DNA of 64,000 nucleotides from the NCBI GenBank assembly GCA_015680905.1, contig CM027381.1:71661501-71725500 (forward strand). Reading direction: 5' to 3'. Source of the stretch: Coptis chinensis. Lineage: Eukaryota > Streptophyta > Magnoliopsida > Ranunculales > Ranunculaceae. Both the position numbers and the translations under genes were made by a program. Under the pieces are notes generated by a model. That model was not told the origin of the DNA. It did not search any database and was given only the letters and a program-made list of their open reading frames with translations. Below are positions 1 to 64,000 of the stretch, in pieces; within the stretch, counting starts at the first letter, position 1; each line of letters opens with the position of its first letter.

Positions 1-228
1 AACAAAGACACCTTGTAAGTTAAAAGATCTCAAACCACATCTAATAGACATAAGAGAAAATTGAAATATTAAATGCATACATAGACATGTACAAATTTTA
101 TTTGGTATTAAGGAGGTATTATAGCCTTTTAGCATAACATAACAAGAAGAGTATGTTTCTTCAAAGATGGAAGACACGTATGAATCTTCTTTAGTAAAAT
201 ACATGACATCAAATTTCAAACTTCGACC

Positions 229-552
229 ATGTTAAGATATTTAGTATAGTTCCCCATGCATGGGATGTTTAAAGCCTTGCAGTTTAGTATGAAATTTCTT
301 TGGCCTCTCTACTCATCACCACTTGGTTTTGACTTGGATGCTCATAAAGATTAAGATGGGATCATATCACACTCTTGTATTTGGCCCAAAGGGACCGTAT
401 TCTCCATGTCACCCAAGTATGTTGTCCATGTGAGGGGGGCATGTTAAGATGCTTAGCATAGTCCCACATCTGATGTTTAAAGCCTTGCAGTATAGTATAA
501 AAGTTCTTGAAACTGTCCACTCATCACCAATTGGTTTTGAGTTGAATGCCTA
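229..552. repeat. Diverged direct repeat, two copies, LTR-like
   Basis: Two copies (about 229-346 and 441-552) share the order GTTAAGAT..TTAG.ATAGT, GATGTTTAAAGCCTTGCAGT and ACTCATCACCA.TTGGTTTTGA. The wording resembles LTR edges of plant retrotransposons, but no TG..CA ends, primer site or coding region were found, so the family is open. It lies where the missing downstream part of the PLD gene would be expected. Confidence 0.55.
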
Positions 553-589
553 TAATCTATGTTACATGGACACCATATTTCAAAAATAA

Positions 590-762
590 TCTGTGTCAAA
601 ATAATTTGTGTCGGATACGTATCCACGTGTCTGTATCGGACACACACGGACACATATTGTGTGTGATATACCTTAGTTTTTTATATTTCGCCGTGTTACA
701 CTCCGTATCCGTGTCGGATATGGACACGCGTGTGTCCGTGTCCGTGTCCGTGTCAATGTAAC
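590..762. repeat. GTGTCC/GGACAC-rich dispersed repeat, copy 1
   Basis: The stretch alternates GTGTCCGTGTC and its complement GACACGGACAC and ends in GTGTCAATGTAACTTA. A second copy with the same words lies at 24660-25030 inside RRP43 intron 6 territory. The open frames that cross it on both strands are products of the repetition (Val-Ser or Asp-Thr runs) and are not genes. Family unknown. Confidence 0.5.
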
Positions 763-1881
763 TTAGCCTATAATTGAACAAAGACTCAACTAAATTGGAG
801 GAAAAAAAAAATACACCTATCAACTCAAAAAGAAAGAATAGTTAGTAATCGGTTTCTAGCGCAATGAGCAAATAATAAAACAAAAGTCGGTGGAAATGCA
901 AACCTACAATGTGTCGATGCATGTAGGTGATAAAGAAGGAATCAGTTGGTGGGGGAAATTACAACTAAAAAAAAATGGTGAAGGTTCAAACAATAAAACA
1001 ACTAGAGATATTCAATGACACTATCATGAGATACATAACCGCTCATGTACAGGATCAAGGGAGACCGGAGAACAAATACAACATTCCACACTTCCAGTTA
1101 CTGAAGAAACCAACCCAATTCAGTAACATTTTGATAATGTTAGACTTTAGCATATTTTGACATGACCAAATGGTTAGCTGATCTACCAAATGCTATAGTG
1201 TGGACACCATGGAAGAAAAGAAACATCAGCATTTTCGAACATAAGGAAAAGGAGGTGCATAAATTGGTAGGGGAAGTCAAGGAGTTTCTATTGGATTAGC
1301 CATGTGCTACTCCATTGTTTAGGAATGTAAAATTTGTTGATTTATGTGCAATTGGTATGGGCTAATCAGGCAAGCGAGCTATTGTAATTAGGGAATTCGG
1401 GGGGTTTGATTAAGGTCGAATAGCTCCTCAATCAAATACATAGTTTGATTGATTTATATATTTGCACAAATACTTGCCATCCGTGTAAATGACCTTATGA
1501 TCCATAACATCAAAATACAATTCTTTCCTAAACTTTATAGTCCCACTACATATTTTAATTTGCGAACACTTCATTTTTTTCAGCCCTTGAAAACTGCAGC
1601 CCATTCTAGACTTTGAGTTAGCAGTTTAGCCACAATCCTACCATCTGCTTCCCTTAGATGCACTTGCACAAGCACCAGGACACACATAGGTTTGCGTTCA
1701 TTATTACACAGTACTGTGATACATACTATACAGTGCTAGCAACCACATGATGATTAAACGTAAAAATTATTTTAGCCATGTAAAAGAACAGGCTCGTGTT
1801 CATCATATATCTTACAGATAAGATACCTTGCAATTATAAACAAACAAAACGAAAATAATATTTTTAAATTTAGAATGAGAC

Positions 1882-4147
1882 CTTTTGCCAGCTGTCGTTA
1901 CAACAGTTGAACCACTGACATGAACAACATTTTCTATCATCATCCTTGGAAATTTTTGGTAAATGCTTCACCATGATATAATCTTCTTTCAGCTTGGGCC
2001 CATATTCTGGTGCAAATGATAACCTTGAAACCTCCAAAAACTTGCACACCTACAGCCCAAACCCATGTCATTACAAAGGAGGAGGCACATCTTATGTTCA
2101 AAACTTAAAGCTACAGAATTTCATTCAGTCCATACATTGGTTCTCTCAAGAATATCATCACAGAGTTGATGAAACAGATGCATCATGAATTAAAAATTCA
2201 CAGCCATATTCAACTAACTAGAGGGAGAATAAAATTTCGAAAGCAATAAGCAAAACCACATACAACAACGTTATCACAAACGCCTATTGCCTACAAAGAA
2301 AAATGCCAGAGTCTATATAGCCACCGAGTACATGAGTGTAGTTAAATTATGTTGCAGCAGGTCATGATGATGGTAGCACAGAGCATTTGATTGTGAATTA
2401 TTTAGGCCTAACCCTTGTTTAAATCTCTAAAAAAAATAGAAGACCATGATTAGAGGTAACATGTGAACCCGTCACGAGATAGAGACCTATTAAACACTTT
2501 AGCTCACACATAAGCAAGACAAAACTCCAGCTCTTACCTAATTGATCCTAGAACACATACATTTGAATGAAACTGGAGCCTTGCAAACTACTCTAGATTT
2601 GGATTGATCATAATTATGACAAGTATTAACACATATGTAGTATATTCTCTTCAAGAAAAAGAAGGTAACAATAGGAAACTTACTAACAAGTTTTCACAAT
2701 ATCTACATGTATAAAAAAGCTATCCACCATTTACTAGTCTTCTTGGGTATCTTGCCACATAAAAATGGAAAAGGTGTACCCAGACCACGGTCATCTCAGA
2801 GAGATGGTGACATGGATTCATCTTCTACTTCTAGGTATAAGATGTAACAATCATGCTCAAGCAACCAAGGAGGACTCGTCAGTATAGAGAGGTAATTCCC
2901 AACTAGATTTAAACCCTAACTCCTACCCATCACCTTCACAACCCCCTTGTCATACTCTAATACAAAAGTGTACAACAATCAAAACAAGCGCGAGAGACCA
3001 TAATTCAACAAACCATATGCTATCTTCTCATCAAAATTCGAAACTTGGCAGATATACAGAGCAAAAAAAGAGAAGCATTAAAATAAGAATCAAGAAGAAT
3101 AAATAGTGCAATGTCCATATGTTTCCAAGGATAATAAGAAGCCACATGTTATCTTCTGATCAAAGGTTACTATGTTACACCCCAAGTAGAAATATAATGG
3201 ATGAACCAAATTACTTAGAATTTCATCCGTACCTACCTCTCTGGAATTTGCAATGTCCATGTTTCCAAGGAAGTGATTCAAATACCCTTGCATTGCCACC
3301 TTGGCAGTGTCTGAAACAGACTGTTGTCTTCCTAATGCAGGACGAATGATTGGCAATGCAGCACTGGACGGAACATCTCTGCCGAGAGAAAAAAAAAAAA
3401 AAAAAACACAAAGAAAAGTTACAAAGACTACAATAACAAAGTATCGTAATAATTTAACTAAAACTTCAATTTTAGCAGATGATGCACCATGCAGCGACCT
3501 ATTCTTAGCACTTTCATCATGATGTATATGAACAGCATCATCATCAGCTTCATCCTCATCTTGCACAACTGTTGTATGTTCCCCTATTCCTAAACTTTGA
3601 AGCCATTCTTTCACCTTAAACATAAATTTTCAATAACATCACATTCCATAAAAAAGACTCGTCAATATAAATATACAAATAATAATAAAAAAAAATACCT
3701 GTCCTTGTTTCTCGTGAATTTCTTCTATAATTAATCGTTTCTTCAATGCAAAATGCAAATACATTACTTGGGACGCTTTCTTTTGTAACCTCCATTTAAA
3801 CTAGTCCACAAAACAACACATATAAAATATCTACAAGTAAGTAAAACATACATTGAAATATAGATATAGAATGAAACCTGTTTATAGCGGAGTTCAATTG
3901 TATAAGAAAGAAGTAAAGGACTAATATCAGCAGGATCAGGTCTAGAAACAGAAACAATTAAAGCTTTAGGTAATTCATCAAATATCCAATTAGCCTGTTG
4001 TTGTTGTTGTTGTTGTTGGATTAAATGAGACGACGACGATGATGATGATGATCTAATCAACGGTTCAGATTGCATTTTTACGTATCTATAATTATTATTA
4101 TTAATATTATTGCCACCACTCGATCCAGATTCCTCTATTAATTCCAT
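1882..4147 (-). CDS. PLDZETA: Phospholipase D zeta (PX/PH type), 5' exons only
   Basis: PX/PH phospholipases D hydrolyse phosphatidylcholine to phosphatidic acid and act in root, phosphate-starvation and membrane-traffic responses. Five coding exons are seen: 4147-3878, 3800-3699, 3614-3499, 3378-3237 and 2049-1882, all with GT-AG borders and a continuous frame (266 residues). Diagnostic segments are WIFDELPKALIVSVSRPD (about 53-70), YLHFALKK, VKEWLQSLGIG, DVPSSAALP and GYLNHFLGNMDI for the PX domain, then SFAPEYGPKLKEDYIMVKHL and a Cys-rich CCSCQWFNCC leading to the PH domain. The N-terminus carries long Ser and Gln runs. The rest of the PH domain and both HKD catalytic motifs are not in the window; no further exon was found between 1881 and 1, so the next intron exceeds 1.9 kb or the gene is truncated. 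Confidence 0.9.
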
Positions 4148-5353
4148 TATAAAGGTTTCGATTTGTTTTTTTGAGATCCGGAGAAAAAAGAATATAAGTT
4201 TTGGATATTCGGATTTGTTTTTTAAAATGAAAAAAAAAAATACTACGACCTCATTTTTTTTTTTTTTGGTTAAGAAAAGTAGTAAACTGAATTGTCTTAA
4301 GTAATTTTTGTTTTTTTGGACTTCTGGGTTCCGTGTAACAGTTTTATGCCACGTGCTAAAAGTCTACTTGGCAGTTGGCATCATGTTAGGAGGAGGCAAG
4401 CTGATAATGCGATAGTGAAACGAGTCGTCATGCAGCTACTTAAAAACGAGAATCTCTTGGAACTTGCCACGGGCCACGGCAATCTTGAAAAGGTACCACT
4501 TAAATTGATGGACTATGCGAAAACAACTCAGTTCCGTGCTATTGGCCAAAATGGAAAAGGTAGAAAAGGAAAACATACTGGTATCACTGTCCTTTTCATC
4601 GTCCTAGAAACGTAATAACAAAAGATGCCGTGCCACCCACGATCAGCTAGTTTATAGAGATTATTCTTCAAATATGCTTATATAAGCTAATGATTAATAG
4701 AGTTTGTGTGATAATGTGTCGTGTTATATTGGCATTAGGTGATTTGATTAAGTATTTGATGACATAAGTTACTTGATTAAACAAATAAAAATAAAGGAAG
4801 AGAAGTAAAATGGCATAACTTGAGTACTGAGTACCAATTTTACTTGATATAATTGACGTAGATTGATGTACCCTGGTAAAGTTCCTTCTAGAGATAGCAA
4901 GCTCGGAATGTCATTAAAAGTAGCAGATGGCAAATAGCAATTAAGCACATGAAGACATGTAACAAGTTCCAGTTATTCTCATCAAAAAAATAAAACAAGT
5001 TCCAGTTATCAACGACAACTTGGTCAGTCATATTTAATCGATCTCCAATGGGACGCACAGAAAATTGCTTTCGCACCTTCTTCTCCATTGGTAATCCCTG
5101 CATTAAGTTCCTGCTGCCTGATACTCTGCAAAAGAGTTTGTCAGAGTAGTTAGAGTTGGCTTCAGACCACAATCTTTTTACCACTCTAAAGCTCATCTGT
5201 CAGTTAAGAGGTACGTGCTAGAGCCAAGAGGTACTAGAAAAGCAGATAAAGAAGAATTATATGCTGCTTCAGTGTGCCCTCGACAGTGCCAATAGTTTAA
5301 AGGCTAAAACAATAAACATCCATATTGCATATATGGTCTTTCGATATCCAAAC
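4148..5353. other. Upstream region of PLD gene, no gene recognised
   Basis: About 1.2 kb between the PLD start codon and a tandem duplication. It should contain the PLD 5' UTR and promoter. Two open frames (4316-4615 plus, 5196-4888 minus) encode about 100 residues each without recognisable motifs, and I do not call them genes. Confidence 0.4.
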
Positions 5354-5769
5354 AAATCATATAGTAAATTTTATTACAACCCAACATAACACAGAGAGCC
5401 TATGCACTAATGCACCATACAATCTTAGAACAATACATTTGTGATGACCAATTGACCACCAATGAATACATTACCAACCAAATCAGACTTTTGTGTTATG
5501 AAGAGGCAAGTCAGTGGTTAATGCAGTGTTATTCGACTCATCAAGAAAATTACAATGTTGTTCCAATCAAATCGTTTAGTAAATTTAATCAAGCCAACAT
5601 AACACAGAGAGCCTATGCACCATACAATCTTAGAACAAGCTATACATTTGTGATAACCACCAGTGAATACATTACCAACCAAATCAGACTCTGGGTTATG
5701 AAGAGGCAAGCCAGTGGTTAATGCAATGTTGTGTGACCGATGAAGAAAATTACGGTGAAGAAAAAGGAG
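5354..5769. repeat. Tandem duplication, about 215 bp unit, two copies
   Basis: Copy 1 starts near 5354 and copy 2 near 5570. Both contain ATAACACAGAGAGCCTATGC, ACCAACCAAATCAGACT and GAAGAGGCAAG.CAGTGGTTAA in the same order and orientation, with point differences and small indels. Open frames on either strand simply follow the duplication. Confidence 0.8.
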
Positions 5770-6076
5770 ATCCTTATTCAATGATTTTATAATAAGTCTC
5801 TAGTTTCATATTCTTTTATATTTTACTTGGATAATAATCTTGTGCATAATAAGCAGGCCATTCAGTTCATTGAATTATCTACCTACATTACCAAATATAA
5901 CATGATAATGTGAGGTGATGCAGCCAATTATTCTTCTTCTTTTTTCTGCTATATGCTAAATCTTCTTCTTTATTTCATAATATCTTCAATAATGTCTGCA
6001 GCATAGATCGGGTGGGAGGTTAATCCCATGTGCATATTGGATTTCTTACCCCTAATATTGTCAATTTGAACAGATG

Positions 6077-7701
6077 TTATGCTCTAACATATGTTTCCAT
6101 GGCCACCCTGCCAGAATATGTGATCTTCTCTGAATTCTCAACAGCTTCAAATAGTTCTGGCAAAGCTTCTCTAATGTTGTGAATACTCTCTAAAGTGGAA
6201 TCTGCTCCTTGTACCCTCTGTGAAGTGCCAACCTACACAGCGATAGTTTAACACTTTTAATTAGCAAGGAACATTTGCTGTCAGTGGCCAGTTCAATATG
6301 ATACTCATAATTCCTTCCTCACAGGACACATTCTTCAACTTACCAGCACAGTTTGGAGACCAACACGCTTTGCAGACTGTATATTACGAACACTGTCATC
6401 AAAGAACACCTGGAAGAGGACGGAAGTGCAAAAAATGAAAAACCAAAAATATCTTAAGTGAGGAAGAAAGATATATTCATTTATGACGAATACCACCAAT
6501 TTACTCACAGCTAGCGAATTCTAGATTTCCAGGATAACAAAGCTCTTCCTCCCTGACAATTATTGCGTTTCTAAAATAACTAAGATCTTAAGTTTGTTCA
6601 TCTTACTGTTCTCTGAGGATTGATCTTAGCAATTGTAAGAGCTTGTTCAATAGTCGCTTGAAATGGTTTGCAGATAATTGGTGTCTCCGGAAGTTCTGAC
6701 TCAGCATAAGATTGAGCAAAATGTTGAATGATGTCATAAGGCTTGATGCCGTGACTATTCAATTTAATACGTCCATCCTTGGAGTCATCCTCATCATATG
6801 AAATAGTGTTCATGTTTGTCGGGTTCAAGGTCTCAAAGCATATTAGCCCTTCAAAGCAGTCTTCCAACCCAAGTCTGTTAATAACCTTAACTGCATGAGC
6901 CCTATCTCCATTTGTGAAAATCTATGAACATAGAGCAAAAGATGTTAAGTAGTCAGATATCAGAGGAAACTTTTTACCATCTCAACATTTGCAGGTCACT
7001 TACAACTTTCCTAAAAGGCAGATTCAATAATAGACCCCTTAGAACAAGATCTGGTTTCAACTTTTCATATTGTAATCTCCCATGAACAAAGCTATAAAAC
7101 AAAAAGTCGAGTGTCATAATGCATTTACAATGATTCAATAGTTGAGAAAACACTTTTTAGGGGCAAAAATACGCACCTGTGGAATTCATCATAGTCAAAG
7201 TCATAACCAATTGCCTGAGAGGGAAAAAATTCACAATGTTGATTAATATGCCTTTCCTTGAGTACTTTCAACATTAGCAAAAGAGAAACTTAAAGCATAC
7301 CCTAAGACCAGCCATTGTAGTTCCATATGCTTTATAAAGAAGAGTACATATATCAGATACTCTGTTCTCCTCAATGCCAAGCTTTTGAATCATGAAATCT
7401 AAAAAGACATGCATTAAAAACGTAAACGTACTGAAACTAATAACAAGGAACAAAGAGTGAACCATGTCAAATATCTTTACCTTCAATATTCTTGTGAATG
7501 TCTGCAGCAATACCAGAACTAAGGGGATAAAGAGTATCATCTATATCTGTAAATCAAAAACACCATTTATCATTTTATATACTATTTCATAGCTGCTCCA
7601 ATTAGGAAGAAATAAAACATTACGCATTCAACAAACTCACCAAAAAGAAGGCAATCATATTTAGACCTCTCAGTCTCTTCGTATTGATTCTCATACTCCA
7701 T
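6077..7701 (-). CDS. HAD-superfamily hydrolase, Sdt1/pyrimidine 5'-nucleotidase-like
   Basis: Predicted haloacid dehalogenase-type phosphatase of the plant group related to yeast Sdt1 (nucleotide monophosphatase); likely cytosolic, substrate not provable here. Eight coding exons with GT-AG borders: 7701-7641, 7546-7481, 7398-7301, 7214-7177, 7091-7004, 6921-6607, 6409-6344 and 6232-6077, giving 295 residues, the usual family length. All four HAD motifs are present: DIDDTLYP at 21-28 (nucleophile Asp21, codon split by intron 1), IFTNGD at 118-123, Lys202 in CKP, and FFDDS at 224-228. A 5' UTR exon ends at 8421 and is joined by a 713 nt intron to 7707, six bases before the ATG. No truncation or missing catalytic residue was seen. 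Confidence 0.92.
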
Positions 7702-8529
7702 TATGATCTTGAAAACCCAAAGAAAAAGGTAAGCACCAGTATAGTATGATCGAATTCTAATATAATACAAACAAGCCAGCAAGTCTTTTCTGTTATTTTC
7801 TTTTTCTTTTTTTTTCTTTTTTTTTTACATTTTGCACTTATTTCTTTGTTGATGAATAGTGATTGATTGTGAAAAGCAAGATTCAACTCACAAAAAGCAG
7901 AATTCAGCTTCAGTACAATAAAACTAAAACCCTTTCCAATAAACTAATACAACTTATGAGGAAAACAAAAATCTAAGTAGTATATCATTTAATAATAATA
8001 AAAGTGATGACCAGAGACAAAGGGCTTTAGCCAAATGTAGGAGAACTAAGAAATGTATGTACAGAAAGGGAAAAAGTGATCACTTCTCAGGCATCATATC
8101 TAAGAATCTAAGATGCCGTTATTTTGTTAGATCTCATATTCTATCTAATAAGACACTTAGAAACTGATGGTCCTTACCAGATTTCATGGACAAACTTAAA
8201 AACTAATGATTCTAATCAGTTACGTTTCGGAGTTGATCCTAAATATCTCATCACACTAAAAATATACTCTAAAAATGAATTTTGAATCAATGGTATTTTA
8301 CGTACATAGAGCATGAACAAATATATCAGTATTTTTATAGTTGTACGTCCAAAAGTTACAAGACAAGTAACAGCATTGTAGAACAAGATCCCGAAAGTAA
8401 ATTACAAGACGTAAGCATACCTTAAGACTTTACGATCAGATGCGTTGTTGGTAGAATGGTGGTTTGAAGGCAGGAACAAATGGAGAAGAGCAACTTTGAG
8501 TGAGAAAAAGAGTTGACAATAAGGAGTGT

Positions 8530-9074
8530 TTTCTATCTATTTTTCTGGTTGTAACATGGGTTACGTGTATATTTCATAAAGATACGTTGTCGACCAGTTA
8601 TTAAGCATGGACTATGATCATGATAGATATGATGCTGCCTGCATTTGAAAGTAACTACAAAGCCATCAAGTTTGGAGGGACACGTATTACTGTACTAGTT
8701 TTATTTTATTTTAATGGGGTTTTTGCTGTATGAATAATGACTTCTTGTTGAACGATTCGCTTCTTGGATTTTTTGGGGATGTTTGTTTTTGGGTGGTGAT
8801 ATGTGCACCCACTATATTGATGACCAAACCCACTTAACACCTTTTGACCTCTATTGACGAAAATATCCCCACTACTGTTGACAACACCCTGATTGGATAA
8901 ATTGTCATCTTTTTCCTTTGGATTAATACTCCTTTTAATCGAATAGATACCTGAATTATCGAAAAAAATTATGTACCGTCTTAAACACAACTTATCGAGT
9001 CAATTACTCAATTTCACCATTTATTGTTTTTTTCACTAAAGAGGTCATTTATAATTTAATTAGTATTTAAAAAA
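8530..9074. other. Intergenic, no gene recognised
   Basis: AT-rich stretch between the HAD gene 5' UTR and the Mutator-like element. A 94-codon minus-strand frame (8990-8706) has no motif or splice context that I recognise. Confidence 0.4.
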
Positions 9075-10403
9075 AACATTTTTCTAGCTTTATCCCCCAA
9101 TACTCGAGTCAATTAGTTTTACCTCCGAAGCACATCCGAGTCAACCTTGGTTGACCACGTTCTTTCCATTAAGTGCATTTGAAAGTACGTAAATGCTATT
9201 TATCCAATGCTATTACTATAATGACCCTTGACTTGGAGAATACTGAATTCAAATTTTTTGGCACGTGTCATCATCTCGACAAATCAAATCGACTAACAAA
9301 ATCAATTTTCTTTAAATCATCATAACCACGGCAAGTTCAATGCACCCATATGAAGAATGAGCAAGTTATTCCAGTACTGATTTTTTTCATACGTTTTTAA
9401 TCAACTCAAAGGATAATTGTTGCTTGATCTTCAAGGTATGAGAGCCACCTATCCTTACGTTTGTTGAAACAATGTTGTCACTAATATTCAGAACGGATCA
9501 TACTTTATCGAATTCTGTCTTAGTAAACCTTGATTTCTACCTTAACCTTAGCGTATGTTCCCGAAGTCTTCATGCTTATTTCGTCTAAATCAATTTTTCT
9601 TGATGTCTCGGCCTCGACTCTATCACCTTGACAAATAAGATTGTAGAGGGACCAAAGATCACCATCTTCTTCATCAACAAGTTTAACCGTGAATTCGTCT
9701 TTTATAATCAACTTCATCTTGAATAACTTGTTAATTGGATTCTATGGTGGGCAGTGTTTTGAATAGAGAAGAGATTTGTATTTAAGAGCAAGTAGTTGTG
9801 AAATACGAAATTGGTATTACACAAAATAATTCTATGCCAAGAATCCTAAGTTAGTAGGTCGGTTAGTGTATAAAGTCCGTGATTTTAGAAGGCAACTCCC
9901 CATCAAACGGACTTATATCATACTTTAAAGTCCTTACTAAGCCATAGTTGTGCAAACTTTGGGATCTACAAATAGCCCTCATTTTCTTCAAAAAGATTGT
10001 TGGTGTCATTGGCACTATCAGGAAGAAGAATTTGCATCTCTTTAATGGTTGGTTTTAAACATTGAAAAAACGTTAACGATTTTGGACTCCGGTAAAAAGA
10101 AATAGATTATTAGAGAAAAAATGTTTCTCGTTATGATGATTTAAAAAAATATATATTGTCAGAGAAAATTGTTTTTGGTTGTCGATTTGATTTATCGAGA
10201 TGATGACACGTGTCAAATTTTTTTTAATTCGGTGTTCTCCAAGTCAAGGGTCATTATAGTAATTGCACTGGATAAAGGGCATTTACGTACATGCAAATGC
10301 ACTCAACATAAAGAACGCGGTCAACCAAGGTTGACTCATATGTGTCGTGGTAAGCCTCTAGATGAAATAACTAGGGGTGGGGGGGTAAAGCTATAAAACT
10401 GTT
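9075..10403. mobile_element. Mutator-like element with long inverted repeats (Pack-MULE)
   Basis: The left arm (9075-9328) and right arm (10130-10403) are inverted copies of about 260 bp. Shared words include GAGTCAACCTTGGTTGACC, TATAATGACCCTTGACTTGG, CACGTGTCATCATCTCGA and TTTAAATCATCATAA. The outer ends read AACATTTTTCTAGCTTTA and AACAGTTTTATAGCTTTA. No transposase is present; the interior holds a Pelota gene fragment. Long arms plus captured host sequence fit a non-autonomous Mutator-like element. The flanks are A-rich, so a 9 bp target duplication could not be fixed and the outer borders may be off by a few bases. Confidence 0.78.
9385..9717 (-). pseudogene. Captured Pelota (Dom34) N-terminal fragment
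   Basis: Pelota is the eRF1-like ribosome-rescue factor. The frame from 9717 to 9520 begins MKLIIKDE and contains VKLVDEEDGDLWSLYNLI and GDRVEAETSRKI, matching the order and spacing of the Pelota N-terminal domain. After a stop near 9520 the homology continues in another frame down to about 9385 (EFDKV, stop, SVLNIS, VRIGGSHTLKI, LSFELIKN), matching the next block of the same domain. At least one frameshift and one or two stops make a working protein unlikely. The central and C-terminal domains are absent. The fragment is bounded on both sides by the inverted arms of the transposon. Confidence 0.75.
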
Positions 10404-11314
10404 AAAAAAATGTCACTCACCAACTTTCACGATAACATCTCAATATTCATTTGTTGTTTCGAGTGCTTTGAAGTATCTTCTCTATTTGTTTAAGGAGTAT
10501 TAATAGACAAAATTGGTTTAGATCAAACAAATAAACTCAATTTTCAAGTGTTTTTTTGAGTTCGACGAACTATATTAATTTGGATGATTAATTGAAATTT
10601 GAAAATAATTGTTTCGATAAAGATAATAAGAATTTGTTGAGAAGTTTTGTGGATTTAATAATAAAGTGAGTGTAATATGTTTAATTAGTGAGTTTAGTGA
10701 TCAAGTGGATTCAACCAACAATGCGATGGGTGTATACACCGCCATTGTTGTAGCTTGGTTGCTCACTCTTTTTGTTTAGGGTGAGGATGCGAATTACTAA
10801 GATGTCATTGAATTTAGTGTATCACAAATGGTATAGTTCTAATTCCAGGGACACAAATGCAAATTACAATCTTAACTTGTTTAATTTGAGTAAATAAAAC
10901 CAAACAAAACACAACTCCTCTAGCTAATTTGATGTGCATGGCTAATTTGATGGAATAGCTATTTATTTTTTTCAATGGTATAGCTATTTATTTTTTTCAA
11001 ATAACATTTTTTTTTCTTTATTATTTAGTACCAACTGGTTCTAAAATACAAGTCACATATCTCTCTCTCTTTCTCCCTCTATCTCTCTCTCTCACCATGT
11101 TATTCATTTCTAGAGTTTGTCTCTTAAAATCTATTGTCTTCCCTTTCATATTTTTTTTTCATAACTAAATCACATTATATACATGAATTGTGTAATTGTG
11201 TGATCAAAACATGTTCTCCTCTCTCTTTCTCATGATCTTATTAATTGGTAGAACTCATCATCTCTTAAAATATATTGTCTTTCCGCTCATTTTTTCCCAA
11301 AACTAAATTACATT
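10404..11314. other. Intergenic with low-complexity and short tandem repeats
   Basis: No gene recognised. It holds a CT-rich microsatellite near 11059-11096, a short tandem repeat of TAGCTATTTATTTTTTTCAA near 10960-11000, and the first copy (11120-11213) and first half of the second copy (11261-11314) of a tandem duplication that is interrupted by the CACTA element. Confidence 0.5.
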
Positions 11315-14300
11315 CACTACACCATAACAGCCTATTTGTAACGGATACACATCCGTTACAAAAAATATTAGTAACGGTTATCTTGTGTTGACACAAAAGC
11401 GTGACTAATATTAGTAACGGATATCTATAACACTTATTATCCGTTACAAAATTTACTAACGGTTATAAAGTGTCACTAAAATTAATTTCAGTAACGGATA
11501 CGTAACCGTTAGAATTTATTAGTAACGGTTACCAAATTTGTTTAGAGCGTCACTTTGATTTTCTATTGCTAACGGTTCTGTATCCGTTACTAACGAATTT
11601 TCATTGTAAAAAAAAAAAAAATTGTTGCTAACAGTTTTATATCCATTACTAACGAATTTTCATTGTATAAAAAAAAATTGGTTTCTCTGGCCCTTTTATA
11701 TGTGGGCCACCTATACTAGTGCACGTACCCATACCTGCACTTTTTTTTACTCCACAATGTATCACTTGAGTTATTCTATTCATCTATAACTCTAACAAAC
11801 TCTAGTAATTAAATTCCTTCCATTCATCGACACAACGAAACGTAATGAAAAACAACAAAATATCTCACCAATAGACATATATATTGAACAATCATCATCA
11901 TTCAACTTATTGTTCCATTCATAAGTTATTCATAAGATTGTTCCATTCAACTTATTGTTCCATTCAACTAAAATATCCCATCCATCTAGAACATGTGAAC
12001 CATCATCATTCAACTTATTCTTCATCGACATCAATGTACGTTGGTACTGCAAACAAAATCAGAAAAGTGAGTTACCCAAACATCCTAATGACTATTAGAC
12101 CAGAAAATTGATTTAAAAAGAATAAAAAAAAAAACATATCAATGAAGAATAAATCAAAATTTTACCATTATTAATGCAAAACCCATCAACTTAAGAAGTC
12201 TCATACCTTCGAAGTTGACACCTTTAGGAGAGAGAAGGTTGTCGGACGATTATTCTATTGCATTTTCTTGCATCCACAATTCAGATTGAAGTTAAACCTA
12301 CAGTCAAATACAAGGGGCAGACAACACCCCACAAAAATAAATACACGTGGCATCACCAGTCACAAGTACATCTACACTTAAAAACAGATTTGAGAACTAC
12401 AATTCAACAAGAACAATCTCTTCAAAGAGAACCAACAGTGATGCTAACAAAGTAATTACTAAATTCCATCAAATAGCATACATTTTTCATCCAACAGATG
12501 ACAATATCATAGATAAACTGTACACAGTCTATTACACCAAAAAGCAGTCTATTACACCGTTCTCTTTTCAATTTCTTTGTATCTCATAGATGCTTTTTAT
12601 CCTGCCTCCATAAAATGCTTTAATATGTTTCTATGTTTCCAACAAATTATCAATTGAAACTAGCTGCATAGTTATAGTATATTAATATGAAAATAGATTT
12701 ATATCAATGCAGTAACTGACTTCCATTTAAACTTCAGAAAACTTTACTCACCTATGCATGTATCTTGCTCCATAATGTATAAAAGATCTCCTTTACACTT
12801 GCAGTCATATGAACCCCATCTATTTGAACATGTGCAACCATCCCACTGGCAAGCAAGACCTTCCTTACATTCACCAACATCTGATGCACAACAGTTTGTT
12901 GATTTAAGAATCAGAAGAGGACATGAAATAAAAAAAAAATTAACGGCATGAAAAGTATCAATTAAGAATCCATATGGCATAGTTGAATATCAACCTTCAC
13001 AGTTTTGACCATCCCCACGGAAACCAAATGGACAGCGACAACCTGTTAGCTCGGTTTCCTAATATAAATAAAAATATAAAAAAGTTTAAGATAATGAAGA
13101 GACAAAACAAAAATTGAATCATAGTTGCATGAAGAAAATCAAACTTGCAATATGGCAGTATAGTTAAGATATGAAAGCATGTAAGAAAAGGTTTGTCAAC
13201 GTTAAGAACAAAGGATAGGTGACAGAACCAAGCAAGCAGAAAAGTCTTGTCCATTTTTACTTTCTGACCAGCAACCTCCATTATTCATCGTACATCTTGC
13301 AGGTCCCACAGCTGCCATTACAAAGACAATAGATGTAAGGTCAAAGATGATTGTGGTGTAGTCGTCGTGCTTATAGTTCACACCAGTGCAAAACCTCCAG
13401 GCATGACCCAAAAATTCACAATGTGTTTAATTTTGTTTTCAATAAACGTGTTTAAATTTTTTACGTATGTGTGAGGTCACTCATTTAATTAAAAGATCAC
13501 CGTTCTAGTTCATGTATGTTTGCTAGCTGGTTACAAAGTCAACGAAGGGAGAGTTCACATCCCCAAAAAAGGTAAACATGTGTACCTTCACAAGTGGTAT
13601 AACAATCTAATTAGTTTCAGCCAACAACCACCGTTCCTTTCAAGGCACTCATTAGTTTCAAGATCTGCACATATAACAATCTAATCATTAGAAAACAGAT
13701 GCTGAAGTCATGCATATAAGTTTCATCTACCAGTAATGAAATAAATGAACAGGCATTGACCTCCATTTAAACAAATTGGAGGATCAGTAGTCTCTTTGAA
13801 ACCAAGCCGCGATACAACTTTCAAAGACCGAAGTTCTCTCTAGTTTTCCTTCAGAACAAGAAAAACATGAGATTTACCAATAACTAAGTGTTCTCACATG
13901 CAGATATTGGCTTAAGATAATAGATTAAGGGAAATTAAAACTGAAAGTATGCAAGTACCAGAGCCACCGACCCAAAACCAGATGCAAACTAATAATAATA
14001 CATTATGCGTAACAAACCTCGATACTGGACATTATTGATAACGAGGGTTGGCAAGACGGTAACATCACCACGAGAACCTCGACCAACCTATACTTCACAA
14101 AAAGAACAGTGGTGATGACTAGATATAAGATGCTGTATGAATTTTGAAAAGCATGCAAGTATGGCAGCACACTGGAACGACAAAGATGTAAACCAAAAGA
14201 TGCAAGTATGAATTTTTCACGAACAACACGGGGAGCGACAAAGATGTAAACCAAAAGACCCTTTATACCATTCATTTTTTTTTCGTTATTCTATCACCAT

Positions 14301-15291
14301 TACAAGTGAACATTTCTCAAATTGAAGTTGATATAAAAGACATTAAATTAAATAAACTTCATACAAAACTCAGAATGTCATACAAAGCAAAGCATATCAA
14401 GCAATTATCTTGGACACAATTAAATATGCAAAACTCATCACTGAACCCAACATGATAAATTACAGTAGAATATTTACAACAATTTATCTAGTCTAGAATA
14501 TCCAACATGCAGCACACATTGAGTAACACTAGCAAATTTCAAATAACTCATGAAAAGAAGTAACATTCATCTAATTCTAAAAAATCATGTCACGTCACAA
14601 AAATTAAACAGATCAAACACAAATCTAAATTTGTTTTCAAATCAAACAACTGATAACATAAAAGATACTTCTTTGATCGATAATTGTGTAACCAACCCCA
14701 TAAGCTAAAAACCCAATTTCAATAAATCGGTATATAAAGTTGTTACCTTGAGCAAATTGATCTCTTTTGAGAATCGAAAATCTTATGGATCTATTCCAAG
14801 CTTTGCGATTTCCATCGATCTAGATTTGAATAGACAATATTCTATCGACATTCAAGCCTAATTCAATCAAATCTCCAAAGAAGAAACTTGTAATACATGA
14901 GAAGAGAAAGAACAAAAGGAGGGAGAGAGGACGACTAACCAAAATCAAAACCCTAGCAGCAGCAGCGGCAGCGCAACAACTCGTTTCTATTTTTTCTCCA
15001 GTTAGATTAGAATTGAAGATGTGGGCCAGAACTAAAAAAACTCCCAATTAAGTTTTCGTTTTTTATTCAAGTGTGATTTTTATTTTTATTTTTTTAACTT
15101 TGTCACACATTTGTAAGCGTTACTAAATATCCAATAAATGTTACAAAATAATTCAAGTGTTTGGATAGATACTTACTAACGGTTAGAAACATTGCTAACG
15201 GATGTGAAAGTGTGACAAATTACCTAACGGATCAATATGTGTTACAAATAAAAAATCCCAAATGTTGCAAAATCACCCAAATGGTGTAGTG
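11315..15291. mobile_element. CACTA (En/Spm-type) element, non-autonomous, 3,977 bp
   Basis: The left end reads CACTACACCATAACAG and the right end reads ATGGTGTAGTG, an 11 bp terminal inverted repeat starting with the diagnostic CACTA. The 3 bp ATT is duplicated on both sides (11312-11314, 15292-15294). Subterminal regions carry many copies of GTAACGG or its complement CCGTTAC in both orientations within about 300 bp of the left end and fewer near the right end, as expected for transposase-binding sites. No TNPA/TNPD-type transposase was found. The interior contains exons of a vacuolar sorting receptor on the minus strand. Confidence 0.88.
12755..13855 (-). pseudogene. Captured vacuolar sorting receptor (VSR) exons
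   Basis: VSRs are single-pass receptors that sort proteins to the plant vacuole. Five blocks follow in VSR order on the minus strand, separated by intron-like gaps: GKLERTSV plus GFKETTDPPICL (about 13855-13773, one frameshift), DLETNECLERNGGCW (about 13667-13614), GPARCTMNNGGCW and NGQDFSAC (about 13315-13233), GCRCPFGFRGDGQNC (about 13060-12994), and DVGECKEGLACQWDGC plus NRWGSYDCKCKGDLLY (12883-12755). They correspond to the end of the luminal domain and the EGF-like repeats. The protease-associated domain, transmembrane segment and tail were not found. Retained introns indicate capture as genomic DNA. The frame is broken, so no receptor is made. Confidence 0.82.
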
Positions 15292-16046
15292 ATTATATAC
15301 TTGAATTGTGCGATCAAAACATGCACGTGTTTAACAAATAGAAAATTATACAATATAATGTGTAAAACCTTCTATACCCTAGTCTCTAAACCTTCTATAC
15401 ACTTTATGAAATACCTACAATAAAACCTGTCAAATAAACCACAACCTACAACAAGAATATAAAACACAACCATACAATACACACAGATCTAGATACAATA
15501 GAAAATTGCCTACGGTAAACATTTATACTAACAACTGCTAAGACATCAGCTACAATCCCATTCAACAATTTCTCCTTATCATTATGAACTAAACGTCATT
15601 CGATCTCTACATAATTTTGTATAGTTGTAGGTGAATAAAAGTTTATAAGTTTACCCAACATTTTTTCTCCTATCATATATTTTTTTTCTAGGGTTAGCTA
15701 CTTGGTTCTAAGAACGACTGGTATTGATGAATTTGAGATTTTTCTTGCCGCAACGAATAAGTAGTTTGTTTTAGGAGGCAAGGGTTTGCAAGAAATTGGG
15801 GTTGAAGGACAAATTAATGTTCATACCTCAACAATTTTTATTCTTACCTCAACATAATGGATGAGGTATATATGTTCATTTATTTGGGGTATAAACAAAA
15901 ATGGTTCATACCAAAACGACAAAAAAGGTGAAACCAAAATATATTAATTTCAAATACATGCTATTTGTCCTTAAAAATTTTTTTTACCCGAAAATTAGGT
16001 TTGTGAGTGATTCCGAAAAGAAGGTGTCCTTGTCCTAAATTGGTCG
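15292..16046. other. Intergenic, nothing recognised
   Basis: AT-rich sequence between the CACTA element and a foldback repeat. The first 30 bases complete the tandem copy interrupted by the CACTA element. I see no other coding or repeat structure. Confidence 0.4.
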
Positions 16047-16231
16047 AATGACACGTGGACAACATACTATAAGTTTATCGAGAAGGTATCTAATGGTGCG
16101 GAGCTGAGCCCATCAAATTTTTTACACAAGAAAGTTTTTACCAATTTTTTGTGTAAAAAATTTGATGGGCTCAGCCCTGCACCATTAGATACCTTCTCAA
16201 TAGACTCATAATATGCAGTCCACGTGTCATT
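16047..16231. repeat. Foldback repeat, 83 bp arms, 19 bp loop
   Basis: Arm 16047-16129 is the near-perfect inverse of arm 16149-16231: both carry GACACGTGGAC, AGAAGGTATCTAATGGTGC and GAGCCCATCAAATTTTTTAC (or complement). A transcript would form one long hairpin. No flanking target duplication was recognised, so a MITE is possible but not shown. Confidence 0.85.
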
Positions 16232-16434
16232 AAAATCTTTGTAGCTGCACGGTTGCAACAGCAGCTTCCATAAAAGGCTGTTTGTAAGCACTCCCGTTTT
16301 TGGCTCTTAAACCCATAACCCTACACAAAATGACAAAACTTGGAAGTTCTTCCGCGGTCTCCTCAACTTTGGCATTGCTTTCAGTTTCTGGAGTGAGTAA
16401 AGTCAGCACACTTTGGTCATCTGTTTTATATATA

Positions 16435-16716
16435 CTAGTCACTGTGCACGTGGTACCCACGTGGGGGCCATATTAGATTTTTTAAAAATTTATACAAAAT
16501 TACTATTGTACCCTTCTTTCTCCAGCCACAGGGACCCACTAAAGCCCACATATTTATAAAAAAAAACTATTTTTAAAATAGCAAAATTACCATTTTATCC
16601 CTCCAAAAAACAAAAAAAATATTAAAAAATATTAAAAACTGCAAAATGACAAAACTACCCCTGTGACGTACGTGAAACACTATTCATCATACCCCATCTT
16701 TTTCTATATAGTAAGA
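16435..16716 (-). mobile_element. Small non-autonomous Helitron, 282 bp
   Basis: Read on the minus strand, the element starts TCTTACTATATAG after a host A (16717) and ends with a GC-rich hairpin CACGTGG-GTA-CCACGTG, a spacer of 8 bases and the terminus CTAG followed by host T. TC start, subterminal hairpin, CTRR end and A/T insertion site are the defining Helitron features; no target duplication is expected. It lies directly upstream of the RRP43 start codon and probably overlaps its promoter or 5' UTR. Confidence 0.78.
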
Positions 16717-16792
16717 TTTGTTGAATTATAAAATTTGACTTTGCTTCCTTATCATGCATGAACTTGCTTCTAGAGACTACCGAAAAAGAAAA

Positions 16793-19700
16793 ATGGATGC
16801 CTCTGAAAATTTGGCAGGGGAGATGTTGGAAGTGGATGCTTTTAGACGCCTCTTCCCTCTTCGCTTCTACGAGCGTCATCTTCTCGAGTCAATACGCCCT
16901 GATGCTAGGCCACTAGGAAAAGCCAGAGATACGACTGTGGCTCTTGGTTAGTATTTATTATTATTTTTTTTTGAAATATGATCTTTGAGCCTTTACCTAA
17001 AGCTACATCTTCCTGTTCATGTAGGGGGTGTGGCATTTGCTGACGGGTCGGCATTGGTAAAGACTGGACATACTGTAAGCAGATGATCTCTGTTATCTTT
17101 TTAGGTATGTATTGATTATTGGATTACCTCGATGATCAAATTCGTTTGTTGGACAGACCATGTTGGCTGATATCAAAATGGAAATAATAACTCCTTCTGT
17201 GGGTTCACGTGACGAAGCCTCCTTAGGTAGGTTCTCTATGTGATTGCTTTTCCCTTCTTACATCTATTTTTGGGTTAGATACTTATCCGAAAAAAAAAAA
17301 TCTTTTTGTAGGAAGTTATTATTAACACTGGTTTATGGCTCCAGCTATTGATTTTCACATGCCTCCGATATGTTCTCCACTAATTAGACCTGGCCGGCCA
17401 GCTGAGGTAGCAGCTATCATTTCAAAGCAGTTAACAGATGCTATAGTAAGGTAAAATTTTCATATGTTCATAAAAAAAGTCCAATCTCTAGATCCTCATC
17501 TGTGCTTATTTTTGAAGGGAAGTTTTGAGTATGATCCTCGATTTACTATCATCGTTATTTGCCTTTATCTTTCTCAAAGTGTTTCTATACATAAAAAGAA
17601 ATGTTCCTTTTAAGTGATGCTTGAACTGTCCTGTATTTTCGTGAAAGATACTTCTGTTATTTTCGTTGTTTGAGTTAGATTTGAACTCTTGCGCAGAACT
17701 ATAAGAACTGTGTACAAACACCGGGGACTGTTCAGGTAGTACTCACATCCCTTTAGAAGCCTATAAAAAATTCATTTCATCAGATACTTCATAGTTCATT
17801 TCTAAAAGATACTTGTTCTGATAATCCGGGAAGCAGCGGAGTGTTTATGATCCCTTAAGAGTACTATATAACTATAAAACTGAAAAATATTTGTAGTTTT
17901 TAATTTTTCATTGATTTTGCAGTATTCATTCACACTCACATGTTTTAAATCGTCAGGTATGCATTTTCTGAATAGGATATCCAGAGACAAACAAGAAAGG
18001 ATAGTGTAAGACGCATTATGTCAAGAAGCACCATACAAAACAAAACAAAGACAACTGTATCAAATGTGTGCCTTATTCTTCTGCATGTTCCAGATGGCCT
18101 CTGAAATCTCAGTCATCTGTAAAAAACACTAAGGAAAAAGAAAAAAGAAAGAAAGGAAAAGAAAGATATCATCTAAGCATTACTTAAAGCAAAGACCAGT
18201 GGTTCTTTTATGGGGCATTTTTGTGAGTGTGTTTAACCTAGAAAAAGAATAAAATTGATTTGGAAGATCTTATTTTATTATTATTTATTATTCATCTATT
18301 TATTTTTTTACACAAGAATATAGTTCGAATATTTTTAGAATCTCCATGCGGAACTTTCACCTTAATCCCCGATTTGCATCAGGAAGATCCTGACTAGACA
18401 ACATTCTGAGTAAAACTTATTTTAAAGCGCATTGGAGTAAAACTTATTTTAAGGCGCATTGGTGACATTTTTTCAGATGGAGGCTCTATTTCAAAGTTCA
18501 TATAAGATATCTTATGTTTAAGCACCATATCAAATATAATGTTATGAAGTTCCTGCTTCATGAGTGGTGTTGATTGTATAACAGCCGACACAACACTGAC
18601 CTGTTCAATATATGTACATTTCATTCAACTTCTTATAATTCTCAACGAGAAGTTTAGTATGTTTTATTGGCATAATAGTGACTCCTCCATGATAGTCACA
18701 GGTGAACAATCCTAAGATTCTTTTAAAGAATGACATTGTTGAAATTAGTATCATGTTCTTTATAATGTCAGATCATTTATCAGAAACTATATTATTTCAG
18801 ATTTGTACCGCTCAATTCCTATAATTTTTTTTTCCAAATTTATTTATCTATTTAATTTTTTGTATTCTTGGTGGTTTGCATAATCACCCTCATTGAGCCG
18901 AGCCTTAATTCCAGTGTATTACATTGTTACTGCTGATTCAATTTGCTGTCTCTTTTCTTGTCCTGTCACTCATATGTTATTTACTGTAGTGTCAGTCAAA
19001 GGTGCTTTTTCTTCAGCATGATATACTCCATTAATAGTGACTATTGCGGCTAATTTGCCAGTCATAGTTGTTGTTTGCCGTCTTATTTATCATAATCCCT
19101 GAAATCCCCTCCTACTTGGTTCAAACTTGTGATATTGGCTTGGGTTATGTTGAAACCTTGTTACCCACAACTTGTGAGCTTCATGAAAAGCTTACATTTC
19201 ATATATGACCCACATTTCCCCAAGCCCAATTAAAAGTAAATCTGGTTCTTATTGTTGTTATAACTTTAAAAGGCTAAGTAAGAGTCTTCCTTGGATTCAA
19301 TAAAGCTACTATGCGCTTATCAGAAGTTCATATAGCCTTTGGCATATTTTATGGCCTGTTGCTTGTCTCTCTTCTTGTGGAAAATCCTTGAGAGGTTCCT
19401 GTCTGACTAATTTATTAGGTGTTGCATAATACTTTCAAACTTGTGAGAGTTTTTATGATTATATTACTGATTTGGATTTTAGTGGGATATTCATGTTGTT
19501 AGTTTTTCACACCTAATTATTTATAATATGCAGTTCTGGAATGGTCAATTTAAAGGAACTATGCTTGATCTCTGGGAAGGCTGCTTGGATGGCATACCTA
19601 GTACTGTCGCTATTATGCTGATTCTGTACTTTCATAAAAAAAAAACTCAAATATTCATACGCACATAGAGCTGCCTGTCTTCAAAAATGATTTAGATGCC

Positions 19701-22700
19701 ATGCTCTTAACTGAAGAGTTAACTACATTGTTTATGTACCCACACTAATATTATATAGTTGTTAATGGTGAAGAAGGTTGATGATAAAAGAGAGAAAAAG
19801 AGGATACAACTTTAGTTGGTTTCAGCTTTGTATCTTTACATAATAGAAACTTCCTTAAAAATTCGGGTCCCTTCGGGAGATGTCCCTTAGAACTCTTACA
19901 ACCATGTACAGGGGAAGTTGATAGGGGTGCAAACGGATAGGTTCGGATGCGGATATGTCTGTATCCGAATCCGAATTCGAATCCGACGGATAGTAAAAAA
20001 TTTATCCAAATCCGATTTCGGATATCCGAAACGGATATCGGACAATATCCGATCCGAAAATTAAAATTAATTAAAATTTTATTTGCTTTAAATAATTCAT
20101 TTTACCACTATAAAAACTAATATAAATATATATATTTGTTATTTATTATTATTATTTTGTTATTATATTTTTATATTATTAGTTTATGATTTTATATAAT
20201 ATTCTATACAATAAAAAATGAATAAATTAATTATATATAATAACTATTAATTTTTTAAATCGGATCGGATATTATCGGATGCGGATATGGCAGTATCCGA
20301 ATCCGTATCCGAAACCAGTTCGGACATAAAAAAAATATCCGAATCTAAATCCGAATCCGAAATTTTTGGATAATATCCAATTTTTCAAATACGAATTCGA
20401 ATTGGATTCGAATATTTGGATATCCACTTGCACCCCTAGAAGTTGACCAACCTGTAATAGAACCAGTGTTACTGATGTAGATTAAACTGGCGGAAGCTTC
20501 AGTTTATCAAATCTACTCTTGAATTAAACAAAACAACTAAAACTAAAACAAATCTTTATTTCTTTCTGAAATATTCTTAATAACACAACTCTCCCTGAAC
20601 CCTAATTACCAGCCCATTATTTATACTAATCCTAAAAACTATAAACCAATAGGAATACGACATGTGTCAACAACTAAAATAAAATAACTAAACTAGTGGG
20701 TTTGCGGCCCATGGGCTTGATCATGCTGATGTCCGCATCACTCTCCCCAAGTTGAAAGAGTTTGTCCACAAACTATAATGGTGGTGCATTAGAAGCGGGA
20801 AAAACTGATAACGCTTCATGCTGGAAATCTGGAACAGTGTCTGGTGGTTCCTCAGTAATCTCTCCAATATCGTCATCTCCTTCTGCGAATAAAACAAGGC
20901 GTTTCTTTTTCTTTGGGCATTCAGCATCAATGTGGCCAATAACACCACATTCAAAACACTTCCTAGATACAAAAAATGCACTGACAAGATGAATTGTAGT
21001 AGAGGCAGTACTAACAGGTGATAGACCAACAGAAGATGATGATAAATTGGACGACTTGTGGAGATCTTCTGACTTTCTAGCATAAGTAACTGCATTTGCC
21101 ATGGTTTGAATATCAACAAAAGACAAATCAGCTTGAATGCGTTTCTGTAAGCCATTGACATATCTATGGACCTTGAATTCTTCGGTCTCAGTCATATTTA
21201 GGCGAGTGCATAGCAGATTGAAAGCTTCAGTGTATTCTTGAACAGTAAATAAGTTTTGCCACAAATTATGTAGGTGATTAAACAAATCACGCTCATAATT
21301 ATTAGGAACAAACTCTTTGCGCAATGTTCGTTTCATCTTAGACCAACGCTGCACCAATTTCTTGCCCTTAAACAAAGGTCGACCTCTTTGGTATTCATCC
21401 CACCATACCTACATGCATAACCCCCTAATTTTGTAGCCGGTAAATTTACACACACTTGGCACCGAAATACTCTTGTATTCAAAAATCTTTTCAATTCGAG
21501 TCAACCAATCCACAAACACATCAGCATCCATCTTTCCATCAAACTCAGGTACATCAATCTTAATATCACCATGATTATTTTTTTCTAACAAACGAATTAA
21601 ACGATCAACAGTATTTAAATCAGTAGGTACACGATTACCAGTTATAGGCGCACTGCAGAAGAATCACTGTCAGAAGAAAGAGAGAGAGTATCACTAGCAT
21701 GTCGCCTGAGTGGTAGTGGAGGAGGTTGAACTTGCCTAGCTTGCCAAGGGGGAACATGCTGAGTATGAGGTGGCCGACCACCCTTGCCTCTATTTGCACC
21801 GCCATGACCACGTCCTCTAGGAGCCATGCCATAACTAACACCCAAGTGGTTCGGCTGAATAAAAGGACCCTCCTACATGTTATTTACTGGCGGTAGACCG
21901 TGTAGTTGATGTTGGCCCACAGGTTGCACTTGCGGTTGTACAATAACATGTTGTCTCTGAGGGGGAACAAATCGCTCCAATAGTTGGAGTTGTGGTAAAC
22001 CTGGCACAGAATTAGGTCTTCCCCCACGCTGAGGAGGAATAACAACTGGAAGATTAAAAGGTTCACGAACTAATGGAGGAACCTCGACTGGATGGTCATG
22101 CTGGAGCCATTGTTCAACTCGTTTACGCCTTTCTTTGTTGCAGAATAACCGTATCGATAAGACACTGGATGAGGAGTTCAAATGACCGACCGAACATCAA
22201 AAGGACGCAGTGGTTGGTACCGGGTGCGTAACCTATTCTAGCAAGGCGATTATCGTGGGTGTTGAATTATCAGAAGTGTCTGCCGCAGTGCGAGTAGTAG
22301 TGACCAAGGTAGGAGGCGAGAATACTATAGTCACAATAGGCGCACCCACCATTTCAAGACCCTGCGGCGCTGGAGCAGTCTGTAACCTAGAAAATTCTTG
22401 TTGAGGATAGCTTGGCATAGGCGCATATCCCAGATTAGGGTTAGGTGCATACTGTGACACAGATTTATACTGACTACGATTCCAAAACTGATAATAAGGA
22501 GAATAACCCTGATACATCATCTGCTGCTGATAGAGATCTGGAAAATAGCCGAATGGCATAGAAACTGGCGGTGTCTGAAAACTTTGAGAAGACACCATTA
22601 ATGGTGGAATCTGTGACGGCTGCTGAAAAGGTAAACTAACTTCTGGAGAAACCCTAGAATTTTGTTGTTGGGCGGCTAGAAGCGCATTCAAGGCTTCTTG

Positions 22701-25700
22701 CATAGCTTCAAACTTGGCATTCAAACCCTGATAATTTTCTTCTAGGTGTTCCATCTCTGGTTTCTTGATATACGGCATAAAAATTAAAACTTTGATCTTG
22801 AAAGAAGACAAAGACAGAAAATTAATTTTCGGATGAACAGTAACGCAATGAATAGCAATGTGTGAATAGTGTTTCCGATGAACAGTGTTTCGTGAACAGT
22901 ACCGATTAACAATAACACAGAAAATTAAAAACGAATAAAAAAAAGAAAAATTGTATTTTACTCAGGAATGATTCGTGCTCCGATACCAAATGATATAGAT
23001 TAAACTGGCGGAAGCTTCTGTTTATCAAATCTACTCTTGAATTAAACAAAACAACTAAAACTAAAACAAATCTTTATTTCTCTCTGAAATATTCTTAATA
23101 ACACAACTCTCCCTGAACCCTAATTACCAACCCATTATTTATACTAATCCTAAAAACTATAAACCAATAGGAACATGACATATGTCAACAACTAAATAAA
23201 ATAACTAAACTAGTGGGTTCGCGGCCCATGGGCTTGACCATGCTGATGTCCACATCAGTTACAGTCATTCACATTTTTGCCTCCAAGAACCTAAAACCTT
23301 TTGAACCATATTAGCGCAATCAATGCCACTTGTGCGATCATCTTCAAGGACCAAAGGGTATATAACATTTGTACTTGTCCTCAATCCTGCTTCCCTAGAG
23401 TCTGCCTCATTTTGGGATCAGAAAAGCAACCTTAGGACCTCGACTCCAGTAATTATATCTTCTTCTCTATCTATGTGTTCTGAAGTAACTTTTAAAACTG
23501 CTGTACATATCAAGTTATAACCAATTCTTGCGTCCGCTTAAATGCACAATGTTTGTCCTAAAGCTGTAAATGCCTCCACATCAGGTCTTCTTTCTTTGAT
23601 AATCTAATTCCCTGTAGAACGATGAAGAATAACAAAGTTAATGAGAAAATATATAGCGTTCTAGGATTATATCAGGTGTTCTGTTACGGTGACACCACTT
23701 AAGAAGGATGAAAGAATCACAAAGAAACGTCTAGCTTAATCTTTAAGGTACAGTGATTCTTACTAGTACATCTGAACATACAGTTTTGGAAGTCTCAAAA
23801 CGTTCCTGTACTTGATAAAAACTCCAAATTTTGGTACTCTTTATTAATTTTCATGGATTTATTGCGTGTTTTCCAATAAATTGTTTGGGTTCTTCTGTCG
23901 CTACTGTGTTAGCTCATTTTCATCTAATAATTTGGAGTTTAAATTCTGGGAGCAACATTTAGTCATGTAGAGGCTTAAATTTGATGAGCTTGTGCTTAAC
24001 TGGGACTCCATCCTGTTGTAATTTTCATTCATCTATTTGGGTGGTGTCTCCTTTCATTAGTGCCTTGCTAACGAAGTAAGAGGTGGACTGGAAAATGATG
24101 AGTGGGCCAAAGGATGCACGTGTAGTTAGGATGCCTATAGACCTCCCTTCTATTGGTTGTATTCTAACATATTTTCTCTTTAATGGAACTGAGTTTTGTT
24201 TGTGAAAACAACTGGAGTTTAACATTGTTGTAGTCATAGGTAGGGGACTGTTGAATTAAAGGAATAAGCTAGTTCTTGAAGGGAGGAGAAAAGACTTAAT
24301 AGATTAATAGTACAGTAAAGAAGTATTTTTTGATGAGATTGGATTGTTTGCACCAGGAAGTGGAGGTTTAAGTGTTCAACCTCTTGTCTGTCTGTTTTCC
24401 CTCACAAAAACATCAAGTTTGATGTTATACAACATCACCACTTCGGAATACAAACCACGACTGTTGCGTCACATGAAATGTGATGTTATTATGGTGATAA
24501 AGAGAGGGAGCAGATGTCAAACCTCATTTCCTGGTTGCCTTTGATCTGGTCTCTTGTCAGATGGAGATCCCATGTAAATGATTGTATCTTGTCTTAGCTC
24601 CTGGCTGCTTCGCAGTTTCTATCTAAATTCTTAATGAGTTTTTCTAAGTCCCATTGACAATACACGTGTCGGTGTGTCCAACATGAATAGGGAGTGTTCG
24701 ACACGACGACCTATCTGAAGTAGGACATGGGGACACAGCTACTTAAAAAGAAAACTATTACTATTATTTAGCTACACAACTAATTCTTGGGCTCAAGACC
24801 TTACAAAGTGCCTCCTTGCAAATAAATAATTGTGAAAGTGGCATATCATGGAGTTTTACGTTTGTAATTATGTTATTAGATTTTTGCTTAGTCTTTTAGG
24901 GTATAGAAGAAACCCTAATTTGAAATCGTATGCACAAACGTGTCCGTGTGTTCTACATGACTACACGAGTGTCTGTGTCAATTAATGGAATTTTTAAAGA
25001 GTATGAAGTGTCCATGTTACTTAAATTTTTTTTACAATCTCTCATCGTTGTTGTCATCTCATCGTATTACTATTAGTATTGTTATTAATACTATTTGATT
25101 TATCGAGTTGTGGATACGCGATTGCTGAAACCCACATTTTTTATGTCGTAGCAAGTCGCTGACAAAACTCATTTAAACTTTATGTCATTTTTTATAAGAT
25201 TGATATATCCTTGTTGGATGAATAAACAATATATTGTGTCTTACAGGATGTATATTGTCTAGACGCAGATGGTTCTCTTTTCGACGCTGCCTTGCTTTCA
25301 GCTGTTGCTGCGTTTTCACATTGTAAGATATGCTTATCTTTGTTTCTTTTCTTTATGATTTTTTTTTCCCTTATTTATCTTTATTTCTTTTCTAAATGTC
25401 ATTCTTGTTGACTATTTAATATTGCTGAAAATGTTTTATATTGTTACATAGTGATTGTGCATTAAGGTCTTGGGTTGTGATGGAATCTGGCGGTGCTTAG
25501 TCATCAATGTCATGTAGTAGTGCATAATCACCAATTATAATGACTAATGGGCATTTGGTTAAACTTAATTTCATCTTTTAAGTATGAAATTCAAGAAGTC
25601 AAGACTTAGAGGGTCTGGTGACAACCAAAAAAAGTTGCAACATTTCTTAAAAATAAGAGGAAAAATGTAAGTCACCCATGGGCAATTTTTTTTGGAGAAA

Positions 25701-26815
25701 TATGAAAGTTTTGAATTAGTTAAGTCATTGGACCATCTAGCTACCTCGCTTTCGGATGGTTTGCTAAGCAATTCATTCATTACTCTATTCAGTTTTGTTT
25801 ATTAATTTAGACTTAAGTTCAGTTCAGAGTTAATGTTAGTTTTACCTCTAAGACTTGATGCTTGAAAAAGAAGATTAGGTAGGAAAAGACAAGGTCGTTC
25901 TCAATTTGTAGTACAATTGTTTTGTGCCCTTAGAATCACTTGTTATAGCCGTCATTGCGCTAAGGAAGAAGTAGGAATGTCCCTGCTATGCAGTGGAAGC
26001 CCATGTAACTTCCATTATACCAGACTTCACTGGAGCGATCCTCATTATGTTGTTCTCTTGAACTTCTTTTGACATGGATGTCAATCAGTTCTAATGGGCG
26101 TCTCAATAGTGGAAAAAGTCTAAACTATCTTGGAACACTATCCAAATTTCAGTGTACATGCTCCAACAAATAGAGCCTGGTCTCCTTGTGTTTCAGTTAA
26201 CTAACCCTACACTTGTCCTTGCCCTATCTTACTGTATGTATGTTTCCCTTGTAGTACACATCCCTGCCATTTCTGTCAACGATGATGGAAGAGTAGTTGC
26301 TGTTTCAGAGGAGGAAGTAGAATCCAATCTGGTGAAAGAGCCATTTAACCAATCTACAAGGAAACTCAAATTGAGTTGCATGCCATTCTCATTGACATGC
26401 ATTCTTCACAAAAAGCATATATTGGCAGACCCCACTGGAGAGGAAGAGTCTGTCATGGAAAGTTTTGTAACTGTGGTTTTGGATTTGTCCGGCCAGCTTG
26501 TGTCCTTTAACAAGCCAGGTGGACCTGTTCTTGCATACACTTCAGCTGTTCAGGTTTGTCTCATGTTACTCAGTTCAAGAAGCTATAAGATCGTAAGTTG
26601 CAAACGGTGAACCACATAATGAGTCACCTTGTTAAATGTTTCTGAAATCTAATTCCATGTTTTCAAATCTGCTTTCACATGAGAGTGTTGGCATTCGATG
26701 CTGGGGGTAACAGGTTATATGGTGGTTGCAGGATTGTATTGCACTCACAAGGCAGAGAGTGAAGGAACTCCAGAACATTCTAAATGATGCCATTGCTGAT
26801 ATGGAACTTGATTAG
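16793..26815 (+). CDS. RRP43: Exosome complex subunit RRP43 (RNase PH fold)
   Basis: RRP43 is one of six RNase PH-like subunits of the exosome ring, which threads RNA for 3' to 5' processing and decay in nucleus and cytoplasm; plant RRP43 is a structural subunit. Eight exons: 16793-16946, 17025-17074, 17157-17226, 17345-17450, 19534-19600, 25247-25322, 26255-26553 and 26732-26815, all GT-AG with matching phases, giving 301 residues, the expected length. Landmarks: FRRLFPLRFYERHL and SIRPDARPLGKARDT (N-term), ADGSALVKTGHT, DFHMPPICSPLIRPGRPAE, LKELCLISGKAAWMAYL, DVYCLDADGSLFDAALL, PFSLTCILHKKHILADPTGE, LVSFNKPGG. The chosen start gives MDASENLAGEM, close to the family; an in-frame ATG at 16754 would add 13 residues. 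Intron 5 is 5.6 kb because of two transposons, yet the coding sequence is intact. Confidence 0.93.
18400..18463. repeat. Short tandem duplication in RRP43 intron 4
   Basis: The unit GAGTAAAACTTATTTTAA followed by .GCGCATTG occurs twice back to back. The remainder of this 2.1 kb intron shows no recognised element. Confidence 0.6.
19922..20438. mobile_element. hAT-type MITE, 517 bp, in RRP43 intron 5
   Basis: The ends are TAGGGGTGCAA and TTGCACCCCTA, flanked by the 8 bp duplication GAAGTTGA (19914-19921 and 20439-20446). The 8 bp duplication is typical of hAT elements. The interior is filled with the word ATCCGAA/TTCGGAT on both strands (CGGATATCCGAAAC and similar), so each half can fold on itself. 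No coding capacity. Confidence 0.9.
20473..20740 (-). repeat. LTR (3' LTR in element orientation)
   Basis: 268 bp, TGATGTAGATTAAACTGG to GATGTCCGCATCA as read on the plus strand; paired with 22991-23257 and preceded by GTTAC. Confidence 0.9.
20773..22811 (-). pseudogene. Decayed gag of the LTR retrotransposon
   Basis: The minus strand encodes, in order: an N-terminal Gln/Pro-rich region (22811-22233), further Pro/Gln-rich pieces (22181-21873, 21845-21642), the retrotransposon gag domain beginning DIKIDVPEFDGKMDADVF (21591 onward) and continuing through WWDEYQRGRP, WSKMKRTLRKEFVPNNYERD and VQEYTEAFNLL, then a CCHC zinc knuckle CFECGVIGHIDAEC (C-x2-C-x4-H-x4-C) and a short acidic tail ending near 20773. 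Gag packages element RNA in virus-like particles. The frame is interrupted by a TAG inside the gag domain near 21408 and by stops or frameshifts between the Pro-rich pieces, so this copy cannot make full-length Gag. Confidence 0.85.
22977..22988 (-). other. Primer-binding site (initiator Met tRNA type)
   Basis: TGGTATCGGAGC on the minus strand, two bases from the LTR edge at 22991; differs at one base from the common plant form TGGTATCAGAGC. It fixes the element's orientation as minus. Confidence 0.75.
22991..23257 (-). repeat. LTR (5' LTR in element orientation)
   Basis: 267 bp, TGATATAGATTAAACTGG to GATGTCCACATCA on the plus strand; followed by GTTAC. Confidence 0.9.
23272..23612 (-). pseudogene. 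Coding-like antisense patch, family not recognised
   Basis: In one minus-strand frame about 110 residues read like ordinary protein (ERRPDVEAFTALGQTLC, then ADARIGYNLICTAVLKVTSE, EDIITGVEVLRLLF and LVLEDDRTSGIDCANMVQKV) with two stops. It lies just beyond the retrotransposon in RRP43 intron 5, antisense to the gene. I cannot name a family. It could be a captured gene remnant or chance. Confidence 0.25.
24660..25030. repeat. GTGTCC/GGACAC-rich dispersed repeat, copy 2
   Basis: The ends carry CACGTGTCGGTGTGTCC..ACATG and ACGTGTCCGTGTGTTC..ACATG..GTGTCCATGTTACTTAA, the same vocabulary as 590-762. The middle is ordinary AT-rich DNA. It lies in RRP43 intron 5. Confidence 0.45.
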
Positions 26816-27480
26816 GTTCCTATAAAAGCAGGGTGCTCTTTTTTTGTTTCAGTTTCTTTTTGGGAGGGAGAAAGAAGCATGTTTGTTACTAAGCAATTAA
26901 GCAGGTAGAGTTTTTGCTGTGCTTTTCAATTCTGTATATTCTCCTGTTATTGTCTCCTGTTCTGATATTTGACATGGTCATGAAACAGTCTTACACACTG
27001 AAGGCTAGTTTTAATATATTGAATTCGCTTGGTTCTTGGGTTTCATAGTTTTGTTGAATATCTGGTCATTGCTTTCCAAGTGTTTTTACTCCCGAATTGA
27101 TAGTTGAAGAAGCTTTCCTGTGCAGTTAGTTGCATATTGGCCTATCGGCATCTTTATTGGCCGAAAGCAGCTTAATTAGGCTAACTTCCTAGGGGGTGGC
27201 AAAAGAAACAAATCAGCTTAGTATAAAGGTCTAGACTGACTTCTCTTTCAAAACAAACCAAATTTGTGGTGTTTCATTTTATTCATTTAACTCTAAATCG
27301 GTAGATAAATTAGTGTCTTATCTCATTGGCATTTAGTGCTTAGATTCTCAACGTATGGGGAATTATTATATATATTTGCAGTTGAGAGGTCAGATGTTAC
27401 TACTGAAACACTAATTATCTAATAATGAACTTAAAATAAAGGAGTCTCAATTCTCAAACAGCTTGTCTAGAACTCATTAA

Positions 27481-27488
27481 TATATATA
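27481..27488 (+). promoter_or_regulatory. Candidate TATA box of the PMEI-like gene
   Basis: TATATATA followed by CCCTCATCC, 61 bases before the ATG at 27549; the spacing fits a start site near 27515 and a short 5' leader. Confidence 0.5.
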
Positions 27489-27548
27489 CCCTCATCCAAC
27501 ATCATCAGAGACGGGCAGAACATAACATTTCTTCGTCCAAGGAAAGCA

Positions 27549-28169
27549 ATGGCGTCCTTTAGTGTTTCTCCATGGTTTCTTCTTTGTGTCTCTTTCCTTG
27601 TCTTCTTCTCGACCCAATCTTACGCAAGCCATTACCATCAGCCCAAACACCACCACAATAACCAGCACCAGAACCACCACCGTGGCCACATTATCAACGC
27701 TGAGGCAGTGTGTCGCGAGGTCCACCCAGTCAACTACAATATATGTGTGTCCTTGTTCAAATCTGATCCTGGCGCTCGCAAGCCTACTAAGGAGTCTGCT
27801 CCCAAGATATTTATTAAAATTGCCTTGAACAACGTTACTAGTGCACATAAATACGCTCGTAACCTTTTGCAAACGACACTCGACCCTCCTTTGAAGTCCA
27901 CCATAATAACTTGTGATGAATTCTATTTTATGTCCATTCACACAGTACGAAAGGCTCTCTTATTTTTAGATAAGAAAGATTTTGGATCCGTTCGCAAGGA
28001 ATTGCGGTTAGTTCAAAAACATTTCACGAAATGCGAATCACTGTATGGTAAAAGGCCTGGGTTGGTGTCTCCATTGTCGTCAATTAACAAAGCAGCAGAA
28101 CAAATCTTGGCCATTTCTATTGATCTGAGCCGTCGTGTTGTTGCGCATAAGAATAAAAAAACTCAATGA
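27549..28169 (+). CDS. Secreted invertase/pectin methylesterase inhibitor-like protein
   Basis: Single-exon protein of 206 residues. Residues 1-26 form a signal peptide with a hydrophobic core (PWFLLCVSFLVFF) and likely cleavage after SYA. A His-rich spacer follows (30-47). The PMEI domain, a four-helix bundle, covers about 50-200 with the four conserved cysteines at 55, 66, 122 and 162: the first pair ten residues apart in VCREVHPVNYNICVSLF, the second pair 39 apart from TCDEFYF to KCESLYG. Family members inhibit pectin methylesterase or acid invertase in the cell wall or vacuole; which one cannot be told from sequence. The His-rich insert after the signal peptide is unusual and might bind metal, which is inference. 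The gene starts 733 bases after the RRP43 stop codon and has its own TATA box. Confidence 0.85.
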   Translation: MASFSVSPWFLLCVSFLVFFSTQSYASHYHQPKHHHNNQHQNHHRGHIINAEAVCREVHPVNYNICVSLFKSDPGARKPTKESAPKIFIKIALNNVTSAHKYARNLLQTTLDPPLKSTIITCDEFYFMSIHTVRKALLFLDKKDFGSVRKELRLVQKHFTKCESLYGKRPGLVSPLSSINKAAEQILAISIDLSRRVVAHKNKKTQ

Positions 28170-28471
28170 GATGTTTGATTTTGTTTTTCAAAATCCGCTC
28201 ATTTTTTCTAGATTTTTAAATTAGTTTTTCATACGCATACTTGCTATTAATATTTGTTTGGATCATTGCATCACTTAATTAATAATGGCCAGGCTCGTTA
28301 CTCTAATGATCAGCTCAATAACAGGTATATTTCATGCTAAAGAAGTACTATAATATATATAAAATAAGCGATTTTCCGTCATAGCAAAAAAGCTTATATT
28401 TGTACGTGACTATGACTCCATGAGAAAGCGTAGTTCCATCTTAGGAAATAACATCCTTGCATCGTAACTTG

Positions 28472-28818
28472 TTAAAACATTCCCAATGCAAGTCAGTATT
28501 TTTCATCTCCATATAGGCTCAATTTCTCCTTTTTGCTATCGTTTTGGTGAAAAGCTTGAATCTCGAACGGAATGTTTGATTCCATATGAATGTCCGAAAA
28601 AAAAATTGAAAAAATATAAAAAAACACACGAGACGGAATAAAAAGTTCCGTCTGAAGTTCACAACTCAACAACTATCTCGGTAGCAACTGCTACTCTCGT
28701 TTTGACTTAGTGACAAGTAATCGACTTTGTCACCCTTGCATTGGGCAAGTGTTTTTTGATAAAAAACGGTGAAAATTCTCGATTTCCCTCAATACTGACT
28801 TGGGTTGGAAATGCTATT
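28472..28818. repeat. GACGGAATG MITE-like family, diverged copy
   Basis: Left end ACATTCCCAATGCAAGTCAG, interior CGAACGGAATGTTTGATTCC and GAGACGGAATAAAAAGTTCC, and a degenerate inverted end. The same family occurs at 29131-29890 and 37716-38459. Confidence 0.6.
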
Positions 28819-29130
28819 AGGCACTATCTAATGCAAAATTGAGTTTAAAGACCCGATGGAATCTAAAATCCAATGTGTGCACCATTTTATGATCTAATTC
28901 TTACAACGACTTTGTAAGGCTTAACCTTTTTGCAATGAACACCTTCAACCCCAATAACTGTTTAAAAAAAACGAAACAAAAGAAAAAAAGAAAAATTTGT
29001 TATTTTAACTCACAATAAAATTATTTTGGAAACTCTACTTTGAGTCAAATTTTAACTACCTAAAGTTACATGATACTTAAATATATTTGTTAAGGACAAA
29101 AAAACTGTTAAATAGGAGCAAATATTTTGC

Positions 29131-29890
29131 TTTGTTAGAGCATTCCCAATGCAAACAACAACTTGTTACCTCCATATAGATACCACATATGACCATTTCT
29201 CCTTATAGTTATTTTCTTGGTGAGAGGCTATTAGGGGTTGCCTAAGAGCAAGTCCAATGGGGGGGGGTATATGGGCTGCTAAAGGGAAATATAGTACCCC
29301 AACCACAAAAATGTCATTCCAATGGGGTCGTTAAAAGGGTCTTAAATTTGGAAGGAGTTAAAAACCTAGCCAAAGTTAAGACCTTTGATAGCAGCTGCTA
29401 AAATAAGTTCGGGAGACGGGCGACATAATTTCTGCCGTCTGTGTATTAAATTTCGACGGACGGCTGCCATCCGTCCAAATTTTTTTTTAAAAATAATAGA
29501 CAGACGGCAGAAACTATGTCGTCCGTATCATTTAGCACTTCAAAACAGAAAACACGATTGGATTGGTTTTTTTATTTTGGGGAGCCAAATTTGGCTGGGC
29601 AAGCTAAAAGGCATATGTGACACTTTTAGCAGCTCTCCATTGGACTTGCTCTAATACAAATGTGACTTTACAATTCAAACAGAATGTTTTATTTCGTCTG
29701 AATGTAAAAAATGAAAAAATATATAAAAAAAAAAAACACACCGGACGGAATGAAACATCCTATCCGAAAGAAAAAAAAAATAGAAAAGAAAAACAAAACA
29801 AAAAAACTCGAAAAAAAATCTCGGGACGAATGAAACATCCTGTCTGAAAAAGACGAAAACAAAATCGAAAAAACACACGAAACGGAATAA
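29131..29890. repeat. GACGGAATG family copy split by a nested MITE
   Basis: Left part 29131-29245 begins GTTAGAGCATTCCCAATGCAA; right part 29652-29890 resumes with TACAAATGTGACTTTAC and carries GGACGGAATGAAACATCC repeats. The homologous copy at 37716 reads through this point (GCCCAATGCAAATGTG), so the MITE at 29246-29651 is a later insertion. Confidence 0.7.
29246..29651. mobile_element. Tourist/PIF-Harbinger-like MITE, 406 bp
   Basis: Terminal inverted repeat GAGCAAGTCCAATGG / CCATTGGACTTGCTC with TAA on both sides (29243-29245 and 29652-29654), the target preference of PIF/Harbinger elements. The interior holds a second inverted pair around GGGAGACGGGCGACATA and its complement. It is inserted in an older repeat. 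No coding capacity. Confidence 0.8.
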
Positions 29891-30407
29891 AATATTCTTT
29901 ATTTTTACCATCCAAACTAACTATTGACTATACTACTTTTAAATGTACAAAAAATAAATAAATACCCAAATAATTTCAATTACTTCTACTTGAAGTTGCT
30001 TCTAGTTATATTTTTTTTGCCAAACCCCCATAAGATTCATGACTTTGCAGTGGTGTATGCATTGATTGTGAGTGATGAAGACTGAAAGGGGACTAGAAGT
30101 TGGTCAGAGCAAGAGTTCGTATGTCCTTCCAGATTCCTATTTTTCTTTTCTTTTGTTACAATGATAATGACTAGGACTTGATAAGAATAATTCTCTTTTT
30201 CCTACTTATACCTTCGGTTAAACATGGTACGTTTTGTTAGATTGTCCATACTTTAATTGTGACCAGACGCTCGTTATTCAAAGGAAGATGCTAATGAATC
30301 ATCATATTCTGGTTTGGTTGACAAGTAGTTTGTTTCACGATGGCATTCAGTTTACAATTTTTTTATTATTTTATTATTTTTTTATTTTTTCGATAACTTT
30401 GTATACC

Positions 30408-30635
30408 ATCCTTAGATATATATTATAGCTATACCTTCTGGCTCTATTTTTCAATGCTTCAGAGAGTCTCTAATTTTTTTGTAAACTCTAACACTAATTA
30501 CGAAAGAAAAAAGGATTCCAAATCCTTAGATATATATTATAGCTATACCTCACAAATCTATTTTTTTGAAGCACTCACAGATCCGGACTCCAATTTTTTC
30601 TAAACTCTATTATTAATTACAAAAAAGTAGAATAT
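30408..30635. repeat. Tandem duplication, about 113 bp unit
   Basis: Both copies contain ATCCTTAGATATATATTATA and GCTATACCT, then AAACTCTA and TTAATTAC. The open frame 30234-30428 ends in this repeat and is not a gene. Confidence 0.7.
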
Positions 30636-31389
30636 AAATAAAGAAATAATCTCATATAAAGTTTCACAGTCTCCAACTTTTCCTAAATAATATAGCTAAT
30701 TAAGGAAAAAAATTGAGACGGACAACTAAATTGCTAACAACAGTAGTTTCAACAAAAAACGATTTTTCTAAAACCCTTACGCTACAAAGAATAGTTTCCA
30801 CACTAATCTCAGATGAAGTTTAACATAACAAAGTTTCTTTATAGAAAATGACAATGAATCTATGAAAGAACAAAGGGAAAAATGAATTGAGTTGCTTGAA
30901 CATTTACCACATATATGACTGGAAAAAAAGAAAAAAGTCAACGAATCATAAAATAAGTAACAGTGTACACAAAAAACAAATAAAATTGTATTGTATGCAC
31001 TATATATATGGGCCTAAAAAATAAAGTTGGATCAATTTAATGTGTCATCCACTGTGGGATTTAGACATTTAGTCATAGTTAAGAATTTCAAAAACCACAA
31101 TTCCGCCCACAATAATTACAACATATTCCAATTAAATTTATGAATTTTATAATTTCTAATTTTAACTATTTAACGAGATTTAGTTAAAGCAGACGTTGGC
31201 TTAAATAAATTATATAACTATGGATTTAGTTAAAATGAAAGTTGGGCTTAAATAAATTATATGCCAAACCAAAACAAATTACTATACATATGGAAAATTA
31301 AATTATACAAAAAATAACATCACAAAATATATAATAAAAAATAAATAAATAACGGTAAACCAATAATGACAAATATTTTAAAATATATA

Positions 31390-34290
31390 TAATACTACAT
31401 GAAACTACCGTCAAAGAACAATTAACTGGAAACAGAAAACTAGATGCAAATACATCGAACTAACCTCAAATAATATTTAACGGGAAATCGGAAATTGGAT
31501 GCACTTGCAAGCATTAAACTAATCTTAAAAAATAATTAATGGACAGTCGGAATATGGATAGAACTGCATTAAACTACCCTCAAAGAATAATTAACGTTTG
31601 GTTATCGAAAAAATAATAATAATAATTAACGTGAAATCAAAATTTGGATGCAAATATATTGAACTGACATAAAAAAATGATTGTGGGGAAATCGGAAACT
31701 TGATGCAAATGCATTGAATTAACTCTCAGATATTAAATTAACGGAAAATCGAAAACTGGATGCAACTATATTGAACTAACCTAAAAAAATTAACTATAAA
31801 TTAGAAACATGATGCAAATGCAAGCGTATAACTAATCTTAAAAAATAATTAATTGGAAATCGGAAACCAGATGCAACTACAGTACTACATACACTAAACT
31901 AATCTATAAAAAAAAAAATAAATAAATAAAAAATAGATGCATATGCATTGAACTAACCTCAAGAAATAATTAACGGAAAATTGAAAATTGGATACAAATC
32001 CATTGAACTAACCTCAAACAATAATTAATGAAAAATCAGAAACTAGATGCAAATGCAACCTTATCGACTAATAAACGAGAAATCATAAACTGGATGCAAA
32101 TGTATTAAACTAATCTCAAAGAATAATTAATGGGAAATCAGATGTTAGATGCAAATGCATTGAACTGATCTCAAAGAATAATTAACATAAAATTAGAAAT
32201 TGGAATACATTGAACTAATTGCAAAAAATAATTAACAAGAAATCAGAAACTAGATGCAATTGCATTGAAGTAACCTAAAAAAAATAAATAACATAAAATC
32301 AGAAATTGGATGCAAATGCATTGAACTAATTTCAAAATATAGTTGTGTTATATATTCTGAGAATGTCTCGATAAATATAGTTTTGTATTTAAAACGGTAT
32401 TTTTCTTATCTTTTTTCGTATGATTGGGAACACCTTGCTATTCAAGTAGCTTAAAGTAGCTTATTAGACAATCTCACAAAACTTCAATCAAACTTTCATT
32501 ATTAAACAACAAAATGAAGTTGAAGGGTTTTATCAATGGTGAGTATTTTTTTTAGTGGAGAGTATATACGTAGGGTTTTCATGTTATAAGAAATTTGGAT
32601 GAGTGATCAATATAAAATTTGTATATAATAGTTTTGCATATATAGTTGCATATATTTTTCAGAATAATTAATATGACAGGACCTGTTCGTAGATAATCTT
32701 TGAAGATCCCACATAGTGAGTCAGATATAATTTAAAGAATAACTAACGGAAAATCGAGAACTGGATAATCTTTGATAATCCCATATAGTAAATCAAACAT
32801 AATTTATTTTTATGTCATGTTTGCAAGAACACTACAGGTGGATTAGTAGAAAGTTAGTATTACACACCACATTGGATAATTAAAAGGAAGTCAAAAACTG
32901 GATTCAAATACATTGAACTGAGCTCAAAGAGTAATTAACGGGAAATCGAAAATTTTATGCAAATGTAATAAACTAAACTCAAAAAATAATTAACTAGAAA
33001 TCCAAAACTAGATGCAACTGCATTAAACTAACGTCAATAACTAACGGGAAATTAGAAATTGGATGCAAATCCTTGAAAAATATTTAACGGGAAATCAGAA
33101 ACGGTATGCAAATGCATCAAACAAACCTCAAATAATAATTAACTGTGAATCAAAAACTGGATACAAATGCATTAAACTAACCTCAAAAAATAATTAACAT
33201 GAAATCAAAAACTGAATGCAACTGCATTGAACTAACCTCATAGAATAATTGGCGGGAAATCAGAAACTAGATGCAAATGCATTGAAATAACTTCAAATAA
33301 TAGTTAATGGGAAATCAGAAACCGGATGAAATTGCATCGAACTAACCTCAAAACATAAATAATTAGAAATCATAAACTAGATGCAGATATATTGAACTAA
33401 CTTCAAAGAGTTATTAATGACAAATCGAAAACTGGATACAAATGCAATGAACTAATCTTAAAGACTAATTAACAAAACATCGAACACTGGATGCAACTGC
33501 ACTAAACTAACCTCAATGAATAATTAACGGGAAATTGAAAATTTGCTGCAAATGCATTGAACTAACCTAAAAGAACAATTAATGGGAAATCGAAAATTGG
33601 ATACAACTGCATTGAACTAACCTCAAAGGATAATTAACTAGAAAATTGTAAACTGGATGCAACTGTATTAAACTAAAATCATAGATTAACTAATATGCTA
33701 AGAAATCATAAATTGGATGCAATATCCTTGAAGAATATTTAACGGAAAATCGGAAATTGGATGCAAATGCATTGAAATAACCTAAAAAAATAATTAACTG
33801 GAAATCGAAAACCGGATGTAACTGCATCGAACTACCCTCAAAGCATAAATAATCGGAAATTAGAAACTAGATGCAAATGCATTAAACTAACCTCAAAAAA
33901 TAATTAACGGAAAATCAGAAACTAGATGCAGATGTATTGAACTAACCTCAAAGAGTAATTAACAGAAAATTAAAACCTGGATGCAAATGCAATGAACTAA
34001 TCTGAATGAGTAATTAACGAAACATTGAAAACTATATGCAACTGTACTGAATTAACCTTAATGAATAACTAACGGGAAATCGTAAACTTGGTGCAACTGC
34101 ACTGAACTAACCTAAAAATATAATTAACGGGAAATCAGAAACTTGATACATACAACTACATTGAATTAACCTCAAAGAATAATTAATGGGAAATCGAAAA
34201 CTAGATGCAACTACATTGAACTAGCCTCAAAGAATAATTAACGTAAAATCAGAAACTTGATTTAAATGCATTGAACTAACCCCAAAACAT
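31390..34290. repeat. Minisatellite array, about 55 bp degenerate unit
   Basis: Dozens of head-to-tail units follow the pattern ATTGAACTAACCTCAAA, GAATAATTAACGGGAAATC and GAAACTGGATGCAAATGC, with substitutions and small indels. The array is broken at about 32335-32880 by a segment resembling the Helitron 3' region at 34280-34620 (CTATT.AAGTAGCTT, TCACAAAACTTCAATCAAAC, then GACAGGACCTGTTCGTAG without the terminal hairpin). No coding sequence in three kilobases. Confidence 0.9.
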
Positions 34291-34639
34291 AGTTTTACAT
34301 TAAATCGGAAAGTATAGTTTTACATTTTAAGTAGTATTTATTATAATTTTTTTATTATGATTGGGAATGTTTTGCTATTTAAGTAGCTTCAATATCATCT
34401 GCGCCACATTGGACATTCTCACAAAACTTCAATCAAACTTTTATTATTAAACCTAACAACAAAATTATGTCAATGGGTTTTATCAAGGTTTGGTGCTTTC
34501 TTTTTATAGAGAGTGGTGATATAAATTTGAATGAGTGATTAATATAATTTCCACATCTCATAGCTATGCATAGTCGCTAATATTTTTTAGAATAATTTAA
34601 TATAACGACACCCGTTCGTAGGACGGGTTCGAAAGCTAG
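34290..34639 (+). mobile_element. Helitron 3' end
   Basis: The plus strand ends with the hairpin ACCCGT-TCGTAGG-ACGGGT (34610-34628), then TTCGAAAG and CTAG at 34636-34639, followed by T: a canonical Helitron 3' terminus. The element probably includes the upstream minisatellite, since Helitrons often carry such arrays, but its TC 5' end was not fixed; a weak candidate is TCTCATATAAAG at 30650. No Rep/helicase gene is present, so it is non-autonomous. Confidence 0.7.
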
Positions 34640-34648
34640 TATATTAAA

Positions 34649-35336
34649 GAGTCGTGATAAAGAGAGATCATTCTCTCTAAATTTTGGAGATGTTTCGGCA
34701 GTAAACTGCTTCAACATAACGAGAGCAATGGTAAAGAACGCACTAAGAAACAGAGAAATTTGATGTTGGGGGAGATGAAACTGAACCAAATAATGGCTGC
34801 CTACGTACCCAAGATCTATTCTCTAGGGATCAAGTTTCAACGTAGTTCCTTATGAAAAATAGTTTTGGTATTTATATAGGTAGAGTAGAGAATCCTTGTA
34901 ACTCAAGTAATCTTGTTGCTTGAGTAATTGTGATAGAATATAACTGTCAACTGATAATTATCTTTTTGATAAGAAATGAATCTGGACATAAATCAATGTA
35001 CATTAGTGGCAAGCCATGTGGCTAAGGTTCAACCTTAGACACATGAATTAATGGGCCTGTACATTGATTAATGATATTGCGAATTGGGCTTTAGCCCTGT
35101 TGATTAAATGAATAAAATATAGACCCCTACTAATGGACGTTTGCCACGTAGGTGGGGGTCGAAACAGGAGAGATCAAAGCAAATAGCCGTTGGATAGAGA
35201 AATTCTTTCTCGAGATCGAGGTTGTTGCATGACCCACAACTGACAAACCACACCAAACCATATGATCATGTCATCCAACGGCCGATATAAAGTGCGCACT
35301 AAATTTAAAGAGAATGATCTCTCCTTATCATTTGCC
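34649..35336. mobile_element. Mutator-type MITE, 688 bp, 9 bp duplication
   Basis: Inverted ends share TGATAA.GAGAGATCATTC (about 33 bp of arm) and the 9 bp TATATTAAA is repeated on both sides (34640-34648 and 35337-35345). A 9 bp duplication is typical of Mutator-like elements. It lies immediately after the Helitron end and next to a LINE remnant. No coding capacity. Confidence 0.72.
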
Positions 35337-35348
35337 TATATTAAATCT

Positions 35349-36470
35349 CATAACCATATTGGAACAAAGTTTGTCTCCACCATACACTTTGGCAGAGCTG
35401 TCATAGGTAGCTGATGGATTGCCCACTGAGCTAGCTGATGGGCATCATCATTACCATTCCTACTTAACTAGCTAAAACTAACCGATTCTAAATTACTAAA
35501 AAATATTGTTATAGCAAAATCTAGAGCATTTAGACTCCACCTACACCTTCCTTCATTAAAAGACTGAATGATCTCTTCACAGTCTCCTTGGACCACATAG
35601 TTGTATCTGCCCAGATAGCAAGCTAGCAACACTGCTACTTCACTCGCCACCATCTTTGCCTCCTTAGGACTTGTTGCTTTAAAATTCCTAACAGCTGCTC
35701 CCACCATATCTCCAACATTATTCCAAGCCATACACCCAGCACTCGCAGATCCAGTGGTCCTGTGAAATGCAGCATCAAAGCGTATAAGAATACTATCATT
35801 TGGGATAACTAGAAACAAATTATTCAAAACATTTATTGGAACAGGATTGTTAGGAAGATTAGGAGAAGCTTCTCTGAATGCTTTGTAGCAGCTTGCTGTG
35901 ATAGTTGAGCACTTCCTGAGAAGCCTTGTCCTGCTGGGGATCTTGTGCTCAAAATTTGCTTCATTTCGAGCTTCCCAAATATGATAGAGCATCACACAAC
36001 AATACACTCCAGCGTGGGTGATATGTTCCTCACCACTTGAGCACCATATTATAGACTGATCCACCCAATCTCTGATAGTATTATCACTATCACTCTGTAT
36101 TCGAACCCCAAGGTCTGATTCAAACCAGACATCCCTGATCCACTGACATCCAAAGAAAATATGTGTATCTGATTCCATGATACTCCAGCAGAAAGGACAT
36201 GCAAAGTCTCCATGTAGCTTTCTTTCCATCATTAAGTCCCCCATGGGTAGGCCTCTTTTATAGACCTTCCAAAAGAACATTTGGATATTGGCTGGGAGAC
36301 TTGATCTCCAAATTCTAGAAATGGTTTTTAGGCTGAAACTAGAAAAATGCCATTCCCAACTCTTTTTGGTTAAAAACTTATAGGCAACCTTCACAGTAAA
36401 AGCTATTTTCCCATCTCCAGACCAAATCATTTTATCTTTTTGAGCGCTCAGTTTACAAATCTTTTCTTTG
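35349..36470 (-). pseudogene. LINE-type C-terminal remnant: zf-RVT and RNase H
   Basis: The frame from 36430 to 35468 (320 codons) carries the zinc-binding region found after plant LINE reverse transcriptases (IWRSSLPANIQMFFWKV, GDFACPFCW, ESDTHIFFGCQWIRDVW) and then an RNase H-like domain (RFDAAFHRTTGSASAGCMAW, EVAVLLACYLGRYNYVVQGDCEEI). A TAG after SVSFS interrupts it, but homology continues in frame (NGNDDAHQLAQWAIHQL) to a second stop near 35349. The reverse transcriptase and endonuclease upstream are missing; readable sequence fades near 36470. It is a 5'-truncated, dead copy. Confidence 0.8.
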
Positions 36471-36479
36471 TTTCTTATA

Positions 36480-37715
36480 GTTTAGTTGTAAGTATAAATA
36501 GTCTAGGCGCTCGATTCATTTTACAAAATTTAATATTCCATTAGTATTGGATCCAAGTTCAATAGAGATCTAATTATGCATTAAGTTCAAATTCAACAAC
36601 GTTACTATTGTGCTTGCAAAATTATTTATTTTTTGTTACAATGATCTATCCTCTAAAAATATATAGGGCACGTGATTTGTTCCGCATTAGCTTGTTTAAT
36701 TGGAGGTCCAAAAAGTCATATACTTCACATGCATCTCTACCACCTAGAGGACGACACTCAATGTTGGGATGGAAGAGTGAGGAAGACAAGACTTCTTAGT
36801 TGGGATTGAACATTAAAAGACATGACGTATTACAAATTTATTAATTAATGTAATCTATTATGTATAGTTGGTATGCCTCCCATATACAACTATTATTTTG
36901 CTCCATTCTTTTCATTTGTAACACTTTTCAGTTTTGGCTATTCAATACAATTACATTTAGCTAAAAAATATAAAAAATAAAATACTTGTCATCAAGATTG
37001 AAAACTTAAAATACACGTGAAATGAATCAGTGCTTGGACATTGGACTATATTTCGTGTTCAGCAAAATTTGCGCCTGGGCAATTACATTCGCCATTAGTC
37101 GGCAGTAAGAATTGAGGCCATTTCTCCATACTAGTTTTGCTTTATATATAAATCAAAGTGCAAATTCTTCTTATAGGCCAGTTTGAGATGTTATGGTTTG
37201 GAAACATTGGATGGTTACAAAACTGTTTCCCAATATGTTACTCTTCATGTATAGGGTGTAGAAGGGTGGTGTTGGATATCCATTAAACACCACCCCCTAA
37301 CCTTTGGATTTAGCTTATGAGATAGCAAATTCTAGGACTTATAAGGTGTGGGTTGTTTAATAGTGTGGAATAAGAGTGTTGCATCATTATTAAAGTCAAC
37401 AAATGCGGCTGGATTTTTAGTGGATTTCGGTTGGGTTTTTTTGTCGGGCTTTTAATGAGTTTCGATAGGAGTTTTTTTAGTAGGGGAGGCGGCGAATGCA
37501 TGCGCATTTGTGCGTCGGGGCGCCAAAGGCGCACGTATCTGTACTGTACGACACGAGCAAATACTAGTATCTAAAATGAAGACGAGCATGAGCTACAACT
37601 TTCAGATGTTTATGTGGAAAACCTAAAATTTTGGAAAGGTAAAAATTATAAGTTTTAACCTAGAATCTCAACATTGTTCCTTTTAAGTTATAATGGAAGG
37701 GTAAGTATGGGTTTA
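36480..37715. other. Intergenic, nothing recognised
   Basis: AT-rich sequence between the LINE remnant and the next MITE cluster. Short open frames (36608-36799, 37534-37310) show no motif. Confidence 0.4.
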
Positions 37716-38459
37716 GAGCATTCCCAATGCAAGTCAATATTTTCCCCCTCTTATCATCTCCACGTAGGTAGTATTTTCCCCTCTTATCACCATTTTGGTG
37801 AAAAACAAGGTGAAGAGCTGCCCAATGCAAATGTGAAAAATAATCTCAAACGGGATGTTGGATTCCGTCTGGAGACTTTTTGATTGAGACGGAATGTAAT
37901 ATCTCGTCTGGTATTTTGTTTAAAGTTAAAAAAAAAATGAAAAAACACGCGAGACGGAATGAAATACACACGAGAAATAAAAACCCATTTTTTTAAAAAA
38001 AATACACACGAGACGGAATTCAACATTCCATCCGAAGTTTACAAATCAGCAACTATCTCGGTTGAAGATTTCACCCTGGGAATGACTTGGGAAAATAGTC
38101 ACCATCTTTTTCACCTCTGCATTGGGCACTGGTTTTGCACCAAAAGGAGGTGAAAATTTTCATATCCCCTTCTTTTTCACTTGCATTGGGAATGCTCTTG
38201 AGATAGTGGCTGACTTGTGAACTTCGGATGGGATGTTGGATTCCGTCTCGCATGATTTTTCGATTTTTTTTTGTTTTTTAAAAAAAATTTAAGACGGGAT
38301 GTTTCATTCCGTTCGGAGCGTTTTTTCGATTTTTACGTCTAGACGGAATCTAACATCCCGTCCGAGATTAAAATTCACCTTTGCATTGGGCAGCTTTACT
38401 TTGTTTTTCACCAAAACGGTGATAAAAGGGAGAAAATATTGACTTGCATTGGGAATGCT
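37716..38459. repeat. GACGGAATG MITE-like cluster, two overlapping copies
   Basis: Starts GAGCATTCCCAATGCAAGTC after TTA. Matching inverted ends occur at 38181-38197 (TTGCATTGGGAATGCTC) and 38442-38457. The final 130 bases are the inverse of the first 160, so one copy appears nested in or fused to another. The words GACGGAAT and ATTCCGTC recur throughout. Confidence 0.7.
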
Positions 38460-38578
38460 GTTTTGGAAAAAAAAAACTTTCTTCATGTAATCATGATAAT
38501 TTCACCCATGGGTACACTGAGTAAACTCCCCAGAAGAAAAAGAGTAGAAACCTTGAAACCCTGATTTGATTTTTCACG

Positions 38579-39678
38579 ATGGCGCTCATAGCAACAAGAA
38601 GATCACTCACAACACTGATTACACGAACTTTGGCTGTTTCAATCCTTAACAAGAACCAAAACATGATTCATGATTCAAGAAAGATCCCATCAACACCCCG
38701 GTTCAAAACATCTGGGTCGGGTTACTCACCATTAAATGACCCATCACCAAATTGGAGTAACAGACCACCTAAAGAAACTATTCTTCTAGATGGTTGTGAT
38801 TATGAACATTGGCTTATTGTTATGGAATTTCCAGCTCCGTCCAAACCTTCTGAAGATGAAATGGTTCAGTCTTATGTCAGCACTCTTTCTTCTGTTCTTG
38901 GAAGGTAAAAATACTAATTATTATTTCTTTTTTTACAAGCTTTCGTTTTTTAGATATTATTTTTTTTTTTTTAGAAGAGGAGGCAAAGAAGAAGATTTAT
39001 TCTGTTTGTACAACGACTTATACTGGTTTTGGTGCATTGATATCGGAAGAGCTTTCGCATAAAGTTAAAGGTAAATGGAGTTTTTGAGTTTTGAAATTTG
39101 ATATTTGTCAATTTTTTTAATTGGTTGGTTTTGTTTGGATGTTGTTGATAGCTTTGCCTGGTGTACTTTGGGTGTTGCCTGATTCGTATCTCGATGTTCC
39201 CAATAAGGATTATGGAGGTGGCTGTTTATTAAATGAAATTTTAATTTGGTTTTTAGGGTTTAATAGATTGAAATGTTTTGAAATGGTTTTTTGGTTTTTG
39301 GGATTTTTGTTAGGGGATTTATTTGAAGATGGGAAAGTGATACGTAGGCCTCAGTATCATTACGACCAGAGGCAACCAGCTGGTCACAGGTCTCGTCCTC
39401 GGTATGATAGACGTCGGGAAACAATGCAAAATGACAGGAGAGGTCCAATGCAAAGAAGCAATCAAGGGCCTGCTGCTCAATATCCAAATCAAGGGCCTGC
39501 TTCTCAACATCCGAATCAAGAGCCTGCTGCTCAATATGCTAATCAAGGACCTGCTTCTCAATATGATAATCAAGGACCTGCTTCTCAACCAGCTGCAATG
39601 GGTGGTCAGAATTCACTTAACACTGGAGAAAGAGTACCTTATCCCAATCAAGGAAATTATTCCCAGGGTGGTGCCTGA
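38579..39678 (+). CDS. MORF: MORF/DAG-type organellar RNA editing factor
   Basis: MORF (RIP) proteins bind PPR proteins and are needed for C-to-U RNA editing in mitochondria and plastids. Exons: 38579-38904, 38975-39070, 39152-39217, 39314-39678. The N-terminus ([20 protein letters not shown]) is Arg/Ser-rich and lacks acids, like a mitochondrial or dual transit peptide. The MORF box follows: [74 protein letters not shown]. The tail has about five NQGPA(A/S)QY-type repeats. By memory of the family it is closest to MORF5/MORF6. Exons 2-4 join in frame, but exon 1 ends in phase 2 while exon 2, with the only normal acceptor, needs phase 1; strict GT-AG joining shifts the frame by one. An upstream acceptor at 38939 restores frame but leaves a 35 nt intron and adds 11 hydrophobic residues. 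Confidence 0.82.
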
Positions 39679-39779
39679 GTATCTATGGCTGAAGTACCGA
39701 GTCCAAACTTTGACAAATGAATTGAGGTTTGTAGGAATTGTTGTTTTTAGAGTTTTAAAATGAACTTGGTTCTCTTGAA

Positions 39780-42250
39780 TGAACAAGAATATTATGTCTA
39801 CTATCTATTTAGAGGTGAGGAATGTGCATGTTTATCAAATATCATTTTGTGTCGAAGTTCTTACAAGTGAGAGCAAACTGCGGTTTCATTGCATCTCCGC
39901 ATTGGCATTATAAAGATGGAATGATATGAAACTTATCCACATCTCATAGTTGCAAGTAACCTTTGATTCCCTGAAACGCCAATATTACTTGTATATTTGT
40001 AGTCCTAATGCAGGCTTAGTTTGTGTATTTTCAACATGATTACATATTTGTTGAACTTAGTTTGTGTATTTATAACCTGATTACATATTTGTTGAACTTT
40101 TAATGTTGTGCCGTTCTGACTTAGTAGAACTATCAACTATCATAATTTTTTTTTGCTTGGTACTACCTTGTGATCCGTGATATGGCCATTGGTATACCAT
40201 TTGGATTATGGTAAAGCCCCGTGTTACTTTTATGTGGTTTCTATTATTTAAGGTAGTGGTGTCTATACATGTACATGTACGTATATTTAGGTTTTAGAGA
40301 AAAGAGGAAAGGAAAACACGCTCGATTAGAAATAGTGATTTAGGGCTAGCAGATTGAGACATTCGAAGCAATGGGAGAGGACATTAATCCAAGATCAAAG
40401 AAAGGGAATCGACTTTCGTGCAAGAGAGGCTGTTATGCCTTTTAGGTACCTATTAGGGAGTAGTAGGAGTTATATAGTTGTCGTAAAATAGAATTCATGA
40501 GAGTCAGAGATGATGGTCTACTTGAATTAGAGGCAAAAAGTTGAGAAAAATAAGGATGGTACAATCTATGACAGAACAGTGGCTGGTAGGAGTGTACGAC
40601 TTAAATAGGAATATGCAGTTGGAGCAACTGTTTAAAAATTTGGCGGGTGATGTTGGAGAAATCAATGAGCCACAGCTTATGTTTCAGCCTTTCAGGGCTC
40701 AAAGCTTTTCAAGAAATCAAGTTTAAGGAAAGTTTGGAAATCTCTGGAAAGCTGAGAGTAGTTTATGGTTGGCCAGCTTGACCATAGTTTTGCTAGTGTT
40801 ATTTAGTGTTAATTGTATATAAGGAAATGATTTTTAATTTATGTTTAATATTGGTGTCAACTTGTGATGAACTCCAGAAAAGAAGTGTGTCAACTTGTTT
40901 GGTATCATTTTGTCCTTACGTTTAATACAGCTACCTTATTGTTCCTTCCTCTGCTTCTCTTCTCTTAGTATCTTTTCCTGTATTCTTTTGTCACCATTTT
41001 AACTCAACTAGTGTTCGTTTTAAGACAAAGCATGGAGGAGTTTGATGATAAGTTCTAACGGAATTACTAGACATCATTGCGTAACAAGGCCTCCATTCTG
41101 CTCGGTTCTCTCTTGAGATCACTACTGCTGTAAGACAAGGATAAACTTGGTAGATAGGGGAATAACATAGCAAAAGAATAAGTGAAGGCAAAAGGGACCT
41201 GGACTTCAACAAAATATTGGTTGGAGTCCACGGAGATGGTTGTTGGTTGTCGATGCATTAGTTGAGTTAGTTCAGTATTATAACCCTCTGTTCTATCTTT
41301 ATCAAGCATCTTCTTAGGATCTTGTGAAACCTCCTATCTGGCAGTATAACTGCATTCGTGCACCGTGTTCTGTTTCAGTTTCTGGCTTCCGGAGTGCAGT
41401 GATATAATTGGGATATGTTGCTAGTTGTGGTTCATACTCTGCTTTTTCTTTATCAGTCATAATTTTAATTTCATAGAAACTTCCTTTTTAGCAATTATAA
41501 TAACATTCTTGCATTTTAGGTTTTGCTAGCGACTTCAGTGAAGTGCAGTGATATCTTTGGATTATTTTTCAAAATTAAGACAAGCATCTTTAATCTGCAT
41601 GTCTAAAAACACATTTACTGTCTCCTTTTTAAGATTGCTCAGATGCTAAGGATCCTAGTCAACTTATGTTGGCAAACTAGTAGGACTTGATTCTGTAGTA
41701 TAATTAGGTTTTAGGCATCTAAGTAAGGCTTCTCTATACAGGCTTGCCAATCAAAAAAAAAAAAGTAATGCTTCTCTATTTCATGTTTTTTTTCATTTTG
41801 CGGACTGGATTGCGTCATTTGTGTGATACTTAATAAGAAAATGGTAGAAACTGTTGGTCCCGCATTGTATGATGCTTGTGATGCATGCTAGAAACTGAAC
41901 CTGTGACGCGTGCACTGTCGAATTTTATTCACTTCCTTCGGTTTCATAAATTAGTTGCATGGTTAGAGATTTGGGATATTCGACTCAGTAAGTCCTAATT
42001 GAAGTCATCTCTGAATTTCCTTGAAATCCAAATTCTGCATTCCATTATCTTCTGCGTAAGATCAAAGTAATGCACGGAATGGTAGATAATACAAAAGCGA
42101 ATCATAGCGATTTCAGATAATGTTCCTTTTTTTCGTTTACATGCTAAATTGTGTTTTCTTTTCATTTTTCTTGAAACAAGCACAACCTTCACTACACTTA
42201 ATTAGATAGGTTTTTACACATCCTTACATTAGACCTTCCAATGGCATCAA
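39780..42250. other. Intergenic, no gene recognised
   Basis: Contains a 52 bp tandem duplication near 40015-40110 (TTAGTTTGTGTATTT, GATTACATATTTGTTGAAC). Frames at 40541-40726 plus and 41309-41067 minus have no recognised motif. Confidence 0.4.
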
Positions 42251-42251
42251 C

Positions 42252-42700
42252 TCATACAATCTGACTACGTTCATGATTCACAAAAGTAGTTAGAGATCCC
42301 AAACTCTTCTCATCAGCTACTAACCTAGCAAGATAATCTGCCACTTCATTTGCTTCTCTGCATATTATAGTGATTCTGACTTCCGAAGAGTTGCTCAACA
42401 AGCGACTGCATCGATCAACTCTTGTCCATAGCTCCCATCTAAGACCTGCTACTTCCTCCATCAGTTTTTGCTTGTTGATCTCCAAGTCGGTTCGGATGAC
42501 AAGCTTCTGAATTCCCTGTTGGACAATAGCTTCAGCTACATTATTAATAGCATGGCCACGAGAAATGTCTATAAGTACACATCATCTGACCCATCTGGTA
42601 GCAAGTGACTCCTCATTTCCTACACAACCAGATGAGCCAGGATTTCCTTTGCTACCTCCATCATCATTTAGGCATTACCGTTGAGCAGAGGGGCTGTTCC
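42252..42700 (-). pseudogene. RNase H-like fragment (LINE type)
   Basis: The minus strand reads LNDDGGSKGNPGSSGCVG (active-site start of plant RNase H-like domains), then after stops AEAIVQQGIQKLVIRTD and TIICREANEVADYLARL, the end of the same domain. Stops and a frame change separate the pieces. It is probably a second decayed LINE piece, unrelated in position to that at 35.3-36.5 kb. Confidence 0.65.
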
Positions 42701-43285
42701 AGGAAATTTAATTCTCATAGTTTTTAGTTTCTCTCTGCTTATTCTATTGAGAAAGCAGCGTTGAGTTTAGATCTTATGCCACACAGTAGAGGGGCGCTGA
42801 GTATTTCCACCAGCTGGTTCCTGGATTTCCACGTGTCATTGTGCCAACATATCAGGGAAAAAGTTTAGGTATGTACTATGATTGGGTTCAACCCCGTTCA
42901 AGTTATTGTATCAGTCAGTAAACTCCCAAACCCTTTGGCATGTTTGCAAGCACGAGTAAATTAATGAATGATTCTTGTTCAGAGCATCATATAGGGACTA
43001 AGGCACTTGGGCTAATGTTGAGAGGGTGGAGAAGTTGTTTGCTGGGTAATGAATCATGGAAACACAACCACAGGAAGTGTCCAAGTTTGGGTGGGCAACC
43101 TACACTCTTCATGGGTTCCCTGCATTAGATATTTAGAAGGATTGGCATGTCTGACATGGTTCTAATGGTGTTCTCTCCTTCAATACTGTGGTGCTAAATC
43201 TGTTGGATTTTGTGTTCTTCAAATGGTTCAAGAAGAAGTTGATGGGTAAGCTGCAGTGGATGTGAGAAGTCTGCATTAGAAAGAA

Positions 43286-43625
43286 GATAGTCAAGATGCA
43301 CATTTACACGTTCTTACCAATTCAGCGAATCTTTGCAATAATAATGAGATCACTCGTAAAACAGCTATGTTATACACATATACACGTTCTTACCAATTCA
43401 AATCTTTGCAAAAAAATATAATGAAATCACTCGTGAACCAGCTATATCCAAAATATATTGATTCCGTGAAACACATATACAATTTAAGCAAGCAGATAAA
43501 ACATACTTGAGACATAAAATATAATGAAATCATTCGTGAACCAGCTACATCCAAAATATATTGATTCCGTGAAAAACATATACAATTTAAGCAAGCAGAT
43601 AAAACAAACTTGAGACATCACTCCT
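43286..43625. repeat. Tandem repeats with CACTCGTGAACCAGCTA unit
   Basis: ACACGTTCTTACCAATTCA occurs twice; AATGAAATCA.TCGTGAACCA, ATCCAAAATATATTGATTCC and TTTAAGCAAGCAGATAAAAC each occur twice in order, giving a unit of about 120 bp. Confidence 0.7.
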
Positions 43626-43859
43626 TAGTGGGGTGTCTAAAAACATTTTCAAGTTTCAGCCGAACATTAAATGGATGGCTAAATCTACCGTGCGCGAGAT
43701 GTACTGAAACTAATGGTGTCTTGCGTTTCTAGCCACACATTTTATGAGGGTAGAACCGAACAAACCGGTGAACAAGTCAATGCAACAAAAAAGTCACATA
43801 AACTACTATTCCGGGTCAACAAGTTAATCCAACCAAAAAGTAACAAAAATTACATAACA

Positions 43860-45260
43860 TTCGAGTATGATATATATAGAGTCATATCTATCAGTGATTC
43901 GAGTGCTAATATGACATATATAATGTCATATATGAGATAACATTATCAGTCATATAAAAAGTGAGATAACATTCGAGTAAGACATATATAGTGTCATATC
44001 TATCTGTGATTGTTGGTATCGAACGTATAAAACTCTAATTGACATATATTATAAAAAGTGACATAACATTTGAGTATGACATATATAGTGTCATATCTAT
44101 CAGTGAGTATCTAAAATTATATGACATAACTCCTAGGAGGTCGGAAGATATAAAATTATTGTGAATATACCTGCTGGTTCCTCCTCGTATGATGAGGACT
44201 TGCCTGATTAGTACTAATTACAGTAATGAGATTAAGAAACCAATTCTTGATTGTAATGTGTGGGGGGAAAGGGACTATGAACATCTATTATTCATAGCTA
44301 CCTAACTATGAACAATTCTACTTTCCTAGATGTTTCTCAGATAATCGTATGTACTACTTAACAATCAATGTTCATAGTCATGAGCTATGAATATTCTTTT
44401 GTTCAAACCACAATTCGACTATGAACAATGATTGTTCATAGTTCTAGGTAGCTATGAAACGATGATTGTTCATAGTTCGGTAATATGAACACTCAATGCT
44501 ATGAACAATGAGTGTTGAGCTATGAACAATGAGTGTTCATACCACAATTGACTATGAACAATGATTGTTCATAGTCATGAAGCTATGAACATTCTTTGTT
44601 CATACCACAATTGGACTATGAACATAACGTAGGTTGAGAGCTTTGCAGAGAATATGTCATATGTTAACATAACATTCTAGTATGACAAATATAGTGTTAT
44701 ATCTATCTGGATTCTTATGATATACTACCAAACGAATATATTATAAAAATTGACATAACATTCGAGTATGACATATATAGTGTCATATCTATCAGCGATT
44801 CATATAACATTTGAGTATGACATATAGTATTACATATATAAGTGATTGTAGCGCTTATGACATACTACCAACTCTATAAAACTCATACTAGCATATATTA
44901 TAAAAAATAACATAATATTCGAGTATGACATATATCTAATTGTGATTGCTACGCTTATTGACTACGCTCATATATATCTAATTGTGATTGCTACGCTCAT
45001 ATATCGAGTATGAGACCCAACGTATAAAACTCTTATTGACATAGCTTATAAAAAGTGACATAACATTTGAGTATGACATATAGTCATATATATCAGTGAT
45101 TGTAGCGCTTATGACATACTACTACTAAACGTATAAAACTCTTATTGACATACTATCCTCTTAAACAATTGTTTTATTGTACCATCCATAAAGTATGATA
45201 TACTTTCTGTTTATAGAACATGAGTACGATATACCATAAAGTATGATATACTACATCCTA
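43860..45260. repeat. Palindrome-rich tandem repeat region, left cluster
   Basis: Two palindromes dominate. One is TATGACATATATAGTGTCATA, repeated about eight times with CATAACATTCGAG before it and ATCTATC.GTGATT after it. The other is CTATGAACAATGATTGTTCATAG-like, repeated about seven times between 44275 and 44630, often preceded by CCACAATTGGA. Around them recur CTTATTGACATA and ATTATAAAAAGTGACATAAC, giving longer units of about 100-130 bp. No coding sequence. Confidence 0.8.
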
Positions 45261-45415
45261 TATGACATTTTTTATAACATATATCCATGCTTTTACAATG
45301 CAATACCGGTAGTAGGTCACGTACTCGTACTCTATGAAATATTAACTTATAAGTAATACTCGCCACACCCGATTGTCTCTCTACACACGCAAATTTATTC
45401 CAAAAAAACGGTCTT

Positions 45416-45540
45416 TGCTCTCTCCACACCCCATTTTTGTTAATATGACCATTATAACCTTAAATAACTCTCAACTCTCTCCACACCCCATTTTTGTTAA
45501 TATGACCATTATAACCTTAAATAACTCTCTCCACACCCCA
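45416..45540. repeat. Tandem duplication, about 60 bp unit
   Basis: CTCTCCACACCCCATTTTTG followed by TTAATATGACCATTATAACC and TTAAATAACTCT is present twice, with the start of a third unit. It sits between the left palindrome cluster and the first transposase pseudogene. Confidence 0.85.
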
Positions 45541-46084
45541 TTGTAATTCAAACGAGCTCTTCACCGCATTTCTTACTACTCCCGAACACTCCTACCACTC
45601 ATGCTCTCTGAAATTTCTCCCCTCCCTCTGTTGTTCTCTTTAGGTTAGTCTTGAGTCACCCACAAAATTGTTGTTATTCCCACCAAATTTTCACTTTAAG
45701 AATGGACTCATGTCTTTGGAAGCAACGCTCAAGATAAATTCTCCCGCCAAAATCAAAATGATAACTTTGATTAGTGTTAAAAGTGACATGAAGTCAGCCT
45801 TTAACACTACCGCAATCAAATTATTATTCCGATGATGAACTTTACAACAATGTTGAAATTAGCTATCCCGATATGACCGAATCATTTACAACAATTGAGG
45901 TAATAATGTAATTTGAAAGCTTGTATTTTTATTTATTTTATCAATAACTTAGCAAAAACAATTTTTAGCCAATAGTATCTAAAATCAAGGGTTTACGAGG
46001 TTTTGAAGATCGCCACTTGTTGATCCGATGGTGTTCGGCCGGTTGGTATGATCATTGGAGTTGTGGTTGTGATATCAAGGTCCG

Positions 46085-48585
46085 ATAATTCGACTTGGGC
46101 GAAGACTTAGAGTTTTCTTGAGTTGCGAAAGGAGTGGAAAATTTAGACCATCCGTAAAAGCCGAAAATATTGAACAAAACCAAAGAATATAGGCAATCCA
46201 AATTTGAAGAAATGTGGTCATCCATTTGTGTTGAAAGGGGAATTACTAAACGAAGGTGGATGGATACTTGAGTGTTATGTGTGGAACTCATAATCATACT
46301 ATTGGGGAGCATCTTATATGTCGTGCATTAAATTAAGGTTAAAAGTCAAGAAAAATTGATTGTTCAGATTTGTCTTTGAGTGGTATTAAACCGCGTGAAA
46401 TTTTACCCCTCTTGAAACAGAGAGATGACAATAATTTGTCAAACAAAAGCACTTTATACAATTATCGTCCACAAGAATCAGGTTGGTTCGGTTGAGTGGA
46501 AGAAACCAAATGCAAGAATTTCTAAGAAATTTAGAAGAATTTGGGTACATAGAGTTTCATAGGGATAATCCAGTAACAGGTGAATGTAGAGATTTGTTGT
46601 TTGCACATCCCCAATCAATTCATTTGGCAAAGTGTTTTTCCCGAGGTCATTGTCATGGATTGCACGTACAAGACGAATGTCTTCAAGATGCCATTGTTTG
46701 AAGTTGTTGGGTTCACATCCACGATGAAGACATTCTGTATTGCTTTTGGGTATTTGGAGATTGAGAAAGAAGGTTCTTACCTATGGGTTTTGAAGAGGTT
46801 GCGTGATATTTTGGACTACAAAGCTACTTCTGTAAAGATAATTACGACTGATTGTGAGTTGGCACTTATGAATGCGATAGCTATAGTGTTTCCTGAAGCT
46901 GCACACTTCTTGTGTCGAGTTCACATCAGGAGGAACATCGAGACAAAGGCCAAAAACATTTGAGAAATTTGTTGAGTATGAACAATTTATGTTTATGTTC
47001 AAAACAGTTGATAACAGCTAAAATGCATCAAGTTGAGTACTTGGAACACCCACGTTGTTTTAAACTTGAGTACGGAGATCATTATGGTGTTGTGGAATAC
47101 ATAGAAGACCGCTGGCTTTTCGGCACAAAGAAAGGTTTGTCTCGGCTTGGATAGATCTCCATATGCATTTTGGTACTTCGAAAGCAAGAACCGAATTGAA
47201 AGTATGCATTCCTCTTTGAAGAGGCATTTGGCGCTCTAGCAATAATGGTAACTTCAAAAACTTTAATTTGATTAATAATCTCTTGACAAATCAAGTGACG
47301 AAATTGAAAGTTCTTTTAATAGGAGCTTGAATCTTTGGGATCATCGTTACAAACAAAACACATATGTGCAACTTAGAGGGTACATTTCTAGAGATGCATT
47401 GGATTTGATAGCAAAAGAGCTAATAAGGTCCGTTAGAGTTGGGACGATGAAATTCGTTGTCGTTGTGTTTACAAGAGTATGTATGGGCTTCCTTGTGCTT
47501 GTGAGTTATGTGAAATTGTTCTAATTGGTAGGGGAAGCATCCCCTTATCTTTGATACACCCTAGGTGGAGACAGCTTAGTAGCACTCGATTGATCTTCCT
47601 AATGGGTCCTTTGATATTCAGCCCGAGCTTGCAGACGCATTCGGAAAGAAGTTTCATTAAACCTCGGATGAACAAAAGGTTTTGATGCTGAAAAAGTGTG
47701 TAGAACTAGGTGATCCAAAGGCAACTTTCAGGCGAGAGCCTCGGGTCAACACCAATGTGAGGGGTAGGCCACCTGGAATAAAAATTGGTGTGAAGACTTG
47801 TAAAGATAAAAGGGACACAAAGAGAGCCTCCAAATTGAGTATGCACAAACAGTTGAGGAACAAATTGTAACTCAAGAAAGCAAGAATAGTAAAGCCAAGA
47901 AGTTGGTACCATGCAAAAGAAAACCAAGAAGAACTCATATTCAAGTGTTTGTAGATTTACCTGAAATTGGGTCTAATTGGGATGATGGGCTACGTGACTT
48001 AAATCCATTGATACGAGACTTCATTGTGGATTGGCAAGATGTTGAACCGAATGGACATTGTGGATTTAGCGCGATTGCACGATGCTTAGGGTCTAATGGA
48101 GGTGATGCATGGATTACTGTGAGGGCTCTTATGTTGACAGAGTTGATTTCCCATGAGGCAGATTATACTTCAATGATGGGTGGAGAAGAACGAAAAGAAG
48201 CGATCAAGACAAATCTACGATGTACAGTTCCATATACGATGAACCCCAAAGAATGGTTTGAACTTCCTTCAATGGGATTTTTAGCCGCTAATACTTTTCA
48301 GTGTGTCCTTGTCGTCATTGGAGAGAAAGAATGTATGTCATACTTTCCTTTGTGGACTGCTCCGATCCAACTCGTGTCGGATAAGCGGCAATAGGCCACA
48401 TTGGAGGAGGCACACATTTTGTGAAACTCGTGCTAGAAGATGATAGTCCTATTCCACCACTTGCTCCAGGGTGGGAGTCATTTGCATGGACAGATGCTTG
48501 GGATTGGGAAACTATAATGGAACCAAGGATCGTGAAGTGGTATAAAAGGGTTCCAAAAAATGTTATGGATTTAGACCTTTCGTAA
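46085..48585 (+). pseudogene. Mutator-like transposase with C-terminal OTU domain, decayed
   Basis: Blocks in order on the plus strand, in shifting frames: FAR1-like N-terminal piece (SCERSGKFRPS near 46110; CGTHNHTIGEH near 46280), a lead-in (GIKPREILPLLKQRDDNN), the MULE transposase core (VIVMDCTYKTN, FEVVGFTSTMKTFCIAF, IITTDCELALMNAI, AAHFLCRVHIRRNI at 46560-46960), NRIESMHSSLKRHL near 47190, a SWIM-like zinc finger (MYGLPCACELCE near 47480), a GRPPG linker, and an OTU cysteine-protease domain from about 47960. The OTU part keeps the nucleophile block DVEPNGHCGFSAIA and, after one more frameshift near 48393, the His block GGTHFVKLVL. Many stops and frameshifts show it is dead, though the OTU frame stays open for 163 codons. 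Confidence 0.82.
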
Positions 48586-48599
48586 CTATCCTTTGTAAT

Positions 48600-49288
48600 T
48601 GACAGGGTTTTGGCTTTAATATCTATTTTGTGTATGTGTATATACTTGTCATAAATTGCGTAATGTATTAGAATATGTCGAAAATGGTATTAACTAGTTT
48701 TTGTTAAGTGCTCTGTAAATAGCATTAAAATGCAAGAATATGGTAAGTGCTTTGTCGGTTTAAAGGTAGGAACCAAAGGCGTGTCGAGCTTGTGAACTTT
48801 ATTACTTGTGTTGTGACAAAAGAACACCAAATGCCTTTTACAAAGACAAAGTGAACGAGGGACTGATGGGTTCTAGAACAAGCTATCTTAATTAAGTAAT
48901 AAGAATTCAGGATCCGGCGAACTAGCAAGGATATTCCCCGCCATACAAAAATGCAAAGAGATTTTTTTTCTCTTGTAAACATAAGTCGAGTATGTTTATG
49001 ATGCTCTGCAGTGTACTCTGAATCCCGTTTTTATAGCTAATTTTGGCACTTGTTTGAACTTGCATTAATTTAGTGAATTGGCAATGGAACGAGCAACCTA
49101 GAGTCCAATACACATCTTAATCTCGACAAATGTTTCTTAATCACGGTTTTGCACAAACTTTTGTTTTTCAAACATTCTCTTATAACATTTTTTATAAAGT
49201 TTGGGATATCATATGTAGCAATGACTTCATGGAGATTACAATTATCATTAAACCCTAACTATCAATGTTCTAAACCATCATTTTAAAC
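48600..49288. other. Intergenic, nothing recognised
   Basis: AT-rich spacer after the OTU-type transposase. Minus-strand frames at 48982-48725 and 49113-48922 have no motif. Confidence 0.35.
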
Positions 49289-49421
49289 ATGCCTCCACGA
49301 ACACGAGGAGGATCAAGCACCCAAACCCGAAAAAGAAAATGTAACGAAGTGCCACCAATTCCCATTGTTGACAACTCCTCCACTAGAAATTTCATTGCCA
49401 ACCATCGTAGGCTTAGAGTAA
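49289..49421 (+). CDS. Candidate first exon of an unrecognised gene
   Basis: The frame begins MPPRTRGGSSTQTRKRKC, runs through PPIPIVDNSS and NHRRLR, and reaches a good donor GTAAGT. The basic N-terminus resembles the start of many plant transposon proteins, but no second exon was identified, so this is only a candidate. Confidence 0.25.
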
Positions 49422-49796
49422 GTTCATCTCTCTTTCATTTTGATTTAGTTATGACATTTTTCATGCTTGTCGAGTGAGCTGGAGCTTTAACGATCTTAGC
49501 GAGTAAAGGGTATCGCGGACAAAACCAAGTTGGTTGGTTTTGTCTCTCTATCCTCAACTTCTCTCTCATTTTTTCTTCGCCCCCAATACCCTTTCTCCTT
49601 CACCCAACTCTCTCTCTCCCCGAAGCTCCGCTCACTCCCCACTGCCATGCAGTATACTAGTTGAATGTTCTTAGAATTTGTTGTTCTCTGCTAAAATTTT
49701 ATAACTGGTCGAAATATATTTTATACCCTTATCTTATCTTCACTCTCTTATCTTATCTTCAATGCTACTCTATTGTCCTCCATACTACATAGTGGA

Positions 49797-50040
49797 CTTT
49801 AAGTGTTCATACTCCTAGTGGCTCAAATAGGGGGGTATCTCAAATTGACCCATGAACATTCAGTGTTCATACTCCTAGTGGACTATGAACACTGAATGTT
49901 CATACTCTTGTTGGACTATGAACATTCAGTGTTCATACCATGGAATTATGAACAGTGAATGTTCATACTCTTGTTGGACTATGAACAATGAATGTTCATA
50001 CTCTTGTCGGACTATGAACAACGAATGTTTATACTCTTGT
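49797..50040. repeat. Palindromic minisatellite, about 36 bp unit
   Basis: Five to six units of GGACTATGAACA.TGAATGTTC followed by ATACTCTTGTT. Each unit holds the palindrome TATGAACA..GA.TGTTCATA. The open frame 49885-50121 is just this repeat translated. Confidence 0.85.
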
Positions 50041-50319
50041 TGGACAGCTTATACATTGTCGTATATAAACTTTCTTTGTTATATAGTGTTGTGCATAGCT
50101 TATTCAGTGTCGTCCATATAATGTCGTATATAAGCTCTGCGAGTAGATATGACACTATAACTGTCACACTTATATGTTATGTCACTTCTTACAAAATTGA
50201 CGGGTCGGTATGTCTAAGTGACATACTTTTGCAAGGTAAAAACTCCAATCGTTGACATCTCACTGCATATGTCGCATGCTTCCACAATGCCATTTCTAGT
50301 TGCATATATTTGGCATAAA

Positions 50320-50740
50320 GTATGATATACTTTCTGTTTATAAAACTATCATTAATTCTTATGTACCTGGTAGTAGACCACGTACTCTGTACTCTATGAA
50401 ATTTTGCATAACATACTATACTATGTATGTTAATTAAAAGCAGATTTACAATTATTTTTACATAATACATTCGTACCGCGTTGGGTATGTACTTTGTTAT
50501 GTATGACGGTATGCTATGATATTTTCCATGACATACTATACTATGTATGTTATTTATAATCACATACATCGTTATTTTTACATAGTACCTTCGTAAGGTG
50601 TTACTTATGACATACTTTCTTGGCTATGGACTATTCGGATGACATACTATCATCAACATAATGATATAGACAATTATTTGTTTATACTAATTTTTAGTGA
50701 AGTATTTTTAATGACATACTTTACTATGTATGAGCTAGGA
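50320..50740. repeat. Dispersed repeat with GACATACTATACTATGTATG
   Basis: The part 50452-50653 matches 53764-53970 in the same orientation at high identity (ACATAATACATTCGTAC, GTTATGTATGACGGTA, ACATAGTACCTTCG). The end (GACATACTATCAT, TATACTAATTTTTAGTGAA) recurs there and at 59090-59170. The start (AAAGTATGATATACTTTCTG) recurs at 45190. Confidence 0.75.
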
Positions 50741-50759
50741 TTTTTGGTGAACACGGTTT

Positions 50760-52563
50760 ACATCCGGTAAAGTTAAATTGTTTTTTAGTGGGGAAGAAGT
50801 TGGGTTAGCATTACAAATAAGGATTGCTGGAACCATCATTATGGTTTGACTAGAAAGATGCCTAAAGAAGGTGATGCAACTGCCGTGCTTAAATATTTTA
50901 TGCAGAAGAGTGCCGAGAATCCCCAGTTTTACTATGCTATTGATCTAGATCAAAATGGGGCTCGCAGAAACTTTTTCGGGTTGATGGGAGGTCTCGAGTG
51001 CAATATGAGTATTTCGATGTTGTCTCTTTTGATACCACATAACGTCTGAAATGCATACTCATATGATTGATTAATCGAGTCAATCGCGATCGATTCGATT
51101 CAGTTATTTGGTTGCACGCTGTTACTTGAGATGAGACGAAGATACATTCATATGGTTGTTTAAGGCCTGGCTTGCAGCCATGGGGGGTCGTCGCCAACTG
51201 CAATCATCACTTACCAGGATAGAGCGATGACTGCAGCCATTGCAAAAGTGTTCCCTGATACTCGTCATCGTTCCTGTCTTTGGCATATTATGCAGAAATT
51301 TCAAGAGAAGCTATCCTTTACTAAAATTGAGACACTAGTAACTGACCTGAATAACACTATTTCTCTCCACGTATTTTTTTTGCTAAAGGGTAATTGTATT
51401 AGATAGCAAAGAAAAACAAGATACATTTTGTGAGGGCCCGGGTAGACCACTCCAACATACATTTCCTAAATTTTTAAGAAATAAATCTGAAATAAGTAGA
51501 ATGTTGATTCTCTAACCTATAAACAAAATTGGGTCTATTCTCCCACCATTGCTTCTGGCCTTTTGCTAGGGTCTCTCCTCGTATAAGATTGTTGGTTTTG
51601 AAAGAAGATGGTGTACAATAATAGAGAAGAATGAGTTGTCTGCAAATCCTTGGTTGACAGAAATGTATAATATGCGGGAGAAATGGGTTCCTTGTTATCT
51701 CAGTGACACATTTTTTGCTAGTATGCATACGACTGGGAGGAGTGAATCGATGAATTCTCGTTACGACCAATTCGTAAATTCGAGCACTATGCTGATGGAG
51801 TTTGTACATGGTAATGAGAGATCTTTGGCTTTGATTGCTAGGAATGAAAGATATGCTGATTACCGCACTGAGCATAGTTCACGAATTGTGGCTAAAGATG
51901 CTTTCCTCCTTATGCATGCTGCGAAGGTCTATACGATTAATGCATTCAATATATTTAAGGAGCAATTAGAGAAGGCAAAGATGGAGTACAAAATTGATGG
52001 GGACGAGATTGTCAACAATGGAACCGGAAGCTACATGGTGAAATTCAGAGACCATGAAAGAAGTCCGTTTGGAAAGTGAGTTTCAATAGAGGAACCTTAG
52101 AGGGAGACTGTGAATGTAAGTATTTTCACTTTATGGGGTTACTTTGTGGTCATATGTTAAAGATTTTTTTCAGCGCTAACGAAAATCGAAGAGATTCCAA
52201 GGCATTTTCTTTTTGAAGCGGTGGATGCAAAAGGCAAACACGTATAGAGCGGACTTTCATACTGGATTAGTGGCCAACCATGAAAACCATGAACTTTTGA
52301 GAGTGGCTCATTGTATCAAGGTTGCTTCTCAAGTGGCTTACGATGTGGGGAGTAGTGTTGAGGCTTATTCATATTTTATAGAAAAGATGGATGAAATGGC
52401 TAAGCATGTCTCAACGTTGAATATAGCTTCGAACGAAGGAGACGAAGATAATGAAGTTGAAGAGTCTTTCTTTGATACCTCACAGGTTATGATTGTGATA
52501 TTAATGTTTAATTTGATATAGGTTTAGTGTTTAATGTTATTTGATTTATTATAATGTTTAATT

Positions 52564-52626
<63 letters not shown>

Positions 52627-52820
52627 TACTTCAAATCTTTATTTCGGATATTGATTTTGAATCCCAACATTTCTCAAACAAAAGGGATGAAGAAGAAAGC
52701 AGAGAGATGGAAATCCCCGGAGAAATAGCCCTAAACAATCCGGGAAGAATGTGTAGAAACCGTGGAAAAATAAGACTCGAGAAATTGTCCAAGAGAAAAA
52801 TAAGACGTAATTTGTGAAAT
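50760..52820 (+). pseudogene. FAR1/FRS-type Mutator-derived transposase, decayed
   Basis: The FAR1/FHY3/FRS family derives from Mutator-like transposases. Blocks in order: LTRKMPKEGDATAVLKYF and NPQFYYAIDLDQNG (50840 on), YFDVVSFDTT with the first catalytic Asp (about 51010), AIITYQDRAMTAAIAKVF and RHRSCLWHIMQKF with the second (51200-51300), ELSANPWLTEMYNMREKWV and TTGRSESMNSRYDQFV (51630 on), a SWIM finger C-E-C..C-G-H in GDCECKYFHFMGLLCGHM (about 52108), and the C-terminal basic tail ending near 52817. The DNA-binding domain is missing at the N-terminus, frames change several times, and about 51366-51600 interrupts homology like an intron or insertion. A (TA)n run also interrupts it. Confidence 0.8.
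52566..52623. repeat. (TA)n microsatellite
   Basis: About 28 uninterrupted TA units between the last two blocks of the FRS-type pseudogene, probably within a former intron. Confidence 0.95.
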
Positions 52821-52959
52821 GTAAGTATTTTTTTGTTGCTAGGTTGCTTGGTTTGTAGGTTAATACATAATCTATGATATGTTAGAAGGGTGCACATGCT
52901 TTGTGCATTTTGGTATTTTTCTGACCCTCTACTTGATATATGAAAGTGATTATCTTTGT

Positions 52960-53670
52960 GGTTGTTCATACCTATTTAGGGGTATGAACAATCACCGCTC
53001 AAACCCCCAATATGAGCTATGAACACTCATTGTTCATATCTTAACATGACCTATGAACACTCATTGTTCATGTGAACAACCATTGATGATGCATTAGCCA
53101 ATGCATATGTCATTGAACTTGGCATATGTGATGCAGTACAGGTTGCCAATGCATATGTCAATGAACTGGAAAAGCGGGCAACAAAGTCGGAAAGACATGG
53201 ACGCGACCATATTTGATCAGAAACGTCAAAATAAGCATAACCCACTGCTTTGCCATGGGCACCACCCTCTCGGGCCTTAAATCCATCGTTTAGGCATTCA
53301 AAATCACGTTTTTGCCGTTTTAGGAAAGTTTTGTTTTTGCTATATCTTTTGATAAGAGAGTTCGTTTTTTATTTGGCCAGCTGTGTTAGCTATATTTTGA
53401 TTAGTAGTTTCTTATTACGTGGTTATCCCAAAACTTTCCATTTTTGAAATTTTTTAAGTTTTGTGGTAATCAGGGTATTTCGCCTATATAAAGGCTGGTA
53501 GTATGTATTAGAGTTTTCAGTTTTGGTTTTGAGTTAATCATATTAAGAGTTACCACAATTGGACTATGAACAGTGATATTAAGAGTTAATCATTTTGAGT
53601 TAATCATATTATGAGCTATGAACATTCTTTGTTCATATCACAATTGGACTATGAACAGTGATTGATCATA
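52960..53670. repeat. Palindrome clusters right of the FRS pseudogene
   Basis: The palindrome CTATGAACA.T.ATTGTTCATA recurs at 52960-53078 and 53560-53670, the latter with the same CACAATTGGACTATGAACA lead as in the left cluster. Between them a short duplication (GCCAATGCATATGTCA.TGAA, 53095-53170) and a candidate TATA motif CTATATAAAGGC (53484-53495), possibly part of a solo LTR, are seen; no gene. Confidence 0.6.
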
Positions 53671-53763
53671 GTTCGGAGTGTGACGAGTATTACTCTTACT
53701 TATAAGCCCATATAAACTACAAACAATTAAGATCTAACAATTAATTATCCTCTTAATTATCGC

Positions 53764-54045
53764 TCCATTAATTATTTTTACATAATACATTCGTACTGCG
53801 TTGGGTATGTAGTTTGTTATGTATGACGGTACGCTATGATATTTTTCATGACATACTATACTATGTATGTTCTTTATAATCACATATAACGTTATGAAAC
53901 ATAGTACCTTCGAAAGGTGTTACTTATGACATACTTTCTTGGATGACTATTCGGATGACATACTATCATGTATGTCAAACATAATGATATATATACATTT
54001 GTCTATACTAATTTTTAGTGAATTTTAATCACATACTTTACTACT
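53764..54045. repeat. Second copy of the GACATACTATACTATG repeat
   Basis: Direct copy of 50452-50735, with small deletions, lying to the right of the FRS-type pseudogene; the first copy lies to its left. Confidence 0.75.
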
Positions 54046-54639
54046 TATAATGCTTTGTGAGTTTTGAGATTTTGCGGCTCCTTTGGAGCCTTGGAGGAAT
54101 GAATGTTGCACGCGTCAATGAATGGTACGAGTTAGGAAAATTTTCTAGTAGGGTGGAGTTCAATACAATAGCTAACACAATAGCATTTTGGATAGTGATG
54201 GATAAATATGATGATCTATTTTGGATGATACTTAGGCACCTAGCTTTTCGGATAAGTGTGTAACTTCAGAACTTATAAATAACTATAAATATTCCAAAAT
54301 ATAGTATTTGGTTGAATATGGATTTTGTTAGTTGGTTCAAATTTTCGTTTCATATGAATCTTAGGAAATTCGAAGAAAAGAGTGGAATCCGAAAAAGAGA
54401 AGCAATGAAATCTCATGTAATGGCATCTAATTTAAGAGAGAGAGAGAAAAAAAATGACTTTTTCGTTGTGAGAGAGTTAGATATGACATTTTCTTTCCTT
54501 TGTGGAGAGTTAGAAAAACTTTTTAGATGGTTTCTTTGAGGTCTTTTGAGAGAGAACATAACAACAAGAAGTACCAAATCCAAAATAAATTCTAACTTCA
54601 TTAAGTCATGAGTATCTCCCAATAATTACATAGTCATAA

Positions 54640-55795
54640 AACCAAAGCACCTAATGAGTAATGAAATCCTCATGAAATTATCCTTAACAAAATTGACATT
54701 TTCAAATACATGGACAAAATGGATCATCACTCTTGTCCCCACATTCTAAAAATCTAAAGTATTTGTTACTTACGGACCCCCAATTTGTGTTGGGCAGACT
54801 CCCAAAAAAAATTATTATTACAAGTGCCATTGGTCTCAAAAAATCTAAAAAAACAACAATTATTACAAGTATGCCATTGGTCCCAAAAAAGTTGAATTCA
54901 AAAACCCCAAACTTAAACGACCCGGCTAGGTCGTTTGGGACTTAGTACAAACAACCCGGCCAAGTCGTTTGGGACTTAGTACAAACAACTTGGCCACACC
55001 GTTTGAATTGGGACTTAGTCCAAACGACCCGGCCACACCGGTCAAGAACCTAAAAAACAGAACTTTAAATTTTTTTCAAAGTTCAAATCCCAAATGACAT
55101 GGCCATACCGTCTAGACTGAGTCCAAAACGATATGGGCATGTTGTTTGGGATTTGGACTTAGAAAAAAATGGCCACACCGTTTGGGACTTAGAAAAATCC
55201 CCAACGATATGGCCACACCGTTTGGACTAAGTCTCCAACGATATGGCCACACCATTTGGACTTAGTCCAAAACGATGTGGCCATGTCATTTGGGATTTGA
55301 ACTTTGAAAAAATATAAAGTTCTGTTTTTTGGGCTCTTAACCGGTGTGGCGTCGTTGGACTAAGTCCCAAACGGTGTGGTCAAGTCGTTTGGGACTTAGT
55401 CCAAACGACCTAGCCGGGTCGTTTAAGTTTGGGGTTTCGAATTCAATTTTTTGGGGACCAATGACATACTTGTAATAATTGTTTTTTTTAGATTTTTGAA
55501 ACCAATGGCACACTTGTAATAATTGTTTTTGTGGGAGTGCCCAACACAAATTGGGGTCCCAACATCTAAATGGGACTCATAAACAACCAAAGCAACTAAT
55601 GATCCAACAAAATATACATTTTCAGCACCATATACAATGGATAATCACATTAGCATCCAAGATCCACATTCTAAATTTATAGGAAAAAAAAACCAACTAA
55701 AGCACCGAATGACCCCTAAAAAGATATGCGGTTCAAAGAACAAACACAAAATGGATCACCACTTTAGTTCCCACATTCCAAATCATTTTTTGGCT
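54640..55795. repeat. Three related about 95 bp direct repeats, split by a foldback element
   Basis: Copies near 54640-54755, 55585-55678 and 55690-55785 share AACCAA..CACCTAATGA, ACA..ATGGATCA.CACT and CCCACATTC.AAAT. The foldback element 54774-55559 sits between copies one and two. Confidence 0.55.
54774..55559. mobile_element. Foldback element with internal CGACCCGGCC repeats, 786 bp
   Basis: Left arm (54774 to about 54975) and right arm (about 55380 to 55559) are inverted copies: GGACCCC.AATTTGTGTTGGG, AATTATTACAAGTATG, AAACTTAAACGACCCGGCTA. The interior consists of short repeats of GGCCACACCGTTTGGGACTTAGTCC and its complement in both directions. Frames 54733-54945 and 55549-55337 are mirror images. 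No transposase, and no flanking duplication recognised. Confidence 0.75.
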
Positions 55796-56154
55796 AGATG
55801 ATATAGCAACCATTCCCTACGTCTCTCCAGCCTTAACACCATGAACACCCTTGCTTTTTTGTCATCATCAAGGAGCTCTAAAGCTTTAATGAAAGTAATG
55901 CTATCTAGGTCAGGCATATTTTCTAATTCAGCAATGATCTTTTTGCTTCTTCATGTTCAACACTAGAACCAAAGAATTTGTTTCTTCATATTACGACCCT
56001 TTTCAGAAACTGCAACAGTTTCCATGCCATGAATTGCCTCTTCCATACCCTCTCCAGTGATTTTTTGCAGTTTCCTAGCATTGGATTGATTGCTTGATCG
56101 TGTTGATTGATTCCTCTTAGCATTAGTTGATGGGACTTGAACATTGTTCATCAC
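55795..56154 (-). pseudogene. MYB/SANT-like transposon-associated protein, C-terminal remnant
   Basis: The minus strand reads SNQSNARKLQKITGEGMEEA (56110 region) and, after one or two frameshifts, NMPDLDSITFIKALELLDDD and ARVFMVLRLERRREWLL ending in a stop near 55795. The last part is the typical C-terminus of plant MYB/SANT-like proteins that accompany PIF/Harbinger transposases. The MYB domain itself is not seen. Confidence 0.6.
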
Positions 56155-56169
56155 CTTTTGCCTTCGTTC

Positions 56170-57810
56170 TAAATAAAAGACATATTTACTTTAATCGATC
56201 GGTTGATAACCTTAATATACGACAAGTAGTACGACATAGAAAATGACGCCAACAATACATGTGTTTACCAAGTTACCAACTAAGGTTATGTATAGTTCAT
56301 TTATCCTATTCATAATCCATAAACCAAAATGACAACTGAAAAGGGACTAACCATTTTGATCCTTACCATGGCCCAAAGCAGCCTAATTCTTCATCTACTA
56401 AGTTGATCAACTGCTGTGATTTGGGGAGGAGTCACAGTGGCTCTTTGCCCAGCTCGGGCGCTCTTGCGCCTATCCGATATATTGATTCAAGAAGAATCAT
56501 ACTGCATTACCTAGACTGCCTAGAATGCCACGATGATACGCATGATACGTTGATTTCTTTCTTGAAAGTTCGGACCATTTCCACTTCGATTTATGCGAGC
56601 CATATTAAACCCGAAATAAAAGTTTTTATAACTCTCGAGGGGTACCAATCAACCATCCTACCTCTATTAAAGACGTGTGAAGAAATGCTACTTTGAAAGA
56701 ATTGAAATGTAGGTATAATAATTAGGGGATTAATTGGATGATTTTTCATAACACTACATTTCTTTACAAATAATTATTAAATATATTTAACTTTGAAATA
56801 CCAACATAATGAAGCCAATTAATAACCCAATCAATCAACAAACAAAAAACACTCAATCAACTAAAATAAATATGATTAAAATGTAGAACTTTTCTGAGAA
56901 TCGGGGGGTGGTCGAATCGAAAAATGTTGAGTTCAATGTTTAACATTGAAATAGTGAACACAATTATTCGGCTAATCGGGGCCCTGTCGGCCAGTACTTG
57001 GGAGTTTTTGAGCCCGATTGTGATCGGGGATTAAATTGTTAGTCGGGTCGGCTAAAATGAGTAGCGGTACTCACCGATTACTTTCGGGGGAGTACTCAAC
57101 GCATTTAATATCCCGAGACTAAAGCTCTATAAAGATGTACAAATGCTCCAAAATAAAATGATTTCCAAAATGATATATTACTTAAGTTTGGTGGCGTGGT
57201 GGAGACCGGAGAGAGAGAGGAGAAATTTCATTGATTTCGGGGGAAGGAAATTTTGTGAAATTATCGTGTCGAGAAGGGTGGTGGGGAAATCTCGTTGGTT
57301 AATGGAAGAAAATTTACACCGAATTTTTGATTCTTGATTTAATCCCGGGAGTTCGAAGATCTAAAATTATTGTGAATATACTTCTTTGGTTCCTCCTCGT
57401 AGGATGAGGACTTGCCTGATTAGTACCAATGGCAAAGGCGATGAAGCCTCACCTCCACTATGAACCCTAACATCTTCATCACTCAAAGTTCTCTCAATCC
57501 ACCGATCAACATAAACTTCCCCACTCAAACTATCAATGGTCATTGACATTGCAAAATAAAAAAAGAAGAAAGATCAAATTTTTATTAAAAGCACGCGACT
57601 GATAGCAAAGGATGGAAAAATTTATTTTCTTTCTAGCCTCACTTTATCCTTTGATTGAAGAATGAAGGGACGAAAACCTTTCACAAACCCGAAAAGGTAA
57701 AAACCCCACTGCCTGCACAAACCTCAAAACCGACAAACCTTTCGCATTCCCATGACAAAGAATGATAACTTCGCCCACAAACTCCGTCCAACACGTTCCA
57801 AAACTTTATT
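56170..57810. other. Intergenic, nothing recognised except one shared segment
   Basis: About 57352-57420 repeats the segment at 44145-44215 (AAAATTATTGTGAATATAC, GGTTCCTCCTCGTA.GATGAG, GACTTGCCTGATTAGTAC). The 97-codon frame at 56403-56696 and the 60-codon minus frame at 57549-57367 have no motif I know. Confidence 0.4.
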
Positions 57811-57814
57811 TTGG

Positions 57815-58072
57815 CTTTATTTTAGGCTAAATCTATGTCTTTGAGATGTATCGTCATACTCACATCTGGGCCACTCACACACAAGGGGTGGCGTGTATTG
57901 CATCCGCAATCTTGCATCTATGGTCTCTAAGATGTATCGTCGCGCCGGATGTGGGGCCTTTGGATCAATACTTCGCCATGCAATACACACACAACCCCTC
58001 GGATGAGTGGCCCAGATGATGTGAACGCCTACCATACATCTCACGCATAGTAGATTTAGCCCTAAAATAAAG
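57815..58072. mobile_element. MITE-like inverted-repeat element, 258 bp
   Basis: Ends CTTTATTTTAGG and CCTAAAATAAAG continue into about 85 bp imperfect inverted arms (CTAAATCTA, GAGATGTAT, TCTGGGCCACTCA, GTGTATTGCATGC or complement). No target duplication recognised; superfamily open. The 96-codon minus-strand frame across it follows the arms and is not a gene. Confidence 0.65.
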
Positions 58073-58079
58073 GGAGCTT

Positions 58080-61000
58080 GTGAAAGTACTCTCCGTTCTA
58101 CACCCATGCATTACGTCCACACATCGTGTCGTGTTCCACCGGTTAGTACCAAGTCATCAGTCGTTGTCCCTAAACACCAAACCTGTAGACAATTGATTAG
58201 GCTATTTTATTATGACTGCTATTTGATTAGGGTGCTACAAACAAACAAATTGATTATGTTCTCGTTTAATTTGCGATAACCGTATTACATTGGCGTATAT
58301 AAACGAAGCTACATTGTTTATTTAAAGAACAAGCATAAGAAACCGAGAATCGATAATAAACTAGAAAGATTGATGTCTGACATGAATGGGAGAATGGAGT
58401 GATTACCGATGGTTGGGATTCTTTTGACAAATAACAACTTCTCTTCACCAAATCGCACCCGAGGATCTTGCCAAGCATTCAAAAAACTGCAATATTTTAT
58501 ATGGGAAGGTCAACGAAAAATGGGTGCGACGGTAATGTAGTGAATAGTGAATACAATTTGTCCAACGAATACGCCCTCGTTCACTCCACAACCCGTTGTC
58601 GTAATCATGTAAAACCTAAATTCTAATTTCTCAAGAGCATTGTTCTCCTCACCCCTTAACTCGAACATAATAGCAATAGTACCATTAAACCGTGAAAAGG
58701 TTTATGCGACTTTTAAGGGGATTTAGTCTTGGTAGCCCAATCCTCGTCAAGATTCGAGGGCAATGTTAAATACCAATATGCCTTCCTCATAAAGAGACCA
58801 GTGAAGATATCCTTTTGCGCAGCCATCCGGGTCGCTTCCCGACGCGTTCATCATAAAATGCCAAGTCCAAGTCGTTCAACCTTCTCCATTCCAAACTTCG
58901 GGAATCAAACAATTCAACATACTTGATGCGAGATAGCTTCATTTTATCTGCTCGGGTAGGCCTTACAGAGTTGAATTTGGGATTTGACAGTCGAAACATA
59001 ATGGTTCCATTGAATTCACCAACATTCCATGGGATTTTGTAAAGAATCTAACCCTAGGAGTATGATTTGATACTCATGACATACTTTCTTGGATATGACT
59101 ATTCATATGACATACTATCATGTATGTCAAACATATTGATATAGACAATTATTTGTATATACTAATAATGAAAATATGTAAAGGAAAGAAACAAAAAAAA
59201 CTAAAAGGAAAAAATATATACAAACAAAAAAGAAAATAAAATTTTAACTAATTTTTGTATTATGGATAGTTTTGAATTGAAATTTTAAAAGGTGTGTAGT
59301 TTTAAGTCGATCCCCAAGACTTTTCAAAGGCCGGAGTTAATCCCAACCCGGAAGGTCAATAACTCGATGAGATCGAAAGCAATTTGTCTTACCGGAGGAA
59401 GACATATGTAGACTTTAAAAACAGAATTATTACTATGAGTTTAAAGACCGGAGCATGTTGGTGTTTGACAGTTCAAGCACCAGCGTTCTCTTATAGCTCA
59501 TCTCTCACGTGCATATGAACTCTTACCCAAACCAAGAATGTTTTGGGTATATGGGTCCATATCTTCACTTGCATCTATTTAGGAAAAGCTTGTATATGAT
59601 CATTGAAACTGATCCACCTAGTCTTTCTAGGTGGAGGGGTCTTGTTCTGAATAGAAGACATTTTTAGTAATTGGGAGAATTTGTAAAAGAGTTTTAGACA
59701 GAAAAATTTTTAAAGATTTAAAAAGAAGGGGAAATTTTTTGAAAATTTGTACAAGTTTGAATCTTTTAACGTCAGATTCTCAAGACAAATCTAAGAGGTA
59801 GAAGCAAAAGATAGAATTAAACAATAATAGCATCACTTTGGATTACACTATTTGTTTAATTCACGCTTTGAAAAACGATCGCCTCGCTTTTTTTTTTTTT
59901 AAATTTTTAGTTGGTTTTCCCAAGAAAAAGATATTCTTAACAATATAGAAGTTTTGATTAACAAGATAAAATTATAACGCTGATCCGATTATCATTTTGG
60001 TAGTTTACTCGGCGATAATTTTCATTTTTATATCCTCAAGTTTAGAAAACTATGTAGAGATCTTATAAGATACTCGTACTCAAAACCGCTGATTCTTAAC
60101 TCTAAATTTGAAACAAAACCATAACAGGTAATCGTCGAGGGCAACTTTCGTGGTTGACTCTCGAGGCTTAACCCAATATAGGCGGGGAGACAAAGCTTCA
60201 ATTATGTGATTTTGGGGATTTACCGCGGGCAAGACATAAAATGTCCCACCCATGCAAATAGCCGCTACCGATATATGCAACCCCGTAATAAACAAAACTT
60301 ACTCTCAAAGCCCCTAGATTGTGTGTTTTTTCTAGGGGTTGGTTTTGTGTAGAATATATCGCCCGCTTTGTTTTTGAAGAAATCACATAACTATTGATGT
60401 ATCGAGAGTTTTGCATTAATAGAACGGGAAAAACTACTTTGAAAAAGAAATGTAAAATAAAGAAAAAAAAAAAATTGTATACTGGCTCCATAGGGTCACA
60501 CTTACTCAAACGATGAGTAAAAAGTGTTTTACAATGAATATGGGGAGATATATATGGACTAAGGTTCGACACTTACAAAAAATAATGTACCCAATTGAGG
60601 GTCCGTTACCTTTATGATGTACTCCTTTTTAAGAAAAAATATGGAATGGAAAGAAAAGGGAAAGGAATACATCATGGAAAAAGATGACTTAATCCGCATA
60701 AACCGGATCTTTGAGAAGCGGTTTATTTTATATCCAGAGAACGAACTCGGCGAAATCGCTTTAGGCCCAGCCTTCATCACTTGTTTTTTTTCCAAGTTAT
60801 GGTTTGCTTGTTTAGATTTGGGATGCTTTTGGCCCGGGAACACATCTTTCTAGGTTCAATGTCTTTAACTAGTAGGTTTAGATATTGTTGTATGGATGCT
60901 AGGATTTGAGTTTGTTGCTGTGATCATGGCTAGCATTATCTCGGGATGTTTTATCCGATTGTAGACTAGTGAGTAGATTATGTAACCGAACTAGCTCTTT

Positions 61001-61480
61001 GGTTGTTGATTAGTGGGTTTTGGTAGTTCTTGGTTAAATTGGGATGGAACCACCAATGCTCGTTTTTGATTGTTATAGGTATCTTGTCCTTATTTGAATG
61101 TATTTGGTAGTTTGACGTGGATTAGTGAACCCCGGAGGTGGTTGGGTTTGTGGATTAGTACTCCATGTGAAATTAGGGTGTTAGCATCCATGGTTCATTT
61201 GGTACATTGAAAGCACAAACTTCTTCCTCGTTGAAGTGATGATATATTGGCGAGCAAGAGACAATTAGTATATATATGATTTAAGCTTAGACGAAAAGTG
61301 CATGGTGAGGTATCTATGTTCATGACAGGATGAGGAGTTTGGTCCTTTTGTTTGGTTGTGGAGGGATTCAATTAATGTTTTTATTTTCGGATCAATTTCA
61401 CCTAAAAAATACCACTAGCCTTAGATGTACCGGGTTGGGTTATTCGAATTGCTTATGTCAGCCCCAATAGGTACTCTTTT
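58080..61480. other. Degenerate region, no gene recognised
   Basis: A third, short copy of the GACATACTATCATGTATGTC repeat lies at 59075-59170. A minus-strand frame at 58999-58787 is free of stops for 70 codons but unassigned. Much of this stretch may be the decayed interior of the Ty3/gypsy element whose gag lies at 61.5-62.0 kb, which is inference from position only. Confidence 0.35.
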
Positions 61481-61489
61481 TCTTAATTT

Positions 61490-62060
61490 TGGTTTTTAAG
61501 GTTAAAGCTTCAATTGCACCTTTATCCAAAAAAATTCCATTATTACTCATGATGTCCGGGGTTACTTTGTGTTATCGAGAAGACCTTTGGAGAAAAAATG
61601 GACAAGAGTGGATTTTTCTAGTTTATAGTGAGAACATGAATGGAGTAGGTCAGAGAATCTATCCCATGCTTCAGAGAATGTCTCACTCGGACTTTGTCTG
61701 AAAAATTGTATCTCACTTCTTATCTCTTCTATTTTCTTCAATGGAAAGTTCTTCTTCATGAAAGAGAATGCAACATTTTCCCATGTATCAAAAAAAAATC
61801 AGACTTCCTCGAAAAGAAGCCATCGTGACTTTTACCTCGCTAGAGTGAAAGGAAACACTCGTGCTTCACTTGATCATCGGGGTCGCCCGGATGATGGAAA
61901 GTATTGCATGTGACTTCATGTATCCGCATAGGTGTTCTGGACGATAACTCGTGGTTCAAACTCATGGAAGACGGGTAGAAGATTAAACATATTTGGTGGA
62001 ATGTGAAAAATCGCCAGGAGCGGTGTGGAGTCATATACAAGATAGAGGTCCATCTTGTAA
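61490..62060 (-). pseudogene. Ty3/gypsy gag remnant
   Basis: On the minus strand: THHPGDPDDQVKH-like N-terminal segment near 61890, FPFTLA, then KKNFPLKKIEEIRSEIQFF, SETFSEAWDRFSDLLHSC and LVHFFSKGLLDNT (61759-61565), the order and spacing of the retrotransposon gag domain of Athila-like and related Ty3/gypsy elements. Stops and frameshifts interrupt it in several places. No LTRs, protease or reverse transcriptase could be read nearby. Confidence 0.65.
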
Positions 62061-62099
62061 TGGTGTGTAGAAGTTGGAGAGAGGCTCTTCAAATTTTAC

Positions 62100-64000
62100 A
62101 CTAATGACTTCATCACCATCTTAGAAGGTGGAGGATGAGGAGTTTGTCTAGATGACGGTTTCTCCTTCATGAGTAATTTTATGCTCGCTAAACCTTGTAG
62201 TGCCCGAACGCCAGATCTTGCACTTTAGCAAGACTTAGCAAAAACTACCTAAAAATACGCAAACGGCGTTGGATGCTCAAATAATAGAAATTCATTTTTC
62301 AATTTGGAGTTTTGAAAATGTTGTTTGGCCTTTAGATTACTTATGCCCCCGCTCAGATGAACAATCACGGAAACTAGGTGGATCTACTACACGGCTCGGA
62401 AAGTAAGTAATTACTTCACCAAGTGGGTGTATACCAAGAAACTCACTCACGGTGAACTGGGGAGGGAAGCCGAGGAAGGTAGTTAGTCCATCAAATCTGG
62501 TAATTAATTACTTTAAATCCTCATGGCCATATTTTTGTCCTTTTCCTCGAGGAGATGCGGACTACTTTAGGCTCTAGTTGATTGCTTTTAATTTGTTTGT
62601 TCGTCTGGGCCTCAATAAACAAGCAACGCTCGGGTTATCTACATCGGGTAATGACCTCCCAATGGTTATTATTTTGCCTCGGCTTAGCCTTATAATTGAA
62701 TTGAAAAATACAATGCAAAATTTTAACATAAACAATCGTGGTAAGCATGCTCGAAACATTCAATGTATCCTCTTATAAGGGCTTCGAGGATGTTTTTAAA
62801 GCTTATCTTCTCAAGTCGAATTTTTTACACACTCATTAAGATGGAGGCAACGTTAGTTGGTGCATGATCTGAGAATCAGTCGCTCGAGCTGCCCCTCATT
62901 CAGAGGTTATAAAAGCCTACTTAAACGTAAGCCCACGCCCTTGTTTTTAATAATTATAGGGTTAATTGGCCAAAACCCCCATTTTATGAGACATACATTT
63001 GTGTTTATCCCCAAATTTTGAATCATCACAAAGGACACCCCCACTTCATCCCCCATCCAAAAAATCATTCATATTTGCTTTATTGCCTAAAGTGCCCTCG
63101 TGGGTGGGGTAAACACAAAATGTATGTCACCAAACTCTCAAAGCTAAGCAATAAGAAAAATATTGCATCTCCTCGGGAAAATCAAAGCTAAGCCGTGCTA
63201 ACTAGTCATGTTGGGTTGGGGAGTTTCTTTTGTCAGGAGGAATAGGAATATCAAAGAGAGCTGAAAAGTCATGTGTGCCGAGGTGGCTTGTCATGGGAGA
63301 TAAGAGGAGCCAGATGATGAACTTGGGGCATGTCGAGTAAACAAAATTGGTTTTGGCTTTGTGACACGCATTGACCGAAAGCAAGCTCTGGCCACATAGC
63401 AAAGCAGCCTTCTTCAAAAGTGTCAAATGTTCTTACCAACACCGCTCTTTGGTAGATGGGTCTCTTATTTCGCCTGCCAACGATCTTCCCCTAAATTAAT
63501 GGGCACCTTCAAACTCTAAGAAATTTTCCTTTTTTTGTTTTTTTGTTGGGTCGCTTTTTTCTTGCTCTTTTTTCTTGAATTAAATGGGAGATGAAGATGT
63601 GGTGATCATGAAGTTATTCAAATCCATGAAATGAGGCTCAACAAGCAAGATGATAACGTAGAAATGACTAGTTTTACCTACTATAATAAGATTGAACTCT
63701 AAACGCAAGTAAAACTAAAACTATTTTCTTGTGTGTTGTTATATCAAAGATTATTCTACTCTGAATCTATCTAAATAGAGTTGGAGTAAAAGATTTGTTC
63801 CAGTCCCTAGCTCATTAGTATTCAATGTTTTCTCTGACTATCGGTCTATCCAAAGTTAAATGAGAGTAATGTGGGATTTATACTATTATGCAATTATGCT
63901 AACAAGATACTTAATCACTAAAATGACGGAAATACTAAGGTTTGAATCTAGATATAGAAATAGGGAATTTGATTCCACCTTGAATCCAACTTAATAGCCT
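62100..64000. other. Right end of window, nothing recognised
   Basis: Mixed AT-rich and moderately GC-rich sequence with short open frames (62578-62778, 63426-63202) lacking motifs. It may include 5' sequence of the Ty3/gypsy element. Confidence 0.3.

Follow-up and report, generated by a model that had tools for sequence, protein, structure and literature searches.

A probable old Pack-MULE carrying a broken fragment of a Pelota gene in Coptis chinensis

The window analysed here, a 64-kb stretch of Coptis chinensis DNA (64,000 nucleotides in full), contains what is probably an old, non-autonomous Mutator-like element of the Pack-MULE type with a fragment of a Pelota gene inside it, a reading to which we assign a probability of about 0.8 and in which the class is assigned from anatomy. 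The term Pack-MULE denotes a MULE that contains a non-transposase gene, in the wording of one section of a published study (PMC4508813). The initial annotation had proposed a Pack-MULE-like structure carrying Pelota, and this proposal is supported by the inverted arms, by the target-site duplication and by the matches to Pelota profiles (Table 1). Most likely the element is an inert relic and an unremarkable case of an established type. New gene arrangements are known to arise through the capture of genes by MULEs; a narrow literature search pairing the terms Pelota and Pack-MULE found no earlier report of such a capture.

Table 1. Features of the Pelota-bearing element, in window coordinates
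Feature	Position	Strand	Basis
Left flanking 9-bp repeat TTAAAAAAA, putative target-site duplication	9067..9075	.	Exact for a left arm start at 9076
Left terminal inverted repeat arm	9076 (or 9077)..9326	.	blastn and end-to-end arm alignment
Pelota/Dom34 domain 1 fragment, intron-free	9357..9717	-	Pfam, NCBIfam, PDB, frameshift-tolerant alignment
Initial part still open: 65 codons, beginning with ATG and closed by TAA	9520..9717	-	eRF1_1, E 2.4e-9
Interior 5' of the Pelota start codon, 412 bp	9718..10129	-	Pfam scan
Right terminal inverted repeat arm	10130..10401	.	blastn and arm alignment
Right flanking 9-bp repeat TTAAAAAAA	10402..10410	.	Flank comparison

Structure and classification of the element

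The sequence 9001-10450 was compared with the window by blastn, and 9075-9311 matched 10163-10403 in inverse orientation (80.4% identity over 245; E 3e-57), a value that rules out a chance origin of the pairing. The next match, self-match aside, had an E of 0.006, and no further copy of the arms was found in the 64-kb window. Aligned over their whole length, 9077-9326 and the reverse complement of 10130-10401 are identical in 200 of the 250 columns aligned. There are 22 gap columns, including one continuous stretch of 18 bases that is present in the right arm and absent from the left; beyond this gap the pairing continues to 9326/10130. The left and right arms are 250 bp and 272 bp long, respectively, and differ at 20% of aligned bases; their outer ends are alike (CATTTTT at 9077 and CAGTTTT at 10401, or, at greater length, CATTTTTCTAGCTTTA and CAGTTTTATAGCTTTA). 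The space between the arms is 803 bp, and the whole element is 1,325-1,326 bp. Thus, inverted arms of about 260 bp do enclose the minus-strand Pelota piece as annotated, but the borders initially drawn at 9075..10403 have been moved to 9076/9077-10401.

The element is flanked on both sides by the 9-bp sequence TTAAAAAAA, with agreement at 9/9 positions if the left end is placed at 9076 and at 8/9 if it is placed at 9077. The repeat is mostly a run of A, its exactness requires one extra base at the left end, and 8-bp flanking repeats fit too. Among randomly drawn pairs of sites separated by 1,324 bp within this one window, the chance of such a match between flanks was 0.08-0.6%, depending on the swing and the mismatches allowed. 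With one mismatch allowed, the figure was 0.1% of 4,000 pairs without swing and 0.4% of 4,000 pairs with a swing of 1; exact matches occurred in 0.175% of pairs at a swing of 1 and 0.075% at a swing of 2 (4,000 pairs each), and in 0.6% of 500 pairs at a swing of 10. The demand for an A-rich left flank gave 0.13% of 3,000 pairs. Because TTAAAAAAA is simple sequence, the flanking repeat counts as support and not as proof.

MULEs are described in portions of PMC4858842 as having terminal inverted repeats (TIRs) usually of 100-500 bp and target-site duplications (TSDs) usually of 8-11 bp; in TSDs of 9-11 bp, as many as two mismatches or indels are tolerated. Both arms (250 and 272 bp) are within this range of lengths, and TTAAAAAAA, at 9/9 or 8/9, is within the range for duplications. 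No Pfam transposase match was obtained in the interior pieces scanned, as expected of a non-autonomous element, and the cargo derives from a host gene (eRF1_1, E 1.3e-15; TIGR00111, E 2.8e-13) whose domain 1 is nearer to Pelota than to eRF1 (TIGR00111; 8 of 14 PDB matches). Long inverted arms, a 9-bp flanking repeat, a fragment of a non-transposase gene and an interior in which no transposase was found are features shared with Pack-MULEs.

Two other accounts of this anatomy were weighed. The same fragment might have been captured by a different DNA element with long TIRs, or by a foldback element, and not by a MULE; this we consider unlikely. It would accord with an interior in which no transposase was found and with the fit of 8-bp flanking repeats, 8 bp being the size of the hAT target duplication. 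The TIRs of hAT and CACTA elements are short, however. Arms of 250 bp combined with a 9-bp repeat, on the other hand, match what the consulted portions of PMC4858842 give for MULEs. It is also improbable that a Pelota pseudogene, tandem or processed, merely lies between two inverted repeats that were inserted independently of each other. Although the lack of sister arm copies in the 64-kb window and the lack of a Pfam assignment for the interior 5' of the ATG would be compatible with such an arrangement, the arms pair end to end and adjoin matching 9-bp repeats, and about 30 bp separate the end of the Pelota homology from the inner border of the left arm.

If the element is a Pack-MULE, as we prefer to read it, its long arms would once have been bound in trans by a transposase encoded elsewhere, and its insertion would have generated the 9-bp target duplication. 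It would have captured the 5' end of a Pelota gene, reaching from around the start codon to around codon 120 and perhaps including some 5' flank, which it holds on the window's minus strand. Relatives were also sought in viral contigs, where 16 stretches matched a pattern and 0 were confirmed.

Identity and extent of the Pelota fragment

The first 65 residues from the ATG at 9717 match Pfam eRF1_1 above the gathering score (E 2.4e-9). The second block is colinear with the first and lies in a different frame past a frameshift near 9525; taken alone, it had no Pfam match as a 36-residue piece, matched eRF1_1 below the cutoff (E 0.0049) as a 66-residue piece, and gave no match in a PDB sequence search. 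A joined reading, with X at the breaks, matches eRF1_1 at E 1.3e-15 over profile positions 14-121 of 123, and NCBIfam gave one match to it, TIGR00111 (pelota), at positions 11-125 of 351 with an E of 2.8e-13. The TIGR00111 score of 49.9 bits is below the full-length cutoff of 177.65, and the fragment is not a full-length, three-domain Pelota. The PDB search (E up to 10) returned 14 matches, 8 of which are Pelota/Dom34 proteins, six of them at E 0.0083 or better; the best were Dom34 of S. pombe (1.2e-8) and rabbit Pelota (3.5e-8), and budding-yeast Dom34 is in the list at 0.95 and 1 only. The other 6 matches are unrelated (E 0.58-0.96), and eRF1 is not among the 14. An eRF1 identity in place of Pelota was therefore rejected, TIGR00111 being the sole NCBIfam match and the PDB list being devoid of eRF1. 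A Pfam match of the fragment to UNC80 (E 0.051) was below the cutoff and was taken as chance.

As a control for the choice of frames by eye, the unedited DNA was aligned with known Pelota proteins by a frameshift-tolerant procedure. Rabbit Pelota gave a score of 108 (9687-9369) and S. pombe Dom34 one of 114 (9672-9393), compared with maxima of 46 and 38, respectively, among 60 shuffles each, which preserve base composition only. A chance match to Pelota is ruled out by these values.

In Pelota numbering, the fragment begins near the start codon, with local matches starting at residues 7-12, and extends to around codon 120. The profile match stops about 30 bp short of the inner edge of the left arm, which indicates that the arm cuts Pelota about one-third of the way in. 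The annotated N-terminal domain of Pelota on the minus strand, in two consecutive blocks, is thus recovered by eRF1_1 (1.3e-15), by TIGR00111 (2.8e-13) and by the alignment scores of 108 and 114 against their shuffles; of its annotated extent, the strand stands, but the profile match reaches about 9357 and not 9385. The fragment resembles Pelota/Dom34 proteins (TIGR00111; eRF1_1) in being colinear with domain 1 across nearly the whole profile, and is unlike them in comprising only about the first third, in containing a frameshift and stops, and in being unusually diverged.

Breaks, divergence and decay

The fragment is broken, as had been noted, by one frameshift (at about 9525) and by three in-frame stops, located at 9500, 9389 and 9368. 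The stop at 9368 falls among the closing residues of the profile match and is not reached by either of the frameshift-tolerant alignments. The first 64 codons are free of stops and frameshifts, and every break comes later. Identity is 28.7% with the rabbit segment (31/108) and 33.3% with the S. pombe segment (31/93), whereas the rabbit and S. pombe segments are 51.9% identical to each other (55/106); thus, the fragment has changed far more than working Pelotas have. The longest run identical to either segment is 3 residues. The fragment presumably encodes a usable protein no longer and is now drifting.

It is very unlikely that the first 65 codons have stayed open because selection maintains them as a truncated Pelota micro-protein. 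The first 64 codons are indeed unbroken, the 65-residue block alone matches its profile at E 2.4e-9, and identity is slightly higher ahead of the frameshift than after it (17/54 versus 15/54 with rabbit; 18/49 versus 13/46 with S. pombe). However, these differences are small, and the halves were divided at the frameshift itself, which favours such a pattern. Furthermore, neutral drift simulated at 0.27 changes per site left 65 codons free of stops in 27% of 3,000 runs. With so small a lead for the first part, an explanation by selection is superfluous, and there is no firm case for a selected micro-protein.

The interior upstream of the start codon

Four of six frames of 9739-10130 were scanned with Pfam, and none had a match at E up to 1. 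On this null result in four of six frames, the idea that the region holds another captured gene was rejected; a GAUT_1 lead for one shorter interior piece was below the cutoff (E 0.22) and did not recur in a later scan. The motif TTAAATA is present at 9785-9779, 68 bases 5' of the ATG, and could be, at a guess, a TATA-like box of a captured parent promoter. No Pfam transposase was found in the pieces of the 803-bp interior that were scanned (part of the frames), and 803 bp is too short for a MULE transposase. Neither an Rfam family at its gathering score nor a tRNA was found in the 64-kb window.

Source of the intron-free cargo

Captured genomic pieces in Pack-MULEs normally retain their introns, and the present element is unlike Pack-MULEs in that its cargo appears intron-free. 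The PDB alignment to rabbit Pelota (residues 15-126) has gaps of at most 2 residues, which indicates that the aligned stretch of about 110 codons is without an intron. In Nicotiana benthamiana, according to a section of PMC11165019, exons 1-3 of Pelota account for the first 141 residues, which places two introns inside the first 141 codons; for tomato Pelota, part of PMC7824369 gives 16 exons and 15 introns. Pelota exon sizes were not found in the searched parts of PMC6018388 and PMC7917697. The contrast between the intron-free aligned stretch and the multi-exon Pelota genes of N. benthamiana and tomato makes a spliced or intronless source likely, although the argument fails if the introns of the host Pelota all lie outside approximately codons 10-120.

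Thus, the Pelota piece would likely have been captured from an intron-free source, a conclusion for which the gene structures are borrowed from Solanaceae. Candidate sources would be a processed copy of Pelota, a paralogue of Pelota that lacks introns, or a gene from which the first introns had disappeared; that the captured copy was cDNA-like is possible, and we suggest it tentatively. An intron-free cargo bears on the question of whether MULEs capture processed or intronless copies.

Two plant Pelotas invite comparison. Arabidopsis PEL2 is a Pelota paralogue that is apparently dominant-negative, as described in portions of PMC8860578 and PMC8116306; it illustrates that plants can retain a second, functionally different Pelota, and hence a possible type of source, but it is employed as a protein inhibiting the Pelota-HBS1 complex, whereas the fragment here ends after domain 1. 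NbQPelota b of N. benthamiana, in the account given in part of PMC11165019, is likewise a copy of Pelota whose 5' end has been affected by transposable elements, but there the gene was disrupted in place, whereas here a fragment was carried off.

Hairpin formation and possible effects on Pelota

The predicted fold of the minus-strand RNA pairs the two arms, at -454 kcal/mol for 1,325 nt, an energy that stands without a shuffle control at that length. Transcription through both arms would yield a long hairpin, from which 24-nt small RNAs might be produced that silence the element itself. In rice, 24-nt small RNAs map to the interiors of genic MULEs, according to sections of PMC4858842.

The suggestion that the captured fragment could feed small RNAs against its parent gene is not supported. 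A regulatory Pack-MULE, whose transcript would yield small RNAs acting in trans to repress the parent Pelota, could draw on the predicted arm-to-arm hairpin of the minus strand and on the rice precedent of 24-nt small RNAs at the interiors of genic MULEs, as reported in that portion of PMC4858842; but the fragment shares only 29-33% identity, in runs of at most 3 residues, with the rabbit and S. pombe proteins, an indirect comparison, both being non-plant. So high a divergence from these two Pelotas makes perfect matches of 21-24 nt to an intact Pelota mRNA unlikely. Judged from sequence, and with non-plant proteins as the comparison, silencing of the parent Pelota in trans is improbable.

Pelota frees stalled ribosomes. 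In Arabidopsis, PELOTA1 limits the production of secondary siRNA, as stated in a part of PMC8860578. It is conceivable, if highly improbable, that a spliced Pelota copy was captured and that the arm hairpin once made small RNAs against Pelota, the feedback and not the intron-free source being the bold part of this reading; if this were true, a fall in Pelota would alter the silencing to which the element is itself subject, and a transposon and a quality-control factor would be linked in a feedback. In tomato, silencing of Pelo confers resistance to a begomovirus, which makes Pelota a susceptibility factor in the account given in sections of PMC12999637, and the ty-5 locus has been mapped to Pelo, according to a part of PMC4598160. 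Since Pelota, in these partial accounts, both limits siRNA amplification and is a begomovirus susceptibility factor, any copy that is expressed would deserve a closer look. The present one appears too decayed to qualify.

Other features of the window

A MULE transposase domain (PF10551, E 2.8e-24) is encoded at 46577-46963 (+). No copy of the arms is present near this domain, and hence no link to the Pelota-bearing element is claimed. Downstream of it, an open frame at 47810-48394 (+), for which Pfam returned nothing at E up to 1, contains motifs that we take to be those of OTU-type proteases; the two together may be what is left of a MULE that carried an additional protease-like gene. Between 44276 and 53674, several of 23 listed inverted pairs are built on a short palindromic unit, TATGAACA...TGTTCATA, copies of which are scattered on either side of the MULE transposase domain.

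Open frames at 3090-4363 (-), for which Pfam gave only a match below the cutoff (3093-3629, E 0.24), resemble the N-terminal exons of a phospholipase D zeta; if this identity is right, the Pelota-bearing element lies upstream of that gene, at a distance of about 4.7 kb. Retroelement remains in the window include the gag of a Ty3-type retrotransposon with a zinc knuckle at 20776-21408 (-) (PF03732, E 1.1e-12) and a LINE-like piece with zf-RVT and RNase H-like domains at 35471-36481 (-) (PF13966, E 6.1e-12; PF13456, E 2.1e-5). Host genes are represented by an invertase/pectin methylesterase inhibitor at 27471-28166 (+) (PF04043, E 1.1e-9) and by an exon of a MORF organellar editing factor at 38570-38905 (+) (PF21864, E 5.5e-10).
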